Shown: positions 1 to 64,000, counted from the stretch's first letter. The stretch: DNA of 64,000 nt from Candidatus Nitrosopelagicus brevis (GCF_000812185.1 NZ_CP007026.1:557222-621221), one strand, 5' to 3'. Notes: generated from the letters alone by a model not told the origin. Numbers and translations are program-made.

Positions 1-418
1 CTTTCAATTTTTCTTGTGTTGTATCATGTAGCTCGATTGTTATTATTGGATTAATTGTAAACTCTTCCTGCAATTCTTTTGCCAATTTGGCAATATCTTT
101 TGCAGCATAGATCTCTTTTGAATCCACTAAGAAAATTCTTTCACCTTTTTCATATTCATTACCCCCAAACTTCTTTTTAAGAGATTTTGTAATAGGAGGT
201 AAATCATTTCTTTCGATATTATTGTAATAGTATGTTATACCTTGTTTTGATTCATAGTCGTGTGGTGTTCCTGCTTTGTAAAGGAATACTCCAAAAAATA
301 TGGCATCTTCTTCTGGTTCTTTAGAACATTTGATGTCCCAATTGAGAACTTTATCCTCATCATGGTCTACTTTTTCCATTTCCTCTATTGTTAATTTCCA
401 ATAACGAAATTTTGCCAT
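1..418 (-). CDS. Hypothetical protein, C-terminus outside the window
   Basis: An open minus-strand frame runs from an ATG at 418 off the left edge. At least 139 residues are visible, beginning MAKFRYWKLTIEEMEK. The protein is soluble and charged, with no signal peptide or membrane segment. I do not recognise a family. An in-frame ATG at 439 is also possible, but a TATA-like box (440-446) would overlap it and lies about 25 nt before the ATG at 418, which favours a leaderless start there. It is transcribed in the same direction as, and downstream of, the winged-helix gene at 499-969, but it appears to have its own promoter. Confidence 0.7.
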   Translation of the reverse strand, partial: MAKFRYWKLTIEEMEKVDHDEDKVLNWDIKCSKEPEEDAIFFGVFLYKAGTPHDYESKQGITYYYNNIERNDLPPITKSLKKKFGGNEYEKGERIFLVDSKEIYAAKDIAKLAKELQEEFTINPIITIELHDTTQEKLK

Positions 419-439
419 ATGACTCGATATTTTTGCCAT

Positions 440-446
440 TATAAAA
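440..446 (-). promoter_or_regulatory. TATA-like box of the gene starting at 418
   Basis: On the minus strand the sequence reads TTTTATA. It is centred 25 nt upstream of the ATG at 418, the spacing expected for a leaderless archaeal transcript. This decides between the two in-frame ATGs. Confidence 0.5.
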
Positions 447-498
447 TCAATTCCATAGATCTTAGTTCATTTTTTAGAATTATGACTTGAAATTTTTG

Positions 499-969
499 TC
501 ATAAATTATATTTTACAAGATTATTCGTACTTAGTTTTCCATTCAAAATTTTAAATCCTATATCACTAGAAATTTTTGAACTTTTGTTCATTATCACTCT
601 CTCAATTATGTTATTTCTTTGCAAGTCCTTTAAACTGACAGAAATAGTTGAGGCCGATTTGTTTACTCTTTTTGAAATTTCATTTTGTGTAGAAATTGTA
701 TTATTGTTAAAATTTTTTATGAGAAGTTTGAAAATATCGTTATTTGTATTATTTCGTAATAATGTGATCATTTTTCTATCTTTTTTTGGAATATTTTTCA
801 GAAAATATTTTCCACGTTTTATGCCCTCTTTCTCAACTTCTCCACTTTCCATTAATTTTATTAAGTAATGTGAAATTACTCCATTACTTAGCCTCGTCTC
901 ACGTACAATTTCATTATATGATACTCCTGGCATTTTTTCAATTAAATCAATTACAATCTCTTTTCTCAT
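499..969 (-). CDS. Double winged-helix transcriptional regulator
   Basis: This 156-residue soluble protein has two consecutive helix-turn-helix-like segments. The first is about residues 1-60 (VSYNEIVRETRLSNGVISHY, followed by a wing with KRGKYFL). The second is about residues 68-140 (STQNEISKRVNKSASTISV, followed by a short wing). Tandem winged helices of this size are typical of archaeal MarR/ArsR-like regulators, and the ligand is unknown. It diverges from the exported gene at 1085, and the 115-nt gap between them contains a small inverted repeat (1017-1031), so control of the exported cluster or of itself is plausible but inferred. Confidence 0.75.
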   Translation of the reverse strand: MRKEIVIDLIEKMPGVSYNEIVRETRLSNGVISHYLIKLMESGEVEKEGIKRGKYFLKNIPKKDRKMITLLRNNTNNDIFKLLIKNFNNNTISTQNEISKRVNKSASTISVSLKDLQRNNIIERVIMNKSSKISSDIGFKILNGKLSTNNLVKYNL

Positions 970-1016
970 AACATGATTTTTTATTTTGTATTAATATTCG
1001 GCAATAGTTCATTTGA

Positions 1017-1031
1017 AAACTGTACTAGTTT
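1017..1031. promoter_or_regulatory. Small inverted repeat between divergent genes
   Basis: AAACT-gtact-AGTTT is a 5-bp inverted repeat just upstream of the TATA box of the gene at 1085. It could be an operator of the divergent winged-helix regulator. It is short enough to occur by chance. Confidence 0.25.
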
Positions 1032-1053
1032 GAATCCTAAATTTCCTATTGAG

Positions 1054-1060
1054 TATATAT
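1054..1060 (+). promoter_or_regulatory. TATA-like box of the exported protein at 1085
   Basis: TATATAT is centred about 28 nt before the ATG at 1085. This supports starting the gene there and not at the upstream in-frame TTG at 1049. Confidence 0.5.
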
Positions 1061-1084
1061 TCAAAAAATTTTAATTTTTTTCAT

Positions 1085-3244
1085 ATGAAATCTTTATTGA
1101 TAGTATTCACATTTTTGTTAGTTTTTACTGTTAGTCTTACTCCTGCAGCAATGAGTGCTCCAGATTACCCTCCAACCCCTTCAGACTCTGAAGATATTAA
1201 TCCTGGAAAAAACCCTGTAGATGAAATCAAAAAAGCTACAAAGGATTCTAGTTATTATGGAACTGCAAAAAATGAAAATGCACGAACTCCATATGATAAT
1301 TACAAAGGTGGATTCGACGGTGCTGCCGAAGCAGAATCAATCAAGATGTGGTTTTGCGGAAATAATCCTTTTGGTAATACCTCTCAAGGTGCAGGTGCAT
1401 ACAGCTATTTGTTTGATGGAAGAAATTCCTTCAACGCAACAGCACCTGGATTAATTGATCAAAATGAATTACGTCAATCTGTAATTCAAAAATGTATGAA
1501 AGCTGAAAAATACATTGACTGGCACACTACTGATACTGTTTACGTTGTTATTTATGCTCCTGGATTTAATGAGGATCCATTAAAGACAGATTATATTGGA
1601 AATAAACAGTACAATGAAATTTTCTGTACCTCTGATGCAAGTCCAACAGTTGGTATGTGGAGTAATGAAGGTGGAAGAGAAGGCGCTGCATGGGGTTATC
1701 AATCATGGATTGCAGATAACGGGGGTACAACTGAACATAAGAACCTCTATAGCAAAAACGTAGGCGGATTTACAAAAGAACATTGGGATAGTGCTTTTTA
1801 TCCGGGATACATGCAGTGGTGGTCAAATGGTGACAACGCTGGTCTTGCAGCTGTCAAAGGAATTAAAGAAATTGGTTCTGACACCGGTGTGTTTGCAGGC
1901 TCTGTAAGTCTATCCGGAATAAAACGTTTCATTGCTCTTCCTGACAAATATTCTTTTGGTGTAATTAATAGTGATTATAATAAACAATTTACATCTGGAA
2001 GCGACCGTTCAAGTACAACTTCAATAGGTAGTAAAATTTGTAGTATTCAAACTGATAGAACCGGTGCATTTACAATTGCATGGGAATATTCTGAAGACAA
2101 GTTTGTTAGCAAAACTGCATATTACACAATGAAAGAAGGTGAAGTAAAGTTCGGTGATGATATTGTTACTATGGATCAACAAGTCTCAGTCGTTTTATCT
2201 GATAGAGATGTATCAAGTCGTCCATGGGATTCAACTCCAATAGAAGTTCACGTTTGGTCTGATTCTGATAAAGGTGGAGTTCAATTAGAACTTAGACATG
2301 AACGTGACTGGTGGGTAATGCAGGCTGATGATCAAACTTTCTATGGCACTCTTTACTTGTCACCTGATGAGGAATCTTTAGATCAAGAAACTTCTGGAAA
2401 AGGCGGAATTCGTTGTTACAAAGGCGAATGTTATGAACGAGGTAGTGCACGACTTCACGCACAACCTGGTGACCATATCTATGTACACTACAAAGATTAC
2501 ACTTTACCAAAACCATACGGAATAGATGGCTGTACTATGACCTCTTCTGATTGGACTATTGATGATGAACCATTCAAATGTGATCATTTGGATATTTACA
2601 ATTTTGCAAAAGTAAATGAGGCTACTCCGTTATCTGAAGTTGCTTTAGCTAAAGTCAGTATACTTCCATATGCCAAACCTGACATTGATGAAGTAAATGA
2701 AATAAATTCTGATATTGCTACATATGAAAGACTTGTATTAACTGAAGAACAACGTATTGAAAAAATGGGATACGAAGTAACTAAAGAAAATATGAGTACA
2801 CATTCTTTCAAATATGATGGGTTGATAACAAAAATCTCTGAATTGAATACTGAAATCACTGAATTAAAAAAGAGACTTTCAGAACATGCCCAACCAAATA
2901 ATCCAAAAACATTTGTTGAAAATGAAGACGTGCATATTGAAGGGACTTTTGTCAGTACTAGTTATGCACCAAATCAATTTGTATTTGCTGCACAAGCTGA
3001 ACACGTAGAAACTGGTGAGGTAGACTATGTTGGAATGTCACACAAAACCAATATCACAAAGAAAAAGTCTGTCGAGCTTGAACTAAGTTGGACACCTCAA
3101 CAATCTGGTGAATATGTATTGAAATTGTATGTAATGGATGCAACTACAATGGGAGCAGTATTGAAAAATCCTATAGTGAATAATATCTACGTTGAACCTG
3201 CAAATACTAATCTTGCCTCTGGTCCAGAGTCTGCAAAAAATTAA
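1085..3244 (+). CDS. Large exported protein with coiled coil and C-terminal Ig-like domain
   Basis: This 719-residue protein begins with a clear signal peptide (MKSLLIVFTFLLVFTVSLTP, cleaved near AMSA). No membrane anchor follows. The mature part is rich in Trp, Tyr, Gly and Asp and has about nine cysteines (for example IRCYKGECYE), consistent with a disulfide-bonded extracellular fold. Around residues 530-600 there is a helical, heptad-like stretch (ISELNTEITELKKRLSE), followed by a beta-rich region at about 617-710 (WTPQQSGEYVLKLYV) resembling an Ig-like domain. I recognise no enzymatic family. It leads a run of exported proteins; the next gene starts 12 nt after its stop, suggesting co-transcription. 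Confidence 0.8.
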   Translation: MKSLLIVFTFLLVFTVSLTPAAMSAPDYPPTPSDSEDINPGKNPVDEIKKATKDSSYYGTAKNENARTPYDNYKGGFDGAAEAESIKMWFCGNNPFGNTSQGAGAYSYLFDGRNSFNATAPGLIDQNELRQSVIQKCMKAEKYIDWHTTDTVYVVIYAPGFNEDPLKTDYIGNKQYNEIFCTSDASPTVGMWSNEGGREGAAWGYQSWIADNGGTTEHKNLYSKNVGGFTKEHWDSAFYPGYMQWWSNGDNAGLAAVKGIKEIGSDTGVFAGSVSLSGIKRFIALPDKYSFGVINSDYNKQFTSGSDRSSTTSIGSKICSIQTDRTGAFTIAWEYSEDKFVSKTAYYTMKEGEVKFGDDIVTMDQQVSVVLSDRDVSSRPWDSTPIEVHVWSDSDKGGVQLELRHERDWWVMQADDQTFYGTLYLSPDEESLDQETSGKGGIRCYKGECYERGSARLHAQPGDHIYVHYKDYTLPKPYGIDGCTMTSSDWTIDDEPFKCDHLDIYNFAKVNEATPLSEVALAKVSILPYAKPDIDEVNEINSDIATYERLVLTEEQRIEKMGYEVTKENMSTHSFKYDGLITKISELNTEITELKKRLSEHAQPNNPKTFVENEDVHIEGTFVSTSYAPNQFVFAAQAEHVETGEVDYVGMSHKTNITKKKSVELELSWTPQQSGEYVLKLYVMDATTMGAVLKNPIVNNIYVEPANTNLASGPESAKN

Positions 3245-3256
3245 AGATGAGTTAAT

Positions 3257-4690
3257 TTGGAAATCTTAAAGTTGATGTTAAAACTATCTTTCATACCTCT
3301 TGCAATGATTTTATTATTGGGATTTGCTCCTGAATCATTTTCTGAAACAGAACTAAAAACTGTTGAAATTTTTGTTCAACCACCTACAGGCTTAACTATG
3401 GAAAATGACATAAAAGATGACGAACAAAAGCCACCTCCTCAAAACTCTCCAAATTCTCCAAGTGAATCACCTACTGCATTTATCACCGGAAATGATTATG
3501 CGTTAAACAGTAATGCAATATACATTAACACTGATGAAGGTCTATCTCTGAATAATCTCTTAATTGAACAGATTGAAACTGAGAGAAAAAATGTTGAGCA
3601 TACTGATAGTTTTTGGTCAAGAGCTGATCAATTAATCATGGGAAATTTTGGTGTAATCAATGCATTACAAAATCCTTTCACTGAAAACAATTATCACATT
3701 GAAGGCGAAAAATATTCTGAAAATACAAACTCAAATCTTGAATATTTTGTTCAAGAACGAGGATATGATCTTGATAATTTACAAGATATACCTAATCATA
3801 TGGTAACACCAAAAAAATATGATCTATCTAGAGCTGTAAGTAAGGAAATTAGTAACCCCCTCTCATCTAATTTGGATGTGCAACATGTGCGTGATCTTAG
3901 AGATGTATCTCCAAATGCATTTGATTTTACCCCACAACAAGAAATGCAAATGTTTAGAGAATCTGTAAAGAACACATCATTTGATGTTGTTGGAGCATTA
4001 ATGCCTCGATTAATGGTTGATGAATCTTGGTTTGAACCTGAATCTACCGCTCAAACAAACTCCAATATGAAAAATATTGAAAAACAAAATATTTCTCAGA
4101 GTATGGTCGAGTCTCAAAAACAAGAAGAACAGAAAAAACAAGTTGAAGAAGAAAAACTCTTTCAAGAAACTTCTCACATAAAAGATCTAATAGCTAATTC
4201 CGGGTATGAACCAAATTATGATCTTCAAGAAAACTCTCAATTCCCAATATTTGAAATCATTACATCATTTGGTATGTTTGTAAGCTCTTTCATTACATGT
4301 CAAGTGATAATTCGTCATTATAGAAACTCTCAAAAAACTCATCTACCTTCAATTACAATTGAATCTAAAAATAATTATTTGACAGAGGTTGAATCTTTAC
4401 TAACCCATGCAACATCTTTGTATCGTCAAAATAACATAAAAGATGCATATGAAAAACTCAGTCAGTCAATAAGATTATTTTATTCTAACAGGCTTGAATT
4501 AGAAAAAGAAATCATAACTTCGGATCTTTTGCCTTTAATGAAACGTTTTGACAGTCATGAAAAGTCTCTTGTTGAAGAAAGTCTTCGTTTATCTGATATG
4601 ATTGAATTTGCAAAACATATTGAAAAAGACAATAAATTTGAACAAATTATCACTGAATTTTCAAAAATTGTAAGAAAAGAAAAAATCTAG
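3257..4690 (+). CDS. Exported, C-terminally membrane-anchored protein of unknown function
   Basis: The 477-residue protein has an N-terminal signal peptide (LKLSFIPLAMILLLGFAPES), a long low-complexity region rich in Asn, Gln, Pro and Glu, and one membrane segment at about residues 332-352 (FEIITSFGMFVSSFITCQVI). The remaining roughly 120 residues are helical, with pairs of charged residues (KDAYEKLSQSIRLFYSNRLE), and probably lie in the cytoplasm. This layout resembles extracytoplasmic proteins with a cytosolic helical tail, but no family is recognised. The TTG start at 3257 is 12 nt after the previous stop; an ATG at 3275 still keeps the signal peptide and is an alternative. Confidence 0.75.
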   Translation: MEILKLMLKLSFIPLAMILLLGFAPESFSETELKTVEIFVQPPTGLTMENDIKDDEQKPPPQNSPNSPSESPTAFITGNDYALNSNAIYINTDEGLSLNNLLIEQIETERKNVEHTDSFWSRADQLIMGNFGVINALQNPFTENNYHIEGEKYSENTNSNLEYFVQERGYDLDNLQDIPNHMVTPKKYDLSRAVSKEISNPLSSNLDVQHVRDLRDVSPNAFDFTPQQEMQMFRESVKNTSFDVVGALMPRLMVDESWFEPESTAQTNSNMKNIEKQNISQSMVESQKQEEQKKQVEEEKLFQETSHIKDLIANSGYEPNYDLQENSQFPIFEIITSFGMFVSSFITCQVIIRHYRNSQKTHLPSITIESKNNYLTEVESLLTHATSLYRQNNIKDAYEKLSQSIRLFYSNRLELEKEIITSDLLPLMKRFDSHEKSLVEESLRLSDMIEFAKHIEKDNKFEQIITEFSKIVRKEKI

Positions 4691-4708
4691 ATATTTTTGA
4701 TATAATTT

Positions 4709-7168
4709 ATGAATAAATTACTAATATCTTCTGTTTGTATTCTGCTATTTTCAATATTATTTGTTAATTTTGGATATGCTGATGAAACATCATCTGAACC
4801 CGAAATTGCAATTCCTGATTTAGTAATTGATTTCAATAATGACAAAAATTGGCATGGTCTAAAATCTGGTGAAACGCCATATTGGAAAATAGAAGATGGT
4901 GTTGGAAAATTTAACATTCAACCAGGAACACTGGAACCTGGAAAGAGACAATTGGAGTCTGCATCAATTGATCTTGAAAATCTTTTAGGTGAACGAATTG
5001 GAGAAGATTGGGTTTTGAGGTATAAACTAACTATTGATGAATTTAAAATGGGTAGTGATTCTTCATGGTCTCAATTATTAATTGGATTATTTTCAAAACC
5101 TACCTCTGGAACTGCATCTGACATTACGCATGGTGATGCAAAACAATGGGGACTAGGTACTGCATTCATGACAGGCGTAGATATGAAACGTACAATGCTC
5201 ATGTATGACTTAGGATTTTACTTAGAATGGCATTCACAACCTGAAAAAGGTTCATTTGAAAATGAAAAATCACTTCCTGGCGAGAACAAAACATACTGGG
5301 TTGAATATAGGAAAATGAAAAATTTTCTTACAGTAAGTATTTTCGATGATAGTTCATTTGAAAGAGAAACCTTAGTTGAAAAACAACATACTGAAGGATG
5401 GGCTAATGTTGATGATCTGAAATATTTTAGATTATTCCCATTAATTGAAACAAATACTTCTGATGGAGTAATTACAGGAACTATTGATGATATTGAGTTT
5501 TATAATAACAAACGATATGTAACAAAAAACTTTGACGAAAAAGAACTTGAAGAAATAAAATCATTTGAAGAGAGACTAAATGAATTATTTGACAAACAAA
5601 ATCAATCAAATATTGATAAAGAAAATAAAAGACTTGAAAAATTAAAAAGAGAATCTATTCCTGAATGGTTAAAATTCCCTGCAGGTTTATGGTCTGATTC
5701 TAAATTGTCCAATAAACAATTCTTTCAGATAGTTGAATATTTGATAAAGCAAGATATTCTTGCAATCCCTCTCTCAAATTATGAATTATTTGATGATACT
5801 TACAAACCTCAGACAATAACACTTCCTTCTGAACCTGAATGTACTAATTGTGTAGAAACCAAATTGATAAATCTCCGATGGGTTTTGCCTGAAGAACTTG
5901 CAAAAAAGGGCTCAAATCCTCAAATATTAATTAAAAATCCTTCTAATGAAGTCACTAGTCTTAGTGCAACTAGTGATGATTCAATATCATACGAGATAAC
6001 AAATGAATTTGTTCCTGGAATTTATGATGTAGATATAATTTTTGCAAATGAAAAATTTTCTGCACCATCATTTTTGTTGTTAGAAACTGAAATTCCAAAA
6101 TTACCCTTTTGGATAAAGGATGATGCAAAAAAATGGTCACTTGATAAAAAACCAATTCAAAAATTTAAGGATATTTTAGATTTTTTAATTAAAGAAAAAT
6201 TCATTGATATTGAACCATCTGAATTCATAGTCCCAGAATCTATTCCGCCATTAACTCAAAAACAAATACTTCTAACCTATTTCCCTACAGATGATGAAAA
6301 AAATGCATTCGAACCATTCACTTGGAAATATTTTGAAGATTATTCACGAGGTATTTTTCAGTATAGAGCTCAAGAATCTATGTCCATACAAACTTCTGTA
6401 GGAAAAATATTGTATGATATTTCTAGACCATATGATCCAATCTACAACAAGAATCAAGTTCCGTACATTCTGATGGAATTATATCAGTATGAATCAAATG
6501 AAAATGCAAAATCATTTGTTGATAAATATCCTCGTGTTTACAATGCATTCTTTGATCAATCTGATATGAGTGGAACATCAGATTCTACAGGAGATTGTAT
6601 GTACAACAACCAAAAAAACTTTGTTGAATCTAGTATGGATGAAATACACATGGTGATTTGTATCTATGAAGACCTTGCATTATTAATTACGGTTTATGAA
6701 GATTATCCAAATGTTAATTCCTCATTAGTGTTTAACATAGCAGATATTATGTTTGAAAAAATTCATAATGGAAATGAATCTCCAAAATTACATAAAATAC
6801 TGAAACAAAATAGTTTTGAAGTTCAACCTGAATCAAAAACTGAATCTTCTCAAGAGCAAAATAATCCTCCCTCTCAAAATGATTCTGAATTATCTGGTAC
6901 AAAATTAGGAATTCAAAATTTCACTTGTATAAAAGATGATTTTGGAATGATTGAGATTAATGGTGAGTTTACAAATTCTGAAAAGTTTTTTGAAAAAATA
7001 GTTTTCAGTATTATTCTCAAGTCATATGATGGAACAAAATTGGCCCAAGGCGATTCTGAAATTTTAGATATTGAACCATTTGAAATACGAAAATTTGATG
7101 GATATGTAGAATTGAATGAGCCATTCTACGAATGTAGTGCGGTCATAAATTGGGACAAATCTAAGTAG
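4709..7168 (+). CDS. Exported multidomain protein: lectin-like domain, two degenerate W-rich repeats, FxLYD-like end
   Basis: The 819-residue protein has a signal peptide (ISSVCILLFSILFVNFGYA). Residues about 30-270 look like a concanavalin/laminin-G-like beta sandwich (NDKNWHGLKSGETPYWKIED through GVITGTIDDIEFYNN). A charged helix follows, then two divergent copies of the thaumarchaeal W-rich repeat, near 316 (IPEWLKFPAGLWSDSKL) and 464 (LPFWIKDDAKKWSLDKK). The last 90 residues (GTKLGIQNFTC to AVINWDKSK) fit an FxLYD-like beta domain. It shares its repeat with the next gene, so surface adhesion or complex assembly is a plausible role, but this is inference. It is third in the exported-protein run, 18 nt after the previous stop. 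Confidence 0.78.
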   Translation: MNKLLISSVCILLFSILFVNFGYADETSSEPEIAIPDLVIDFNNDKNWHGLKSGETPYWKIEDGVGKFNIQPGTLEPGKRQLESASIDLENLLGERIGEDWVLRYKLTIDEFKMGSDSSWSQLLIGLFSKPTSGTASDITHGDAKQWGLGTAFMTGVDMKRTMLMYDLGFYLEWHSQPEKGSFENEKSLPGENKTYWVEYRKMKNFLTVSIFDDSSFERETLVEKQHTEGWANVDDLKYFRLFPLIETNTSDGVITGTIDDIEFYNNKRYVTKNFDEKELEEIKSFEERLNELFDKQNQSNIDKENKRLEKLKRESIPEWLKFPAGLWSDSKLSNKQFFQIVEYLIKQDILAIPLSNYELFDDTYKPQTITLPSEPECTNCVETKLINLRWVLPEELAKKGSNPQILIKNPSNEVTSLSATSDDSISYEITNEFVPGIYDVDIIFANEKFSAPSFLLLETEIPKLPFWIKDDAKKWSLDKKPIQKFKDILDFLIKEKFIDIEPSEFIVPESIPPLTQKQILLTYFPTDDEKNAFEPFTWKYFEDYSRGIFQYRAQESMSIQTSVGKILYDISRPYDPIYNKNQVPYILMELYQYESNENAKSFVDKYPRVYNAFFDQSDMSGTSDSTGDCMYNNQKNFVESSMDEIHMVICIYEDLALLITVYEDYPNVNSSLVFNIADIMFEKIHNGNESPKLHKILKQNSFEVQPESKTESSQEQNNPPSQNDSELSGTKLGIQNFTCIKDDFGMIEINGEFTNSEKFFEKIVFSIILKSYDGTKLAQGDSEILDIEPFEIRKFDGYVELNEPFYECSAVINWDKSK

Positions 7169-7243
7169 TTTGTTCTAACTTTGTACTAATTCGAAAACCA
7201 AAACATATGCCTCTTTTTAATAACTGATTTTTTGACAAATTTC

Positions 7244-9010
7244 ATGCAAATACGAAAGTATGTAATACTAGGTTTATTCGCAGCAATACTCCTATACGTT
7301 CCAAGTTCAGGTTATGCAAACGCAGAATCTGTTCCAAACTGGGTTAAGACTAACGCAGGTTGGTGGGCAAGTGGAGATATTGATCAACAATCGTTTATTC
7401 AAGGAATTGAATATCTGGTGAACCAAGGAATAATCTCGGTCCCTGTCCAAAAAGTTTCTGGTGAAAAATCTGAAACTGTACCTGACTGGATTAAAAATAC
7501 CGCAGGATGGTGGGCAGAAGATGCAATCTCTGATGCTGAATTTGTTAGAGCAGTAGAGTTTCTAGTTGCTGAGAATATTATTTCTGTACAAGTTGATGCA
7601 TTAAATGAAATTAAGATGCCAACCTCCATCGGAAAAACAATAACTCTTGCAAAGTCTCCTGAAGGAACAAACTTTGAAGAAAGAGAAATGGACTATTACG
7701 ATGAAGACAAGTACAAGTTTGCAAAAAAACATGGTGATGGAATGGCATATCCTGGTGTAGTTATTGATGGTGACAGAAGTGCAGTACATGTTACTTATGC
7801 TGATACCGTTAATGGAGAGACCAATATTTTATTTACATCAACATATGATGGCGGAAACACTTGGACCGACCCAACAATTGTTAATGAACCTGGTAAAGCA
7901 AGCCGACCTCACATGGCCGGTGGTGCAATGTTGCAAGTAGGACCAGATGGTGAAATTTATGCACTGTATGGTCACTCTATCAAAAACCAAAAAGTCATGG
8001 ATGAAGGATTTGGACACGGTTATACCTACACAATCCTTGCACGTTCTGATGACGGTGGAAAAACATGGCCAATGCACACATTGATTGGTGATCCTAATAC
8101 TCACTATCATGATGCTGCAAATGGAATGATGCATTCAAAAACATTTGAAAGCTTTTCTATTCGTGATGATGGACGTGTTTACGTTGCATGGCTAGACTCT
8201 AGAGGTCAACAAAATGGTGGGTATACAACCGGACAAGTACGTATGCAATATTCTGACACTAATGGAGAATCATTTTCAAAATCTGTTATAGTCAAAAACA
8301 AAGTTTGTCCATGTTGTGCAACTGATATTTGTTCAAAAACTACAGGTGAAACATTTGTTCAATATAGAAATATAGTTGGAAATTACGGTGAGCCAAATTA
8401 TCGTGATATTGTTGTCTCAAAATCTGATGACCACGGCGCAGTTTGGAATCCACCAGAACTTGTAGGTGATGACGGATATGAGACCAATGGATGTGCTCAT
8501 ACAGTTTCCTCAATGGCTCTTGATAGCAATGGCTACTTGCATGCCGCATGGTATACAGGCGGTCGTTCTAATGCAGAAGGACCTGGTCTTTATTATGCAG
8601 TAAGCAAAGATGATGCTGAAACATGGTCTTATCCACTAAAAGTCTGGGGTGAAACATTCTTCCCTCCTGCACATATCAAAATTACTGTAGGCACAGATGA
8701 TGTACCAAGAATGGCATGGTCTGATAGAACAGTTGATGGTGGTGCAGTCTACACCGCAGCAGTTAATCCAAATAATGGAAAACTCACTGAAGCACAAAAA
8801 GTTGGTGTTGGTGACAATGCTTGGATAAGTTCTGTAGGGGGTGTTACCGCAATGACTTGGAATAGTTCAAGCGTTTGGGTAGATGAAGACAAACTCGACG
8901 AAGATGGTGTTTTCGAAGACTGGAAGGATGGTCAATATTCTGGTGGAAACGTCAAGGATAAACAGACTAAAGGTGAAATCTTTGTTAAAATCTGGGATGA
9001 CCGATTATAG
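7244..9010 (+). CDS. Exported sialidase-like (Asp-box) beta-propeller with two W-rich repeats and a CPCC motif
   Basis: The 588-residue protein has a signal peptide (YVILGLFAAILLYVPSSGYA). Two near-identical W-rich repeats follow at residues ~30-65 and ~79-115 (VPNWVKTNAGWWASGDI; VPDWIKNTAGWWAEDAI). The rest is a BNR/Asp-box propeller with blades marked YDGGNTW (~200), SDDGGKTW (~267), SDTNGESF (~337), SDDHGAVW (~393) and KDDAETW (~455). KVCPCCATDIC near residue 356 is a cysteine cluster also seen in bacterial sialidase-like exported proteins. Classical sialidase arginine-triad residues were not identified, so enzymatic activity is uncertain. The start at ATG 7244 is preferred over TTG 7232. 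The 3' end overlaps the TlpA-CcdA gene by 14 nt. Confidence 0.85.
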   Translation: MQIRKYVILGLFAAILLYVPSSGYANAESVPNWVKTNAGWWASGDIDQQSFIQGIEYLVNQGIISVPVQKVSGEKSETVPDWIKNTAGWWAEDAISDAEFVRAVEFLVAENIISVQVDALNEIKMPTSIGKTITLAKSPEGTNFEEREMDYYDEDKYKFAKKHGDGMAYPGVVIDGDRSAVHVTYADTVNGETNILFTSTYDGGNTWTDPTIVNEPGKASRPHMAGGAMLQVGPDGEIYALYGHSIKNQKVMDEGFGHGYTYTILARSDDGGKTWPMHTLIGDPNTHYHDAANGMMHSKTFESFSIRDDGRVYVAWLDSRGQQNGGYTTGQVRMQYSDTNGESFSKSVIVKNKVCPCCATDICSKTTGETFVQYRNIVGNYGEPNYRDIVVSKSDDHGAVWNPPELVGDDGYETNGCAHTVSSMALDSNGYLHAAWYTGGRSNAEGPGLYYAVSKDDAETWSYPLKVWGETFFPPAHIKITVGTDDVPRMAWSDRTVDGGAVYTAAVNPNNGKLTEAQKVGVGDNAWISSVGGVTAMTWNSSSVWVDEDKLDEDGVFEDWKDGQYSGGNVKDKQTKGEIFVKIWDDRL

Positions 9011-10400
9011 GAAAATCCTATTTCTCACTTTTTCTATTCTCTTATTCACGTCTAGCGTAAGCGTCGCTTATGCTCAAGATGAACCAAAAACATATCCAAA
9101 TTATCGTGCATATGATTATGATGGAAATACTGTAAGACTTACTGACTTTGAAGGGCAAGTTGTATTGCTAAATGTTTGGGCAACTTGGTGTATCGAATGT
9201 TTAGAAGAGATGCCATATCTTAATGAACTTAACAAAGAATATTCTCCATCCGGCCTTAAGACACTCAGTGTAAGTATTGATACCATATCTCCTGATATTG
9301 TAAAAGAATTTGCTGATGACATGGATATGACCACTGAAATTTGGTATGATCCTCGAAATAATGCCACTCGTGAATTTAGAATGATGGGTCCTCCTATCAC
9401 ACTTTTGATCAACGGAAATGGTGAACTGATTCATGAATGGAAAGGTCCAATTTTTGAAGGAACCGATGTTGAAATGCGAATTGAAAGTGCATTAGGGTTA
9501 ACAGGAATTGAAGAATCACAAGAACAAATACAGAACTTTGAATTATCTCAAATGGATCAACTTAGTATAGGTGTAGCATTTGCCGCAGGTTTGTTGAGTT
9601 TCTTATCTCCTTGCGTTTTACCATTAATTCCAGCATATGCTTCATTTATCACAGGAATGAGTTTGAGAGATTTATCTAATGCACAAAGTTCTGGCAAACC
9701 TGGAAAGTTTAATCAAGATGAAATTACTGAATCTACAACTGGTCATGAGGAAGTCATAGGCCAATCTGCATCAAAATTCAGAATACAAACAATGGTATTG
9801 TCAAAAGGACTTTTGTTTGTTTTAGGATTTTCAATAATTTTTGTCATATTGGGTTCTGCTGTTTCTTATGCAGGAACAATGTTTGACGAAGCAACATTGT
9901 GGGTTGAAAGAATTGGCGGAATCGTACTAATTACATTTGGACTTCATTTGATTGGAATTTTAAAGCTTAACAAATTGAATATGCAAAAATCAATGAACTT
10001 CCAAAATCGCTCTACAAAAAATATTGGTTCATTATTTGTAGGAATGGCATTTGGTGCAGGATGGACTCCTTGCATTGGTCCGATTCTTGCTGGAATTCTA
10101 ACGATGGCTGCTACTAGTTCTAGTTGGGGTGCAGGAACATCTCTTCTCATAGCATATTCTGCAGGACTTGCGATTCCATTTATCATATCTGCATTAGCAA
10201 TTGATCGTTTTATGACATTCTTTAACAAAATAAAACGCTGGATTGGTTGGATTGAACGCGGTAGTGGAATATTGCTCATAGGAATTGGTGGATTACTACT
10301 CACCGGCTCATTATCAGTACTTGCATCGTATTTCCCAAATACTGAGATTAACCTTGATTCACTTTTGCATCCAATGTCTACTCTAAAACATTCTAGTTAG
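8997..10400 (+). CDS. TlpA-type thioredoxin fused to CcdA/DsbD membrane domain
   Basis: The 467-residue protein has a signal peptide (ILFLTFSILLFTSSVSVAYA), then an extracytoplasmic TlpA/thioredoxin domain with active site WCIEC (cysteines near residues 65 and 68) and a cis-Pro region (GPPITLLI). A six-helix CcdA domain follows, with its two membrane cysteines in LSPCVLPLIPA (~206) and GWTPCIGPI (~359). CcdA proteins move reducing power from cytoplasmic thioredoxin to thiol enzymes outside the membrane; here acceptor and donor are one chain. The ATG at 8997 places the signal peptide first and overlaps the propeller gene by 14 nt, suggesting translational coupling and a shared role. Confidence 0.92.
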   Translation: MTDYRKILFLTFSILLFTSSVSVAYAQDEPKTYPNYRAYDYDGNTVRLTDFEGQVVLLNVWATWCIECLEEMPYLNELNKEYSPSGLKTLSVSIDTISPDIVKEFADDMDMTTEIWYDPRNNATREFRMMGPPITLLINGNGELIHEWKGPIFEGTDVEMRIESALGLTGIEESQEQIQNFELSQMDQLSIGVAFAAGLLSFLSPCVLPLIPAYASFITGMSLRDLSNAQSSGKPGKFNQDEITESTTGHEEVIGQSASKFRIQTMVLSKGLLFVLGFSIIFVILGSAVSYAGTMFDEATLWVERIGGIVLITFGLHLIGILKLNKLNMQKSMNFQNRSTKNIGSLFVGMAFGAGWTPCIGPILAGILTMAATSSSWGAGTSLLIAYSAGLAIPFIISALAIDRFMTFFNKIKRWIGWIERGSGILLIGIGGLLLTGSLSVLASYFPNTEINLDSLLHPMSTLKHSS

Positions 10401-11019
10401 AGCAGAAATCATATGAATTTACTGAGTTTAATTCTTTAATTTTTTCTAGTTGTAATCTCTTGATATCATCCACGCCTAGATATTTTCTCATATTTTCATA
10501 TTCTTGTTTTTCAAACTCGTCATTATTGATTCCTATGTAAAATTCAGCTTTTCCTGTAAGCATTGAATTTTGCATACTTTCTTTTGGTATACCGTAGAAG
10601 ATGTATGCAATGAATTTACCTTCTTCTAATTTATTCTCAGGTATTGAAAAAACAAATGAATTATCATCTGCAATGTGTACTCCGTCTGACATCGCCATTC
10701 TGTAATCTGTTGGAAATGGGCTAACCTGATACACCCACATTATTGCTGGATAACCTTTCTGTATTCCTAAATTGACAGCCTTACCATTTTCAAAGTTTAC
10801 GTTACCTGAAATCAAAACGTTCTCCGATTCGTCTAATTGATTATATTCGTGAATAACTTTGCCAAGTGTAATGGTTTCATTACATGCAAAAAGATGTTTT
10901 AGTGATTCTGGAATTTCACGCTCTTCTGCTAGACTTGAATTTGATAATGCCGGAACTATTCCTAATGATACAATCAAAGCAAATAACATTGATCTGTAAA
11001 AATTAGATTTTATGTTCAT
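10393..11019 (-). CDS. Exported hypothetical protein
   Basis: The 208-residue protein begins at ATG 11019 with a signal peptide (SMLFALIVSLGIVPALSNSS). The body is beta-rich (VLISGNVNFENGKAVNLGI, IMWVYQVSPFP), ending in a charged helix and a C-terminal cysteine; another cysteine lies near the mature N-terminus (FACNET). These could form one disulfide. It resembles beta-sandwich thaumarchaeal exported proteins but no named family is recognised. Its stop overlaps the end of the convergent TlpA-CcdA gene by 8 nt, and it diverges from purS. Confidence 0.75.
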   Translation of the reverse strand: MNIKSNFYRSMLFALIVSLGIVPALSNSSLAEEREIPESLKHLFACNETITLGKVIHEYNQLDESENVLISGNVNFENGKAVNLGIQKGYPAIMWVYQVSPFPTDYRMAMSDGVHIADDNSFVFSIPENKLEEGKFIAYIFYGIPKESMQNSMLTGKAEFYIGINNDEFEKQEYENMRKYLGVDDIKRLQLEKIKELNSVNSYDFCSN

Positions 11020-11138
11020 GTAATAACGCCACTTATAGAAGATATAAGCCTCCATACACCATCACTAGTGTCAAATCAACATTCTTAATTTCAAACTTTG
11101 GATAGAGCACTTAAATTAATTAACAAACACTAAACGGT

Positions 11139-11399
11139 ATGCCTAATTTTCAAGTTAGCGTTGTAATTGAAAATAAACCTGGAATAAGTGATCCTGAAGG
11201 TGACACTATACTAAATGATCTTGTTTTAAAAGATAAGAATACCAACATCACACAAATTCGTTCAGGAACTATTCTCAAATTTTCCATTACAGAATCCAAT
11301 GAACAAAACGCAAAAGATTCTATTATCAAAATTTGCGATGAATTGAGAATTTATAATCCATTGGTAAGTAAGGTCACAGCTACTGTAGATGAAATCTAA
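11139..11399 (+). CDS. purS: Phosphoribosylformylglycinamidine synthase subunit PurS
   Basis: This 86-residue protein has the PurS layout: VSVVIENKPGISDPEGDTIL at the N-terminus and a final strand with NPLVSKVTATVDEI. PurS bridges PurQ and PurL in the bacterial/archaeal FGAM synthase and helps channel ammonia, at the fourth step of de novo purine synthesis. A TATA-like TTAAATTAA lies about 28 nt before the ATG. It is separated from purQ by a CBS gene on the opposite strand, so it is probably transcribed independently of purQLF. Confidence 0.93.
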   Translation: MPNFQVSVVIENKPGISDPEGDTILNDLVLKDKNTNITQIRSGTILKFSITESNEQNAKDSIIKICDELRIYNPLVSKVTATVDEI

Positions 11400-11812
11400 T
11401 CTTTGCTGATACTCTTTATTGTACCATCAACTAAAATTTGGTCTCTCAGATAACTTGCTAGATCGGTTTGGGTAATTACTCCTACTAGATTTTCATTGTC
11501 TAGAATTAACAATCGACGAATATTGTTATTTAACATTTTTTGAATTGCATCTTCTATTGTAGTGGTGGGTCCTACTGACCGAAACTTGTATGACATAATT
11601 TCTGAAATCTTAATCTCACTTGCTTTTTTGTCCTCTGCTGCAACTTTACGAACAAAGTCGCTTTCGCTTAGTACTCCCTGAGGTTTTCCTTCATTCATTA
11701 TGACTAGGAAACTAATGTCTTTTTCAGCAATTATTTTTGCTGCATCTTGCGCAGTCTTATCATTCTCAATTGTTATAACATTCTTCTCCATAATGTCTCG
11801 AATTTGTCCCAT
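11396..11812 (-). CDS. Two-CBS-domain protein
   Basis: The 138-residue protein consists of two CBS motifs: VGQIRDIMEKNVITIENDKT-type N-terminal region with KPQGVLSESDFVRKV, then SEIMSYKFRSVGPTTTIEDA through LVGVITQTDLASYL. Such tandem pairs bind adenine nucleotides and sense cellular energy. No fused effector domain is present. It is convergent with purS (stops overlap by 4 nt, CTAA) and divergent from purQ, so an adenylate-sensing link with purine synthesis is tempting but unproven. Start chosen at ATG 11812 (MGQIRDIM), the natural CBS beginning; an upstream codon at 11845 is less likely. Confidence 0.9.
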   Translation of the reverse strand: MGQIRDIMEKNVITIENDKTAQDAAKIIAEKDISFLVIMNEGKPQGVLSESDFVRKVAAEDKKASEIKISEIMSYKFRSVGPTTTIEDAIQKMLNNNIRRLLILDNENLVGVITQTDLASYLRDQILVDGTIKSISKD

Positions 11813-11889
11813 AACTGAAATGTAGAATACTCGAAATAAAAACATGTCATCACGAAATCAAATTTATACCACGAATTCAATCATAAATT

Positions 11890-12570
11890 GTGAAAGTCGG
11901 GGTTATTGTTTTTCCTGGCAGTAATTGTGATCGTGACATGCATCACGTGTTAACTGATGTCTTTAACCTAAATGCTGAATTTTATTGGCATGAAAAAAAT
12001 CTTCCATCTGATATTGATGCAGTTGTCCTTCCGGGAGGTTTTTCCTATGGTGATAGATTGCGCGCAGGAGTAATAGCTGCACATAGCCCTATAATTTCTG
12101 ATGTAAAAAAATTATCTGAAAAAGGAATCCCTATTTTAGGTGTCTGTAATGGATTTCAAATCTTGGTGGAATCAGGATTACTCCCTGGAGTTTTACTAAA
12201 AAATGAATCTTTGAACTTTATGTGTGAATGGACAAACCTCATTGTAAATAATAACAAAACTCCTTTCACAAACAAATTAGAATTAAATCAAAAAATTCCA
12301 ATTCCGATTGCTAATGGAGAAGGAAGATATTTTGTTGATGATGAAACATTAAGTCAATTAAAAAAGAATAACCAAATTGTTTTTTCATATGAAAATAAGG
12401 TCAATGGCTCTGTTTCTCAAATTGCAGGTGTCTGTAATTCTGATGGAAATGTAGTGGGAATGATGCCACATCCAGAACGTGCTGCTGAAAAAGCAATTAA
12501 TCAAATTGATCACAAACCTTCGTCATTGATTTTTGAATCTCTAGTAGAAACGGTAGGTATGAAAAATTGA
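11890..12570 (+). CDS. purQ: FGAM synthase glutaminase subunit PurQ
   Basis: This 226-residue class I glutamine amidotransferase starts at GTG 11890. It carries VGVIVFPGSNCDRDM, the oxyanion motif PGGFSYGDRLRAG, the nucleophile Cys in GVCNGFQILVE, and the His/Glu pair in MMPHPERAAE. It releases ammonia from glutamine for PurL. It overlaps purL by 4 nt (TTGA), and purL overlaps purF, so purQ-purL-purF is a tightly coupled operon. Confidence 0.96.
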   Translation: MKVGVIVFPGSNCDRDMHHVLTDVFNLNAEFYWHEKNLPSDIDAVVLPGGFSYGDRLRAGVIAAHSPIISDVKKLSEKGIPILGVCNGFQILVESGLLPGVLLKNESLNFMCEWTNLIVNNNKTPFTNKLELNQKIPIPIANGEGRYFVDDETLSQLKKNNQIVFSYENKVNGSVSQIAGVCNSDGNVVGMMPHPERAAEKAINQIDHKPSSLIFESLVETVGMKN

Positions 12571-14720
12571 GTTTTCAAGAACATGAGAAATTACACATTG
12601 AAAAAAATGTAAAACGAGAGTTAACTTCTACTGAACTACAAATACTTGCTGCAGAATGGTCTGAACACTGTTCTTACAAATCTTCAAAAATGCATTTGAG
12701 AATGTTACCTACTACTGGCTCAAATGTAATTGTTGAAAAAGGATATGATTCCGGTGTTTTAGATGTTGGTGATGGGTATGTTGTAACTGTACATATTGAA
12801 AGTCATAATCATCCATCGGCAGTTGAACCGTTTGGTGGTGCTGCAACAGGTGTAGGCGGTGTAATTCGTGATATCTTATCTGCTGGAACAAGACCTATTG
12901 CATTGTTTGATGGATTAAGGTTTGGTGATATAGAAAATGATGCACATGCACGATGGTTATTCAAAAATGCAGTATCAGGAATTGCCGATTATGGAAATTG
13001 CCTTGGCATTCCAACAATTGGTGGTGAAGTGGAATTTGATACATGTTATACAAATTATGCATTAGTTGATGTGGCAGCAGTCGGATTTGGGAAAAAATCA
13101 AAATTAATTAAAAATCACGCAAACATTAATGATTTGGTTTTACTAATTGGTGGTTCAACTGGTCGTGATGGTGTAGGCGGTTCACAATTTGCATCTGACG
13201 CATTAGAAGGAGAAGATCGTTCAGCTGTACAAATACCTGATCCATTTATTGAAAAATTAATCATCGAAGCAATTTTAGAATGCCGTGATGAAAATTGTAT
13301 TAATGCAATGAAAGACTTAGGTGGCGGTGGTCTTTCTTGTGCAATTTCTGAAACTGCGGAAAGTTTAGGAATCGGTATTGAACTCGACGTAAAAAATGTT
13401 CATTTACGTGAGTCTGACTTGTCCCCTGATGAAATAATGATTTCTGAATCTCAAGAAAGAATGCTTGTAATATCTTCTTCAGACAACCTCTCAAAAATTG
13501 AAAAAATTTGTGATAAATTTAGAATTCAATGTTCTGTAATTGGTAAAGTTAAGGAGGATAAAATGATGCATGTCAAAAACGGTAATGATACCTTGGCATT
13601 ACTTCCTGCAGATTTTGTCGCACGTGGTCCTTTAATTGACCGGCCAAAATCAAAACCAGAATATCTTTCACAACTTCCATCTTCCCCTCCATCTGAAAAT
13701 CAATTACCATTATCTGAGACTTTACTCAAACTACTTTCTGCTCCAAATATTGCGAGTAAACATTGGGTTTTTCGTCAATATGATCATGAAGTTGGAATTC
13801 GAACCGTCATAAAACCTGGTTTTGATAGTTCTGTCTTACGTCTAGACAATGGAAAATCATTATCTGTAAAAATTGACGGTAATCCAAAGCATTGTTACAT
13901 TGATCCCCGACAAGGTGCAATTGGATGCTTTGAAGAAGCATGTAGAAATGTTGTTTGTACCGGTGCAACTCCGATGGGCATGGTTGATCATTTACAATTT
14001 GGCAATCCTGAAGATCCTGAAATATTTTGGACATTTATGGAATCTATAGAGGGAATTACTGATTTTGCAAAATTTCTTAATGTTCCATGTGTAGGTGGTA
14101 AAGTTAGTTTCTATAATGAAACCTCTAACGGTCCAATAAAACCAACTCCACTGATTGGTGTGCTTGGATTGATTGAAAATTCACCTCTTGTACCAACCAC
14201 CCCTTCAAATAATGATGTAATTTTGTTGGTGGGTGAAACAAAGGATGAGCTTGGCGGCTCTGAATATTATGAATATATACATAATTTCATTGGAGGCATT
14301 GCACCAAAAGTAGATTTTTCAGAATCACAAAAAAATATGAAATCTGTACTATCTTTGATTTCAAAAAATCTGGTAAAATGTGCACATGATTGTTCTAAAG
14401 GAGGTCTTGCCATTGCAATTTCTGAATTATGTGTATTTGGAAAACTTGGATGTGATGTTAATTTGACATCCTCTCTTTCTTCAGAAAAAATGTTATTCTC
14501 TGAAAGTCATTCTCGTTATCTGTTGGTAGTTGATAAAAATAATCTTGATGAAATAAAATCTCTCTTATCCGAACATGATTGTATATTCTCTGAACTTGGA
14601 ATCTTTTCTGGCGATCAAATAAGCTTCAAATCAAACTCTGAAGCAATTCTGGAACTAAGAGTTGATAAAGCAGAAAATAATTATCTAAACTCATTGGGGA
14701 AAATAATTCAAAATGGTTAA
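12567..14720 (+). CDS. purL: FGAM synthase synthetase subunit PurL
   Basis: The 717-residue protein has the size of the small bacterial/archaeal PurL. It shows the ATP-binding and catalytic region AAEWSEHCSYKSSKMHL, IESHNHPSAVEPFGGAATGV and DLGGGGLSCAISE, with a second AIRS-like half (CSKGGLAIAISE). It makes FGAM from FGAR, ATP and ammonia delivered by PurQ through PurS. The start is a TTG inside the purQ stop (TTGA). No nearby ATG would preserve the N-terminus. The 3' end overlaps purF by 8 nt. Confidence 0.96.
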   Translation: MSFQEHEKLHIEKNVKRELTSTELQILAAEWSEHCSYKSSKMHLRMLPTTGSNVIVEKGYDSGVLDVGDGYVVTVHIESHNHPSAVEPFGGAATGVGGVIRDILSAGTRPIALFDGLRFGDIENDAHARWLFKNAVSGIADYGNCLGIPTIGGEVEFDTCYTNYALVDVAAVGFGKKSKLIKNHANINDLVLLIGGSTGRDGVGGSQFASDALEGEDRSAVQIPDPFIEKLIIEAILECRDENCINAMKDLGGGGLSCAISETAESLGIGIELDVKNVHLRESDLSPDEIMISESQERMLVISSSDNLSKIEKICDKFRIQCSVIGKVKEDKMMHVKNGNDTLALLPADFVARGPLIDRPKSKPEYLSQLPSSPPSENQLPLSETLLKLLSAPNIASKHWVFRQYDHEVGIRTVIKPGFDSSVLRLDNGKSLSVKIDGNPKHCYIDPRQGAIGCFEEACRNVVCTGATPMGMVDHLQFGNPEDPEIFWTFMESIEGITDFAKFLNVPCVGGKVSFYNETSNGPIKPTPLIGVLGLIENSPLVPTTPSNNDVILLVGETKDELGGSEYYEYIHNFIGGIAPKVDFSESQKNMKSVLSLISKNLVKCAHDCSKGGLAIAISELCVFGKLGCDVNLTSSLSSEKMLFSESHSRYLLVVDKNNLDEIKSLLSEHDCIFSELGIFSGDQISFKSNSEAILELRVDKAENNYLNSLGKIIQNG

Positions 14721-16149
14721 AGAAAACTGTGGTGTAGTTGGGATTTACAGTGAAGGCGATGTCAATGTTATTCCAATGGTAATTGATGCATTACGTGCAT
14801 TACAACATCGTGGTCAAGAAGCTTGGGGATTGGCAATTCCAAACAAAGCTCCATTAAAACGATTAGGACTTGTTTCTGCATCTTCTGGCGAATTCAAAAA
14901 AATATCCGAAGAATATGCTTCTCACTCTGCAATTGGACATGTTAGGTATTCCACTGTTGGAAAAAGTGATCTTGAAAGTGCGCAACCACTTAAAGTAAAA
15001 GATCTTTGTGTTGCACATAATGGAACCATTTCTAATGTTGAAGAACTTTCAAATCTTGTTGGTGGATGTACCTTTACTCCACAAAATGCTAGTGATACCC
15101 TTGTAGCAGCACAAAGATTGGTATCATTAATCACTGAAAATGGAAAACTTGGAAATGCGTTATCTATTTTAAAAAATGAAATGGTTGGTTCATTCTGTTT
15201 CACATTTCTTTCTGATGATGATGCCGTATTTGCAGCAAGAGATCCTAAAGGATTCCGTCCTATGGTTTTAGGTCATAAGGAACAGGGCAATGTACACATT
15301 GTTACTTCTGAATCATCTGCAATTTCTGCAATTGGTGCAAAACTAGTACGTGATGTTGTTCCGGGCGAACTAATTAAAATTAGTAAAGAAGGTGGCTTTG
15401 AAACTGAAATGTTTTCTGATGATACAAATCGTGCGCATTGTTCGTTTGAATTCACATATTTTGCTCAACCTTCTAGTAAGATGGAGGGAACAAACATCTA
15501 TCTTGCAAGAAAACGCATTGGTCAATTCCTTGCAAAAAAGTATCCTATACATGACGCTGATGTTGTAATTCCTGTACCTGATTCTGCAAGACCTGCTGCA
15601 TTAGGATTTGCTCAAGAACTTGGAATACAATTTGACGAAGGATTGTTGAAGGATCGTTATAGTAAGAAAGGTCCGTTAAGAAGTTTCATTGAACCCCATC
15701 AAAGTGACAGAATAGAAATTAATAGATGGATTATACCAATTCGCGAAGTTATTGAAGACAAACACATCATAGTCATTGATGATAGCCTAGTTAGAGGAAC
15801 TAGTTCTAAAGCAATCATCAAAGCATTACGTCGTTCAGGAGCTAGAAAAATCAGCATGATGGTCACATATCCTCCAATAAAATTCCCATGTTATGCTGGA
15901 ATTGATTTTCCATCGCAAGAAGAACTTGCAACATTCGATGGTGGTAAAGATCTGAGTGAAAAAGAAATGATTGAAAAAGTTCGTAATGACATTGGTGCAG
16001 ACTTTTTGGGTTACAATGATGCAGAAAATCTTGCAAACGCTGTTGGCATTCCAAAAGATTCCATGTGTTTCACATGTGCGACTGGAAACTACGCTCCTCT
16101 AGGAATTACCCCAAATTTTAATAAGATGAAACAGATGAAAAGTGTCTGA
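14713..16149 (+). CDS. purF: Amidophosphoribosyltransferase PurF (Fe-S type)
   Basis: This 478-residue enzyme makes phosphoribosylamine from PRPP and glutamine, the committed purine step. After a five-residue propeptide (MVKEN) comes the nucleophile Cys in CGVVGIYS, then QHRGQEAWG. The PRPP loop is IIVIDDSLVRGTSSKA. Four cysteines at positions expected for the Bacillus-type [4Fe-4S] cluster are present (HCSFEF, FPCYAGIDF, MCFTCATG), so it is probably the cluster-containing, propeptide-processed form. It overlaps purL by 8 nt and touches the next gene at TGATG. Confidence 0.96.
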   Translation: MVKENCGVVGIYSEGDVNVIPMVIDALRALQHRGQEAWGLAIPNKAPLKRLGLVSASSGEFKKISEEYASHSAIGHVRYSTVGKSDLESAQPLKVKDLCVAHNGTISNVEELSNLVGGCTFTPQNASDTLVAAQRLVSLITENGKLGNALSILKNEMVGSFCFTFLSDDDAVFAARDPKGFRPMVLGHKEQGNVHIVTSESSAISAIGAKLVRDVVPGELIKISKEGGFETEMFSDDTNRAHCSFEFTYFAQPSSKMEGTNIYLARKRIGQFLAKKYPIHDADVVIPVPDSARPAALGFAQELGIQFDEGLLKDRYSKKGPLRSFIEPHQSDRIEINRWIIPIREVIEDKHIIVIDDSLVRGTSSKAIIKALRRSGARKISMMVTYPPIKFPCYAGIDFPSQEELATFDGGKDLSEKEMIEKVRNDIGADFLGYNDAENLANAVGIPKDSMCFTCATGNYAPLGITPNFNKMKQMKSV

Positions 16150-16397
16150 TGGAAACTGCATACGTTCTAGTCCAATGTAAAATTGCACATGAAATGGAAG
16201 TGCTAAAGGCATTGTTAGAAATTGATTTAGTTAAAGAAGCAAAAGGCACATTTGGTTATTATGATATTTTTACAAAAATTCAAGGTGAAAGCTCTTCTGA
16301 AATTGAAGACATAATCACAAAAAAAATACGTAATATTGAAAATGTTACAGCCACTACTACATTATCTATTATCCCCGAACAGGATTTTGAGAAATGA
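16149..16397 (+). CDS. Stand-alone AsnC/Lrp ligand-binding (RAM) domain protein
   Basis: The 82-residue protein is a single RAM/AsnC_trans_reg fold: ETAYVLVQCKIAHEMEVLKA, FGYYDIFTKIQGES, and a last strand TATTTLSIIPE. It lacks the DNA-binding domain of Lrp regulators. Such stand-alone domains usually bind amino acids or modulate partner proteins. Its ATG overlaps the purF stop by one base and it overlaps the next small gene at ATGA. The operon position suggests feedback on purine or glutamine metabolism, which is inferred. Two more RAM proteins occur at 59175-59629. Confidence 0.88.
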   Translation: METAYVLVQCKIAHEMEVLKALLEIDLVKEAKGTFGYYDIFTKIQGESSSEIEDIITKKIRNIENVTATTTLSIIPEQDFEK

Positions 16398-16534
16398 GTA
16401 AAGAAACACGTTCTATTGATAAGAAAGGATTTTCAAACAAATTTTTTGAAGAATTAGACAAAGAACATGATAATGCAAAGGAATTTGCAAAACGTCAAAA
16501 AGAATTAAAAGAAAAAAAGAAAAAACAAAGCTGA
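16394..16534 (+). CDS. Small basic protein at the end of the pur operon
   Basis: A 46-codon frame starts at ATG 16394, overlapping the previous stop as ATGA. The product begins MSKETRSIDKKGFSNKFFEE and ends in a Lys-rich tail (EKKKKQS). It is helical and highly charged, with no recognisable domain. The ATGA coupling, and the fact that the frame fills the space before a new promoter, support it being real. Function unknown. Confidence 0.6.
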   Translation: MSKETRSIDKKGFSNKFFEELDKEHDNAKEFAKRQKELKEKKKKQS

Positions 16535-16543
16535 TTTTGGCTC

Positions 16544-16550
16544 TTTTATA
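16544..16550 (+). promoter_or_regulatory. TATA-like box of a hairpin RNA
   Basis: TTTTATA is centred 25-26 nt before the first paired base of the hairpin at 16572. It lies just after the stop of the small gene at 16534 and is too far from the next gene (ATG 16664) to serve that gene directly without a 90-nt leader. Confidence 0.45.
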
Positions 16551-16571
16551 CTAATTTTACAAGTAGTTTAC

Positions 16572-16631
16572 AACCAGATTGGGATGATGTTCCTTCTGCA
16601 AGTAGGCTCAATCACCCCAATCTTGGTTTTT
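16572..16631 (+). ncRNA. Candidate independently transcribed hairpin RNA
   Basis: The segment folds into one long hairpin. AACC (16572-16575) pairs with GGTT (16625-16628) and AGATTGGG (16576-16583) with CCCAATCT (16616-16623), with one bulged T at 16624. After an A-C mismatch, TGAT (16585-16588) pairs with ATCA (16611-16614). A three-pair CCT/AGG tip may close a 9-nt loop. A TATA box sits 25 nt upstream of the stem and a T-run (16627-16631) follows it, as expected for a short transcript. No RNA family is recognised. It could instead be a terminator for the pur operon or a leader of the gene at 16664. Confidence 0.5.
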
Positions 16632-16663
16632 GAGGTTAAATACTATTTTTGCAATAATATGCC

Positions 16664-16870
16664 ATGAAATTACGATGTACTACTTGTGCAAATTTTTGCT
16701 GTGATGCAAAAAAATGTAATTGCACTTGTCACAAAAAATCATTCAGTCGAACAAATTCATACCTCTCAAATGTAATGGATGTATTAACAAAACAAAAACT
16801 CAAGAACGTAAAAAGCATTGATCTGAGTTGGCAAACCAGTATTCTTGGCTCTATGATGCGAATAGAATAA
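16664..16870 (+). CDS. Small Cys-rich probable zinc-binding protein
   Basis: This 68-residue protein has seven cysteines and a histidine packed into the first 24 residues (CTTCANFCCDAKKCNCTCH), an arrangement able to bind one or two zinc ions. A basic, Ser-rich helical tail follows. It lacks membrane segments. No named family is recognised. It lies downstream of the hairpin RNA and in the same direction as the membrane protein at 16907 and purC. Confidence 0.7.
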   Translation: MKLRCTTCANFCCDAKKCNCTCHKKSFSRTNSYLSNVMDVLTKQKLKNVKSIDLSWQTSILGSMMRIE

Positions 16871-16906
16871 GAAAAATCTATTATTCTAGTTTTTTGATGT
16901 TTTTTA

Positions 16907-17287
16907 ATGGCAAGTAAAATTCCAATTTTTGGAGGAATTGCAGCTGCTGCAGGAATCACTGTATTTGTATTGTTCTTTACACCTGCTGGAATTTCACAAG
17001 AAGAATATTCATTATCTGTTGATCCTACAAAAGAAAAACAAAGTTTGTTTATCATGGCACGTGTTTCTTTAGAAAATACTGGTAGCAAACCTCTAACAAA
17101 TGTCGAACTTAATTTTGGTGACGGTGATAAAATCTATCTTGGAACCTTAAAACCTGGGCAATCAGAAATTATTTCTCCACCTCAAGGTAATTCATTACAA
17201 TTTGTAATTGTAACTTCTAATGAAGGAGTCTATGTTAGCAAAGTTTATCGTGAACCGATTGCAATGCCTGGTATGATGGGGTCTTAG
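16907..17287 (+). CDS. N-terminally anchored extracytoplasmic protein
   Basis: This 126-residue protein has one hydrophobic N-terminal segment (GGIAAAAGITVFVLFFTPAG), most likely an uncleaved anchor, followed by a beta-rich domain (ARVSLENTGSKPLTNVELNF, IYLGTLKPGQSEIISPP). The outer part resembles Ig-like or CARDB-like folds. It ends with a methionine-rich tail (MPGMMGS) that might bind copper. It is 6 nt upstream of purC and probably co-transcribed with it; a functional link is not evident. Confidence 0.75.
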   Translation: MASKIPIFGGIAAAAGITVFVLFFTPAGISQEEYSLSVDPTKEKQSLFIMARVSLENTGSKPLTNVELNFGDGDKIYLGTLKPGQSEIISPPQGNSLQFVIVTSNEGVYVSKVYREPIAMPGMMGS

Positions 17288-17293
17288 ATAATC

Positions 17294-18118
17294 ATGAAAT
17301 TTCTTAATTCTGGTAAAGTAAAAGACGTCTATGATATGGGTGATGATACATTACTTTTCAATTTTAGCAATCGTGTATCTGCGTATGATGTTAAATTTAA
17401 TGATGAAATTCCACAAAAAGGCAAAGTATTATGTAAATTTGCAAAATTTTGGTTTGAACAATTAGATGTTGAAAATCATTTTATAAAATCCCATTCGGAT
17501 ACTGAAATAATTGTTAAAAAAATGGAAATGTTACCAATTGAATGTGTAGTTCGTGGTTATTTCTATGGGAGTTTGGTTAGTAGATACAACTCTGGAACCA
17601 CATCTTTACCTGAAAATATAGATACTACACTTGCAACAAAACTACCTGAGCCATTATTTGATCCTACCACAAAATCTGAACATGATATTCCTATAACAAA
17701 AGATGAAGCAATTACACAAAACCTTGTCACGTTAGAAGATTATGAATGGTTATCTGAAAAAACTATTCAAATTTATAATAAAATGGCCCTGATTGCAGAC
17801 TCTGCTGGATTTATTCTAGCAGATTTGAAGCTTGAATTTGGCAGATTAAATGGTAAAATCACTTTAGGAGATTCTATTGGTCCTGATGAATACCGTCTGT
17901 GGCCAAAATCATCTTACAGTCCGGGTAAAATTCAGGAGGCATATGACAAACAACTTCTTCGTGACTGGTTAACTGAACATGGATATCAAAAACAGTTTGA
18001 AAATTCAAGGACAATCGGGCAAGAACCTGTTGCACCTACAATTCCTCCTGAAATAATTCAAAAAATGACTGATAGGTATGTTGCAGCATACGAACGTACT
18101 ACTGGGCAGTCGCTTTAA
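17294..18118 (+). CDS. purC: SAICAR synthetase PurC
   Basis: This 274-residue enzyme joins aspartate to CAIR using ATP. Family motifs are present: [20 protein letters not shown] at the N-terminus, [15 protein letters not shown], and ADLKLEFG with [13 protein letters not shown]. The length fits the monomeric bacterial/archaeal form with a C-terminal extension. It begins 6 nt after the preceding membrane-protein gene. The stop at 18118 is followed by an AT-rich, gene-free stretch. Confidence 0.96.
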
Positions 18119-18415
18119 CTCGATTTCTAAATTCCATATTTTCCTTAACTGTCCCCTATTTTGACTCTCTTTCCCTATTTCTAGGATTTTTTCCCAAAAA
18201 TCCCTGATTTTCTTACCTCTACTGGTTTTTTTGTAACCGTATCAATTACTTTGATACCACTACGAGAAATATAGTATATGCTACAATAATATTGAAACTA
18301 TTACTAAAAAGATACAGTCGGCTACTACATTTTTAGTTGCATAAAAAAAATAACGGATTTGGACAAAAAATACTGATACAGATAACTTTTAGCTAAGATC
18401 TATAGGAAAAACTAC
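18119..18415. other. 297-nt gene-free region before an ArsR-type regulator
   Basis: No open frame of any plausibility is present on either strand. It contains a half-copy (18124-18134, TTTCTAAATTC) of the palindrome found at 20723-20744, pyrimidine-rich tracts just after purC that could aid termination, a 7-bp inverted repeat (18239-18257), and AT-rich promoter-like sequence before 18416. The long leader suggests the downstream regulator is itself regulated. Confidence 0.5.
18239..18257. promoter_or_regulatory. Inverted repeat, candidate operator
   Basis: GTATCAA-ttact-TTGATAC is a perfect 7-bp inverted repeat with a 5-nt spacer. It lies 159 nt before the ArsR-type regulator at 18416. Symmetry and size fit a dimeric winged-helix binding site. 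Which protein binds is unknown. Confidence 0.4.
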
Positions 18416-18916
18416 ATGTCAACAATACTCGAAAAACCAATATCGGTGAATCGTACGCTTGCAACAAGTCTGGAACATGCAAAAGCTATCGAGGACCCCG
18501 CACGAGCAAAAGTTCTGCAACTGCTATATCGAAAACATCTTAATGCAGAACAAATCACAGCACAATTGAAAAAATCTGGATTCAAAAAGGCTTTGACCAC
18601 TACGAGACATCATCTGGAGATTCTCAAAGAGGCCGAATTGATTGAGGTTGTGAAAATCGAAGAAAAGCGTGGTGCCATGATAAAATACTACGGTACATCG
18701 ACAAAGTTACTCGACTATGAAACCCCAAAAGACTTTGAGAAAAAATACTCGACAGTCATAAAGTCAACGTCCAAGCAAATTGAACAACTTCTAGACGCAC
18801 TTTCAAAAAAGACTGGTAAGGCTAAAACCTCTCAAAACAAACAGGAATATAGTCAGTACCTGATGATGGAGATTGTAAATCGTGCAGTCACAACGGTCTT
18901 TGAAAAAAGACACTGA
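18416..18916 (+). CDS. ArsR-type winged-helix regulator
   Basis: The 166-residue protein has an ArsR-like winged helix at about residues 18-100: AIEDPARAKVLQLLYRKHLN, AEQITAQLKKSGFKKALTTT and TRHHLEILKEAELIEVV, then a wing with KRGAMIKYYG. A helical region follows that may dimerise. No metal-binding cysteines are present, so the signal is not an ArsR-type metal. It stands alone on the plus strand behind a long leader; its stop directly abuts the stop of the convergent DUF371 gene. Confidence 0.85.
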   Translation: MSTILEKPISVNRTLATSLEHAKAIEDPARAKVLQLLYRKHLNAEQITAQLKKSGFKKALTTTRHHLEILKEAELIEVVKIEEKRGAMIKYYGTSTKLLDYETPKDFEKKYSTVIKSTSKQIEQLLDALSKKTGKAKTSQNKQEYSQYLMMEIVNRAVTTVFEKRH

Positions 18917-19357
18917 TTACAATACTTCTATGATCATCTTGCCCTTGGTTTGTGGGTTTTGAAGGAGATGGACAAAGTCTCTAGGTATGTCACTTGATGC
19001 CTTGTCGCAATTGATAGCGATAGTGCGGGAGCATGTGAATGCGCTCTTACGCAGTACTATGTCGCTTACATGCTTTAGCGTTAGCTTTGGAGAACCATGG
19101 CCTTGAATTTTAAATGAAAATTTCCCTGCCTTTATTGTAAATCTGATTTTTGACTCTGGATTTTGAATTTTCTTCTTCATTTTATCAGGCAAGTCTATAC
19201 ATGATATGCCTGAATTTACGCCTACAATGCAATCTCCTTGGGATGTAAGACTATCATCCTTGGTAATTTCCAAAGTTTTCTCGTGTAACGATAATACTTC
19301 TTTATGGCCTGTGAATGGAATGACTAATTTCATGATATTTTGGAATTTTTGAGACAT
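18917..19357 (-). CDS. DUF371 family protein
   Basis: This 146-residue protein matches the archaeal DUF371 family: GHKEVLSLHEKTLEITKDDS, LTSQGDCIVGVNSGISC, and a final part with FTCSRTIAINCDKASSDIPR. The family is conserved in archaea and of unknown function; small beta folds with conserved Cys/Asp are typical. An ATG at 19333 (MKLVIPFTGHKEV) is an equally possible start. It is divergent from the flavin-type protein at 19384. Confidence 0.82.
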   Translation of the reverse strand: MSQKFQNIMKLVIPFTGHKEVLSLHEKTLEITKDDSLTSQGDCIVGVNSGISCIDLPDKMKKKIQNPESKIRFTIKAGKFSFKIQGHGSPKLTLKHVSDIVLRKSAFTCSRTIAINCDKASSDIPRDFVHLLQNPQTKGKMIIEVL

Positions 19358-19383
19358 AAATATTCAATTTGTGATATTTTAGT

Positions 19384-19791
19384 ATGGATTCTAAGGCTGA
19401 ACTTCTTCTAAATGGCAAAAATTTGGTATTTCTAGCCACTACTATGCCTGATGGCGCTCCTCAAGTTACTCCTGTTTGGGGAAATTTTGAAGATTCTCAT
19501 ATTTTGATTAATACTGCAGAAGGTCGTTTGAAGCACAAAAATATACTTCGTGATCCTAGAGTTGCTGTTTCTGTTGTTGATTCAAAAAATCCTCTTGATA
19601 TGACCTCGATTAGAGGAAAAGTTACTGAAATTATTCCTGATTATGACTACAAACACGCTGATTTTTTGACAAAACAATACATGGGCAAAGAAAAATACCC
19701 TTTCAAACGTCCTGGTGAGAAAAGAATCATACTCAAAATTGAACCTGAGAAAATTTTTGTTCTTCCTGAATTAACAATGAACGACGAGTAA
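19384..19791 (+). CDS. PPOX-type (pyridoxamine phosphate oxidase fold) F420/FMN protein
   Basis: This 135-residue protein has the split-barrel PNPOx fold: LVFLATTMPDGAPQVTPVWG, FEDSHILINTAEGRLKHKNI, and DPRVAVSVVDSKNPLDMTSI. It belongs to the PPOX-class family, many archaeal and actinobacterial members of which use coenzyme F420. Substrate unknown. A palindrome begins 12 nt after its stop. Confidence 0.88.
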   Translation: MDSKAELLLNGKNLVFLATTMPDGAPQVTPVWGNFEDSHILINTAEGRLKHKNILRDPRVAVSVVDSKNPLDMTSIRGKVTEIIPDYDYKHADFLTKQYMGKEKYPFKRPGEKRIILKIEPEKIFVLPELTMNDE

Positions 19792-19803
19792 CAAAAAACA
19801 ATA

Positions 19804-19825
19804 TTTCTTAATTCGAATTTAGAAA
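19804..19825. promoter_or_regulatory. 22-bp palindrome, copy 1
   Basis: TTTCTTAATTC followed by GAATTTAGAAA is palindromic except for one T-T mismatch and centred on TTCGAA. It matches the palindrome at 20723-20744 in 20 of 22 positions. It lies 36 nt upstream of the TATA box (19861-19866) of the small membrane-protein gene at 19889 and 12 nt after the stop at 19791, so it is either an operator or a terminator stem. Confidence 0.55.
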
Positions 19826-19888
19826 CATTACTTATCTAAACCCGTAGCCCTTGACATGCCTTAAACCTACTTTTGACGTATTACGGGC

Positions 19889-20017
19889 ATGATACCAAAT
19901 GAAAATAGGAATGGTTTTTTCTCAAACTCAAAACCACAAAGTATTCCAAAGTTTTGGTATCCGTTAACTGCTGGAATTATTGGGATTTGGGTAATTTTTT
20001 CATATTTTTTGATGTAA
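19889..20017 (+). CDS. Single-span micro-membrane protein (42 aa)
   Basis: A 43-codon frame encodes a hydrophilic N-terminus (MIPNENRNGFFSNSKPQ) followed by one membrane helix (FWYPLTAGIIGIWVIFSYFL). A TTAAAC TATA box is centred 26 nt before the ATG, so a leaderless mRNA is expected. No homologue is recognised. The overlapping antisense frame at 19867-20124 is judged a shadow. Confidence 0.6.
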   Translation: MIPNENRNGFFSNSKPQSIPKFWYPLTAGIIGIWVIFSYFLM

Positions 20018-20224
20018 TTTTGGGGGTTTAGCTTTTGTGAGTAACTCATACTAATGTAGTATGTTGTAATGGGTAATGGTGGTGTTTTGACCTTTGGTTT
20101 GTATATCTGTGAGTAAATGTTCAACCCCCCCTATTTTTTGGCATTTCTGAAAATATGATTTATTCATAAAATGTAGATGATGTATGGGGGGTTTAGCTTT
20201 TAGGAACAAATTTGATTTTTTTGA
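20018..20224. other. Gene-free region with repeats and hairpins
   Basis: This 207-nt gap separates convergent genes, unlike all other convergent pairs in the window. A 15-nt direct repeat GGGGGTTTAGCTTTT occurs at about 20022-20036 and 20187-20201. CATACTA-atg-TAGTATG (20047-20063) is a perfect 7-bp hairpin. A seven-C run (20125-20131) can pair with either G-run, giving two mutually exclusive long-range stems. It may encode a structured RNA; no coding frame is credible. Confidence 0.4.
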
Positions 20225-20668
20225 TTAAAACGTCTTGATCAAAAATCGATTTGTTTTTTCACTCATTTCTATAATTTCTTCTAAAGCTTTGAAGAAAGAT
20301 GGCTGATTTAGCTGTTCTGGTTTATCTAAAACAATGTAAACTCCCACCTTTTTCTTTCCATCTTCGTCTAAAAATTTGCCAATTGCTTTGACTGAATAAC
20401 AAAAGTCATCTACTTTTTTCTTAAAGTTTTCTTGTTCTGTTTCATTTAACTCTCTAAATCTAATCAATTGTTTTGTTTTCATATCAATTTTAATTCCAAC
20501 AACTAGGATATTTTCCTGGTCCTTTGGTTCAAATACTTCTGTGTCATTTCCTAACCCGTCAGAATTACTTATTATAATTTTGAATGTGGCATCTTCAGAT
20601 TTTCCTTGTTTGAAATCATAGTTTTCATGTATTAGCCATCTTTCCACATTGTCTCTAAGACGTGACAT
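20225..20668 (-). CDS. DUF2299-like small protein
   Basis: This 147-residue soluble alpha/beta protein starts MSRLRDNVERWLIHENYDF and has strands such as NILVVGIKIDMKTKQLIRF and KVGVYIVLDKPEQ. The layout resembles the archaeal DUF2299 family, which is structurally close to secretion-chaperone-like folds; this assignment is from memory and only moderately certain. A TATA-like box is centred 25 nt upstream (about 20693), and the second copy of the 22-bp palindrome lies 55 nt upstream of the start. Confidence 0.65.
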   Translation of the reverse strand: MSRLRDNVERWLIHENYDFKQGKSEDATFKIIISNSDGLGNDTEVFEPKDQENILVVGIKIDMKTKQLIRFRELNETEQENFKKKVDDFCYSVKAIGKFLDEDGKKKVGVYIVLDKPEQLNQPSFFKALEEIIEMSEKTNRFLIKTF

Positions 20669-20722
20669 GTGAGACTAAACAATTCATGGTATAACTAGTT
20701 TAACACGTTCAAATTAAGAATA

Positions 20723-20744
20723 TTTCTAAATTCGAGTTTAGAAA
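20723..20744. promoter_or_regulatory. 22-bp palindrome, copy 2
   Basis: TTTCTAAATTC followed by GAGTTTAGAAA gives eight outer base pairs around TTCGAG and matches copy 1 (19804-19825) at 20 of 22 positions. It is 26 nt upstream of the likely TATA box of the minus-strand gene at 20225-20668 and 3 nt after the stop of the gene at 20748. Operator and terminator roles are both possible. Confidence 0.55.
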
Positions 20745-20747
20745 CAT

Positions 20748-20969
20748 TTACACATTTACGTTGAATTCTTGTTCAAAACTTCCTGTAGATAATATTGCAA
20801 GATTTAAGATTACGTTGACTGCCGTCAAACCGATGCCTACCATTAAACATCTTTTAGCTTTTTGAGGATCATCTCTTCTAATTGCAAAGTATGCAATTAT
20901 TCCTCCAATAAGTCCGATAAAAATTGGAGCTAAATACCACCATCGTGAGCGAATTCTTTCTGGATACAT
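20748..20969 (-). CDS. Small two-span membrane protein
   Basis: This 73-residue protein has two membrane helices, WWYLAPIFIGLIGGIIAYFA and CLMVGIGLTAVNVILNLAIL, joined by a basic loop (IRRDDPQKAKR). The positive loop suggests that it faces the cytoplasm. Similar short proteins are frequent in Nitrosopumilales; function unknown. It lies 24 nt downstream of the zinc-ribbon gene at 20994, in the same orientation. Confidence 0.72.
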   Translation of the reverse strand: MYPERIRSRWWYLAPIFIGLIGGIIAYFAIRRDDPQKAKRCLMVGIGLTAVNVILNLAILSTGSFEQEFNVNV

Positions 20970-20993
20970 GTTGTTTTCTGGAAAATTTTTCTC

Positions 20994-21242
20994 CTATTTA
21001 CTTTTTGCAAGTTTTTTCTGAATTTGTGTAATCTCTATTTCTACAGTTTCTAAAGGATCTTCAGTTACATTTCGTTTTATTGAAAACATCTTTGGTTTCT
21101 CAAAGTCTTCAGTACAGTCTGGACATGCATATACCAAAACTCTATGTTCATTAGGTGCTTTTGGATTTGATAGTCTTGGATAATAAACCAGTCTTGCACC
21201 GCAATCGACACAATATCTGTTGGCTCTTCTAGTTCTGGCCAA
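20994..21242 (-). CDS. Zinc-ribbon protein
   Basis: This 82-residue protein has a CxxC-CxxC zinc ribbon (RYCVDCGARLVYYPRL, then VYACPDCTEDF) and a basic N-terminus (MARTRRANR). The C-terminal part is helical. Such small ribbons act in transcription, translation or RNA binding; the specific role is unknown. A TATA-like box (about 21262-21271) lies 20-29 nt upstream and a purine-rich GGAGTG just before the start. Confidence 0.75.
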   Translation of the reverse strand: MARTRRANRYCVDCGARLVYYPRLSNPKAPNEHRVLVYACPDCTEDFEKPKMFSIKRNVTEDPLETVEIEITQIQKKLAKSK

Positions 21243-21355
21243 TGTAACACTCCTGCATATTTACTATAATAGATCCAATATTAGATCGCTCCTGTCTAAC
21301 GATCTAAACTAACAACGTGCAAAAAAATGATCTAAAAATTTCTAAAATCAAAAGG

Positions 21356-21429
21356 CGCCGTGTATCAGATTTGAACTGATGACCAATCGATTAACAGTCG
21401 AACGCTCTACCAGGCTGAGCTAACGCGGC
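21356..21429 (-). tRNA. tRNA-Asn (GTT)
   Basis: The reverse complement folds as a 74-nt tRNA: acceptor GCCGCGT/ACACGGC, D arm GCTC/GAGC, anticodon loop CTGTTAA (GUU, Asn), T arm ATCAG-TTCAAAT-CTGAT and discriminator G, as expected for Asn. CCA is not encoded and there is no intron. Two oddities are a C5-A68 mismatch in the acceptor stem and a U27-U43 mismatch at the base of the anticodon stem. Confidence 0.95.
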
Positions 21430-21473
21430 ATAAGTTTTTTCCAAGTAAAATGCGATTTAATCCTTCCGACGAA

Positions 21474-21767
21474 TTAATCTGGATTGAATTTTGTAAAAAA
21501 TGCAGCTATTTGATCAGAATGTTTTTCCACAATTCCTACAATTTCCATATGTTCTTCAGCACTTGGTTCTCTTTTATGATATACTTGAAATGCACTTAGT
21601 GCTGAACCTACCATTTCTCCAACAAAAAAACCACACAGAAAATCTCCAGTATTTTCACATTTCCAAACATCTCCAATTCTAGGTGATGCACCTGCACTTT
21701 TGTATAGTTCTAGTGTTTCTGAAACTAATTTTTCAGTTTGTTCTTTGAATTCGTTATCTAAGGCCAA
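21474..21767 (-). CDS. Conserved-looking hypothetical protein after rpl6
   Basis: This 97-residue, mostly helical soluble protein begins MALDNEFKEQTEKLVSETLE and contains two cysteines (WKCENTGDFLCGFFVGEMVG). It begins 11 nt after the rpl6 stop, so it is probably the last gene of the ribosomal operon. No family is recognised. A role connected with ribosomes is only suggested by position. Confidence 0.68.
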   Translation of the reverse strand: MALDNEFKEQTEKLVSETLELYKSAGASPRIGDVWKCENTGDFLCGFFVGEMVGSALSAFQVYHKREPSAEEHMEIVGIVEKHSDQIAAFFTKFNPD

Positions 21768-21778
21768 TTATCTTAAAA

Positions 21779-22336
21779 TTAATTCTCTATACCTTTTTTC
21801 TTTTCGAATTTATAGACTCCGTCTAAAAATACACGATGATCTTTATTTTTTACTCTTGAACCATTTTCAATTTCTGCAGCTGTTTGAGAAACATCTGTCA
21901 AAACATGACCTGTAATTATAACGTCATCTCCTTTTGGAACCACTTTTGTATCTCCCCAAACCTTTGTTTTTCTTGGAGCACGTTCTCCTTGGAAATTTTC
22001 AATTAGAACTGTTTTTCCATCAACTTTTACTGTAATTGGAAAGTGTGAAAATACAATTTTCATTTTAATTGTGTAACCTTCTACAACTCCTTCACAAAGA
22101 TTTCTGATTAGTGATCTTGATGTATTCATTATTGCACGATTTTTATCTCTTGTACCTTGTGCTTTGAAGAGAACTTTTCCATCTGTAACTTCAATTGTAA
22201 CTGGGATTTTTTTAAAACTCTTCCATGTTTTACCTAACGGTCCTTGAACTGTTATCATTGGTTTTTTGTATGTCACAGTAACTCCTTCTGGAATTTCTAA
22301 TTCGGTTGCTAATTTATCAACTAACTCAGTAGACAT
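21779..22336 (-). CDS. rpl6: Ribosomal protein uL6
   Basis: This 185-residue protein has both L6 repeats: an N-terminal half with VTVTYKKPMITVQGPLGKTW and a C-terminal half with KMKIVFSHFPITVKVDGKTV. It ends in the archaeal/eukaryotic type tail. uL6 binds the sarcin-ricin loop region of 23S rRNA. The start overlaps rps8 by 11 nt. It is the last ribosomal protein of this operon; the L32e-L19e-L18-S5-L30-L15 set that follows in many archaea is absent. Confidence 0.96.
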   Translation of the reverse strand: MSTELVDKLATELEIPEGVTVTYKKPMITVQGPLGKTWKSFKKIPVTIEVTDGKVLFKAQGTRDKNRAIMNTSRSLIRNLCEGVVEGYTIKMKIVFSHFPITVKVDGKTVLIENFQGERAPRKTKVWGDTKVVPKGDDVIITGHVLTDVSQTAAEIENGSRVKNKDHRVFLDGVYKFEKKKGIEN

Positions 22337-22718
22337 ATCCTACCAGAAATCCTCCTAAGCCTTTGTTTGCTGCTTCGTGATGTGACATTACCCCTTGATT
22401 TGTTGTAACAATTAGCATTCCTCTATTGAATGAAGGAAGATATTGTTTTTCCCATTCTAGGTATTCGTCTTTTTTTACTTTGAATCTTGGACTAATTGCA
22501 CCACATTTTGTAATTTTTGCTATTAGATTGATTTTGTATTTTCCGCCTCTATTATCCTCTGTTCTTTCATAATCTTTGATGTATCCATCTTTTTTCAATG
22601 TCTCCAAAACATTTGTACCAATTTTTGATGTTGGAAGAACTACACATTCTCCTTTTCTACGGGCTTCTGTGTTGTAAATTGTCACAAACAAATTTGCTAG
22701 TACGTTCATTGCTGGCAT
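22326..22718 (-). CDS. rps8: Ribosomal protein uS8
   Basis: This 130-residue protein has S8 features: NVLANLFVTIYNTEARRKGE, KIGTNVLETLKKDGYIKDY and, near the C-terminus, RGMLIVTTNQGVMSHHEA. uS8 binds the central domain of 16S rRNA. Length is normal for archaea. It lies 6 nt after rps14 and overlaps rpl6. Confidence 0.96.
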   Translation of the reverse strand: MPAMNVLANLFVTIYNTEARRKGECVVLPTSKIGTNVLETLKKDGYIKDYERTEDNRGGKYKINLIAKITKCGAISPRFKVKKDEYLEWEKQYLPSFNRGMLIVTTNQGVMSHHEAANKGLGGFLVGYVY

Positions 22719-22724
22719 ATCATA

Positions 22725-22940
22725 TCACCTTAATTTTTTGAATCCTAGGGAAGTTGCTACTTCTCTGAAACATTGTCTGCATAACATTAAATCATATTTC
22801 TGGATTGTTACGTAACAACCGCATCTTTTACACCATCGTGCACCTCTTCCAAACCTCTTTTCATTTGATGTGCCTGGAATACTTTGTTTTCTAGGAGTAT
22901 ATCCGGTTCCTCTATCGCCATATGATCTATTTTTTGCCAT
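22725..22940 (-). CDS. rps14: Ribosomal protein uS14 (zinc form)
   Basis: This 71-residue protein has the zinc-binding uS14 motif with two CxxC pairs ([20 protein letters not shown], then [17 protein letters not shown]). The N-terminal part is somewhat longer than the usual 54-61 residues of archaeal S14 ([20 protein letters not shown]). It sits in the 30S head. Its start overlaps the rpl5 stop by one base. Confidence 0.94.
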
Positions 22941-23461
22941 TATTCAACACTAGCCCCAAATTCTTTTGTTAGATATGCTTTTGCTTCATCTGGTGTGATT
23001 TTATGATGTTTTCCTACACTAGCTTTGTGTTTACTTCTTGTAGCTACTGAAAATCCCGGTCTTGCTAGTCTAACTGTTACGTTTAATCCTAAAATTCCAA
23101 TCTTTGGGTCATATTTTATTCCTGGAATGTCAATGTGTTCTAAAATTCCAAAAGAAACATTGCCCATGTTATCAAATGAACGACTCTTTATTCTATTTCC
23201 TTTTGCTTCTAACAATCTTTTCAACAATTCTTGTGCATCATTACCTCTCACTGTAACTGCTGCGCCAATTGGTTCTCCTTTTCTGATTCCCCAATCTCTG
23301 ATTGCTTTTTTTGCTGGTCTGTCATTTACTTTTTTATTAGATATTTCGCCAAGTGCTTTTTTAGCAATCTCTACGGCATCTCCTGATTTTCCAAGTCCCA
23401 TGTTTAGAACAACTTTGTCTAATCTTATTTCTTTCATTACATTTTGAACTTCTTGTGCCAT
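22940..23461 (-). CDS. rpl5: Ribosomal protein uL5
   Basis: This 173-residue protein has the uL5 motifs [40 protein letters not shown] and [20 protein letters not shown]. It binds 5S rRNA at the central protuberance. It is 4 nt downstream of rps4e, in the archaeal spc order L14-L24-S4e-L5-S14-S8-L6. Confidence 0.96.
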
Positions 23462-23465
23462 AAAA

Positions 23466-24182
23466 TCACCTAATCTTTATCTCCGGTTCTGATTTTCCAA
23501 TTGGCATTACTAATCTTGCTGGAATTTCAATTTGTCTATCATCAAATGTAATGTCTATACTTTTTGGAATGTTGAATGTTCCTTCTTTTATTTCATCTAT
23601 TTTACCAATTTTTCCTGCGTTAACACCTTTAGTAATTAAACAATTCATTCCTTTTTCTAATTTTATAACTGATAAAATTTTGATGTCTGGTATTTGTAGT
23701 ACACATGTATCTCCAACTGATACTGGTGTTTCATCAATGAGTGTTTTTCCATCATGGAAGCCAATCTGTGTTTTTCCATTTTTAATTGTAGTTTTTGATT
23801 TTACAAGTGCGAATTTTTTTGTTTTTTCTGAGTCTTCAATTTCAATTGGTTTTAGTAAAGTTCCATCTTGTGGTACTAATCTATATGTCTTGTTTGAACC
23901 TTCTAATTCAACAACATCCATTAAACCTGCGCCGTGATGTAGTGATTTTCTAATCACTCCATCCACTTTTATTTTACCTGCATAAATGACTGATTTTGCT
24001 TCTCTTAAACTGGTAACGGTTTTGATAGTATCTCTTAGAAATACTGCAATTGGTATTGATGCGTGTTTTGATTGAGCACCTGGTTTAACGGTGAGTACAA
24101 ATCTCTTGTTCTTTCTGGTAATCCCCCAGAAAAGTGGTGCCATTTGTCTTTTGAGTTTTTTACTGCCAGCTATGTGTACCAT
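23466..24182 (-). CDS. rps4e: Ribosomal protein eS4
   Basis: This 238-residue archaeal/eukaryotic S4e begins with the typical MVHIAGSKKLKRQMAPLFWG and has an S4-like RNA-binding motif (SLREAKSVIYAGKIKVDGVI) and a KOW-type part (GVNAGKIGKIDEIKEGTF). It replaces no bacterial counterpart and is diagnostic of Archaea/Eukarya. It overlaps rpl24 by one base. Confidence 0.96.
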   Translation of the reverse strand: MVHIAGSKKLKRQMAPLFWGITRKNKRFVLTVKPGAQSKHASIPIAVFLRDTIKTVTSLREAKSVIYAGKIKVDGVIRKSLHHGAGLMDVVELEGSNKTYRLVPQDGTLLKPIEIEDSEKTKKFALVKSKTTIKNGKTQIGFHDGKTLIDETPVSVGDTCVLQIPDIKILSVIKLEKGMNCLITKGVNAGKIGKIDEIKEGTFNIPKSIDITFDDRQIEIPARLVMPIGKSEPEIKIR

Positions 24183-24667
24183 TATTCTTCATTATCTCCT
24201 TTCTTTGTTTTGGCTTTTGTTGCTTTTTTTGTATCTTTCTTTTCTTCTTTTACTTTTTCTTGTTTTGTTTCTGTTTTTGGTTTATCATCTGCTCTTGCAG
24301 CTGTTGCCTTCTTTCCTTCTAGTTTGTTAATTCTCCATTTATCTCCTGTATCCAATCCTGTCAAAACAATATTTGTTGTATGAACATAAACATCAAATTT
24401 CTCGCCTTTGAGTTTCTCTTTTTTTACACCTTCGATATTCACGCCTCTATCTGCAATGGATATTTTGGTAACTTTTCCATCAACTCCGGCAAATTCGCCT
24501 CTAATGATACTTGCAGTATCGCCTTCTTTGATTCGTGCACTACGTTTACCATATTTTTTTCTTAAATCTTTTGAAAGTGCACATGATAATTGTTTACTTG
24601 CGGTTTGCATTGCTGCATAGTAAATTTGCTGGTTTCTTGTTTTTCTTGGAAGTGATGATCTATTCAT
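24182..24667 (-). CDS. rpl24: Ribosomal protein uL24 with long charged tail
   Basis: Residues 1-120 are uL24: ALSKDLRKKYGKRSARIKEG, then a KOW motif IIRGEFAGVDGKVTKISIAD. The last roughly 40 residues are a Lys/Glu/Thr-rich extension (KVKEEKKDTKKATKAKTKKG), making 161 residues against about 120 in most archaea. uL24 starts assembly of the large subunit. The tail resembles the unstructured basic tails of other genes here, such as the protein at 59664. Confidence 0.95.
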   Translation of the reverse strand: MNRSSLPRKTRNQQIYYAAMQTASKQLSCALSKDLRKKYGKRSARIKEGDTASIIRGEFAGVDGKVTKISIADRGVNIEGVKKEKLKGEKFDVYVHTTNIVLTGLDTGDKWRINKLEGKKATAARADDKPKTETKQEKVKEEKKDTKKATKAKTKKGDNEE

Positions 24668-24668
24668 T

Positions 24669-25100
24669 TTATACCACCATTTTTGCCAAATTTGCTACTC
24701 TTGGCCATTTTTCTGTAACTTCTGATGCAACTGGACCTTTGATGTCAGTTCCTTTCATTTCTCCTTCAGGTGTGATTAACACTCCTGCGTTATCCTCGAA
24801 TTGAACTCGAACTCCGTTTGGTCTATGTACTGCATATTTTTGTCTAATTATAACTGCACCATGAATTTGTTTTCTTAACTCTGCTGGTCCTTTTTTAACT
24901 ACAACATTACAAAAGTCTCCTACAGAAGCTGCAGGAAGTCTTGATGTTCTTGTTTTATGTTGATGTACGTTAACAATTTCAATAATCTTTGCACCTGAAT
25001 TATCTGCACAAACGATTCGTGCACCCACTGGTATTGATCTTGTAATGTAAGGCTTGAAGTCTTCTACTCCTTTACTTCCTTTACTACGTGCTCCGCCCAT
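24669..25100 (-). CDS. rpl14: Ribosomal protein uL14
   Basis: This 143-residue protein has the uL14 core SIPVGARIVCADNSGAKIIE and VGDFCNVVVKKGPAELRKQI, then IIRQKYAVHRPNGVRVQFED. A short N-terminal extension (MGGARSKGSKGVEDFKPY) is usual for archaea. It contacts 23S rRNA near the subunit interface. It overlaps rps17 by one base and precedes rpl24 with a 1-nt gap. Confidence 0.96.
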   Translation of the reverse strand: MGGARSKGSKGVEDFKPYITRSIPVGARIVCADNSGAKIIEIVNVHQHKTRTSRLPAASVGDFCNVVVKKGPAELRKQIHGAVIIRQKYAVHRPNGVRVQFEDNAGVLITPEGEMKGTDIKGPVASEVTEKWPRVANLAKMVV

Positions 25101-25429
25101 TACTCTTTAACCTCCACTACAACAAAGGATACAGATTTTGCTATTGGTCTACATTCTGCAGCAATAACTGTGTCACCTTCATTAACTTGTAAGTTTGATG
25201 GCACGTGTGCATGAATTCTACTGGTACTTCTTCCATATCTCTTGAATTTACTAAAGTAAACATTAGCTTCTTTTTGAAGTACAACTGTATCCTTTCCTCT
25301 TGACTTTACAACTTTACCTTCAAATAATTTTCCACGTACAGGAAGTGTACCGTTAAATGGATTTTTCTTATCCCCTTCTTTTGGTTCTTCTTTAGGTGCT
25401 TTTACTTTAATTCCAATATTTCTGGTCAT
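25100..25429 (-). CDS. rps17: Ribosomal protein uS17
   Basis: This 109-residue protein matches archaeal uS17: LPVRGKLFEGKVVKSRGKDT, RYGRSTSRIHAHVPSNLQVN and GDTVIAAECRPIAKSVSFVV. The N-terminal 25 residues (KAPKEEPKEGDKKNPFNG) form a charged extension. Its start overlaps the Rpp29 stop by 4 nt, matching the archaeal L29-Rpp29-S17 order. Confidence 0.96.
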   Translation of the reverse strand: MTRNIGIKVKAPKEEPKEGDKKNPFNGTLPVRGKLFEGKVVKSRGKDTVVLQKEANVYFSKFKRYGRSTSRIHAHVPSNLQVNEGDTVIAAECRPIAKSVSFVVVEVKE

Positions 25430-25683
25430 GCTAACATCTCCAATCTTTCGTATGGTCTTTTGTTTAATTTGGTTGAATCAGTTTCAATTATTCCATCATT
25501 ATTGCTTAATTGGCATATGTTCTTTGGAATATTTTTCTTTCCGTTCTCTGTATTAATCACAAACATATTTTTTGTCTCCATAGTAATTTTTCCTTTAATT
25601 CCAACGATTTCTTTATTTTTTGAATCAGATATTACTACTTCTTGTCCAATTAGATCAAACTCAGATTTTGTAACTAGGTTCAT
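25426..25683 (-). CDS. rnp1: RNase P protein component 1 (Rpp29/Pop4)
   Basis: The 85-residue protein has the Sm-like Rpp29 fold: LIGQEVVISDSKNKEIVGIK, GKITMETKNMFVINTENGKK and NIPKNICQL. It is a protein subunit of archaeal RNase P, which trims tRNA 5' ends. The location between rpl29 and rps17 is the conserved archaeal position. It overlaps both neighbours by 4 nt. The N-terminal part is short, as in other archaea. Confidence 0.92.
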   Translation of the reverse strand: MNLVTKSEFDLIGQEVVISDSKNKEIVGIKGKITMETKNMFVINTENGKKNIPKNICQLSNNDGIIETDSTKLNKRPYERLEMLA

Positions 25684-25883
25684 TCTTTCTTTACCTCGTT
25701 TAGTCTTGTCATTAGTCTTGCAACCTCTTTTTTGACCTTTCTAATTTTCCCAGTTTCTTTTCTGAGTGTTCCTTTTGCATCTTCAGTCTTTAATTTTGAT
25801 AATTCTGTTTTCATTTGCACTATCCTATCTCTCAAGTCTTTTTCATTCAATTCTCTGATTGATTTCATTTTTAGCATGGCCAT
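25680..25883 (-). CDS. rpl29: Ribosomal protein uL29
   Basis: This 67-residue helical-hairpin protein begins KMKSIRELNEKDLRDRIVQM and continues KTELSKLKTEDAKG with a basic C-terminus. uL29 lies at the polypeptide exit. It overlaps rps3 by one base and Rpp29 by 4 nt. Confidence 0.94.
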   Translation of the reverse strand: MAMLKMKSIRELNEKDLRDRIVQMKTELSKLKTEDAKGTLRKETGKIRKVKKEVARLMTRLNEVKKE

Positions 25884-26629
25884 TATTTCATCTTCTCCTC
25901 TTCATCTTCTAGTGTATCTGGCATTTCTTTCATCTTTTCTTCTTCAATTTTAATTATTTCTGATTCTGATTGTGCTTTTGCAAGTGCTTCATCTGCTTCT
26001 TTCTTTATTCTAATTTCTTCATCTTTTTGTGCCTGTGTTTTACCTTTCATCTCAAATTCTGGAATCAATTTTTCTTTTTTAGCAATTCTAATTCTTACTC
26101 CAATTAATCCCATAGGAGTTTCTACGTGTGCAATATCTTCAGATACTATTACATCTGCATGATGTCCTGCTCTTGGCAAGATTCCTTGTGAATGTTTTTC
26201 AAATGCAGATCTATCGCCTCTTAATTTTCCTGAAATTGTAATCTCTACTCCCATTGCACCTCCTTCCATAATCTGTTGAATTGTCCACATGGTGGCACGT
26301 CTAAATGCTGTTCCTCTTTCAAGATGTGATGCCATTCTGTTACACATTACTTCAGGAGATAATTCTGGTTTTGTAATCTCTTCAACAGCAATCTGTGGAT
26401 TCTTTAGTCCAAAGTCTGATTCTAATTTTTCAGTTAAATCTTTAATTCCTGTTCCTTTTCTACCAATTACAATTCCTGGTCTAGTCACATGTAAGACAAC
26501 TCTTGTTCCGGTAGGTGTTTTTGAAACTTCTGCATTAGAAAATCCTGCATCTTTAATTTTTGATCTTAAGTAATCTTTCAACAATACCATGTTGTAATTA
26601 TCTTTGATGACATTCTTTACTGCAGACAT
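25883..26629 (-). CDS. rps3: Ribosomal protein uS3
   Basis: The 248-residue protein has the KH domain ([20 protein letters not shown]) and the C-terminal S3 domain ([40 protein letters not shown]). An acidic, helical C-terminal extension of about 45 residues ends EDEEEKMK. uS3 forms part of the mRNA entry tunnel. It lies 2 nt after rpl22. Confidence 0.96.
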
Positions 26630-26631
26630 TT

Positions 26632-27090
26632 CTAAAACTCCTGTGCCACCAATTCCACATGTGTTAAGATGTCATTCTTATCTGTTGCACGACCTTGTGC
26701 TCTTGGAATAAATCTCTTGATTGCAACACCTTTGTGTGACGTTGCATTGATTATTTTTAATCTATCCATATCCATTCCTTTGTATTCTGCATTTGATTCT
26801 AGATTATCTAATAATTTCAAAAATTCACCTGCTGTTTTTTCTGGATATCTTCCAGACATCATTCCAGGATCACTTCTATGTCCTACTTGATTCTTAAATC
26901 TTGCAAATGGTATGGCTCTTTCTTTTGCAATTACGCTTAACATGTAATCTCTGGCTTTTTCAAGTGTTAATCCTTTGATTGCTTTTGCTGTTTCCCTTGC
27001 ATGTTTATGTGAAATCTTTTTTTCACGAATTGAAGCTCTAACATGCTTTGTTGCATCAAAACCTTGAAACGCGTAACTGTATCTTGCCAT
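26632..27090 (-). CDS. rpl22: Ribosomal protein uL22
   Basis: This 152-residue protein starts at ATG 27090 ([20 protein letters not shown]) and carries [20 protein letters not shown] and the beta-hairpin region [20 protein letters not shown] that lines the exit tunnel. A GTG at 27099 would add three residues and overlap rps19; the ATG gives the usual archaeal N-terminus. Part of the S10/spc-type operon. Confidence 0.95.
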
Positions 27091-27095
27091 TTTAA

Positions 27096-27494
27096 TCACT
27101 TTAGTGGTACATACAAACTAGATCTTGATGCTCCAACTCCTGGGGCTCCATGATTCACTCTCTTGTTTGTAATTGCGTATTCTCCTATGTAATGTCCAAC
27201 CATCTCTGCGCCAATTCCTATTGGTTTGAATTCTTTTCCGTCAAAGACGTTGATTGTTGTTCCTATCATGTACGGTAAAATTATTAGATCTCTTTGATGT
27301 GTTTTAATTGGATTTTTATTCTTTCCTTCTTTTGCTTCTTTAATTTCTGCAATCAATTTCTTTTTGTTATCTGAAAGTCCTCTCTTCAATGATCTTCTTT
27401 GTCTTGAATTTAACAATGCAAACAATTCATCATTAGGAAGTTTTTGTAACTCTTCTGTTGTTTTTCCTTTAAAGCTATTTACTACTTTGACCAT
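27096..27494 (-). CDS. rps19: Ribosomal protein uS19
   Basis: This 132-residue protein has KRGLSDNKKKLIAEIKEAKE, THQRDLIILPYMIGTTINVF and the C-terminal HYIGEYAITNKRVNHGAPG, as in archaeal/eukaryotic S19 (S15 in eukaryotes). It is preceded not by rpl2 but, after a 50-nt gap, by rpl23. Confidence 0.96.
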   Translation of the reverse strand: MVKVVNSFKGKTTEELQKLPNDELFALLNSRQRRSLKRGLSDNKKKLIAEIKEAKEGKNKNPIKTHQRDLIILPYMIGTTINVFDGKEFKPIGIGAEMVGHYIGEYAITNKRVNHGAPGVGASRSSLYVPLK

Positions 27495-27544
27495 TTCTAC
27501 ATGTCTCCTTGCAAAATTCTGTTTTCATGAGTCATTTATACTAA

Positions 27545-27811
27545 TCACATCATTCCTATCTTGTTTGCCAAGTCTCTTGCTTTGTCTGTAGATGTTAATT
27601 TAACAAATGCCTTTTTTCCATAAACGGTTCTTGCAGTATCCACTTTTAGTACGCCTTCATTATACAGCGTTTGGACAGCCTCTGCAATCTGAGGTTTTGT
27701 TGCTTCTTTTTCAACTAAAAAGCAGATTTTTGATTCATTTTCAACTAGTGCATACGTCTTTTCTGTAATGTATGGTCTTAAGATAATTTTTGTTGCTGTT
27801 TCTACATTCAT
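27545..27811 (-). CDS. rpl23: Ribosomal protein uL23
   Basis: The 88-residue protein is typical: ATKIILRPYITEKTYALVEN, KICFLVEKEATKPQIAEAVQ and RTVYGKKAFVKLT. uL23 forms part of the exit site and docks signal recognition particle. It overlaps rpl4 by 4 nt. The next gene is rps19, so the expected rpl2 is missing from this place. Confidence 0.95.
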   Translation of the reverse strand: MNVETATKIILRPYITEKTYALVENESKICFLVEKEATKPQIAEAVQTLYNEGVLKVDTARTVYGKKAFVKLTSTDKARDLANKIGMM

Positions 27812-28620
27812 TTCAAAGTCACCATTAATTCTAGATGTCGTGATTTAATTTCTGCAATCTCTTCAATTGCCTTCTTTGTGAATACTGTTAATCTAATCAA
27901 AGTTCCTCCTGGAGCTAAATTTAGAACACTTAGGTTCTTTGCATCACATACATCAATTCCTGGAATTGATGCAGCTGCTTTTGAAATATTGTCTGATTTT
28001 GATACTACAAACAATGCACTTTTTCCCACTTTGGAAACTCTTCCTCTTAATGCAACTTTACCGGTTCTTCTTTTTCTATTCTTTAATCTGTCTGTATCTT
28101 GTGTAATTTTCAAATCTTCTATAATTTTGATCAATTCTGATGTCTTTGAAATTTTCTCAATATCATCTGAAATGATTAGTGGGAGTGATTCTATTCCTTC
28201 TACTTTGTGGCCTCTATTTTCAACCAATTCTTTTGAAGTTGTTGCAGCCAGTGCTGAACATAATGCAAGTTTATTCTCTTTTTTATTCAATTTTTTATAA
28301 ATTACTTTGTTAGCTTTTGGTGGATGTGCTTGACGTCCTCCTCTGGTTGATGCTACTTCTCCAGCTTGTCCTGCACGTCCTCCTCCTCCTCCTTTGATCT
28401 TAGCAATTCTTGCAACACCTCTACCAGTTGGTGGATCATTTGAGTCGGCAACTACTTCCATACCTGCTGTAGGTTTTGTAGAATGTTTTTGGAATCCATG
28501 TGATTCTAAGTTAATGTATGCTTTGTGAATTAGTGTACGATTTACTTCTGTCTCAAAAACATTTGGAAGTTCAATGTCTCCATCTTTTTTACCGCTAATG
28601 GTTAAAACATCTCTTTTCAT
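27808..28620 (-). CDS. rpl4: Ribosomal protein uL4
   Basis: The 270-residue protein has the uL4 exit-tunnel loop with RIAKIKGGGGGRAGQAGEVA and TRGGRQAHPPKANKVIYKKL, and a C-terminal domain with GIDVCDAKNLSVLNLAPGGT. Length is typical of archaea. It overlaps rpl3 by one base. Confidence 0.96.
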   Translation of the reverse strand: MKRDVLTISGKKDGDIELPNVFETEVNRTLIHKAYINLESHGFQKHSTKPTAGMEVVADSNDPPTGRGVARIAKIKGGGGGRAGQAGEVASTRGGRQAHPPKANKVIYKKLNKKENKLALCSALAATTSKELVENRGHKVEGIESLPLIISDDIEKISKTSELIKIIEDLKITQDTDRLKNRKRRTGKVALRGRVSKVGKSALFVVSKSDNISKAAASIPGIDVCDAKNLSVLNLAPGGTLIRLTVFTKKAIEEIAEIKSRHLELMVTLK

Positions 28621-29615
28621 TAAATTACAACCTCCAGTACGTTTGGCTTGACTACCTTCTTTGGTTCGTTTCTAATTTGTTTTCTAAGTTTGATTAATCT
28701 TCTATATGTTCCTGGAACTGAACCTTTCACAATTATGAAATCTCCTGTAACGTTTCCAAAATGTTTGAATCCTCCGTCAGGATTTATTTTGTATTCTTCT
28801 TTCTCAGTGTTACTCATTATCATTATTCTTTTATCATACTCGACTCTTTGATGAAATCCTGTTTGTCCTGCTCTTGGAACTGTATACATGACACTTTGTG
28901 GTGAGATTGGACCTAGTGAACCAATTTCTCTAACTGTTTTTCTTGATTTGTGTTGTTTTCTTTTTGCGCCCCATCTGTAAATTACTCCTTGCCATCCTTT
29001 TCCTTTTGTGATTGCTGCAGTATCCACATATGTTCCACTTTCAAATACTTGGTCTACCTTGACTGTTTTTCCTAAAAGATCTTTAGTAAATGCAAATTGT
29101 TTTGGTATGTCTCCTCCTTCTACTTTGACTTCGAAGATGTAAGGCTTTTTCATTTCTAGATTGACATCCACAGGAGTTGTTGTTACTATTGCAAAAATCT
29201 CTTTAATTTTTTTCAGATGTTTTTCTGCTTCATCAAGTGGTGTTCCTTCTGTTTTGATTTTTAAATTATTTTGTACATTTTTTGGTAAATCTTTAGCAAA
29301 TGAATCAAATTCTGCATTTCTTGTATGGTTGGTATCTATAGAATATCCTCTAATTCCTACTATGGTAATTGGTGGTGTAGCAATCACAGTTCCAAGTGTA
29401 ACTAGTTGTTTTCCATGACTTGGTGTATGTTCTCTGTCATCTATGCTAACTATTTGAACACATCCTGCCTTGTATCCTGCATGTGCAAGTAATCTTGGTT
29501 CATCACCTGCTACTTTTGGCCATGCTCGAACTCGTGCTTCCATACTTTTTGCACGTATTCTAGGTGAATATGCTAGACTTCCTCTTCTTGGTTGACTACG
29601 TTTTCTATGTCCCAT
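28620..29615 (-). CDS. rpl3: Ribosomal protein uL3
   Basis: This 331-residue first gene of the operon begins MGHRKRSQPRRGSLAYSPRI and has HAGYKAGCVQIVSIDDREHT, KGKGWQGVIYRWGAKRKQHK and VPRAGQTGFHQRVEYDKRIM. Its extended loop reaches the peptidyl transferase centre. A TATA box (29643-29650) lies about 32 nt upstream, implying a nearly leaderless operon mRNA. Confidence 0.96.
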   Translation of the reverse strand: MGHRKRSQPRRGSLAYSPRIRAKSMEARVRAWPKVAGDEPRLLAHAGYKAGCVQIVSIDDREHTPSHGKQLVTLGTVIATPPITIVGIRGYSIDTNHTRNAEFDSFAKDLPKNVQNNLKIKTEGTPLDEAEKHLKKIKEIFAIVTTTPVDVNLEMKKPYIFEVKVEGGDIPKQFAFTKDLLGKTVKVDQVFESGTYVDTAAITKGKGWQGVIYRWGAKRKQHKSRKTVREIGSLGPISPQSVMYTVPRAGQTGFHQRVEYDKRIMIMSNTEKEEYKINPDGGFKHFGNVTGDFIIVKGSVPGTYRRLIKLRKQIRNEPKKVVKPNVLEVVI

Positions 29616-29642
29616 GGATAAATGAAAAAAGTCGTTAACCCC

Positions 29643-29650
29643 ATTATATA
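29643..29650 (-). promoter_or_regulatory. TATA box of the ribosomal operon
   Basis: On the minus strand TATATAAT is centred about 32 nt before the rpl3 ATG at 29615, placing transcription start about 5 nt ahead of the codon. It is the closest TATA match to consensus in this part of the window, fitting a highly expressed operon. Confidence 0.6.
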
Positions 29651-29693
29651 CTGTGAGAATCTCAATTTTCTCTGTTGATTATTGTAATTCTTT

Positions 29694-29804
29694 CTATGGC
29701 GAATATAATTCCGACACCATTGAAAAAATTGTAGCAGCTCCAATTCCAACTCCTGCAATTCCTACTAATACTGCCAATATCAAAAATTTTCTCTGATTAT
29801 TCAT
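29694..29804 (-). CDS. Single-span micro-membrane protein (36 aa)
   Basis: A 37-codon minus-strand frame begins MNNQRKF and contains one Gly/Ala-rich helix (LILAVLVGIAGVGIGAATIF), ending SMVSELYSP. It occupies the gap between the SPOUT methyltransferase gene and rpl3. It is too short for most gene finders. Comparable micro-proteins occur at 19889, 31469 and 34637. Function unknown. Confidence 0.55.
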   Translation of the reverse strand: MNNQRKFLILAVLVGIAGVGIGAATIFSMVSELYSP

Positions 29805-29829
29805 ATCAAATTTATAATTTTTTTATCAT

Positions 29830-30648
29830 TTATTTGTTGAATGTATGGACATTGATAATTGCTAAACACCCTAAAATCGCTTCTTCGAGACGAACTGTTT
29901 CTGTTCCTTGGTGTGGAAAAAAGTTCCATGCTTTAAAATTCTGAATATTGCTGATCTTCTTATCAAGCATTTCATGAATTCCTTTGTCAGTTGTACCAAA
30001 TACTACCAAAATCTCTTCTTTGGAAGAAAGAATTTTCTGCATATCTTCATTTTTAATTTTCTTTGATTTTCTACTTGTAAGTATTTTTGGTCCTTTCCAT
30101 TCGGTTAGTAATGAAAATAAATTTCCTCCATGTTTAACATTATAGCTCCAGAAATTTGGCAACTGATCTTTTTCTATATCATGAACTGAAAAATCTGGAA
30201 GTATATCTTTAATTTTTACAATTGCTCGTTTATCGATTTGTTTCTTACCGTGATATGGAATTGAATGATCAATACCTATGTCGATAAACTTTTTTCCATC
30301 TCTTGGAAAAATAACTCCTTCTCTAACATCTCCTTTTTTTACCTGTTTTGCATCTGATGTGACTGTTTGATTTGGCATTTTAATTGGTGATAATGCTCCT
30401 ACAAATTGTAGTAATCCTGATTTTGGATACAAGCGCTTTCTAAAATTCTGAGGAGTTTCAAGGAATCTTAAAATTGTTGATAATAATTTTGAATCATTTT
30501 CAAATTCTCTTCCGTCTTTGTAAATTATAATATTATTTACCTGAAATATTCCTGCTGCACGTGCTATTTGAAAAATTTTCCTAGTTTTGTTTTCATGTTT
30601 CTTTTCATCTTTTAATGATGAATCAGGTATTGCGATAGATAATTTCAT
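29830..30648 (-). CDS. SPOUT-fold RNA methyltransferase (COG2106/DUF171 type)
   Basis: The 272-residue protein starts MKLSIAIPDSSLKDEKKHEN and carries IARAAGIFQVNNIIIYKDGR, then RLYPKSGLLQFVGALSPIKM and the SAM-binding end (EEILVVFGTTDKGIHEMLDK with LGCLAIINV). This is the archaeal/eukaryotic COG2106 family, with an OB-like insertion inside a SPOUT knot; relatives are putative rRNA methyltransferases. Its stop is 25 nt from the micro-membrane gene; it is 30 nt downstream of psmA. Confidence 0.86.
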   Translation of the reverse strand: MKLSIAIPDSSLKDEKKHENKTRKIFQIARAAGIFQVNNIIIYKDGREFENDSKLLSTILRFLETPQNFRKRLYPKSGLLQFVGALSPIKMPNQTVTSDAKQVKKGDVREGVIFPRDGKKFIDIGIDHSIPYHGKKQIDKRAIVKIKDILPDFSVHDIEKDQLPNFWSYNVKHGGNLFSLLTEWKGPKILTSRKSKKIKNEDMQKILSSKEEILVVFGTTDKGIHEMLDKKISNIQNFKAWNFFPHQGTETVRLEEAILGCLAIINVHTFNK

Positions 30649-30678
30649 TTTAAATCTAGTATATGTAATGTAAAGTGC

Positions 30679-31416
30679 TTATTTTCCATCAGCTGGATAT
30701 TTTGATTTTGCACTTGCAGCAAACTTAGTAATTTCTTCATTTTCAATGAATTCAAAAGTTCCTTTCTCTCCGGATATTTTTGACATTTTGATATGTTCAA
30801 TTCCTTCTTTTGTTTCACTTGAAATGTAGATTGCTGCAATTGCCAATGATGCTGCATCATCTAGTGACATGTCTTCTTTGTAATTTTTTTCTAAGAATTC
30901 ATTAACTACATCTGAATTTGCACCGATTGATATTGCGTTGTATGAAATGTATGAACCACTTGGGTCTGTCATATACAAATTGGTTCCTGCAGGATCAATT
31001 CCTCCTATGATTAATGAAACTCCGATTGGTCTTGCACCACCATACTGTGTATATTGTTGACATTGATCAGCTAAATGTTTTGCAACTGTTTCAACTTCTA
31101 CCGGTTCATCATATACTAGTTTGTTACTTTGAGAAAATGTTCTTGCTGTATCAATCTGTGAACGTGCATCTGGAATATATCCTGCTGCTGCGGCTCCTAT
31201 ATGATAATCAATTTGAAATATCTTTTGTGGGGTATTGATGATTTGTAATTTTCTTGATTTTTCTTCTACTGCTATAATCACTCCATTTTTTGTTCTGACT
31301 CCTACTGCAAGTGCTCCTCTTCTGACCGTCTCGATTGCATATTCTACTTGGTATAATCTTCCATCTGGTGAAAATACTGTGATGGCACGGTCGTAACCTT
31401 GTTGTGATGGCATCAT
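30679..31416 (-). CDS. psmA: Proteasome alpha subunit
   Basis: The 245-residue protein has the alpha-type N-terminus QQGYDRAITVFSPDGRLYQV EYA (shown in two parts), then KNGVIIAVEEKSRKLQ, IGAAAAGYIPDARSQIDTAR and TDPSGSYISYNAISIGANSD. Seven copies form the outer ring of the 20S core. The frame is open further upstream, but a TATA box at 31440-31448 places a leaderless start at ATG 31416 (MMPSQQ), as expected for PsmA. It is divergent from the micro-membrane gene at 31469. Confidence 0.95.
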   Translation of the reverse strand: MMPSQQGYDRAITVFSPDGRLYQVEYAIETVRRGALAVGVRTKNGVIIAVEEKSRKLQIINTPQKIFQIDYHIGAAAAGYIPDARSQIDTARTFSQSNKLVYDEPVEVETVAKHLADQCQQYTQYGGARPIGVSLIIGGIDPAGTNLYMTDPSGSYISYNAISIGANSDVVNEFLEKNYKEDMSLDDAASLAIAAIYISSETKEGIEHIKMSKISGEKGTFEFIENEEITKFAASAKSKYPADGK

Positions 31417-31439
31417 GATAAACAATATCCTTGTCATTG

Positions 31440-31448
31440 TTAATATAA
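31440..31448 (-). promoter_or_regulatory. TATA box of psmA
   Basis: GTTATATTA on the minus strand is centred about 28 nt upstream of ATG 31416. It excludes the longer frames starting at 31437 and 31545. Confidence 0.5.
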
Positions 31449-31468
31449 CAATTGCGCAAATTTGCCAT

Positions 31469-31588
31469 ATGGGGTACAAAGAAAAAATCGTTGTAATCCC
31501 TCTAGCTCTAGTTGCAATTGGGATCTTTGGGTCTGCCATATACATGACTGCTTGTAAGCATGCATTCTTCAGCTTTCTTGGATGTTGA
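31469..31588 (+). CDS. Single-span micro-membrane protein (39 aa)
   Basis: A 40-codon frame divergent from psmA encodes MGYKEKIVVIPLALVAIGIF followed by GSAIYMTACKHAFFSFLGC. The N-terminus is positively charged, then one membrane helix; two cysteines lie at the distal end. It is not listed by ordinary length cut-offs. Function unknown. Confidence 0.55.
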   Translation: MGYKEKIVVIPLALVAIGIFGSAIYMTACKHAFFSFLGC

Positions 31589-31655
31589 AAAAAATACTAT
31601 CTTGTTTAATCAAATTTAGCAAATTTGTGATATTCTAGTAATAATCTCTTAATTC

Positions 31656-31988
31656 ATGGTACGAGAGATCTCAATTATATCCAAAGATGAACTATCTGAA
31701 GATCAAATAAATAAAATAAAATCTTATTTTTCTGACATGCCTGTATCTGAAATATTAATTGGATTAAAATTTGCAAAAAATAGATGGGATGCAAAAGATG
31801 CTGGAACTCTGAAAGTTGGCAGAAAAAGTATAATCAATAATGAAGTTCATTCAATAACTGCTGAACAAGCTACTTGGAGATTAAATAATTGGAAATTGAT
31901 GATTAAGAATTATAGAAAACGTGGTTACAGTTATCCAACTATATCTAGAATTAAGAAATTACTGCAAGAAATTAAGAAAAAAAATTAG
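31656..31988 (+). CDS. Small basic hypothetical protein
   Basis: This 110-residue soluble protein starts MVREISIISKDELSEDQINK and ends in a strongly basic helix (NYRKRGYSYPTISRIKKLLQ). Tryptophans in the middle (EQATWRLNNWKLMIKNY) suggest nucleic-acid contact. No family is recognised. It shares its stop with the convergent CdvB gene (TTAG, 4-nt overlap). Confidence 0.65.
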   Translation: MVREISIISKDELSEDQINKIKSYFSDMPVSEILIGLKFAKNRWDAKDAGTLKVGRKSIINNEVHSITAEQATWRLNNWKLMIKNYRKRGYSYPTISRIKKLLQEIKKKN

Positions 31989-32644
31989 ATTGCTTCTCTT
32001 TCTCTTAGAATATCTTCAACACTATTTCCACTAACTGGTGGTTCTGGCATACTTTGTCTAGTTTGACCTTCAACCATTGCTTGTGCTTCGTCTAGTATTG
32101 TTTGTGCTTCTTTGTTAGATGTTGTGAATTCTCCCATTGTTCCTTCGTTGGTAATTGTTGTACCTGTTGCAATATCTCCTAACATGCTTGATAGGTCTTG
32201 CATTGATTCTGCAACCTCTGGCATCATTCCTCCTAATGATGTGCTTAATCCCTTGATTAATGACATACATGGGCTTAATGTTACTACTACATCTCCTAAC
32301 TCGGAAACTGTGTTTAATCTAATCTGAACTTGTTCCATTGATAATTTTGCGTTACTTACAGTCTTGTTATTTTTTCTAATCTCTGCTAATTCTGTTGCAT
32401 ACATTTTTGCATAAGCTTGATTGTTTGTTTTTGTTGCTTCTACGATTTTATCCATAAACATTGAATCTTTTTGTTTTAGTTTTTGTTCGGTTTCTCCTAA
32501 TTTCACAATTTGTTGTTGTAGCCTTTTTTGTGCTACGTCTAATCTATTTTTTAGTGGGGCATCTGGTTTTACAGTACCCATGAATTTTTGAGATAATGTT
32601 TCCTTATTCTTCAATACATTCCATTTTTCTGAAAACGAAACCAT
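31985..32644 (-). CDS. cdvB: CdvB-type ESCRT-III (Snf7 family) protein
   Basis: The 219-residue protein has the basic helical N-terminus and coiled core of ESCRT-III: KPDAPLKNRLDVAQKRLQQQ, KQKDSMFMDKIVEATKTNNQ, MYATELAEIRKNNKTVSNAK, and LSLGGMMPEVAESMQDLSS-like acidic helix. The C-terminal part (PEPPVSGNSVEDILREREAI) is short and lacks the CdvA-binding winged helix, so it resembles a CdvB paralogue. These filaments constrict the division neck. Start at ATG 32644 is favoured by the TATA box at 32668-32674; ATG 32668 is an alternative. Confidence 0.88.
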   Translation of the reverse strand: MVSFSEKWNVLKNKETLSQKFMGTVKPDAPLKNRLDVAQKRLQQQIVKLGETEQKLKQKDSMFMDKIVEATKTNNQAYAKMYATELAEIRKNNKTVSNAKLSMEQVQIRLNTVSELGDVVVTLSPCMSLIKGLSTSLGGMMPEVAESMQDLSSMLGDIATGTTITNEGTMGEFTTSNKEAQTILDEAQAMVEGQTRQSMPEPPVSGNSVEDILREREAI

Positions 32645-32667
32645 GTATGAAACTGAAAAATTTGGCA

Positions 32668-32674
32668 TTTTATA
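32668..32674 (-). promoter_or_regulatory. TATA box of the cdvB gene
   Basis: TATAAAA on the minus strand is centred about 27 nt before ATG 32644 and covers the alternative upstream ATG at 32668, so the shorter protein is more likely. Confidence 0.5.
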
Positions 32675-32743
32675 GAACGACTAAAAAAAATTAATCTAAA
32701 TGGATCAATTTTTCTTAAGTAACTCGTAATTTCATTAGTAATT

Positions 32744-33832
32744 TCATCCAAAAGTAAATGTGAATATCTCAAAACCAGGGCTTTGAACCTGAATAATTAT
32801 TTCATGTGGTCCCTCTAGTTGAGAATCTATCAAATTATACAATCTTGGCTCTGAAATTTTGACTGTTCCTTCTGGTGATACATCTTTACCCCTAACCTCT
32901 TCTGGGATTTCTTTTCCGTCATATTCTATAAACAATGTCGCACTTTCAGATGCAACAATGTTCACCTGTTTTGCATTAAAATTCAAAACAATCTTTCCTG
33001 ATTCAGAAATTAATTTCATACCATCATTGTTATTCTTCCACATTCCTTCCATGTAGAAATAATGCTGTTTCATTTTTTCAGGTAATTGGTAAGTTACTAT
33101 TTGATTTTTTGAAAATCCTTCTTGATTGCCTAATTGATTTCTACCTTCTGCAAAATTAAATCCAAAATATAATTCCGGTGTTCTAAATGTTGCATGTTTG
33201 TATTCATCTAAATTTACCAATTCTTTCTTTTCTAATGTATTTCCAAGTGCAACTGATCTTTCTTCTAAAAGTAATTGAATTACTTTTTCTGTTTCTGCAT
33301 ATGCCCCTTCTCCAATGTGATCAAATCTAATGTACCCTTCATGATCTGCAATATACTTTCTTGGCCAATATCTATTTTGAAATTCATTCCACGTTTCTTT
33401 ATCATTGTCTTGTATTACTGGATATTTTATACCGAATTTTTCAGTTGCGAAAACAACATTATCATATTCTTTTTCAAATTCAAATTCTGGTGTATGTATT
33501 CCTACAATTACCAATCCTTCTTCTGAATATTTTTCATCCCATGCTGTAAGATGTGGTAGTGTTCGAATACAATTGATGCAACTATATGTCCAAAAATCAT
33601 ATAGTACAACTTTACCTTCAATATCTTGATCTAATTCTTCTGATGATGTGTTAATGTAACCTGAAATTCCTTTCAATTCTGGAGATGTTCTTAGAAATGT
33701 TTTATCTAATGTTGTTATATCATTTGTTGTATTTCTTTTAAGATCAACTTCATCGTAAAAATATGAGATAGACATTACCCCTACTGCAATTATTGCAAAA
33801 AATATTGATGCGTATTTGTATTCTTTTTTCAT
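32744..33832 (-). CDS. DipZ-type extracytoplasmic thioredoxin with C-terminal sandwich domain
   Basis: The 362-residue protein has an N-terminal anchor (YASIFFAIIAVGVMSISYFY), a TlpA/AhpC-like thioredoxin domain with active site YSCINCIRTLPHL, and a C-terminal beta domain (ELYFGFNFAEGRNQLGNQEG; GPHEIIIQVQSPGFEIFTF) matching the C-terminal region of mycobacterial DipZ. In DipZ this unit is fused to CcdA; here it is a separate gene 1 nt from the ccdA stop. Together they form a membrane thiol-reduction system, the second in the window after 8997-10400. Confidence 0.88.
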   Translation of the reverse strand: MKKEYKYASIFFAIIAVGVMSISYFYDEVDLKRNTTNDITTLDKTFLRTSPELKGISGYINTSSEELDQDIEGKVVLYDFWTYSCINCIRTLPHLTAWDEKYSEEGLVIVGIHTPEFEFEKEYDNVVFATEKFGIKYPVIQDNDKETWNEFQNRYWPRKYIADHEGYIRFDHIGEGAYAETEKVIQLLLEERSVALGNTLEKKELVNLDEYKHATFRTPELYFGFNFAEGRNQLGNQEGFSKNQIVTYQLPEKMKQHYFYMEGMWKNNNDGMKLISESGKIVLNFNAKQVNIVASESATLFIEYDGKEIPEEVRGKDVSPEGTVKISEPRLYNLIDSQLEGPHEIIIQVQSPGFEIFTFTFG

Positions 33833-33833
33833 T

Positions 33834-34562
33834 TTAACTCAATAACAGTAAATCATTTAGAAGTGGAAAGTTTGCAATTAAAACTAACTGATTGAAAAAT
33901 ACCAATATTCCTAATACGATTATTACCATTCCAAACAAAACTGTGTAGTATTTCAAATGTTTACCAATCTTTGAAATTATTCTACTTGATTTTGAAATTA
34001 AGGCTCCCATTATCATAAATGGAATTCCCATTCCTATAGAATATGCAAGAAGTAAATTGAATGCTATTCCAGGGGATGTTGCTGCAAGAGTGATTATTGT
34101 GCCTAAAATTGGTCCGACACATGGTGTCCAGCCTGCTGCAAAAGCCATTCCAAACAAAAATGATACGGGGAATCTAGCACCTGCACTTTTTGGAAAAATC
34201 TTTTTCTCAATATTGAGTATACGAATTTTATGACTTAGAATCATGTATGCCCCGAATCCTATGATGATTATGCCTCCAATCTGATTAAATTCAGATACAA
34301 TCTGGTTTGCATTTTCATAAAAAATTGAATTTATTGCTACGCCTAATGTAGAAAAAACTACTGAAAATCCAAGTACAAAAAATATTGAATTCAGAAATAC
34401 ATTTGATTTGTTAATAGAAATAACATTATTCTTTGTTTTAACTTCTGATAATGTCGTTCCTGAAATATATGCCAAAAATGCTGGAACCATAGGCAAAATA
34501 CATGGTGCAAAAAAGGAACCAATTCCTGCTAGAAATGCAATTACTATTGAAATTTCCGTCAC
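33834..34562 (-). CDS. ccdA: CcdA-type cytochrome biogenesis/thiol transport protein
   Basis: The 242-residue protein has six membrane helices and the two paired-cysteine motifs SFFAPCILPMVPAFLA and AAGWTPCVGPILGT. CcdA passes electrons from cytoplasmic thioredoxin to thiol oxidoreductases outside. It starts at GTG 34562, with a TATAAAA-like box (about 34580-34590) at leaderless distance. The partner is the DipZ-type thioredoxin directly downstream. Confidence 0.92.
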   Translation of the reverse strand: MTEISIVIAFLAGIGSFFAPCILPMVPAFLAYISGTTLSEVKTKNNVISINKSNVFLNSIFFVLGFSVVFSTLGVAINSIFYENANQIVSEFNQIGGIIIIGFGAYMILSHKIRILNIEKKIFPKSAGARFPVSFLFGMAFAAGWTPCVGPILGTIITLAATSPGIAFNLLLAYSIGMGIPFMIMGALISKSSRIISKIGKHLKYYTVLFGMVIIVLGILVFFNQLVLIANFPLLNDLLLLS

Positions 34563-34636
34563 ACCACTTGTCTGATTTCATTTTATAAAATCATTAACAC
34601 AAATGAGTTTTTATCCTAGGAATCGTAGTTTTTCAT

Positions 34637-34741
34637 ATGAACTCAAGATTTTATGTCGTTATTGGGCTATTGGGTGCTATTGTAGTAGGTGCATTTATTG
34701 TTGGTTCTCCGGCAATAGGTGGATTTGATATGATGCGCTAA
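34637..34741 (+). CDS. Single-span micro-membrane protein (34 aa)
   Basis: A 35-codon frame encodes MNSRFYVVIGLLGAIVVGAF followed by IVGSPAIGGFDMMR: one Gly/Val-rich helix with a short basic N-terminus. It diverges from ccdA and its TAA directly abuts the bioF stop. AT-rich promoter-like sequence precedes the ATG. Function unknown. Confidence 0.55.
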   Translation: MNSRFYVVIGLLGAIVVGAFIVGSPAIGGFDMMR

Positions 34742-35878
34742 TCATTTTAGGTTAAACTTTCTTTTAGCTTTTTCTAAAATTTGTATGGAATACTCTATTT
34801 CTTTATTTGATAACCACCCTGTGATTGAAATTCTAATACGTGCTTGATCCTTTTTTACAGTTGGATATCTTATTGCCTGTGCAAAAATCCCATTAATTCT
34901 TAAAAATTTTGAAAACTCCATTGCTTTTTTTTCATTACCGATAATTATCGGAATTATTTGACTTGTAGATGTGGTATGAAGCTCAATCTCTTCTAATCTT
35001 TTATGAAAAAGATTAATTTTTTTCCATAATTTCTCTCGGTATATCTCTCGTTTTGAATTAAATCTATTAAGTGAATATTGGTTTATTGATGAAGGTAATG
35101 CAGATGTGTAAATGAATGTCTTTGACGTGTTTATGCATAAATCAATTAATTTTTTTCTGCCACAAACATATCCTCCAAAACTTCCCAATCCTTTACTAAG
35201 GCTACTCACGTAGAGATCAATTTTCTTTTCAACATCAAAAAAATTTGCTGTTCCTTTACCATCTTTTCCTAGTACAAAATCTCCATGCGCATCATCTACA
35301 ACTGTAATCATACCATGTTTTTCTGATACTTGGCAAATCTCATTTAATTTTGACCAATCCCCATCCATACTGAAAACTCCTTCAGTGATTAGGATCTTTT
35401 TACCTTTAGTTTTTTGAACTTTTCTCTCTAAATCTCCTATGTTATTATGTTTGAAAATTTTAATCTTTGAACCTGATAATTTACATGCTTCAACAATACT
35501 TGCATGGTTTAATTCATCACTAAATATCGTATCATGTTTGGTTGCAATTGAAGTAATCATTCCAAGATTTGCCATGTATCCTGTCGGAAAAATAATTGCT
35601 TGCTCTTGTGATTTATGTTTTGCAAGTTTTTTTTCTAGTAGTGAAAAACTAGCATCATTTCCTGAAACAAGTCTTGAACTTGACTGGAATTGTGTATGTT
35701 TTATTTTACCTGATTTTATTCCAAGATAATCATTTGATGAAAAATTTAATAATTTTCTTCCATCCTGCTTTATGAACTGTTTTTCTACATGACTGTCTTG
35801 AAGATTTCGTAATAGATTGTTTTTTTTAATTCCACTTAATTTCTTTTCAAGTGTGCCAAATTTAGGCTTCAAGATCAA
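34742..35878 (-). CDS. bioF: 8-amino-7-oxononanoate synthase (KAPA synthase) BioF
   Basis: The 378-residue protein is an alpha-oxoamine synthase: HKSQEQAIIFPTGYMANLGM, SDELNHASIVEACKLSGSKI, ITVVDDAHGDFVLGKDGKG, and the PLP lysine in SSLSKGLGSFGGYVCG. It condenses pimeloyl thioester with alanine, the first committed step of biotin ring synthesis. It overlaps the end of bioB by 17 nt, so bioB-bioF form one transcript. Confidence 0.93.
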   Translation of the reverse strand: MILKPKFGTLEKKLSGIKKNNLLRNLQDSHVEKQFIKQDGRKLLNFSSNDYLGIKSGKIKHTQFQSSSRLVSGNDASFSLLEKKLAKHKSQEQAIIFPTGYMANLGMITSIATKHDTIFSDELNHASIVEACKLSGSKIKIFKHNNIGDLERKVQKTKGKKILITEGVFSMDGDWSKLNEICQVSEKHGMITVVDDAHGDFVLGKDGKGTANFFDVEKKIDLYVSSLSKGLGSFGGYVCGRKKLIDLCINTSKTFIYTSALPSSINQYSLNRFNSKREIYREKLWKKINLFHKRLEEIELHTTSTSQIIPIIIGNEKKAMEFSKFLRINGIFAQAIRYPTVKKDQARIRISITGWLSNKEIEYSIQILEKAKRKFNLK

Positions 35879-36842
35879 TCTCTTTTATCATTTTGACATC
35901 TTTTTGCATAGAATTTCCATCTAAAGTCAAATATCCTGAACTGATAATTCCATTTGCACCGCTAAGAAGTAACTCCTTTCCATCATCATCCAGATTTACT
36001 TCTCTTCCTCCAGATATCTTTATGATACTTTTTGGAAGTAAAAATCTTAAAACTGCAAAGACTCTTAGTATTTCTTCCAAGCTTAATGGAGTTTGTAGTT
36101 CTAAAGGAGTTCCTGGAAATGCTACCAATAGATTCACTGTTACTTCTTCTGGATTGAGTTTAGATATTGCTTGAACAAGTTCTTCTCTCTGCTTTCTTGT
36201 TTCTCCCATTCCAATTATGCCTCCTGTACAAAGCTCTAATCCTGCTTTTCTTGCAGTGTTCAATGTATCAATTCTATCCTGATATGTATGAGTTGTACAA
36301 ATTTCTGGAAACTTTGATTCAGATGTTTCTAAATTATGATTATATCTGATTACTCCTAATTCTTTTAATTTTGTTGCCTGCTCAATTGTTAGAAATCCCA
36401 AACTACATTCAATTGAGATTCCAACTTTTTCATTTACTTCTTCAATTATGTGACACACCTTTTCAAAATCTTTGTTCGATGGTTCTCTCCATGCTGCAAC
36501 CAAACAATAAGAGTGTGCACCGGCTTTCTTTGCATCTGTTGCTTGTCTTACTACTTCCTCTGCTGACATTAATTGATATTTGTCAATTCCCGTATCAAAA
36601 AATGCGGATTGACTACAGAACGAACAATCTTCACTACAATAATTTTTTTTAATATTTGCTAATTGCTCAACATCAATTTTTGATCCTTGGAATGTACGCG
36701 TAATTTCATTTGCAGCATCTGATAATTGACTTAAAATTTTATCATCAACATTGAATAATTGAGTTGTCATTTCTTCAGTTAATTTCTGATTGGAAAGTAC
36801 CTTGTTTCTACATTCTGTGATCAATTCAGTTTCATTTTGCAT
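35862..36842 (-). CDS. bioB: Biotin synthase BioB
   Basis: This 326-residue radical-SAM enzyme inserts sulfur into dethiobiotin. The cluster motif CxxxCxxC is in KNYCSEDCSFCSQSAFF; CSLGFLTIEQATKLKELGV, RYNHNLETSESKFPEICTTH, TGGIIGMGETRKQREELV and ISGGREV follow. Start at ATG 36842 is supported by an AT-rich box at 36864-36870; an upstream GTG at 36863 lies in that promoter. It is divergent from bioA across a palindromic intergenic element. Confidence 0.95.
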   Translation of the reverse strand: MQNETELITECRNKVLSNQKLTEEMTTQLFNVDDKILSQLSDAANEITRTFQGSKIDVEQLANIKKNYCSEDCSFCSQSAFFDTGIDKYQLMSAEEVVRQATDAKKAGAHSYCLVAAWREPSNKDFEKVCHIIEEVNEKVGISIECSLGFLTIEQATKLKELGVIRYNHNLETSESKFPEICTTHTYQDRIDTLNTARKAGLELCTGGIIGMGETRKQREELVQAISKLNPEEVTVNLLVAFPGTPLELQTPLSLEEILRVFAVLRFLLPKSIIKISGGREVNLDDDGKELLLSGANGIISSGYLTLDGNSMQKDVKMIKEIDLEA

Positions 36843-36863
36843 ATTCAAAATTAAAAAATTCAC

Positions 36864-36870
36864 TAAATAA
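36864..36870 (-). promoter_or_regulatory. TATA-like box of bioB
   Basis: TTATTTA on the minus strand is centred 25 nt before ATG 36842. It lies directly beside the first GTTAAC half-site (36873-36878). Confidence 0.45.
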
Positions 36871-36872
36871 GC

Positions 36873-36904
36873 GTTAACTTGTATTTTCTCAATGGTTAAC
36901 CATT
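36873..36904. promoter_or_regulatory. Probable biotin operator between bioB and bioA
   Basis: GTTAAC occurs at 36873-36878 and again at 36895-36900, 16 nt apart. The second lies inside a perfect 14-bp palindrome AATGGTTAACCATT (36891-36904). Two symmetric half-sites with such spacing resemble BirA-type biotin operators. The element sits between the two divergent TATA boxes and touches both, ideal for shared repression. Confidence 0.55.
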
Positions 36905-36909
36905 AATTA
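36902..36909 (+). promoter_or_regulatory. TATA-like box of bioA
   Basis: ATTAATTA is centred 25 nt before ATG 36931 and overlaps the end of the 14-bp palindrome, so a bound regulator would block it. Confidence 0.45.
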
Positions 36910-36930
36910 CTCGTAAAAATTATGATTCAT

Positions 36931-38256
36931 ATGAAATCGCCTAGTCCTTTATGGCATCCAAATACACAAATGTCTGAATGGACTTCTTTTCCTGAAATAG
37001 TATCTGCAAAAGGCATGTGGTTGTATGATTCAAAGGGTGGAAAAATGCTTGATGGAGTTGCAAGTATGTGGTGTAATGTTTGGGGCCATTCAAAGTCTGA
37101 ATTAGTATCTGAAATCATTAAACAAACAAAAATACTTCAACACACTCCTTTGTTTAATCTCACACATCCATCTGCAGAAAAATTATCTAAAAAACTATTA
37201 CAACTTAATCCAAAAATGAAATCTGTTTTCTTTTCAGATAATGGCTCCACTGCTATGGAAATTGCAATAAAAATTGCTTTGCAATACTGGCGTAATGTTG
37301 GAGAAAATAAAAAAACAAATGTTGCCACCTTAGAAAATGGGTATCATGGTGATACATTTGGTGCAATGTCTGTAGGTTACGTTCCTGAATTTTTCTCTAA
37401 ATTCCGTTCTAAATTATTCTCCACAATACAATTCCCAGTCCCTCGAACCGTAATTATTGGAAGTAATACAAAAAAATCTTCTAAAGAATACGCAGAATAC
37501 TGTTTATCAAAAATTGAAGATAAACTTGAAAAAGATAATTCGATTGCAGCATTTGTAATGGAAAGTGGAGCTCAGATGGCCGGAGGCGTTATAATCTATC
37601 CAAAAAATTTCCAAAAAAGAATTTCACAAATATGTAAAAAAAATGATGTCTTGTTTGTACTGGATGAAATTGCAACTGGATTTGGCAGATTAGGTTCTAT
37701 GATTGAATACCAATCTCAAAACTCTACTCCTGATATTGTTTCTTTTGGAAAAATGCTTACAGGAGGATATCAAACGTTTGCTGCGACTCTAACAACCAAA
37801 AAAATCAATGATTCATTTCTTGGTGAATTCTCCCAATTCAAACATCTCTTCCATGGTCATACCTATACCGGAAATCCTACGGCTGCGGCTTTATCGTTAA
37901 AGAATCTTGAATTATACAAAAAGTATCATCTCATTGAAAAAATCCAAAAAACATCTAAAATTTTCAAAGATAGACTGGATGATATATCAAATTTAGATTT
38001 AGTAGGTGAAATTCGTCATCAAGGAATGGTTATGGGAATTGAACTTGTCCAAAATAAAAATTCAAACAAGCCCCTTTCTTCCAATATTTCTATTAACAAA
38101 CTGGTATTTGAAGAAGGTAGAAAACATCAAATTTATTTCAGAACGTTAGGAAATATCATAATGCTTGTTCCTCCACTAGATATTTCTCAAAAAGATCTTA
38201 ATTTCTTGATTGATGGCACCATATCTACAATCAAATCATTATCTAGGAAGTTATGA
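36931..38256 (+). CDS. bioA: Adenosylmethionine-8-amino-7-oxononanoate aminotransferase BioA
   Basis: The 441-residue class III aminotransferase has LWHPNTQMSEWTSFPEIV, SMWCNVWGHSKSELV, ENGYHGDTFGAMSVGYVPEF, FVLDEIATGFGRLGSM and the PLP lysine in VSFGKMLTGGYQTFAATL. It makes DAPA from KAPA using SAM as amino donor. ATG 36931 fits the TATA box; ATG 36922 is an alternative adding three residues. It overlaps bioD by 4 nt (ATGA). Confidence 0.94.
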   Translation: MKSPSPLWHPNTQMSEWTSFPEIVSAKGMWLYDSKGGKMLDGVASMWCNVWGHSKSELVSEIIKQTKILQHTPLFNLTHPSAEKLSKKLLQLNPKMKSVFFSDNGSTAMEIAIKIALQYWRNVGENKKTNVATLENGYHGDTFGAMSVGYVPEFFSKFRSKLFSTIQFPVPRTVIIGSNTKKSSKEYAEYCLSKIEDKLEKDNSIAAFVMESGAQMAGGVIIYPKNFQKRISQICKKNDVLFVLDEIATGFGRLGSMIEYQSQNSTPDIVSFGKMLTGGYQTFAATLTTKKINDSFLGEFSQFKHLFHGHTYTGNPTAAALSLKNLELYKKYHLIEKIQKTSKIFKDRLDDISNLDLVGEIRHQGMVMGIELVQNKNSNKPLSSNISINKLVFEEGRKHQIYFRTLGNIIMLVPPLDISQKDLNFLIDGTISTIKSLSRKL

Positions 38257-38951
38257 TGAATTCTATTTTTGTTACTGGAACTGATACTGATGTTGGAAAA
38301 ACATGTGTTAGCGCGGCAATGGCAAATTATTTTCGTGAAAAGAATATTGATGTTGGAGTTATGAAACCATTTGCATCAGGTTACAAAGCAACAGCTGATT
38401 CTGTATCTGAAGATGTTGAAATTTTAATGAAATATTCTCAAACACATGATTCTATTGATCTTGTCAATCCATATTATTTTGAAATTCCTACCTCGCCATA
38501 TGATGCATGTAAACAACTTAATCTTGAAATTGACATCTCTAAGGTAATTGATTCATACACACAACTTGCTTCCATTCACGATATGGTTATTGTTGAAGGA
38601 ATAGGTGGTATAATGACTCCTATATCTAAAAATTATTTTGTTTCTGATTTAATCTCTGATCTTAATTTAGAATCAATTATTGTCACGGGTACGAAGATTG
38701 GTTCTGTAAATCATTCAATGCTCACGTATGAGCATGCACGTCAGAAAAATTTGAAGTTTAAGGGATTCATAATTAACCAAAATGTTGCTGATGGTTATGA
38801 TTTGTCTAATATGAAACATCAGATATTTGGTTTAACTGGGCACAAAGTTTTTGGTGCAATTCCGTATGTTGAACCATTTAGTATAGAACCATACATTGCA
38901 ACTTTCCCTAATTTTGTTGACGTCTCAAAATTAGGTCTTGAAAATATTTAA
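38253..38951 (+). CDS. bioD: Dethiobiotin synthetase BioD
   Basis: The 232-residue P-loop enzyme has FVTGTDTDVGKTCVSAAMAN (Walker A), MKPFASG, and VIVEGIGGIMTPIS. It carboxylates and closes DAPA to dethiobiotin with ATP. It completes the bioF-bioA-bioD-bioB set; the pimeloyl-forming steps are not in the window. The 3' end overlaps the convergent gene at 38931 by 21 nt. Confidence 0.94.
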   Translation: MMNSIFVTGTDTDVGKTCVSAAMANYFREKNIDVGVMKPFASGYKATADSVSEDVEILMKYSQTHDSIDLVNPYYFEIPTSPYDACKQLNLEIDISKVIDSYTQLASIHDMVIVEGIGGIMTPISKNYFVSDLISDLNLESIIVTGTKIGSVNHSMLTYEHARQKNLKFKGFIINQNVADGYDLSNMKHQIFGLTGHKVFGAIPYVEPFSIEPYIATFPNFVDVSKLGLENI

Positions 38952-39485
38952 TTTGTTAATCTTCCTTGATTTAACAAAATTTTGAGCATCTTTAACAAAT
39001 TCGCCAAATGAATTTCTCTCTATGGCATATGCAGATTGTGATATGTTCATAATCTCTTTTGAAATTATCCAGATGTTTGAATCCTTTTTTTGAATTTTTT
39101 TAATTTCTTGAATTCTTTCATTTATTTGCATACTATCTGATGTTTTAGCAAAAAATATCACTATTGCATTATCATTATTTTTTCGTAATTCTTCTAAATT
39201 TGGAATTATCATATCTAACTCAATATTTTCAAAAGAAATTTTTCTTTGACTAGGAATTAGCATTTCTGTGAATAAATAATGTGTAAAACTTTCTGCCAGT
39301 GTGCCATATTTTTCATATTCTTCAATTGATTTTACATCTTGTATGACGGGTTCACAGATCTTTTCAAATAATTCTGAAAACTCACCATTTAGCAGTAATT
39401 GATGTATCTGTTCTTCCCCTACATTCGCTATATTTTCATATAATGTATCTTTAATTGGAGAATTTTCACTCATCTGATCATTCAA
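38931..39485 (-). CDS. Hypothetical helical protein
   Basis: This 184-residue soluble protein is acidic and mainly helical, with EEQIHQLLLNGEFSELFEKI in the first half and a Rossmann-like strand pair (NAIVIFFAKTSD, SNIWIISKEIM) in the second. No family is recognised. Its start overlaps the HMG-CoA synthase stop by 8 nt, so it is translated from the same transcript; an ATG at 39473 (MSENSP) would avoid the overlap. Confidence 0.68.
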   Translation of the reverse strand: MNDQMSENSPIKDTLYENIANVGEEQIHQLLLNGEFSELFEKICEPVIQDVKSIEEYEKYGTLAESFTHYLFTEMLIPSQRKISFENIELDMIIPNLEELRKNNDNAIVIFFAKTSDSMQINERIQEIKKIQKKDSNIWIISKEIMNISQSAYAIERNSFGEFVKDAQNFVKSRKINKLNIFKT

Positions 39486-40875
39486 TGAATGCGTATCTTC
39501 TTTCTCCTCTTTTGTCTGAGGAAATATTTTCTACATGTTCTAAAACAAATTCTTTTCTTGCGCTAAGCAATGATTGGTTTGGTTCAAGTTTATTTTCATG
39601 GAGCTCTTCATAGTCTTCCAAGCTTAGTTTTTGTCTTTCACCAATCTCAGTTTCCAAGTTCATTTCTTTTACTATTGATAGATGTTCTGGTTTTATGACG
39701 CCGCTGAAAACCATTGCACTACTTCCGCTTCCATATGATGCAAATCCAAAGCGTTTTCCTTCTAGATTCACTCCTTTCTGAAATTCATATTCCAAACAAC
39801 TTCTAAATCCAAGATATAATGATGCAGTATAGAGATTTCCGATACTCTTTGATGCTATGAGTGAACTTGCAACCTTGTTTTCATAAATTTCTTGATATGT
39901 GTTGGTTTTTGCAAATCTTTTTGTAAATTCACTATCTTTTGTCATAAATTCTGAATCTGCAATTATGGATTCAATTGTTCCACGAGGATCTTTAGGAACT
40001 GGTTCTTCCATACCCACTTCGGCAATTACTTCTTTCCATTTTGGTGTATTTCTCAATTCATGTCTTACGAGATATGCTAATGCCTTCTTGCCCATGTTAC
40101 TATATGGCAAATGCATATTGAAATAATCTATATGATCTAACATGCTTTGACCCTCTTTCATATCTATTAATCCAGTTTTGAGTGCCTTTCTCTTGTAATC
40201 ATTTAGTGCATTTTTTACTTGAATTAGATACAACAAATTGGAATATTGTCCGTGTACAATTGGGGTTTCTTTTCCAAATGGTCTGTAAAAGTCATATTCA
40301 TTTTTAATTGATGTAGAAGTAACTTTAGGATCAAATTCTAAAAGTCTTGGTGAATCGTTTAATAACATTGCAACTGCTCCTCCGCCCTGTGTCATTTCTC
40401 CACTAGAACCTAAATCATATTTTGCAATATCTGATACAACTACCAGGGCATATTTTTCTTCAGATTCGCCTGCACGTATCCAATTTGTATTGTCATACAA
40501 TGCATATGAGCCACTAACACATGCAAATTTACATTCAATTCCTCCACAGTGTTGAAATGATCCTGCACCGTAGACTTGTTCTAACATTCCAATAACATAG
40601 GAATTCATGGCTTTTGATTCATCAAATGATGATTCTGTTGCTACATACAATCGTCCAATTTGTTCTGGTGATAATTTATTTTTCTGCATAATTTTCAAAC
40701 ATGCATTTGCAGCTAAACATGCTGGGTCTTGATTAGAATCCACAATTGCCATTTTTGAAACACCCAATCCTTTTACTAATTTTTGAGGGTCGAGACCTCT
40801 TGCTTCTGCAAAATCTCCTGCATCCATGAATAATCGTGGAATGTAAATTGAGATATCATCTATTCCTGCTGCCAA
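39478..40875 (-). CDS. Hydroxymethylglutaryl-CoA synthase
   Basis: This 465-residue thiolase-superfamily enzyme makes HMG-CoA from acetoacetyl-CoA and acetyl-CoA for isoprenoid lipids. Catalytic residues are visible: Glu in RLYVATESSFDESKA, Cys in CKFACVSGSYAL and His in YFNMHLPYSNMGKKA. It is longer than the roughly 350-residue HMGCS of Euryarchaeota and Sulfolobales and closer in size to the bacterial/eukaryotic form. The start is TTG at 40875, supported by a TATATAAG box 26 nt upstream; no suitable ATG exists. Confidence 0.92.
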   Translation of the reverse strand: MAAGIDDISIYIPRLFMDAGDFAEARGLDPQKLVKGLGVSKMAIVDSNQDPACLAANACLKIMQKNKLSPEQIGRLYVATESSFDESKAMNSYVIGMLEQVYGAGSFQHCGGIECKFACVSGSYALYDNTNWIRAGESEEKYALVVVSDIAKYDLGSSGEMTQGGGAVAMLLNDSPRLLEFDPKVTSTSIKNEYDFYRPFGKETPIVHGQYSNLLYLIQVKNALNDYKRKALKTGLIDMKEGQSMLDHIDYFNMHLPYSNMGKKALAYLVRHELRNTPKWKEVIAEVGMEEPVPKDPRGTIESIIADSEFMTKDSEFTKRFAKTNTYQEIYENKVASSLIASKSIGNLYTASLYLGFRSCLEYEFQKGVNLEGKRFGFASYGSGSSAMVFSGVIKPEHLSIVKEMNLETEIGERQKLSLEDYEELHENKLEPNQSLLSARKEFVLEHVENISSDKRGERRYAFIE

Positions 40876-40897
40876 TAGCTATGCCTCATGATGTGGG

Positions 40898-40904
40898 TAT
40901 ATAA
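40898..40904 (-). promoter_or_regulatory. TATA box of HMG-CoA synthase
   Basis: CTTATATA on the minus strand is centred 26 nt before the TTG start at 40875. The box is nearly palindromic and could also serve the short plus-strand frame at 40921. Confidence 0.5.
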
Positions 40905-40920
40905 GATTTCTAGGGTAAAT

Positions 40921-40980
40921 ATGATTTACGTACTGATAAAAATTCTGGCGATCTTATTAATAGTATTTGAAATTTTCTAA
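40921..40980 (+). CDS. Possible 19-residue hydrophobic peptide
   Basis: ATG 40921 opens a 20-codon frame encoding MIYVLIKILAILLIVFEIF, a single hydrophobic helix. A TATATAAG lies about 20 nt upstream. Its TAA overlaps the convergent DsbA stop by 4 nt (CTAA), the same pattern as real genes here. Very short, so possibly chance. Confidence 0.25.
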   Translation: MIYVLIKILAILLIVFEIF

Positions 40981-41786
40981 GTATCTAGCATTGAATTAAA
41001 GATTCTTTCAAACACTTCGAATGGTTGAGCGCCAGAAATTGTTTGAACCTGTTGACTGTTAGTTGAAATTACAAAAAATGCAGGAGTGCCAGTAAGACCT
41101 AGGGATTGTGCATCAGAATTACTATTTGCAATTAAATTTTGATATTTTAATTCATTATTACAGTCCATAAATTGATTCATATTCAAATTATTTTCTTGTG
41201 CAAATCTAACAACATTCTCTTGTCCGGCCCATCCAGTCTCTTCTCCATCCCAATTGTTATACAATGTATTATGATACTCCCAGAATTTTCCTTGTTCGCC
41301 TGCACAATGTGCTGCATGTGCTGCAACAACGGAGTCAGGTCCAATTATTGTGTAATCTTTGAAAATGACATTGACTTTACCTTCCATCACATAGTTTTCA
41401 AAAATCTTATGTTCTGTATTATGGAAGTATACATTACAAAAATGACATTGATAGTCTCCAAATTCAACTAATGTGATTTCAGCATTTGGATTTCCAAGTA
41501 TTGGGGAACTATTATCAAAAAATGTCTCCATTGTAATTTGTACAGGTTCAATTTGTTCTTCTACCAATTGTTTTTCTATCAAAGGTTCTGGTGTCCCAGA
41601 TAAACCTCCAATTCCAAATACCACGACAGCAATGCATATTCCTGAAACAATTGCACCAATTGTTAAAGATGGTACATGTAACATTTGTTTATTATTATTT
41701 TTTGGAGAATCTTTCTTTTCTGAAATTGTATAATCTTTTCCCTCTATTGAAAATGTAAAATCTTTATCGGAATCTTTTGTTTCCAC
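40977..41786 (-). CDS. Membrane-anchored DsbA-like thiol oxidoreductase
   Basis: The 269-residue protein has a charged N-terminus, one membrane anchor at about residues 37-60 (SLTIGAIVSGICIAVVVFGI) and a DsbA/DSBA-type thioredoxin domain with active site DYQCHFCNVYF, then VAAHAAHCAGEQGKFWEYHN and GLTGTPAFFVIS (cis-Pro). It probably forms or rearranges disulfides outside the cell membrane. It is divergent from the GAPDH gene. Confidence 0.9.
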   Translation of the reverse strand: METKDSDKDFTFSIEGKDYTISEKKDSPKNNNKQMLHVPSLTIGAIVSGICIAVVVFGIGGLSGTPEPLIEKQLVEEQIEPVQITMETFFDNSSPILGNPNAEITLVEFGDYQCHFCNVYFHNTEHKIFENYVMEGKVNVIFKDYTIIGPDSVVAAHAAHCAGEQGKFWEYHNTLYNNWDGEETGWAGQENVVRFAQENNLNMNQFMDCNNELKYQNLIANSNSDAQSLGLTGTPAFFVISTNSQQVQTISGAQPFEVFERIFNSMLDT

Positions 41787-41825
41787 AAAAAAATGACTAA
41801 ATCATGTGATTTAATCCTTCCATTA

Positions 41826-41834
41826 ATTATAAAA
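41826..41834 (+). promoter_or_regulatory. TATA box of the GAPDH gene
   Basis: ATTATAAAA is centred 29 nt upstream of ATG 41859, which favours this start over the TTG at 41856. Confidence 0.5.
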
Positions 41835-41858
41835 GACTGGATTCTCTAGCAATTATTG

Positions 41859-42908
41859 ATGAAGAAAGTCTTTGTCAATGGCTATGGTTCAATTGGCAGT
41901 CGTATAATTCAATTTATCAAAGATGATCCTGAAATTGAACTAGTCGGAGTAGGAAAATATTCTCCAGATTCAAAAGTAACTGACGCCATAAACCGAGGAT
42001 TCAAAGTATATGTGCCTGAAAAAAATCAAAATGCATTCTCTGATTTTACCATAACTGGAAACATCGAAGCTGCATTAGATGAATCAGATTTGGTTATTGA
42101 TGCATCTCCTGGCGGAGTGGGTTTTAAAAATAAAAAATTATTTTATGAGCCTAGAGATATTTTATCAATTTATCAGGGTGGAGAAACAATCGATGGAGAA
42201 AACGCTGTTTCTGATTTATTGTTTAATTCAAAGGTAAACTATGCAGATGCAATTGGGAAAAAACATGTCATGCAAGGTAGCTGTAATGTTACCGGTATGG
42301 GTCGAATCTTAGAACCATTGCGAAAAAATTTTGGAAATTCAATTAAAAGATTTGATGTTACGCTTGTGAGAAGATGGGCAGATATTGAACAAACCGATGA
42401 ATCAGTTACAGATACGATTGAACTAACACAGAGTCCACATCACGGGGACGATGTAAAATCATATTTTGGTAAAGAATCTCCGTTGTTTGTTCGTGCAATT
42501 AAAGTTCCTACACGACAAATGCATTTACACATAATGGATATAAGATTTAAAGAGACTGCACCATCTGTAGATGAAATACATGGTATATTCAAAAATGAAT
42601 ATGGTGTTGCAACATTATGGAATGCCAAAGGAACTAAAGATATAAGAGATTTTGCAGAAAAATTAAACTTTGGTTTTAAAGATACTAACATGATTCACAT
42701 ACATGCTAACATGACACAAAAAATTGACGATACAATTCAGATTATGTATTCAGACGATCAAACCGGAATTGTGATTCCTGAAAATCATATGTTGTTACAA
42801 GCAATGTTGTTTGAAAAATCACATGAGGATGCTGTAAAACATACAGAAAAACTGTTCAACATGTCTGAGAAAAAAAGACTTTTGGAATCTAATTTTAGCA
42901 AAGAATAA
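41859..42908 (+). CDS. gap: Type II (archaeal) glyceraldehyde-3-phosphate dehydrogenase
   Basis: The 349-residue enzyme has the archaeal GAPDH N-terminus KKVFVNGYGSIGSRIIQFIK (nucleotide binding), SDLVIDASPGGVGFKNKKLF, and catalytic Cys in VMQGSCNVTGMGRILEPL, with LVRRWADIEQTDE. It interconverts 1,3-bisphosphoglycerate and glyceraldehyde 3-phosphate; in autotrophic thaumarchaea it serves gluconeogenesis. Its TAA abuts the stop of the convergent CNNM gene. Confidence 0.94.
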   Translation: MKKVFVNGYGSIGSRIIQFIKDDPEIELVGVGKYSPDSKVTDAINRGFKVYVPEKNQNAFSDFTITGNIEAALDESDLVIDASPGGVGFKNKKLFYEPRDILSIYQGGETIDGENAVSDLLFNSKVNYADAIGKKHVMQGSCNVTGMGRILEPLRKNFGNSIKRFDVTLVRRWADIEQTDESVTDTIELTQSPHHGDDVKSYFGKESPLFVRAIKVPTRQMHLHIMDIRFKETAPSVDEIHGIFKNEYGVATLWNAKGTKDIRDFAEKLNFGFKDTNMIHIHANMTQKIDDTIQIMYSDDQTGIVIPENHMLLQAMLFEKSHEDAVKHTEKLFNMSEKKRLLESNFSKE

Positions 42909-44153
42909 TTATTTTATTTTCTCTATTCTGATTTTGTCAGGTTTATTTTTTGAAACTTTTTCTATCATTATTCTTAATGACTCAATCTCAATTTTATCTC
43001 CCTCTTTTGGAATGTCTCGCAATTTTTCATGTAGCAGTCCATTTAATCGTGAATAATCATCCCCTTCAGGAATATTTGTTTTGAAAATCTCATTAATTTT
43101 ATCAATTTCAATATCTCCATTTGTTAAAATTACATCGTTTCCTTCATTCTGAAATACTTGTTGAACCGTATCTTTCTCATCATGAATTTCACCTACAATT
43201 TCTTCAAGTAAATCTTCTAATGTCACACATCCTTCTACTCCACCAAATTCATCTACTACAATTGCCATGTGAGTTTGTCTGCCTTGCATCTCTTTTAGTA
43301 AATCACTAACACGTTTTTCTTGAGATACAAAAATTGGGTCTCGCATAATTTCTTCAAGGGATATCACTTTCTCATCATTTTCTAATGTTTTTAGCACATC
43401 TCTAACATGTACAATTCCTGTGATATTATCACTATTCTCAGAAAAAACTGGAATTCTAGAAAAGCCACTGTTATTAATTTCAGGCAATGCTTCAAACAAC
43501 ATCTTTTTAGAATTCAATGTGAACATTTTTGTTCTCGGTGTCATAACTGAACGAATTACTATGTCATCAAAATTTAGTGCACCGTGTACTAATTCACTTT
43601 CTTGTTTTTCTATTGCTTTATCTTTTAATCCTTGATCAATCACTCCTTTAATCTCATCTTCCGTTAATCCTGGAGGGTTATCGCTACTTCCTGTTAGACG
43701 AATAATTCCTTTGGTTATTGCTTCTAAGATCCTAACAATCGGATAAAATGCATAGCTGAATGCCAATAATACTGGACTATACCTAGTTGCAATCTTTGCT
43801 GCGTTAGCATTACAGTATGTCTTTGGTGTTATTTCTCCAAAAACTAGTATCAAAAATGTCATAATTCCAATTACTATGGCTAATCCATCGTTTCCAAATA
43901 TTTTTAATGCAATATCGGTTGCTATTGCAGTTGATGCAACATTAACTAAATTATTTCCTAGATTAACACTGGCCATCATGCGACTAGGATTTGTTTTTAA
44001 TTTTAGAAGTGATGACGCACCTTTTACCTTGTCTTTTACCATCTGTTCAATCTTTGATAATCTAACTCCTACCAAAGCTACTTCTAATCCACTAAAGAAG
44101 CCAGAAAGCCCAATCAAAACTACCAGCAAAGGTATTTCAAATTCTAATTGCAT
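42909..44153 (-). CDS. CNNM/CorC (DUF21-CBS-CorC) membrane protein
   Basis: The 414-residue protein has an N-terminal DUF21 membrane domain of about four helices (FEIPLLVVLIGLSGFFSGLE, IVIGIMTFLILVFGEITPKT), a CBS pair (residues ~205-320, TPRTKMFTLNSKK, GIVHVRDVLKTLE) and a C-terminal CorC/HlyC domain (residues ~335-414, VILTNGDIEIDKINEIF). Family members move or regulate Mg2+ and other divalent ions. An AT-rich box near 44165-44175 fits a leaderless start. Confidence 0.92.
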   Translation of the reverse strand: MQLEFEIPLLVVLIGLSGFFSGLEVALVGVRLSKIEQMVKDKVKGASSLLKLKTNPSRMMASVNLGNNLVNVASTAIATDIALKIFGNDGLAIVIGIMTFLILVFGEITPKTYCNANAAKIATRYSPVLLAFSYAFYPIVRILEAITKGIIRLTGSSDNPPGLTEDEIKGVIDQGLKDKAIEKQESELVHGALNFDDIVIRSVMTPRTKMFTLNSKKMLFEALPEINNSGFSRIPVFSENSDNITGIVHVRDVLKTLENDEKVISLEEIMRDPIFVSQEKRVSDLLKEMQGRQTHMAIVVDEFGGVEGCVTLEDLLEEIVGEIHDEKDTVQQVFQNEGNDVILTNGDIEIDKINEIFKTNIPEGDDYSRLNGLLHEKLRDIPKEGDKIEIESLRIMIEKVSKNKPDKIRIEKIK

Positions 44154-44301
44154 TTGATAACCTCTAATAATTTTGTTTTATTGATATAAACACTGCATAT
44201 CATATATTGTAGTTACACCACATTTTCAGATTAATCTAATTTGTATATGGTTTCTATTAAACCCTTGAGATTAAGTAAAATTGATTTTCTCCAATCTGAG
44301 C

Positions 44302-45645
44302 CTAAATCTTTGGTGGTCTTGCAAATTTATTTGAAGGATCGTTATGATAATCGATTGGAAGTAAAGGTTCTTTTTGTCGTCCTGTTAAAATTCCTACTAC
44401 TTTGTCATCTTTTTTAATCACACCTTTATCACGTAATTTCTTTATGCCTGCAACTGATGCTCCTGACGCCATTTCACAATCAAATCCGTTTAATCCTACT
44501 ACTGACATTCCATCGAGCATTTCTTTATCGGTAACTTCTTCTACAATTCCATTTGTAAATTCTAAAGCACGTAGTCCTTTTGCAACGTTTGAAGGTTTAC
44601 CAATTTGTATTGCAGTTGCTTTAGTCTTTGGTTTAAGATTTTCATCTTTACTCATTTCATCATAGAATCTTCGTATTAATTCAAAATTAGGTGCGCCCTC
44701 ATTCCATCGTAATTTTTCTTCATCAAAAATTCCGTTAAATAATTGATAGAGTGTGTTAGCTCCACTTGCATTAATTACGGCTATTCGTGGAATTTTTTTA
44801 ATCCATCCCCATTCATATAATTCCATTAAACTTTTTCCACAACTTGATGTATTCCCTAATGCACCTCCTGGATAAACCAACCAATCCGGTACCTCCCAAT
44901 TTAGATATTCAAGCGCTCTATATGGAATTGTTTTTTGACCTTCAATTCTAAATGGATTTACTGAATTTACTGTATAACTTCCAGGTTCTTCTGCTGCTTC
45001 TAATGATTTTGTAAATGCATCATCAAAGTTTCCATTAACTTTTACCATCTGAGTTCCAAATTGATATGCTTGGCTTAATTTTCCTGGGGCTATTTGTCCA
45101 TCTGGAATGTAAACATCACATTCCATGTTTTCATTTGCTGCAAACATTCCTGCTGATGCAGAGGTATTACCTGTAGACGCACAAATAATTTTTTTTGCAC
45201 CCATCATTTTTCCATGAGTAACTGCTGCAGACATTCCATTATCTTTAAACGAACCACTTGGATTGTATCCTTCTGGTTGAAATACTACGTTTTCATTATC
45301 AAGACCAACAAATTCTGCAACTTTGCTCATATGATATGGTTTTGATTGTCTTCCTTCTGCGCCGTCTAGTGATACTAGATATTTTGAACACTGTTCGATG
45401 TCTTCTGTTTCAATTTCACAAAAATTTAATAATTCTCTAAATCGCCACACACCACTTTCATTGTAAATACTTCCTTGTGGATTTCTTCTTTCGTAAAATA
45501 CCTCTTTCAAGCTTGAACTTGGTTTATTTTCATATTTTACATCAAGCAAGAAATTGCATGAATCACACTTTATGGCTAGTGATTTTATGGAATATGTTTT
45601 CCCACAATTTGGATTAATACATACAAGTTTGGCTTTTTGTTGCAT
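44302..45645 (-). CDS. thrC: Threonine synthase
   Basis: The 447-residue PLP enzyme has an N-terminal zinc ribbon (CINPNCGKTYSIKSLAIKCD SC) typical of archaeal ThrC, then PEGYNPSGSFKDNGMSAAV with the PLP lysine, ICASTGNTSASAGMFAANEN and VYPGGALGNTSSCGKSL. It converts O-phosphohomoserine to threonine. A TTTAAATT box at 45670-45677 favours ATG 45645 over 45657. It stands alone. Confidence 0.95.
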   Translation of the reverse strand: MQQKAKLVCINPNCGKTYSIKSLAIKCDSCNFLLDVKYENKPSSSLKEVFYERRNPQGSIYNESGVWRFRELLNFCEIETEDIEQCSKYLVSLDGAEGRQSKPYHMSKVAEFVGLDNENVVFQPEGYNPSGSFKDNGMSAAVTHGKMMGAKKIICASTGNTSASAGMFAANENMECDVYIPDGQIAPGKLSQAYQFGTQMVKVNGNFDDAFTKSLEAAEEPGSYTVNSVNPFRIEGQKTIPYRALEYLNWEVPDWLVYPGGALGNTSSCGKSLMELYEWGWIKKIPRIAVINASGANTLYQLFNGIFDEEKLRWNEGAPNFELIRRFYDEMSKDENLKPKTKATAIQIGKPSNVAKGLRALEFTNGIVEEVTDKEMLDGMSVVGLNGFDCEMASGASVAGIKKLRDKGVIKKDDKVVGILTGRQKEPLLPIDYHNDPSNKFARPPKI

Positions 45646-45758
45646 GATTCTACCCATAATTTGCTACTAATTTAAAGGCTGGATTGATATTCTTCACCTC
45701 ATATTTTCATAAAATTCACCAAGTAAAGATTTAGAACTAATTTTTAATTAGATATATC

Positions 45759-46136
45759 ATGGTGATTGTTGATGAATATTTTCATGATCTTATGAAGAAA
45801 ATTCTAAACAGCTATGATATAATTAAAAATCTAGAAGATTCTAAAGAAGATTTTCTAATTTTAGATGTTGAATTGTCTAAAATTAATGGACTGTTGAAAG
45901 TGTTACTTAGAAAATCCGATGAATTTTCTGATAAAAATAGTGAATTTTCGAAATTGAAGAAAAAAATTCAAAATTATTTTCAAAATTATTATTTTGTTGA
46001 AGAACTTGAAAAAATGAAAGAAATCTATTCCGAAGATCCATTGAGAGTAAAACATATCAGAAATTCTATAGTTAAATCACTTCAGGATGAAAAAATGATT
46101 TTTAGAATTTATGACATTGCAAATGATTTGAAATAA
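45759..46136 (+). CDS. Helical hypothetical protein
   Basis: This 125-residue protein is almost entirely helical and charged (YFHDLMKKILNSYDIIKNLE, SKLKKKIQNYFQNYYFVEEL). No motif is recognised. A TATA-like box (TTTTTAATT, about 45735) supports a leaderless start. Its stop directly abuts the stop of the convergent gene at 46137. Confidence 0.65.
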   Translation: MVIVDEYFHDLMKKILNSYDIIKNLEDSKEDFLILDVELSKINGLLKVLLRKSDEFSDKNSEFSKLKKKIQNYFQNYYFVEELEKMKEIYSEDPLRVKHIRNSIVKSLQDEKMIFRIYDIANDLK

Positions 46137-46448
46137 TTATTTTTTCTTTTTTGAAATTTTAGAATCTTTATCTTTTATCTGTTTTTCAACTTCTGATTTT
46201 TTATCTTCGACTGCTTTGAAAACTTCTTGTATTAATCCATCTAGATGTCCATCGGAAATTTCGGGGGATACTGATTCTGAAATATTATTAATTGCTGCAG
46301 AAATTTCTGAACTTACTTGTTCAAAACTCTCAGGATCTTCTGCTGCTGTTGCATATAGAGCTTTTAGATTATCAACCTGATTTAATACCTGATCTGTTAA
46401 AGTTAGCTTATACTCCGAACCATCTACCAAGATATCTTTTGTTATCAT
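46137..46448 (-). CDS. Acidic helical hypothetical protein
   Basis: This 103-residue protein begins MITKDILVDGSEYKLTLTDQ, is helical through the middle (QVLNQVDNLKALYATAAEDP) and ends in a Lys-rich tail (KDKDSKISKKKK). No family is recognised. It lies 40 nt downstream of the hypothetical gene at 46489. Confidence 0.62.
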   Translation of the reverse strand: MITKDILVDGSEYKLTLTDQVLNQVDNLKALYATAAEDPESFEQVSSEISAAINNISESVSPEISDGHLDGLIQEVFKAVEDKKSEVEKQIKDKDSKISKKKK

Positions 46449-46488
46449 AAAATTTGTTCAAAAAGTAGGTTCTTAAAGTTTCTGACTC

Positions 46489-46848
46489 TCAAAACACTAT
46501 CATGTCGAGAGCTGCGGCGTCACTTACTAACGTGGTATGTCTCGAATTTATGACATATCCGTTCTTGATTTCTTTTGTTGGTACCCATCTGTTTGTTGAT
46601 GTATAATGCCTATCTTCTATCAGCTTTTGCTCTACTGCTTCGATATCTAGTTCACCTTCTTCAACTTTCTGTGATTCTAGATGTTTTATTGTGATTAGGA
46701 TTTTATTCACTTTGACTCTATCCCCAAATTTCCATTGTGATGGTGCGGTCTCATCTGATACTTCGACCACCTTAATCTTCATCTCTTTTGTGCCTAGAAC
46801 GTTTTTACTAACAAGCATACGTTCGTCTATGAAATCTGAGAAGCTCAT
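46489..46848 (-). CDS. Beta-rich hypothetical protein
   Basis: This 119-residue protein begins MSFSDFIDERMLVSKNVLGT and contains strand-like KIKVVEVSDETAPSQWKFGD, RVKVNKILITIKHL and NGYVINSRHTTLVSDAA. It could be an OB-like or small barrel fold; no named family. Codon use looks more GC-rich than its neighbours at the 3' end (ACGTTCGTC, GAGAGCTGCGGCG), but the stretch is short. Confidence 0.62.
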   Translation of the reverse strand: MSFSDFIDERMLVSKNVLGTKEMKIKVVEVSDETAPSQWKFGDRVKVNKILITIKHLESQKVEEGELDIEAVEQKLIEDRHYTSTNRWVPTKEIKNGYVINSRHTTLVSDAAALDMIVF

Positions 46849-46910
46849 ACTATTTTCAATATTTTGTCATTAATAAACAAAGACAAATTCTCTTCAATAT
46901 AGTGCCAATA

Positions 46911-47462
46911 TCATTTTGAAATTATTTTTTGGTATTTGGATTTGAAAGGCATTGGATAGTCTTTTAAATTCAATTTTTTCTTCTCACCTTGAATTAATGC
47001 ATACGTTGTACCGTCATATTTGCATACTATGTCAATTGGATCTTTCTTTGCATTCCATATCTTGTAAAATTCTCTTAATTCTCTTTTTTCGTACTTTCCT
47101 ACTCCTATTCTTTTCTTTGATAAAAATTTGAATGCTAAAATAACTTTTCGAGTTTTGTATACTGTAAAATTATTGGTCCAACTTAGGCATCGAATAATCT
47201 GGTCAAATGGAACTGTTAATGTAGTACCGGTCCCAGATTTTGCTTCTATTGTGAATATTATGCTATCTATGTTATTGACACACAAGATGTCGGGTAATGC
47301 AACGCTGGGAGATCCTAGTCTAAATGCTTTCCAATCATCCATTTTATTGAATCGTTTAACTAGCGTATCTTCCCAATTATAGCCTCGCTGTCTCCGCGTT
47401 TGTGCTATTTTTTTAAAATTAAGTGATTTTGTCTTATTTACAATTTTTAAATTTGATTTCAT
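46911..47462 (-). CDS. Hjc-like archaeal Holliday junction resolvase
   Basis: The 183-residue protein has a PD-(D/E)xK nuclease core: Glu in QRRQRGYNWEDTLVKRFN, Asp in GSPSVALPDILCVNNID, and E-x-K in IIFTIEAKSGTGTT. Spacing fits archaeal Hjc, which cleaves four-way DNA junctions. It has a basic N-terminal extension (MKSNLKIVNKTKSLNFKK) and a longer C-terminal part than the usual 120-140 residues, so a related nuclease role is possible. Confidence 0.78.
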   Translation of the reverse strand: MKSNLKIVNKTKSLNFKKIAQTRRQRGYNWEDTLVKRFNKMDDWKAFRLGSPSVALPDILCVNNIDSIIFTIEAKSGTGTTLTVPFDQIIRCLSWTNNFTVYKTRKVILAFKFLSKKRIGVGKYEKRELREFYKIWNAKKDPIDIVCKYDGTTYALIQGEKKKLNLKDYPMPFKSKYQKIISK

Positions 47463-47520
47463 ACCAATACGTTTGTCTTATTGAATATAGTAATACAGGT
47501 TATTGTCTAATGACCTATTG

Positions 47521-47844
47521 CTAATTGTTTTCAACGATGAATGAATAATGAGGTTTGGAATCAAATGACACATTCATTGTAACACTTTGTCCTGTTTTTG
47601 GTATTGATGTGGATGAAATCTCGCCCATAATCCGTATACCGTAATCAATTTCTACTAGCCCAAAATAAGTAGAATCTTTTTTTGAAAATTCAATGATTTT
47701 TCCAAGATTTTTTGATTTTTTCCATTCAACTTCATTAAAACATACATGACAGATTTCATTAGGGGGCCATATCTTTTCATCACATTTTTCACAGTAAGAT
47801 ATTTGAAAAATACCTTGTTTCAATTGTTCTTCAAAAAATGTCAA
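47521..47844 (-). CDS. DUF35 (OB-fold, zinc ribbon) acyl-CoA-associated protein
   Basis: The 107-residue protein has a rubredoxin-like zinc ribbon (YCEKCDEKIWPPNEICHVCF) and an OB domain (LGKIIEFSKKDSTYFGLVEI, TGQSVTMNVSFDSKP). In archaea DUF35 proteins bind thiolases and shape their CoA tunnel. It overlaps the thiolase gene by 4 nt, as expected for such a pair. It is the last gene of a four-gene operon. Confidence 0.9.
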   Translation of the reverse strand: MTFFEEQLKQGIFQISYCEKCDEKIWPPNEICHVCFNEVEWKKSKNLGKIIEFSKKDSTYFGLVEIDYGIRIMGEISSTSIPKTGQSVTMNVSFDSKPHYSFIVENN

Positions 47845-48947
47845 TTTTCTAATACCACGACCGAGCTTGAAGTTCCTGCTGCAGACATATTATGAATTAA
47901 TCCTGTTTTCAAATTAGAAATTTGCCGTTTTTCAGATTTGCCTTGAAGCTGAGTTGCAATTTCTATTGTTTGTGATATTCCTGTTGCTCCTAACGGATGT
48001 CCTGCCCCAATCAATCCCCCTCGAGGGTTTATCATTCTATTTTCAGTATTGAATAAATCTCTGACAAATTCTCCACTTTTGTCACTAGCCGTAATTCCTA
48101 ATTCAGAAATTGCCATTAATTCACAAACCGAAAATGCATCATGTACTTCTGCAACATTGACATCATTCGGTCCAATTTTTGCCATTTTGTATGCCGTTTT
48201 TGCGGCAATTCGCGTACTTTCAATTTCTTCAAGAATGTTTTTTGTAAAACTTGCAGATGTAGTTTTTTGCCCAATTCCTTTAATCCAAATTGGTTGATCA
48301 GAAATTGTTTTTGCTTTTTCTTCAGATGCCAATAAAATTGATGAACTACCAGAACATGAACGTGAACAATCTAAAATTCTTAGGTCATCCGTAATCTGTT
48401 TTGAATTCATAACTTCAGATATAGTTCGAGGTTCGTTACTATATGCAAATGGATTATCCATTGCTTGTTTATGATTTTTGGCAGATACTATTGCAAGTTC
48501 TTCTTCAGTGATTTGAAATTTTCTTTTATAAGATTTGGTAAGCATAGATGCCCAATAAATTGGATGTTCAAAACTCCCTCGTGATTTATCCCATTCTAAA
48601 ATCTGACCAGGATTAGTTGCAGATTCTACTCCTGAAATTAAAATTATATCTGCCAATCCTGAAAATATGTATGCATATCCTGAGATGAGTGCATTTGTTC
48701 CAGAGCTGCAAAGATGTTCTATTGAATGTGAAATTTTTGGCTGTATCCCCATCGTTTCTGATAAAATTGCACCTAGATATTTCGAATTATTGTTTGTGGA
48801 TACAAGAACCCCTTCGACATCTTTAGGTTCACAATTTCTTACAGATTGAATACAATTTTTAGTTGATTCAAAAAGTAATTTTTCAACATCTCCATCATCT
48901 TTAGAAAACTTTGTTTGTCCTGTACCTACTATTGCCACATCATTCAT
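47841..48947 (-). CDS. Thiolase-like acetyl-CoA acyltransferase (SCP-x type)
   Basis: The 368-residue thiolase has the nucleophile Cys in SIEHLCSSGTNALISGY and the His of VAEVHDAFSVCELMA and GAGHPLGATG. The second active-site Cys of classical thiolases is replaced (GLIHNMSAAGTSSS), as in archaeal and SCP-type enzymes. It probably condenses or cleaves beta-ketoacyl-CoA. It is paired with DUF35 but lies 7 kb from HMG-CoA synthase, and overlaps the preceding oxidoreductase gene by 8 nt. Confidence 0.88.
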   Translation of the reverse strand: MNDVAIVGTGQTKFSKDDGDVEKLLFESTKNCIQSVRNCEPKDVEGVLVSTNNNSKYLGAILSETMGIQPKISHSIEHLCSSGTNALISGYAYIFSGLADIILISGVESATNPGQILEWDKSRGSFEHPIYWASMLTKSYKRKFQITEEELAIVSAKNHKQAMDNPFAYSNEPRTISEVMNSKQITDDLRILDCSRSCSGSSSILLASEEKAKTISDQPIWIKGIGQKTTSASFTKNILEEIESTRIAAKTAYKMAKIGPNDVNVAEVHDAFSVCELMAISELGITASDKSGEFVRDLFNTENRMINPRGGLIGAGHPLGATGISQTIEIATQLQGKSEKRQISNLKTGLIHNMSAAGTSSSVVVLEN

Positions 48948-49917
48948 TTGATTCTCCTGAAAAAGTTTTTGTTAATAATTCAAATGATTCGTTCACATTG
49001 CCTATAGGATTGAACTGAATGATGGGTAAATCAATTCCCACATCTCTAAAAGCATCTAATTTTTTTACTGCCGTGGCAGGAGTACCTGCAATACATAAAT
49101 CGTCTAACATTTTTTCTGGTATCAATTCTTGTAAACCATCTAACCCATTTTTCTTATACTCTTCATTAATGATCTTTACCTCATCAGAATATCCGGTTGA
49201 TTGTAAAAATTCACGATAAATTTTTCCTACGGCAATGTAAAAACTAAGAGTTTTCTTTGCACGATTTCTAGATTTTTCTTCATCTTCATGAATGCATGTA
49301 ATTATCTGTAATGCAGTATCGATTTTTTTCTTTCTTTGCATTTTTGATATTGTTTCTTTCATTTCATTTTTTGGTCTTAAATAAAATATCACTCCATCTG
49401 CAATATCCCATGTCATTTCAACCATTTTTTGATTAATAGCAGCAAGATAAATTGGAATTTCTTTTCTTATTGGTTTTGTTAATAATGAAAAATCTTTCAG
49501 AGTGAATATTTTTCCAGAATAATTTATTTTTTCACCTTGTAATGCTAAACGTATAATCTCTACATACTCTTTCATTCTTTGAACCGGTGCATCAAAAGAA
49601 TTTCCATGAAAATTTTCTACAATTGGCACACTACTTGTACCCAATCCCAGTATCAATCTTCCGTTAGAAATAGTATCTACAGTTGATGCACCCATTGCAA
49701 TCAAACTTGGACTTCTGGAATAGATGTTAATTATTGATGAACCAATTTTTGAAAATGTGTTTTCTTTCGATGCTAGTCCGAGCATAGAAAAATTTTCCAT
49801 GCCCCATGTTTCGGGAATCCATTCGACTTCTGGTTTTATTTCATTTAGTTTACGTGAGCATTCTAAAACCTCCTCGATGGAAAGCAATGAACCTAAACTG
49901 TAAGATAATCGTCTCAT
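48940..49917 (-). CDS. LLM-class F420-dependent oxidoreductase
   Basis: This 325-residue TIM-barrel protein is of the luciferase-like/MER family: NTFSKIGSSIINIYSRSPSL, TVDTISNGRLILGLGTSSVP, MKEYVEIIRLALQGEKINYS and PEKMLDDLCIAGTPATAVKK. Archaeal members use coenzyme F420. Thaumarchaea make F420, so this is plausible. Substrate unknown. It overlaps the nucleotidyltransferase gene by 4 nt and the thiolase by 8 nt. Confidence 0.88.
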   Translation of the reverse strand: MRRLSYSLGSLLSIEEVLECSRKLNEIKPEVEWIPETWGMENFSMLGLASKENTFSKIGSSIINIYSRSPSLIAMGASTVDTISNGRLILGLGTSSVPIVENFHGNSFDAPVQRMKEYVEIIRLALQGEKINYSGKIFTLKDFSLLTKPIRKEIPIYLAAINQKMVEMTWDIADGVIFYLRPKNEMKETISKMQRKKKIDTALQIITCIHEDEEKSRNRAKKTLSFYIAVGKIYREFLQSTGYSDEVKIINEEYKKNGLDGLQELIPEKMLDDLCIAGTPATAVKKLDAFRDVGIDLPIIQFNPIGNVNESFELLTKTFSGESNE

Positions 49918-50600
49918 TTGAAATATTTAGAATATTTTTTTGATTTTATTTCTTTTGAACATTCTTCTATGTCTTTATGAGAATCAATTGAAAACCATAG
50001 TGCATTTTTGAATTTAATCGTCTCAAGTGTCTTATTTTTTGCCATTTTTGGAAAAACAATACCTTCTAAACTGCCTTTTCTAGGAATTATTTTTTCAATA
50101 TTCATTGATAGATGATATATTCCAGGGTTCATCCAAACATCAGTTACATCTTTTTTTTCATTAAATTTTAAAATTTTATTATTTCGGATATCCATGGTGC
50201 CAAATTTTGTTTTCAGTTCATTGGCTGCAATTGTATTTGGTTTTTTAAGAATTTTTTTTAGATCAATGTTTGTAACGATATCTCCATTTAATACCACAAA
50301 TGATTCTTCATCAACAAATCTTAATGCTTTTTTTACTGCCCCGCCAGTACCTAGTGGTGTTTTTTCAATTGAAAATGATATCTCACATCCAAAATTTTTT
50401 TTCTTTTTAAGAAATTTTTCTATAAGGTCCGATTTGTAACCACTAGAAATTATAATTTCGGTGATTCCATATTTTTTAAGATATTTTATGGTTCGTTCTA
50501 TGAGTGGTTTATTATTTATTGGAATCAATGGTTTTGGAATTTTATCTGTAATTGGACGTAATCTTTTTCCTCTTCCTCCTGCTAAAATTATTGCTTTCAT
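49914..50600 (-). CDS. Sugar nucleotidyltransferase (NDP-sugar pyrophosphorylase)
   Basis: The 228-residue protein has the nucleotidyltransferase signature KAIILAGGRGKRLRPITDKI PKPL, then KPLIERTIKYLKKYGITEII and SFVVLNGDIVTNIDLKKIL. It lacks the C-terminal hexapeptide or CBS part of longer relatives. It probably activates a hexose phosphate with NTP. First gene of the operon continuing through the oxidoreductase, thiolase and DUF35. Confidence 0.9.
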   Translation of the reverse strand: MKAIILAGGRGKRLRPITDKIPKPLIPINNKPLIERTIKYLKKYGITEIIISSGYKSDLIEKFLKKKKNFGCEISFSIEKTPLGTGGAVKKALRFVDEESFVVLNGDIVTNIDLKKILKKPNTIAANELKTKFGTMDIRNNKILKFNEKKDVTDVWMNPGIYHLSMNIEKIIPRKGSLEGIVFPKMAKNKTLETIKFKNALWFSIDSHKDIEECSKEIKSKKYSKYFK

Positions 50601-50640
50601 AATGTTTGTTAATTTTTTCTATTTTTTAACGTATACTAAT

Positions 50641-51171
50641 CTATATGATCATCTCAAATGCGGTTAATCCAAAGAAATAACCTATCAATACCATGGTAAC
50701 ACCCCATGAACACGAACCTAGTATAGTATATGCCAAAAATTTCTTTACGCTCATTTTCAGTAATCCTGCAGGAACAGAAATCATTTCTCTAAATACTGGA
50801 ACCATTCTACCAAACAAAACTGCTTTGTCCCCATATTTTTCAAACCATCTTTCTACCTTTTCTAATTTCTTTTCAGAAATTCTAAACTTACCTAGGTATC
50901 TCAATAATGCGGTTCGTCCTAATTTTAGAGCGATTAGATAAATTACTGTTGAACCAATTGATGCACCCAATCCTCCAACAATACCTAACAACACTGCTTC
51001 TGCAACACTTAATCCATTTTGTGATGCAATGAACCCTGCAGTAGGAAATACGGCCATAGTGGGAATTGGAGGAATGATTGTTTCAAGTAATGCAGCAAGA
51101 AATACACCTGTGTACAAATATTCAGAAAGTAAATCTGCTATCCATTGAACTAATGCTTGTAATTCACTCAT
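50641..51171 (-). CDS. DedA family membrane protein
   Basis: The 176-residue protein has four to five membrane segments and DedA/VTT motifs: FLAALLETIIPPIPTMAVFP, GIVGGLGASIGSTVIYLIAL, FGRMVPVFREMISVPAGLLK and SCSWGVTMVLIGYFFGL. DedA proteins are phospholipid-related or proton-dependent transporters. The start overlaps the small zinc-protein gene by 8 nt, so the pair is coupled. Confidence 0.92.
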   Translation of the reverse strand: MSELQALVQWIADLLSEYLYTGVFLAALLETIIPPIPTMAVFPTAGFIASQNGLSVAEAVLLGIVGGLGASIGSTVIYLIALKLGRTALLRYLGKFRISEKKLEKVERWFEKYGDKAVLFGRMVPVFREMISVPAGLLKMSVKKFLAYTILGSCSWGVTMVLIGYFFGLTAFEMII

Positions 51172-51298
51172 TGTCTTTTTTCTCAGTTATGTAGTAATGC
51201 AATTCTGTGTAACATTCTTTGCAATATTCTTCAAATTTGGTATGTTCGCAATCATAACCTTTACTAGTATTTTGTCCACATTTTTCACATTTAGGCAT
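51164..51298 (-). CDS. Small zinc-binding protein coupled to dedA (44 aa)
   Basis: A 45-codon frame encodes MPKCEKCGQNTSKGYDCEHT followed by KFEEYCKECYTELHYYI. Five Cys plus His form two CxxC-type pairs, consistent with one treble-clef zinc site. The stop is inside the first codons of dedA (8-nt overlap), which supports it being translated. It is below the usual length cut-off. Confidence 0.65.
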   Translation of the reverse strand: MPKCEKCGQNTSKGYDCEHTKFEEYCKECYTELHYYITEKKDNE

Positions 51299-51305
51299 GC
51301 GAAAT

Positions 51306-51701
51306 CTAGTTTGATGACTTCTTTATCTTTATTGCACCTAATGCAATTTGGAAAATTCCTGGAGCGAATAACATTGCTACTGATGCCATAGGATCTCTAT
51401 CAGTTCCTTCAGGTGCAGCAGTTCCGACCATTGCTACGCCTCCAATTAGAATCAAAACACCTGCAATGATTATCATTCCACCTAGTCCTTTTGATGGTTC
51501 TTTTAGTGATATGAAAAATGCAATAATTGGTAAAAGTAGTGCAGGAGCGCCTAATCCCATGCCTCTTTGCATGTCATCTAATGGCAAAAATCCATCACTT
51601 TTTCCTCCTTCGCCACCCATACTTGCAGCGACGTCTGCACCGTAAAGTACTAGGAGTCCTATTGCGATTCCTGTAATTATCAATGATGCTTTTAGTGCCA
51701 T
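51306..51701 (-). CDS. Membrane protein with four predicted helices
   Basis: This 131-residue protein has helices ASLIITGIAIGLLVLYGADV, GMGLGAPALLLPIIAFFISL, LGGMIIIAGVLILIGGVAMV and ASVAMLFAPGIFQIALGAIK, joined by short loops, and a Lys-rich C-terminus. No family is recognised. ATG 51701 is supported by a TATA-like box at about 51720-51731; the TTG at 51719 lies within it. The zinc-protein/dedA pair begins 7 nt after its stop. Confidence 0.75.
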   Translation of the reverse strand: MALKASLIITGIAIGLLVLYGADVAASMGGEGGKSDGFLPLDDMQRGMGLGAPALLLPIIAFFISLKEPSKGLGGMIIIAGVLILIGGVAMVGTAAPEGTDRDPMASVAMLFAPGIFQIALGAIKIKKSSN

Positions 51702-51756
51702 GATGATTTCTGATATCAAGTATTAATAAAACTATTCAAAAATATTCGAAATAATA

Positions 51757-52902
51757 CTAGGATTCTTTTGGTTCTATAACCAAATTTTTCTTTAGATCTT
51801 CAACTTGTTTAAGCAATTCCTCCATGCCTCTATTTTCTACATCAACTATATTCACATGTCCAATTTTACGTTGTGGTTTTGATTCTAATTTGCCATACAT
51901 TTTCAGATGGATGTTGTCCTGTTTTTTGAATAACACATTGTATTCTCCTTGAAATGTTTTTGGCCCTAAGATATTGTACATTATTGTAGGAGTTTTAATT
52001 GATGAATCTCCTAATTCCATTCCTAGAATTGCCCGTAAATGTTGTTCAAATTGAGATGTATTGCATGATTGTAATGTATGGTGACCTGAATTATGAACTC
52101 GAGGTGCAATTTCATTAATTAAAATCTCATCATCAGATGTAACAAACATTTCTATTCCAAAAACCCCTGCTCCATGTAACACTTCCATTGTTTTTTCAGC
52201 AATTTTTTCTGCTTCCTTTCTAACCGTCTCTGAAACTCTTCCAGGCGCAATTGTTGTTCTTAAAATATTATTTTCATGAATATTTTCTACTACAGGATAT
52301 GTTGAAATTTCACCCTTTGTATTTCTTGCAGCTATGACTGAAACTTCTTTTTCAAATTTAACAAATTTTTCTACCATTAGAGTTTTTCCTGAAAACAAAT
52401 CTAAAGCATCGTCTATTTCAGATTTTGAATTAATTTTATAATTCCCTCGCCCATCGTATGCATCTCTTCGAGTTTTTAGTAACAATGGGAGGCCCATTTT
52501 ATCTATCATTTGATTCAGTTCTTCTTTATTTTCAATTTTTTCAAATTCTGCGACTGCAATGCCATTTTTTTGTAAGAATTGTTTTTGAAGTAATTTATCT
52601 TGAATAATTCTTAATGTATCTGGTGAAGGATTTATCTCTGTATTTTCTTCTAATTTTTTTAATACATCACTATTTCCAGATTCAATTTCATATGTTATAA
52701 TGTCTGATAATTCTGATAATTTTTTTATCGCATCTTCATCTTTGAAATCTGCAATGATTTGCTGTGCGCCAACTTTTGCAGCAGGGCAATTTTCAGTAGG
52801 ATCTAAAACTATTATTTTTGAAATATCATCTAAATTTTGTGCGGCTTCTGTAAGCATCATTCCTAACTGTCCACCACCAATTATCCCTAGAGTTTTACTC
52901 AT
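51757..52902 (-). CDS. purK: N5-carboxyaminoimidazole ribonucleotide synthase PurK
   Basis: The 381-residue ATP-grasp enzyme begins SKTLGIIGGGQLGMMLTEAA and has LPLLLKTRRDAYDGRGNYKI, VEKFVKFEKEVSVIAARNTK, and NEIAPRVHNSGHHTLQSCNT. It carboxylates AIR with ATP and bicarbonate. The frame continues to 52980, but ATG 52902 gives the family N-terminus. It is divergent from purE, its partner enzyme. Confidence 0.95.
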   Translation of the reverse strand: MSKTLGIIGGGQLGMMLTEAAQNLDDISKIIVLDPTENCPAAKVGAQQIIADFKDEDAIKKLSELSDIITYEIESGNSDVLKKLEENTEINPSPDTLRIIQDKLLQKQFLQKNGIAVAEFEKIENKEELNQMIDKMGLPLLLKTRRDAYDGRGNYKINSKSEIDDALDLFSGKTLMVEKFVKFEKEVSVIAARNTKGEISTYPVVENIHENNILRTTIAPGRVSETVRKEAEKIAEKTMEVLHGAGVFGIEMFVTSDDEILINEIAPRVHNSGHHTLQSCNTSQFEQHLRAILGMELGDSSIKTPTIMYNILGPKTFQGEYNVLFKKQDNIHLKMYGKLESKPQRKIGHVNIVDVENRGMEELLKQVEDLKKNLVIEPKES

Positions 52903-52959
52903 AACGTTCAACAAATATTGTATTACTAATAGTTTAGCGAAATTTTTTGATTGAAATTG

Positions 52960-52968
52960 TTTAAAAAT
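52960..52968 (+). promoter_or_regulatory. TATA-like box of purE
   Basis: TTTAAAAAT is centred 26 nt before TTG 52990, suggesting that purE begins there and not at TTG 52951. Confidence 0.4.
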
Positions 52969-52989
52969 AGCCAAAAGCATGAAAAAATA

Positions 52990-53562
52990 TTGGTTACAAA
53001 AAAGCCTCTCGTTGGAATAATTATGGGTTCTAGTTCAGATAGCCGCATCATGCATGGTGCTGCAGAGATATTGGATTCTTTCTCCATACCTCATGAAGAT
53101 CAAATAATTTCTGCACATCGAACTCCTGAAAGATTAAACGAATATGCTAAACATGCTGAAAAAAGTAAATTCAAGGTAATAATTGCAGGTGCCGGAGGGG
53201 CTGCACATCTTCCAGGAATGATTGCATCACATACTACAATTCCTGTAATCGGAGTTCCCATAATGGTGTATAATGATAAGCAAATGAAAAAAACTGACAA
53301 AAACAAATATTCTGCATTTGGCGGATTGGATTCTCTTTTATCAATTTCGGAGATGCCTACAGGCTCTCCTGTCGTAGCTGTAGGGGTGAATAAGGCTTCA
53401 AATGCAGGAATTTATGCATTAAAAATTCTTGGAAATTCTTATCCAGAAATTAAAACAAAATTAAAAAAACATAAGTTTGACCAATATACTTCTGTTCTTA
53501 AAGAATCTGAAGAACTAAAAAAATTAGGTTTAACAAAATTTGTTAAAAAGAAATTTCGTTAA
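52990..53562 (+). CDS. purE: N5-CAIR mutase PurE
   Basis: The 190-residue class I PurE has VGIIMGSSSDSRIMHGAAEI, ISAHRTPERLNEYAKHAEKS, IAGAGGAAHLPGMIASHTTI and PIMVYNDKQMKKTDKNKYS. It converts N5-CAIR to CAIR after PurK. A TTG at 52990 (MVTKKPLVG) fits the promoter; a longer frame starts at TTG 52951. A basic C-terminal tail (LTKFVKKKFR) extends beyond the usual about 165 residues. Its stop shares TTAA with the convergent ilvA gene. Confidence 0.93.
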   Translation: MVTKKPLVGIIMGSSSDSRIMHGAAEILDSFSIPHEDQIISAHRTPERLNEYAKHAEKSKFKVIIAGAGGAAHLPGMIASHTTIPVIGVPIMVYNDKQMKKTDKNKYSAFGGLDSLLSISEMPTGSPVVAVGVNKASNAGIYALKILGNSYPEIKTKLKKHKFDQYTSVLKESEELKKLGLTKFVKKKFR

Positions 53563-54767
53563 GATATTATCTCAAATTTAATATCTTTTCCTTGAAGATG
53601 GTTGATTAATTCATTTGATTGATTCTGATCTTCAGTTTCCAAGCTTATTGTAACTCCTGCGGAACCTGCACTCACATCGGTACTTAATCTGTCATGAATT
53701 ACTTCTACAATGTTTACATTAATTGATGATATTTCATCAACTAATTCTTTCAATGCTCCTGGTTTATCTTTTAAAAGAACTGAAATTTTTAACATTCTTC
53801 CCATTCCGGAAAGTCCTTTGGATACAATTTGCCCTAAAAGATACATGTCAATATTACCTCCACATAAAATTGGGACTACTGTTTTACCAGATTCGGGTTT
53901 ATGTTTTAAAATATATGCCAATGCCACGGCACCTGCAGGTTCAACTACTGCTTTTGAACGTTCCATTAAAAGAAACATTGCATTAATGATATCACTATCA
54001 TCAACTGTGACAATTTCATCAATTTGATGCCTTACGACTCCGAAAGTAATTTTTCCAGGTGTTTTTACTGAAATTCCATCAGCGATAGTTGAATTACCCT
54101 TTACGGTCTGCAGTGATTTCTTTTCAAACGATTCTTTCATAGAAGGATATGAGCTTGATTCAACTCCAATTATGCGTACATTAGGATTTTTTTCTTTCAC
54201 TGCCAGTATTATTCCTGCAACAAGTCCTCCACCTCCAATTGGAACGTAGATTTCATCCACATTGGGCAGTTGCTCCATTATTTCTAAACCAATAACTCCT
54301 TGCCCCGCTATAACATGTGGATCATCAAATGCATGAATAATTGTTGCATTTGTCTCAGAGGATATTTTTTGTGCATATTCCCAAGATTCGTCATACGTGG
54401 ATCCTTCCAATACTACTTTAGCACCATATCCTTTAGTCGCTGCTACTTTTGCAGGTGATGCAGTTTTTGGCATTACGATGGTACAGGGTATATTTTCAAT
54501 ACTTGATGCAAATGCAACTCCTTGAGAATGGTTTCCAGCAGATGCAGCAACGACTCCTTTGCTCTTCTGTTCATCTGTCAGCGATTTGATTTTGTAATAT
54601 GCGCCACGAATTTTGAATGAACCTGTCTTTTGCTCATATTCATTTTTTAAAAAAACTTTAGCTCCACAAATTTTGCTAAATGTTTCTGAAAATTCTAAAT
54701 TTGTTTTTCTAATTATCTTACTTTGTGTTTCTTGTGCTTTCTTCACATCATCATAGGTTATCGTCAT
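53559..54767 (-). CDS. ilvA: Threonine ammonia-lyase with ACT domain
   Basis: The 402-residue PLP enzyme has the lysine in EQKTGSFKIRGAYYKIKSL, VAASAGNHSQGVAFASSIEN, GGGGLVAGIIL and VPILCGGNIDMYLL. A C-terminal ACT domain (MLKISVLLKDKPGALKELVD) binds an effector. It turns threonine into 2-oxobutyrate for isoleucine. ATG 54767 fits an AATTAATTA box at about 54790; ATG-like upstream start at 54782 adds five residues. Confidence 0.93.
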   Translation of the reverse strand: MTITYDDVKKAQETQSKIIRKTNLEFSETFSKICGAKVFLKNEYEQKTGSFKIRGAYYKIKSLTDEQKSKGVVAASAGNHSQGVAFASSIENIPCTIVMPKTASPAKVAATKGYGAKVVLEGSTYDESWEYAQKISSETNATIIHAFDDPHVIAGQGVIGLEIMEQLPNVDEIYVPIGGGGLVAGIILAVKEKNPNVRIIGVESSSYPSMKESFEKKSLQTVKGNSTIADGISVKTPGKITFGVVRHQIDEIVTVDDSDIINAMFLLMERSKAVVEPAGAVALAYILKHKPESGKTVVPILCGGNIDMYLLGQIVSKGLSGMGRMLKISVLLKDKPGALKELVDEISSINVNIVEVIHDRLSTDVSAGSAGVTISLETEDQNQSNELINHLQGKDIKFEIIS

Positions 54768-54850
54768 GGAATTGTTGCACATTACTTACATAATTAATTG
54801 TTCGAAATGAAACATTTTTTCAGATCTGTGCCTATATTTTTCATAATCCC

Positions 54851-54857
54851 TAAATAC
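54851..54857 (+). promoter_or_regulatory. TATA-like box of a hairpin RNA
   Basis: TAAATAC is centred 25-26 nt before the first paired base of the hairpin at 54879. The downstream strand carries no gene in this orientation until 55812, so it likely serves the RNA. Confidence 0.4.
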
Positions 54858-54878
54858 ATGCGATCAAGACGTTAATTA

Positions 54879-54931
54879 TTAGTCAAGAGGTACAGCTCCC
54901 CAAGGCATTAAGCCTCTGTACCCTTGATTAA
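54879..54931 (+). ncRNA. Candidate hairpin RNA, second locus
   Basis: TTAGTCAAG (54879-54887) pairs with CTTGATTAA (54923-54931), with one G-T pair; after a bulged A at 54888, GGTACAG (54889-54895) pairs with CTGTACC (54916-54922). AGGC/GCCT (54903-54906, 54912-54915) closes an ATTAA loop, leaving a 7-nt bulge CTCCCCA. It has 20 base pairs in 53 nt. A TATA box precedes it at the same distance as in the hairpin at 16572. It lies between ilvA and the gene at 54936. On the minus strand it could instead be a terminator for that gene. Confidence 0.5.
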
Positions 54932-54935
54932 GAAT

Positions 54936-55772
54936 TTATTCTAAAACAACATTCAATATTTTTGTAATATTTTGTTTGATTAGCAATTTATTTTGTTCAT
55001 CTATTAGAGTTGCATCTACCAATCCTTGCTTTGTTCCGCCATCCACATATTCTAAATCTATATTGCATAAACAACCTTCCTCGCCATTAACAAGCTTTTG
55101 CTCATCAATAATTACGGACGTCGTATGGAATGTTTCTATCAGTAAATTATCTAATTCTTTGAATAATTGATTTTTCTGTCCTTGTATATCGATTACTTCG
55201 GGTTGAGAATCATCTATCATGTTTTTAATTTTTTTAGCTAATTCATCATCATTATAAAATAATTCAAATAATTCTTGTTTTGGCATGTCTTTAAATCCTA
55301 ATTCATTTAATTTTTCAATAATCAAACGATCACTTTCTTCTTCATATTTTGATTCAGAATTTCCACCAGCATTAATTAATTCAGCTAATCTTTTCTGTAA
55401 ATCAATTACTTTTTGAATTGGTTTGTAATACAATAAAACATGATATTGTAGGGATATATGTAATGATAAAATATAATTTCCAAGTTTTATTTCTGATTTA
55501 ATGAATATACGTCTCAAGTCTTCATCTGACGAATATGTAACTCCTTGTGAATTCCATTCGGAAATATGTGATTCAAATCTTCCTAAGAAAGTTTCAATAT
55601 TTTTTATATCAAATGTTTCAACTTTTTTGATTGTACTATCCCCTAACATTACATCACATGATACACTTCTTGTTTCATGTGAGATTTTTTTTAGAAATGA
55701 ATTTTGAATATCTTCGTTAATTTTATTTAATTCTAAAAAGAACTCATTATTTGTAGGATTACCTATTCTCAT
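54936..55772 (-). CDS. Hypothetical protein with acidic helical core
   Basis: The 278-residue soluble protein contains a beta part (SVSCDVMLGDSTIKKVETFD), a Leu/Tyr-rich helix (YILSLHISLQYHVLLYYKPI), a charged helical linker and a final domain with two cysteines (GEEGCLCNIDLEYVDGGTKQ). No family is recognised. It diverges from the methyltransferase-like gene at 55812, 39 nt away. Confidence 0.68.
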   Translation of the reverse strand: MRIGNPTNNEFFLELNKINEDIQNSFLKKISHETRSVSCDVMLGDSTIKKVETFDIKNIETFLGRFESHISEWNSQGVTYSSDEDLRRIFIKSEIKLGNYILSLHISLQYHVLLYYKPIQKVIDLQKRLAELINAGGNSESKYEEESDRLIIEKLNELGFKDMPKQELFELFYNDDELAKKIKNMIDDSQPEVIDIQGQKNQLFKELDNLLIETFHTTSVIIDEQKLVNGEEGCLCNIDLEYVDGGTKQGLVDATLIDEQNKLLIKQNITKILNVVLE

Positions 55773-55811
55773 ATGATTTCTTTTAATTACTTCCTTAAAT
55801 TGTAATCATTT

Positions 55812-56630
55812 ATGGAAATATATTCCAAGAATGTATGCGAATTAAAATATGAGTTTGTAAATGCATACAAAGGTAATAGTCATACTACGGAAATATTGCC
55901 AAATATGCCTGCGGAATCATTTGTCATAAATGAAAAACAACTCTCATTGTTACATGAATTTCTTAATGTGAATCCGATTTATTCTAATCATATAGTTGAA
56001 AAAATTTCGGGAGTAGATTACACAATTTTTGAAGGTGATTTGAATAATTATTGGATTGATAGTATTAAACACGATGCAAGTTATGCTCCATTCTATCCTA
56101 CCTGGATATTATCTGCATGGGGATTGGCCCTAGCTGCAAAAAATTTAGGATTTGAGCAAATCGTAGACATAGGGTCTGGAGATGGAAGGATAGCCTACTG
56201 TGGCAAAACATCAGGATTAGAATCAATATCTATAGAAATTGATGAGAACCTAGTAAATCTACAAGAAGATATTTCTAAAAAAACAGGGGTTGAATTTAAT
56301 CCAAAATGTGCCGATGCGACAATTTTTAATTTTGAGGATATTCTGCCAAAAAAATCTATTTTTGTTATTGGAGGTGTTCCTGAAATTGGAGAAGTTTTAG
56401 CTGAATCAGTAATCAAAAATGTTCTTGAAGTTTTAGAAATGCCTGATGTCTCATTTGTATTGACTGGAAGTCATTCTCATAGAAAATTCTCTAGGGATAG
56501 AACAGATTCCGGATGGGGCACAACAATCAAAAAATTTGAATTGGAAGTTATGTCTACGATATCTTTACCTACATACTGGACTATGGATCAAAAATTCGAA
56601 ACACCATATGTTTTCACGAAAAAAGGATAA
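55812..56630 (+). CDS. SAM-dependent methyltransferase-like protein
   Basis: The 272-residue protein has a class I methyltransferase motif I (QIVDIGSGDGRIAYCGKTSG), an acidic end of the second strand (ISIEIDENLVNLQEDISKKT) and a motif-II-like CADATIFNFEDILP. The region upstream includes a conserved-looking FYPTWILSAWGLALAAKNLG. Substrate unknown. The cyclase gene begins 28 nt downstream, so the two may be co-transcribed. Confidence 0.75.
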   Translation: MEIYSKNVCELKYEFVNAYKGNSHTTEILPNMPAESFVINEKQLSLLHEFLNVNPIYSNHIVEKISGVDYTIFEGDLNNYWIDSIKHDASYAPFYPTWILSAWGLALAAKNLGFEQIVDIGSGDGRIAYCGKTSGLESISIEIDENLVNLQEDISKKTGVEFNPKCADATIFNFEDILPKKSIFVIGGVPEIGEVLAESVIKNVLEVLEMPDVSFVLTGSHSHRKFSRDRTDSGWGTTIKKFELEVMSTISLPTYWTMDQKFETPYVFTKKG

Positions 56631-56658
56631 AACACAGTAATTTTTCATTAATATGATC

Positions 56659-57462
56659 ATGGAAAATAATCAAAATTCGGATTCACCTTCTAATAATTTA
56701 GAACAAGATTCTCAAAGTAATGTGGTGGATATGATGTTAGGTAAAAATGATGAAAAAGTTGTAGATTCTGAAAAAATGATACAAGAAACTCAAAAAAGAA
56801 TTTGGAGTTCATTGAAAAAAGGAATAGAATATGATGCCACTGTAGATAGATCTGATGCATATCTTAGAAAACATGTACATGAAAAACAATCAATGGTAGT
56901 GATGTATGTGGATTTGGTAGGTTCTACAGATATTACATTAACATTACCTGAGGAAAAAGTTGCAATTATAATTAGTTCATTTGCCCAAGAAATGGCATAT
57001 GCAGTAAAACACCATGGGGGATTTGTTTTGAAATTTGTGGGGGATGCAGTAATTGGTTATTTTGTACATCAAAGCTCATTGATAGCTGCAGATAATGCAA
57101 TAGGTGCTGCAAAATCCATGATAAAAATCATTGAAGAAGGTATCAATCCAATTTTAAACCAATATGATTATCCTGATTTGTTTGTAAAAATTGGAATAGA
57201 TTTTGGTACAAATATGATTGTAAGATATGGTTCCGATGCAGAAAAATCACACGTTGATTTATTGGGACCTGCAATGAACATTGCAGCAAAAATTCAAGGA
57301 AAAGCAAAACCTCAAGAGATTTTGATAGGTGAAGACGTGTATACAAGAATTCATCCATCATTACAAAAAGAATTTTCAAAAAAAGAATGGGCAGACGACG
57401 AATGGAAATATCATAGTCGAGAAGATGGAGAATTGTATCCTGTCTATCATCATTCAAATTAA
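56659..57462 (+). CDS. Class III nucleotidyl cyclase
   Basis: The 267-residue protein has about 70 charged N-terminal residues and then a class III adenylate/guanylate cyclase catalytic domain: VVMYVDLVGSTDITLTLPEE and GGFVLKFVGDAVIGYF carry the two metal-binding Asp. The transition-state Asn is in LLGPAMNIAAKIQGKA, but the usual Arg three to four residues later is Lys. No membrane or HAMP domain is present. It may make cAMP; activity needs testing. ATG 56653 is an alternative start. Class III cyclases are uncommon in archaea. Confidence 0.85.
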   Translation: MENNQNSDSPSNNLEQDSQSNVVDMMLGKNDEKVVDSEKMIQETQKRIWSSLKKGIEYDATVDRSDAYLRKHVHEKQSMVVMYVDLVGSTDITLTLPEEKVAIIISSFAQEMAYAVKHHGGFVLKFVGDAVIGYFVHQSSLIAADNAIGAAKSMIKIIEEGINPILNQYDYPDLFVKIGIDFGTNMIVRYGSDAEKSHVDLLGPAMNIAAKIQGKAKPQEILIGEDVYTRIHPSLQKEFSKKEWADDEWKYHSREDGELYPVYHHSN

Positions 57463-57608
57463 ATGGTAAACTTGTCTGGACATTCTACATGTTCATAATG
57501 GTGTTCAGTGAATTGTTCATCCACAACATACATCACAATTTTGTGTAATTCGGTATCACGAATTATTTTTTCACATTTCAAACAACGTTTCACTTTATTG
57601 TGCTGCAT
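57459..57608 (-). CDS. Small CxxC protein (49 aa)
   Basis: A 50-codon minus-strand frame encodes MQHNKVKRCLKCEKIIRDTE and continues LHKIVMYVVDEQFTEHHYEH VEC. CxxC, three histidines and a third Cys could bind one zinc. Its stop shares TTAA with the cyclase stop (4-nt overlap), the pattern of genuine genes here. Unrecognised and below common length cut-offs. Confidence 0.55.
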   Translation of the reverse strand: MQHNKVKRCLKCEKIIRDTELHKIVMYVVDEQFTEHHYEHVECPDKFTI

Positions 57609-57625
57609 GAAACAATCCAAATTTA

Positions 57626-57650
57626 TGATCGCTATAAGGATCTGCGATCA
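57626..57650. promoter_or_regulatory. Inverted repeat upstream of two divergent small genes
   Basis: TGATCGC-(11 nt)-GCGATCA is a perfect 7-bp inverted repeat. It lies 18 nt upstream of the minus gene at 57608 and about 93 nt before the plus gene at 57743. It could be an operator shared by both. Confidence 0.4.
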
Positions 57651-57742
57651 GAAGAATATGACTAAAAATCGACGTTTGTTAACTATTTGAGCACAACCCC
57701 ACCATACGAATGCTAAAATATTGTTCAAAAACCAATGATAGT

Positions 57743-58126
57743 ATGGATATGGGATTCTTTAATCATAGAAAAACACAGTTTAACTCAAACGATACCAATC
57801 AAGGACCTGAAGATACAATACGCTATCCTCCTACAAGTACCCCGCCTACAGGAATGACAGGAATTAAAGAAATTCGTGAAAAATTTAACAAAAGAAATGC
57901 ATCCTTGATGCCAAATCTTGAAGATTTTAACCAAATGTTTCGTCAATATGCAGATGGCTTATTACATGCAAACGAATCCATATTTCCTCCAGGCCATCCG
58001 TTATACAACAGAGAAAAATCATTTTCACTTCTAAAAGAAGCAAATGATAAACTTCTCAAAGAGAACCTTGAACTAAAAAAGCAACTAGAGAAATCTGAGA
58101 AAAAATCATCAGGCTCTAGTTTTTGA
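57743..58126 (+). CDS. Small protein with C-terminal coiled coil
   Basis: This 127-residue protein begins MDMGFFNHRKTQFNSNDTNQ, has a Pro/Thr-rich linker (RYPPTSTPPTGM) and ends in a coiled coil (LKEANDKLLKENLELKKQLE). No family is recognised. A TAAAATA box centred about 26 nt upstream favours ATG 57743 over 57710. It converges on the gene at 58116, with 11-nt overlap. Confidence 0.65.
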   Translation: MDMGFFNHRKTQFNSNDTNQGPEDTIRYPPTSTPPTGMTGIKEIREKFNKRNASLMPNLEDFNQMFRQYADGLLHANESIFPPGHPLYNREKSFSLLKEANDKLLKENLELKKQLEKSEKKSSGSSF

Positions 58127-58295
58127 TGAATTTTTTGTATTTTTGAAAGATTTTATCTAAATTATCACTATCTAATTCTGAAATTGTATCTTTTTCTAAT
58201 ATGTTTTTGAGAGCAAGACGTTCTGATGTTTCAAGATAGTTTGACGCATCTGAATGAAGAATTTCATCAATTTTTTCTTTAGGATTAATTATCAT
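58116..58295 (-). CDS. Small helical protein (59 aa)
   Basis: A 60-codon frame encodes MIINPKEKIDEILHSDASNY then LETSERLALKNILEKDTISE and a basic C-terminus. It is helical and acidic-to-basic along its length. It fills the space between two plus-strand genes and overlaps the stop of one by 11 nt. Just under the 60-residue cut-off. Function unknown. Confidence 0.5.
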   Translation of the reverse strand: MIINPKEKIDEILHSDASNYLETSERLALKNILEKDTISELDSDNLDKIFQKYKKFIKN

Positions 58296-58349
58296 TTTTA
58301 AAAATCAACATTAGACGTGCTTTATTAATTATAGATCATTCTAAACAGT

Positions 58350-58736
58350 ATGAATAATCAAACATGGGTAAAAACAGTCACACAGAATAGAAAGAAATGT
58401 GAAAAAATTATGGCAATTTCTAAGGATATACGTTATGCCGGAGTTTTCAATGAATTTGGACGTACAATCGCGGGTAAAATAAGACCAGGAATAAAACCTA
58501 TTTTTTCACCAGACACAGTACGACAAGAATTTTTTGCGATTGCATCTATGATGAGATTAAGAGAAAAATCAGCAAAGAGGTTAGGTTCTGTAGAATTTAT
58601 TTCAATTTCCCATAAGAAAATCAATATTTTACTATTTTATAAAAATGGCATGACATACTATATCACATTCAATAAAAAACTCAAATTAAATTCTACATCG
58701 ATAAATAAAGTAAAAAAAATAATTACTCAGGGGTAA
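58350..58736 (+). CDS. DUF6659-type protein
   Basis: This 128-residue protein fits the thaumarchaeal DUF6659 family: ISKDIRYAGVFNEFGRTIAG, KIRPGIKPIFSPDTVRQEFF and RLREKSAKRLGSVEFISISH, then KKINILLFYKNGMTYYITF. Many paralogues occur in each genome; the fold looks like a roadblock/PAS-like sensor, and the function is unknown. Its stop overlaps the VOC gene by 14 nt. Confidence 0.8.
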   Translation: MNNQTWVKTVTQNRKKCEKIMAISKDIRYAGVFNEFGRTIAGKIRPGIKPIFSPDTVRQEFFAIASMMRLREKSAKRLGSVEFISISHKKINILLFYKNGMTYYITFNKKLKLNSTSINKVKKIITQG

Positions 58737-59142
58737 ATCCCACATATCCTGATGTTTGTTTATCTTTGTTATCTGAAAAATCAGGTTCAAATAATGAAAT
58801 CAAGTATCCATCAGGATCTAAAATTATAGCATTTTTACCTGCTTGCCTTTCTTGAATATCTCTAAATATTTCGATTTTTGCAGCAGATAATTCTTCCATG
58901 GCCGAATGTAAATCTCCGACCGTCAAACCAATTAAAATTCCATTTTCTTTTGATGGACCTGTATGAGAAGTTGTTATGGATGCAGGATGTAAACTCAATA
59001 TTCCGCCAGATTGTTGACCCAAATCCACCCAATTACGCCTTTCATTTTTTATAGGCATTCCCAAGATTTCATGATAGAATTTTATAGAATTTTCCAAATC
59101 TTTAACTTCTAAAATTATATTTCCAATTCGTTTGATATTCAT
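58723..59142 (-). CDS. VOC (glyoxalase-like) protein
   Basis: The 139-residue protein has the VOC layout of paired beta-alpha-beta-beta-beta units: NIILEVKDLENSIKFYHEIL, GGILSLHPASITT and NAIILDPDGYLISLFEPDF. The usual first metal ligand (His in the first strand) is Asn or absent here, while a His and a Glu remain, so metal binding may differ from methylmalonyl-CoA epimerase. Specific substrate unknown. Confidence 0.85.
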   Translation of the reverse strand: MNIKRIGNIILEVKDLENSIKFYHEILGMPIKNERRNWVDLGQQSGGILSLHPASITTSHTGPSKENGILIGLTVGDLHSAMEELSAAKIEIFRDIQERQAGKNAIILDPDGYLISLFEPDFSDNKDKQTSGYVGFTPE

Positions 59143-59174
59143 ACACAGTAAACGGCATTATGTGTTATAAGATT

Positions 59175-59396
59175 TTAGGGATTTACTTCGACCATGGTTT
59201 CAGTTCGTTCAACACCAGGTATTTTCTGTATTTCAGTTGTTATATTTTTAATTTCAGATAGTTCTGTGACATCAATTACTGCTACTGCATCAAATTGACC
59301 GCTAACAGGAAATGATTCAGTAATGTTACTTATTTTTCTTAATCTTGCAGCTATGAGCTTTTTTGGAGATTTTACAAGTATTACTGCCCTTACCAA
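59175..59396 (-). CDS. Stand-alone AsnC/Lrp ligand-binding (RAM) domain protein
   Basis: This 73-residue protein is a single RAM domain: VRAVILVKSPKKLIAARLRK, SFPVSGQFDAVAVIDVTELS and VERTETMVEVNP. The DNA-binding half of Lrp is absent. It overlaps the similar upstream gene by 7 nt; the two could form a heteromeric ligand sensor. Compare 16149-16397. Confidence 0.85.
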   Translation of the reverse strand: MVRAVILVKSPKKLIAARLRKISNITESFPVSGQFDAVAVIDVTELSEIKNITTEIQKIPGVERTETMVEVNP

Positions 59397-59629
59397 CCCA
59401 AATCCACCTCCACTTCAATTAATGTTTCAGTGTTAACAATTTCTTTTACATTTTTTAAATCAATAACAACATTGTTAATTTCATCTATCGATGAATTAAG
59501 AATTACAGAAATATCCGCTCTACCTGTGACAATCATGATGTCTTTAGAAATTTTTCTTTTTTTTCTCAAAATTTGAACAACTTTATCAACCATTCCGGGT
59601 TTGACGGTAATCATGCATAGTGCTTTCAT
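59390..59629 (-). CDS. Stand-alone AsnC/Lrp ligand-binding (RAM) domain protein
   Basis: The 79-residue protein has the RAM fold: ALCMITVKPGMVDKVVQILR, DIMIVTGRADISVILNSSID and VNTETLIEVEVDLGW. It is the upstream member of an overlapping pair with the gene at 59175 (7 nt). No DNA-binding domain is present. A tandem of two RAM-only genes suggests a hetero-oligomer. Confidence 0.85.
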   Translation of the reverse strand: MKALCMITVKPGMVDKVVQILRKKRKISKDIMIVTGRADISVILNSSIDEINNVVIDLKNVKEIVNTETLIEVEVDLGW

Positions 59630-59663
59630 GTATTAGACATCACTCAGTAAGTGAAAAGCATTT

Positions 59664-59900
59664 CTAATCAGAACTTGCTTCTTGAGAACGAGCCTCTTCC
59701 AAATAAGCACGTCTTTCTTCAAGCTCACTTTCTTTATCGACAGATAAATCGTCATCAACTATCACTATGCCTGAATCTAATGGTTCTGAATTTGCTTTAT
59801 TTTTTGTAGATTTTTTTGTAGTCTTTTTTGTAGTCTTTTTAGCAACTTTTTTTGTAGTCTTTTTAGCAACTTTTTTTGTGGTTTTTTTCTTTTCTGCCAA
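59664..59900 (-). CDS. Small protein with a Lys/Thr repeat tail and acidic end
   Basis: The 78-residue protein begins with repeated KKTTKKVAKKTTKK units (residues ~3-35), encoded by near-identical 24-nt DNA repeats, then changes to an acidic half (SGIVIVDDDLSVDKESELEE). The basic part resembles histone H1-like or nucleic-acid-compacting tails. It is a single gene 35 nt upstream of the RAM pair. Function inferred only from composition. Confidence 0.7.
   Translation of the reverse strand: MAEKKKTTKKVAKKTTKKVAKKTTKKTTKKSTKNKANSEPLDSGIVIVDDDLSVDKESELEERRAYLEEARSQEASSD
59820..59890 (-). repeat. Short tandem coding repeats
   Basis: Units of about 24 nt, reading AAAAAAGTTGCTAAAAAG ACTAC on the minus strand, repeat with small differences inside the Lys-rich gene. 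They encode KKVAKKTT. The A-rich repetition could allow repeat-number variation between strains. Confidence 0.6.
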
Positions 59901-59958
59901 GTTATTCGATGAAAATCAGAATATCATCTTATTAAATATTTCATTATGGAAAATTAAG

Positions 59959-60032
59959 TGCCGAGGGGGTGATTTGAACTCCCGACAGCCACGTCTTCAG
60001 CGTGGTGCTCTCCCAGGCTGAGCTACCTCGGC
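59959..60032 (-). tRNA. tRNA-Phe (GAA)
   Basis: The reverse complement folds into a 74-nt tRNA: acceptor GCCGAGG/CCTCGGC, D arm GCTC/GAGC, anticodon stem CCACG/CGTGG with loop CTGAAGA (GAA, Phe), T loop TTCAAAT and discriminator A. No CCA or intron. The T stem GGGAG/CACCC has an A52-A62 mismatch. Confidence 0.95.
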
Positions 60033-60073
60033 ATGAAAAACTTGCGAATTGATTGAAATTAAAGCGTATCCTT

Positions 60074-60610
60074 TCAGGGTTTCCAAACTATGTCAGGCTT
60101 ATCTTTCCTATTGTTAATTGAACGTGCTAAAATGAACATTAGATCAGAAAGTCTATTCAAGTAAATTGCTGCATCTTTATTGATTTCTTCATTTCTAGAT
60201 AATGCCACAACATGTGTTTCTGCTCTTCTAGATATGGTTCGGGATAGATGAAGTATAGATGCAAGTAATGTTCCTCCAGGTAAGATAAAGCTAGTTAACG
60301 GCTCTAATTGAGGCTCAAGTAAATCCATTTTTTGTTCTAAGAAAGTAATCATTTCAGGAGAAGTTCTGATTTTTTTATCGGACATTTTTGGATTTGCAAG
60401 ATCTGAACCGACAATAAATAAATCGTTTTGAATTTTAATCAAAATATCTTTAATTTCAGGATCTAATTCAAGAGATAAAGCAACTCCAATTGAGGAATTA
60501 AGTTCATCGACTGCACCGTATGACAATATTCTTTCATCAGATTTCCATACACGTGAATTGTCAAATAATGATGTTTTACCTTCGTCCCCTGTTTTAGTAT
60601 AAATCTTCAT
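60074..60610 (-). CDS. Cob(I)yrinic acid a,c-diamide adenosyltransferase (PduO type)
   Basis: The 178-residue enzyme has the PduO signature TKTGDEGKTSLFDNSRVWKS, LSYGAVDELNSSIGVALSL, and RTISRRAETHVVALSRNEE with DLMFILARSINN. It adds the adenosyl group from ATP to cob(I)alamin. Ammonia-oxidising archaea make cobalamin, and adenosylcobalamin is needed by methylmalonyl-CoA mutase of the carbon cycle. It is 42 nt downstream of nothing coding; the tRNA-Phe lies between it and the Lys-rich gene. Confidence 0.93.
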   Translation of the reverse strand: MKIYTKTGDEGKTSLFDNSRVWKSDERILSYGAVDELNSSIGVALSLELDPEIKDILIKIQNDLFIVGSDLANPKMSDKKIRTSPEMITFLEQKMDLLEPQLEPLTSFILPGGTLLASILHLSRTISRRAETHVVALSRNEEINKDAAIYLNRLSDLMFILARSINNRKDKPDIVWKP

Positions 60611-60656
60611 AAAAATTCGCTTACTGCATATCTATTAAGGGTATGTTAAAATTCAC

Positions 60657-61262
60657 ATGGTGCCAACAATATTGATCATGGAAGAAATCAATGAGGGCAA
60701 TAGATTATTTCTTGAAAAGAAATTTCAAGATGCAATAAAAAAATACAATATAATTTTAGATAAGGAGCCTGATAATTTGATTGCTTTAAACAATAAGGGT
60801 TATTCCTTGAGCAAATTAAAAAAATATTCTGATGCACTCGTATGCTATGATAAATTTTTACAAATAAATCCTAACGATAAAACAGTTTTAATTAATAAAA
60901 TATCGTTATTTAGAAAAACTGGAGAATTTCACAAAGCAGTGGGTATTTGTGATGAATTATTAAAAAATAATCCTGATGAAATTATTGCCCTATATCACAA
61001 ATTACGTATTTTAAAAAAATTAAACCGATTTGCTGAATCTAATACGATATGTATGAAATTAGCTGATATTTATCCAGAAAATGGGGAGGTGTTATATGAA
61101 ATGGCATCTAATTTTTTAAAACTCGGAAATAAAGAACAATTTTTCAATTTACTGCAAAAAGCGGTAAATGCACTACCTAATTTGAAAAATAAATCAAAAC
61201 AAAATAAAGAATTTGAGGAATTTTTTAGAGATGAGAGATTTATGAATATTGTATCTTACTAG
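60657..61262 (+). CDS. TPR repeat protein
   Basis: This 201-residue protein has about four tetratricopeptide repeats: EGNRLFLEKKFQDAIKKYNI, NLIALNNKGYSLSKLKKYSD, ALVCYDKFLQINPNDKTVLI and KAVGICDELLKNNPDEIIAL. It probably mediates protein contacts. A TATTAAGG box at 60629-60636 fits ATG 60657. The HD gene follows after 33 nt. Confidence 0.88.
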   Translation: MVPTILIMEEINEGNRLFLEKKFQDAIKKYNIILDKEPDNLIALNNKGYSLSKLKKYSDALVCYDKFLQINPNDKTVLINKISLFRKTGEFHKAVGICDELLKNNPDEIIALYHKLRILKKLNRFAESNTICMKLADIYPENGEVLYEMASNFLKLGNKEQFFNLLQKAVNALPNLKNKSKQNKEFEEFFRDERFMNIVSY

Positions 61263-61295
61263 TGAATTTATTAAAAAGAATGGAATTAGGAAGAT

Positions 61296-61820
61296 ATGAT
61301 TTCTGAATTCTTTTTTCAAATAGCTGAATTAAAAAAATTACCACGTTCTGGTTGGAAAATCAAAGTCGGATTAGAAAATTCCGAATCAGTTGCAGAACAT
61401 TCCTACATGATGTCTGTGATGTCAATGGTATTGTCGGATATGAAATCTCTTGATTCAGAAAAGGTACTCAAAATGGCCATCTTACATGATTGGGCAGAAT
61501 CAAAAATCGGGGATTTCATGCCTGAACAAATTGGTTATGACAAAAAATCAGAATTAGAAAATTATGCCATGAGTGAAATTCTAGAATCTCTTCCACAAAA
61601 AATTCAGAATGACTATCAAAATATTTGGGATGAGTTTTTGTCTAGAGAAACACCTGAATCTAAACTAGTTTACGAATTGGATAAATTAGAAATGGCATTA
61701 CAAGCAAAAATTTATGAAAAAGATGTTGATCCTGAAAAAGTTAAACCATTTATAATTTCTGCAGTCGAACAAATAATAGATCCTGATGTGAAGAAGGTTC
61801 TAATGGACATCTTAAAATAA
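61296..61820 (+). CDS. HD-domain 5'-deoxynucleotidase-like phosphohydrolase
   Basis: The 174-residue protein has the YfbR/HDDC2 pattern: VAEHSYMMSVMSMVLSDM, the HD pair in AILHDWAESKIGDFMPEQI, and LVYELDKLEMALQAKIYEK. Such enzymes hydrolyse deoxynucleoside 5'-monophosphates. Metal ligands His and Asp are all visible. It is followed by a small coiled-coil gene 28 nt later. Confidence 0.9.
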   Translation: MISEFFFQIAELKKLPRSGWKIKVGLENSESVAEHSYMMSVMSMVLSDMKSLDSEKVLKMAILHDWAESKIGDFMPEQIGYDKKSELENYAMSEILESLPQKIQNDYQNIWDEFLSRETPESKLVYELDKLEMALQAKIYEKDVDPEKVKPFIISAVEQIIDPDVKKVLMDILK

Positions 61821-61848
61821 TTATAAATTTACTTTTTAGTATTAGATC

Positions 61849-62082
61849 ATGTCAGAAAATCAAGATGAATTGATAAAAGCACAAAATGAGCTAATTGGAA
61901 TTTTATTTGAAATTATTAAACGATTACAATCAAATAATGATTTGGATACAGAATATTTCAAAATAATTGGAAAAGATAGTAGGACAGAAAATGAAAATTT
62001 GAGATTAAATGAAATAACTAAAGAACGTAAAGATAATGCAGATGTTGTTTCCAGATTATTAAAACAAATTGAATCTAATTAA
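61849..62082 (+). CDS. Small helical hypothetical protein
   Basis: The 77-residue protein is nearly all helix (DELIKAQNELIGILFEIIKR, ENLRLNEITKERKDNADVVS), consistent with a coiled-coil dimer. No family is recognised. Its stop overlaps the convergent gene by 4 nt (TTAA). Confidence 0.6.
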   Translation: MSENQDELIKAQNELIGILFEIIKRLQSNNDLDTEYFKIIGKDSRTENENLRLNEITKERKDNADVVSRLLKQIESN

Positions 62083-62393
62083 TGCCCACAACTACATGAA
62101 TCCCCATCATCACAAGTATCATCTACAATTCTAAACTTGTTTGTTTGTTCAAATCGGGATTGTGCATAATGTGAGATGTTCACAATACGTGTTTTCACAT
62201 CTTTAACATTCCAACTACCTTCATTTTCAAACCACGATTCAATTTCATCTACATCATACCTTTCCCCTTTTTCATTAATTTCTTTGAAAATTTGTTTTAT
62301 GAGAGATTCATTTTCAGATGTTAAGTGAGTTTTATCCTCAACTAAAGTCGTAATTTCATTTAAACGCATTATTGTTGAATTCAGTAGTGGCAT
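62079..62393 (-). CDS. Small protein with Cys/His-rich metal-binding tail
   Basis: This 104-residue protein has a winged-helix-like helical body (NESLIKQIFKEINEKGERYD, VDEIESWFENEGSWNVKDVK) and ends CDDGDSCSCGH, a likely metal site or thiol tail. A TATTATAAA box at 62415-62423 is leaderless spacing for ATG 62393. Function unknown; a redox or metal sensor is possible. Confidence 0.65.
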   Translation of the reverse strand: MPLLNSTIMRLNEITTLVEDKTHLTSENESLIKQIFKEINEKGERYDVDEIESWFENEGSWNVKDVKTRIVNISHYAQSRFEQTNKFRIVDDTCDDGDSCSCGH

Positions 62394-62402
62394 AGAATTG
62401 TT

Positions 62403-62423
62403 AATTTATATCGCATTTATAAT
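62403..62423. promoter_or_regulatory. Overlapping divergent TATA boxes
   Basis: AATTTATAT (62403-62410 core) is 28 nt before the plus gene at 62435, and TATTATAAA on the minus strand (62415-62423) is 26 nt before the minus gene at 62393. The two promoters cross over in 41 nt, so they may compete. Confidence 0.45.
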
Positions 62424-62434
62424 ATTTCTATTAC

Positions 62435-62782
62435 ATGCAATATTTTCAAGCATTGAAAAAAGGACAAAAAAGAGTAGAAGCATCCAGAGCATATCTAAAT
62501 TCTATATCAAACGATAGAGCAATGCCAGCTTTAGCATTACGAGATAACAAAACCAATGTGTGGGAGCCAGTTGGAGAAGAAAACCTCTATGCTGTAATTG
62601 ATGAGTCATCAGGTTTTGTTTTAACAGACTCAAGTGGATATATTATTGCGTTATGTGATGCAAAAGGTACCTCAAAATCATTGGTTCAGAGTCTCAATCA
62701 AGAACAAAAGGACAACATTGTAGAATTACTGAAAAAAGATAACATTGTAGAGTACAAAGGCAAAGTAGCTTTACCTGTGTAG
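62435..62782 (+). CDS. Hypothetical protein
   Basis: The 115-residue soluble protein begins MQYFQALKKGQKRVEASRAY and contains a beta-hairpin-rich middle (NLYAVIDESSGFVLTDSSGY, IIALCDAKGTSKSL). No family is recognised. It lies 32 nt ahead of the LOR/SDH gene in the same direction, with a separate AT-rich box between them. Confidence 0.62.
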   Translation: MQYFQALKKGQKRVEASRAYLNSISNDRAMPALALRDNKTNVWEPVGEENLYAVIDESSGFVLTDSSGYIIALCDAKGTSKSLVQSLNQEQKDNIVELLKKDNIVEYKGKVALPV

Positions 62783-62814
62783 ATTTTATTAATGCCATCA
62801 AATATCATAGTAAG

Positions 62815-64000
62815 ATGAACAAATATTCAAAAATCATTGAAGTCAAGGGTCACCTCATCGATTCATTGGTTTTAACAAAAATCTTTGATAGAGTTATGGA
62901 TCTGGATGGTAAATTTGAGGTTATGAAAATCTCAGTTGGAAAACTGAAAACAGATGAAAGTTATGCAAAATTACGAGTTATTGGAAAAAATAAAACTCAT
63001 TTGAGTGAAATAATGACTGCCTTACATAGAGAAGGTGCAACTACAAAGACTCAAAAAAATTGTAAAACTAAATCTGCATTAAAAAACATGGTATTTCCAG
63101 ACAATTTTTACAGCACTACAAACAACCACACGGCAATTTATCATAATAACAAATGGGTTGATGTAGATAATATGATGATGGACAAATGTATTGTTGTTAA
63201 AGGAAATAATGCAAAATGTGTTCCAATTAGAGAAGTAAAAAAAGGTGACAAAGTTGTTGTTGGTGAAGAAGGAATTAAAGTTTCAACTCCAGAACGTCCT
63301 AGAGAAGGAATGAATGTATTTCAATTTATGGGAAGTGGAAGTTCTAGTGAACGTCCAACTCAACATATTGCACGAAAGGTAGCTGAAGACATCATAAATA
63401 CAAAAAAGAAACGAGGTAAAATTGTACTAGTTGGGGGTCCTGCAATTGTTCATACAGGAGCTGCTGATGCAGTTGCAAAAATGATTAAAACAGGACACAT
63501 TAATGCAGTTCTAGCTGGAAATGCACTTGCAGTACACGATGTAGAATATGCCACCCTAGGAACATCATTAGGAATGAAAGTTAAAGATGGCACATTAGCT
63601 GTCAGAGGTCACAGAAATCATATGGATGCTATCAATTCTGTTTTCAAAGCAGGTTCTTTGAAGAAAATGGTTCAACAGAAAAAGCTTAGACGTGGAATAA
63701 TGTATGAATGTGTTAAAAAGAATATTCCATTTGTTTTGGCAGGATCATTAAGAGATGATGGGCCACTGCCAGATGTAATTACAGATATTGCAGAAGCCCA
63801 AAGAGAATACAAGAAGGTTTTGAAGGATGCAAGTATGGTGATCATGGTATCTACAATGTTACACTCTATTGCAACAGGCAATATGCTACCTGCAAATGTC
63901 AAGGTAATTGTAATCGATATCAACCAACCTACGGTAACAAAATTGATGGATAGAGGAACATGGCAGGCATTAGGAATAGTATCTGATGTAGGTGCATTCT
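62815..64000 (+). CDS. LOR/SDH (TIGR00300) family enzyme, C-terminus outside the window
   Basis: At least 395 residues are visible from ATG 62815. The N-terminal region (KIIEVKGHLIDSLVLTKIFD) is the LOR/SDH domain, followed by VVVGEEGIKVSTPERPREGM and a Rossmann-like part (GKIVLVGGPAIVHTGAADAV, VILVID-like KVIVIDINQPTVTKLMDRGT). Family members include archaeal ornithine cyclodeaminase and the C-terminal part of cyanobacterial arginine-degrading enzymes. It probably makes proline from ornithine. A TTTATTAA box 28 nt upstream fits a leaderless start. Confidence 0.88.
   Translation, partial: MNKYSKIIEVKGHLIDSLVLTKIFDRVMDLDGKFEVMKISVGKLKTDESYAKLRVIGKNKTHLSEIMTALHREGATTKTQKNCKTKSALKNMVFPDNFYSTTNNHTAIYHNNKWVDVDNMMMDKCIVVKGNNAKCVPIREVKKGDKVVVGEEGIKVSTPERPREGMNVFQFMGSGSSSERPTQHIARKVAEDIINTKKKRGKIVLVGGPAIVHTGAADAVAKMIKTGHINAVLAGNALAVHDVEYATLGTSLGMKVKDGTLAVRGHRNHMDAINSVFKAGSLKKMVQQKKLRRGIMYECVKKNIPFVLAGSLRDDGPLPDVITDIAEAQREYKKVLKDASMVIMVSTMLHSIATGNMLPANVKVIVIDINQPTVTKLMDRGTWQALGIVSDVGAF

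Follow-up and report, generated by a model that had tools for sequence, protein, structure and literature searches.

Why does the gene of an exported protein, whose homologues elsewhere are labelled 'sialidase family protein', overlap the gene of a thiol-reducing membrane protein? This arrangement was analyzed in a window of 64,000 nucleotides (the whole stretch of DNA under study) from the 1.23 Mb, single-contig genome of Candidatus Nitrosopelagicus brevis. The initial annotation of the window had suggested that a TlpA-CcdA fusion protein keeps the cysteines of a CPCC-containing propeller reduced or loads a metal onto them. The analysis described here supports this redox or metal-handling reading and narrows it to copper, whereby the cysteines would be kept reduced and would bind the metal.

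The propeller gene and the TlpA-CcdA fusion gene

As had been read from the window at the outset, a gene for a CPCC-type exported propeller overlaps the start of a TlpA-CcdA gene by 14 nt, and both open reading frames were recovered at the following positions:

7244..9010, + strand: gene of the exported CxCC Asp-box propeller, 588 aa and a stop codon, ATG at 7244
7244..7327, + strand: probable signal peptide MQIRKYVILGLFAAILLYVPSSGYANAE, predicted by sequence inspection
7331..7600, + strand: two tandem 'VPxW(V/I)KxxAGWW' repeats at the N-terminus of the propeller protein
7604..9007, + strand: propeller domain, the segment used for searches and modelling; in the model its blades near the cysteines are four-stranded
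8997..9010, + strand: overlap of propeller and fusion genes, exactly 14 nt
8997..10400, + strand: gene of the TlpA-CcdA fusion, 467 aa and a stop codon, ATG at 8997
9189..9200, + strand: WCIEC redox pair of the TlpA domain, Cys65 and Cys68
9612..9614, + strand: first CcdA cysteine, Cys206 (LSPCVLP)
10071..10073, + strand: second CcdA cysteine, Cys359 (WTPCIGP)

The propeller matched the Pfam model BNR_2 (5e-11) and contains five cysteines (residues 355, 357, 358, 363 and 417), with the sequence KVCPCCATDIC at residues 353-363. Its N-terminal GWW repeats matched no Pfam or NCBIfam model and are missing in the propeller homologues of Nitrososphaeraceae, of bacteria and of several Nitrosopumilaceae. 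Tandem repeats of the form 'VPxWVKxxAGWW...GII' also occur in the upstream gene (4709-7168) and at about 12 places genome-wide, likewise without a Pfam or NCBIfam model.

In the fusion protein a secreted thioredoxin domain is followed by a CcdA/DsbD_TM membrane domain. Matches above the curated Pfam cut-offs were obtained for AhpC-TSA (3.9e-19) and Redoxin (6.9e-16), and DsbD_TM was detected with 5.6e-16. The protein has the secreted thioredoxin fold with WCxxC that characterizes the TlpA/ResA family, with scores below the cut-offs of the NCBIfam TlpA and ResA models, and the two membrane cysteines of the CcdA/DsbD transmembrane family. Its only four cysteines form the two redox pairs, residues 65 and 68 (WCIEC) and residues 206 and 359 (CcdA). 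The fusion would form a minimal electron relay from the cytoplasm to the outside.

Conservation of the cysteine site and of the gene pair

Comparison of the propeller with its homologues in archaea, Alpha- and Gammaproteobacteria, Bacteroidota, Planctomycetota and Actinomycetota revealed an invariant set, which comprises the CxCC cysteines, a fourth cysteine about 50-90 residues further on, an arginine between them and an aspartate, nearly always as Arg-Asp. C363 lies outside this set. In the window its members are:

8306..8317, + strand: codons of CxCC (Cys355-Pro-Cys357-Cys358), which the propeller model places on a D-to-A loop
8366..8368, + strand: Arg375, invariant in archaeal and bacterial homologues
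8402..8407, + strand: Arg387-Asp388, Asp invariant and Arg nearly so
8492..8494, + strand: Cys417, fourth cysteine of the conserved set, placed by the model on the following D-to-A loop

CxCC and a cysteine equivalent to C417 were present in 42/42 homologues from bacterial genome searches and were invariant in two mixed archaeal/bacterial alignments. The conservation of the cysteines in orthologues, on which the initial annotation had staked its reading, was therefore confirmed in archaea and bacteria. We define the CxCC propeller family by CxCC, the fourth cysteine, the arginine and Arg-Asp, all of which are present in the window propeller.

Modelling of the propeller, which had also been called for initially, located the cysteines on neighbouring loops. 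Four-stranded blades were seen in both predicted models, one for the window domain (pLDDT 68.5) and one for a Burkholderiales homologue (pLDDT 84.8), and in their strand order CxCC falls on one D-to-A loop, the fourth cysteine on the next, and Arg and Arg-Asp around the intervening B-C loop, the placement being read from the secondary-structure strings of the models. Since these loops share one face of the propeller, a joint site of the cysteines with Arg and Arg-Asp is plausible in the models.

Such a site could also belong to a redox enzyme, a cupric or other small-molecule reductase with TlpA-CcdA as electron donor, in which the cysteines and the Arg/Arg-Asp would be catalytic and not carry copper. 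The invariant Arg and Arg-Asp beside the cysteines, the position of these residues on loops of one face in neighbouring blades of the models and the dedicated thioredoxin, a usual electron donor, agree with this reading. However, Cu(I) is a soft ion and thiolate clusters are its typical binders, and Pfam and structural searches revealed no cofactor motif or known reductase fold. A reductase is therefore rather unlikely in our judgement.

Sequence searches of the PDB yielded no solved structure of the CxCC propeller family and no full-length match. Structural matches in the PDB were mostly sialidases and Photorhabdus lectins, with identities of 9-17% and with TM-scores, relative to the query, of 0.33-0.58. 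Proteins of this kind have been taken as sialidases that act on the biofilm matrix (PMC12448741, PMC11561398), and 'sialidases' adjoining a ccd gene were described at NFRAN_2146-2155 (PMC12448741). In studies of biofilm or surface growth of ammonia-oxidizing archaea (AOA), sialidase and copC/D genes were upregulated, and one such study suggested the neighbouring ccd gene as electron source for the sialidases. The Asp-box propeller fold, the sialidases among the best PDB matches and the rise of sialidase-annotated genes in AOA biofilms would fit a true sialidase or another glycan-cleaving enzyme in the biofilm matrix. Yet the structural similarity is low, and the N-terminal (F/Y)RIP arginine motif of GH33 sialidases, which belongs to the catalytic triad, was absent: [FYW]R[IVL]P was found within the first 150 aa in 0/42 bacterial homologues, nor did the window protein contain it. 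What is conserved are the cysteines and not the sialidase set. Given the missing RIP motif and the copper context described below, a glycan-cleaving function appears highly improbable.

The gene pair was then surveyed in 250 genomes of Nitrososphaeria, the class to which AOA belong. Propeller relatives were detected in 29 genomes and CxCC in 24, while weak propeller matches in five genomes (G173, G186, G208, G246 and G248) showed no CxCC in the stretches examined and no fusion. The full TlpA-CcdA fusion was likewise found in 24/250 genomes which, among the matches listed, were the same 24 that carry the CxCC propeller; again among the matches listed, most remaining genomes either gave no match or encoded only CcdA by itself, as a protein of about 245 aa. 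Among the 24 carriers, 22 have the propeller gene directly upstream of the fusion gene on the same strand, mostly overlapping it or within 35 nt. Of the other two, one is rearranged, with the propeller 254 nt after the fusion (G092), and one has a truncated propeller start 11 nt upstream of the fusion and a split copy downstream (G099). With 5-11 AhpC-TSA domains per archaeal genome tested, such a neighbour would be expected by chance in about 1% of cases. Adjacency of propeller and fusion, whose lack was to count against the proposed coupling, was thus borne out. Soil genomes often contain several CxCC paralogues near the fusion. As the pair occurs in about 10% of the sampled Nitrososphaeria, it is accessory.

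In Bradyrhizobium, TlpA acts as reductant of CoxB and of the copper chaperone ScoI (PMC6696091), and by analogy TlpA-CcdA might serve the maturation of CuA or another cuproenzyme, with the propeller as an incidental neighbour. Against this, fusion and CxCC propeller occurred together in 24/24 genomes and neither occurred alone, among the matches listed. Copper oxidases, moreover, are expected in nearly all AOA, unlike the pair, and we give this explanation very little credence.

Bacterial Asp-box proteins with such a cluster had been placed near thiol-redox genes in the initial annotation, which proved true for several lineages. In Gammaproteobacteria a TlpA-type thioredoxin is encoded downstream of the propeller in 9/14 loci, 7 of which also have a TonB-dependent receptor adjoining the propeller. 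Such clusters, in which the receptor is encoded together with the CxCC propeller and a thioredoxin, are found in L225, L227, L228, L229, L230, L232 and L233. The best score of the receptors against the copper-receptor model TIGR01778 was 50 bits with a cut-off of 472, and the reading of them as known copper receptors was rejected on this ground. The idea that ammonia or methane oxidizers are the sole gammaproteobacterial carriers was likewise rejected, as PF02461 matched in just 2/12 genomes. A TlpA gene follows the propeller in 7/61 loci of Alphaproteobacteria, a sample biased to Rhodobacterales by the Roseobacter-based query and alignment. Among the Bacteroidota loci, 4/24 have a TlpA gene ahead of the propeller and most copies are without a thioredoxin neighbour, so that the locus does not in every case include the redox partner.

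In a quick tree the archaeal sequences formed one well-supported group near the gammaproteobacterial group with thioredoxin partners, and the well-supported branches forced at least 10 changes of the thioredoxin-neighbour label. The differing gene orders suggest that the pairing of propeller and thioredoxin arose more than once.

Copper genes and a promoter motif at the propeller loci

Plasmid-borne propeller copies in Roseobacteraceae, Runella, Adhaeribacter and Methylomagnum lie amid copper genes, namely those for CopC, CopD, multicopper oxidases, Cu ATPases, plastocyanin-like proteins and RND efflux (CusA). On the Methylomagnum plasmid CopC adjoins the propeller and amoCAB is located about 5 kb away; amoCAB, the CxCC propeller and CopC are contained within about 9 kb (L067, 202-9385). 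One Spirosoma copy has a bilirubin-oxidase-type gene at a distance of about 6 kb. A copper gene was found within 5 kb in 44/61 alphaproteobacterial loci, or in 17/32 after dereplication at 85%. Few of the Bacteroidota copies have copper neighbours. Around the gammaproteobacterial and Bacteroidota copies, the copper reference queries matched 7/610 ORFs, which shows that these queries are not promiscuous and also that copper neighbours are not universal.

The near-invariant four cysteines are also compatible with two structural disulfides, in which case the thioredoxin protein would be a folding or isomerising helper and the link to copper one of regulation only. Disulfides are common in secreted proteins with conserved cysteines, and DsbA-family genes lie near some alphaproteobacterial copies. 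TlpA and CcdA proteins are reductants, however, and the association with copper genes across several lineages would need another cause; we consider structural disulfides unlikely.

A study of Nitrososphaera viennensis describes a common motif, TTCSGSMTTTGWACYANT, at -35 to -70 of genes induced by copper limitation (PMC7785015). A related element was identified in front of the propeller gene:

7173..7190, + strand: promoter element TTCTAACTTTGTACTAAT, which begins 71 nt upstream of the propeller ATG and matches TTCN6TGWACYANT, a relaxed form of the N. viennensis motif (PMC7785015)

Compared with the full motif, the window element has 3 mismatches and a perfect core. Matches of that quality occur 6 times in the window with about 3 expected, so that the weight rests on position and recurrence of the motif. 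TTCN6TGWACNA, a relaxation picked after these sequences had been viewed and with the spacing of the published motif, was found upstream of 20/32 archaeal propellers versus 17/273 of the remaining ORFs on these stretches (p=1.7e-13). When close copies were counted once, 12/24 archaeal propellers carried it (p=9e-8). The reversed pattern gave 0 matches and spacings of 4, 5, 7, 8 and 9 gave at most 1. From the motif, the pair would be induced under copper limitation in the species of the window as well. Elsewhere in the host genome, a motif match lies 180 nt before a second GWW-repeat gene (G000:C1:501797-501814).

Among the 17 other ORFs with the motif were genes of CopC-like proteins, a single gene for TlpA-CcdA and members of two families, exported or of the membrane, that recur near the motif in genome G131. 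In several soil AOA the motif also precedes an exported 'AHQ(R/I)xLY..GKDYL' family, in which His is probably the first residue after signal cleavage and which is, judged by its sequence, a candidate histidine-brace copper protein; it likewise precedes a small membrane protein with a His-containing stretch:

L054 6343-6999; L058 10772-11362; L060 7248-7886 and 11709-12311; L258 715-1467: 'AHQ(R/I)xLY..GKDYL' family
L043 8975-9334; L049 14753-15151; L050 14879-15277; L256 1060-1464: small His-stretch membrane protein

Genome G131 is very probably that of N. viennensis. Here the distance between the pair of propeller and fusion and two CopC-bearing frames is about 12-17 kb, and the N-terminal ORF of the propeller is preceded, at 53 nt, by the motif. 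In the available part of the N. viennensis study, DsbD_a (NVIE_014160) belongs to a putative operon near copC/D whose first gene has the motif, 'sialidase' and 'DsbD' are drawn in the clusters induced by copper limitation, and 'sialidase' is named only in the legend of that figure (PMC7785015). A frameshift divides the propeller of the N. viennensis-like genome (L059, 8683-10142) into a signal-peptide ORF (9915-10142) and a main ORF (8683-9897). This split may account for the oddly named NVIE_1444 at the start of the operon.

A proposed copper module and its relation to known systems

On the grounds of same-genome co-occurrence, adjacency, conserved residues, copper neighbours and the promoter motif, we favour a role of the pair as a module for copper acquisition outside the cytoplasm, with TlpA-CcdA maintaining a Cu(I)-thiolate propeller in the reduced state, and consider this fairly probable. 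Copper shortage would induce the pair, and the secreted propeller would present CxCC on one loop and the single cysteine on the next, near Arg and Arg-Asp. Its cysteines would bind Cu(I), or reduce Cu(II) and then bind it. Electrons would pass from cytoplasmic thioredoxin via CcdA across the membrane to the TlpA domain, which would keep the propeller thiols reduced, and the loaded propeller might deliver its copper either for uptake or to the cuproenzymes that carry out ammonia oxidation and respiration. The clusters in bacteria speak for copper resistance no less than for acquisition, and given these contexts the same site may serve detoxification too.

As a wider and more tentative proposal, archaea and at least four bacterial phyla might share a family of secreted Cu(I)-thiolate propellers, misannotated as sialidases, that draw electrons from a dedicated thioredoxin-based source and serve to capture or reduce copper. 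In some Gammaproteobacteria they would be combined with a TonB receptor, and in ammonia oxidizers they would supply the copper enzymes. AOA depend on copper enzymes, and how they gather extracellular copper is poorly known. If true, the proposal would give a widespread 'sialidase' family a function, correct the biofilm-matrix reading, link archaeal and bacterial copper handling via one cysteine site, and let the conserved promoter motif predict further members of the archaeal copper regulon.

The module was initially considered as possibly undescribed. This holds for its interpretation, which the publications named below do not give, and the literature search returned no described CxCC or copper BNR protein. 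It does not hold for the gene clusters (PMC7785015) or for the adjacency of ccd and sialidase genes (PMC12448741), which have been published. The copper-limitation regulon of N. viennensis has in common with the present locus a DsbD-family gene, a 'sialidase' and the same motif, in relaxed form here; in the available part of that paper the sialidase is drawn without connection to the DsbD gene, to CxCC or to bacterial copper homologues (PMC7785015). NFRAN_2146-2155 very probably represent the same family and adjacency, judged by their description, but were taken there as enzymes that cleave sialic acid and modify the biofilm matrix (PMC12448741).

With GH33 sialidases the CxCC propellers have the Asp-box beta-propeller fold in common, as is evident from BNR_2, Foldseek and profile matches, whereas in the homologues tested four cysteines are kept instead of the RIP motif. 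The Scs system (ScsB/ScsC) and DsbD likewise tie a DsbD-type membrane electron carrier to copper; there the partner is the thioredoxin-fold ScsC, here a propeller. A precedent for the function proposed here is the action of TlpA on ScoI and CoxB, where copper proteins outside the cytoplasm have their cysteines reduced by a membrane-linked thioredoxin before they are metallated (PMC6696091). In the present case, the target would be an Asp-box propeller with CxCC and a further cysteine in place of Sco or CoxB, and TlpA is fused to CcdA and paired with its putative target at the gene level.
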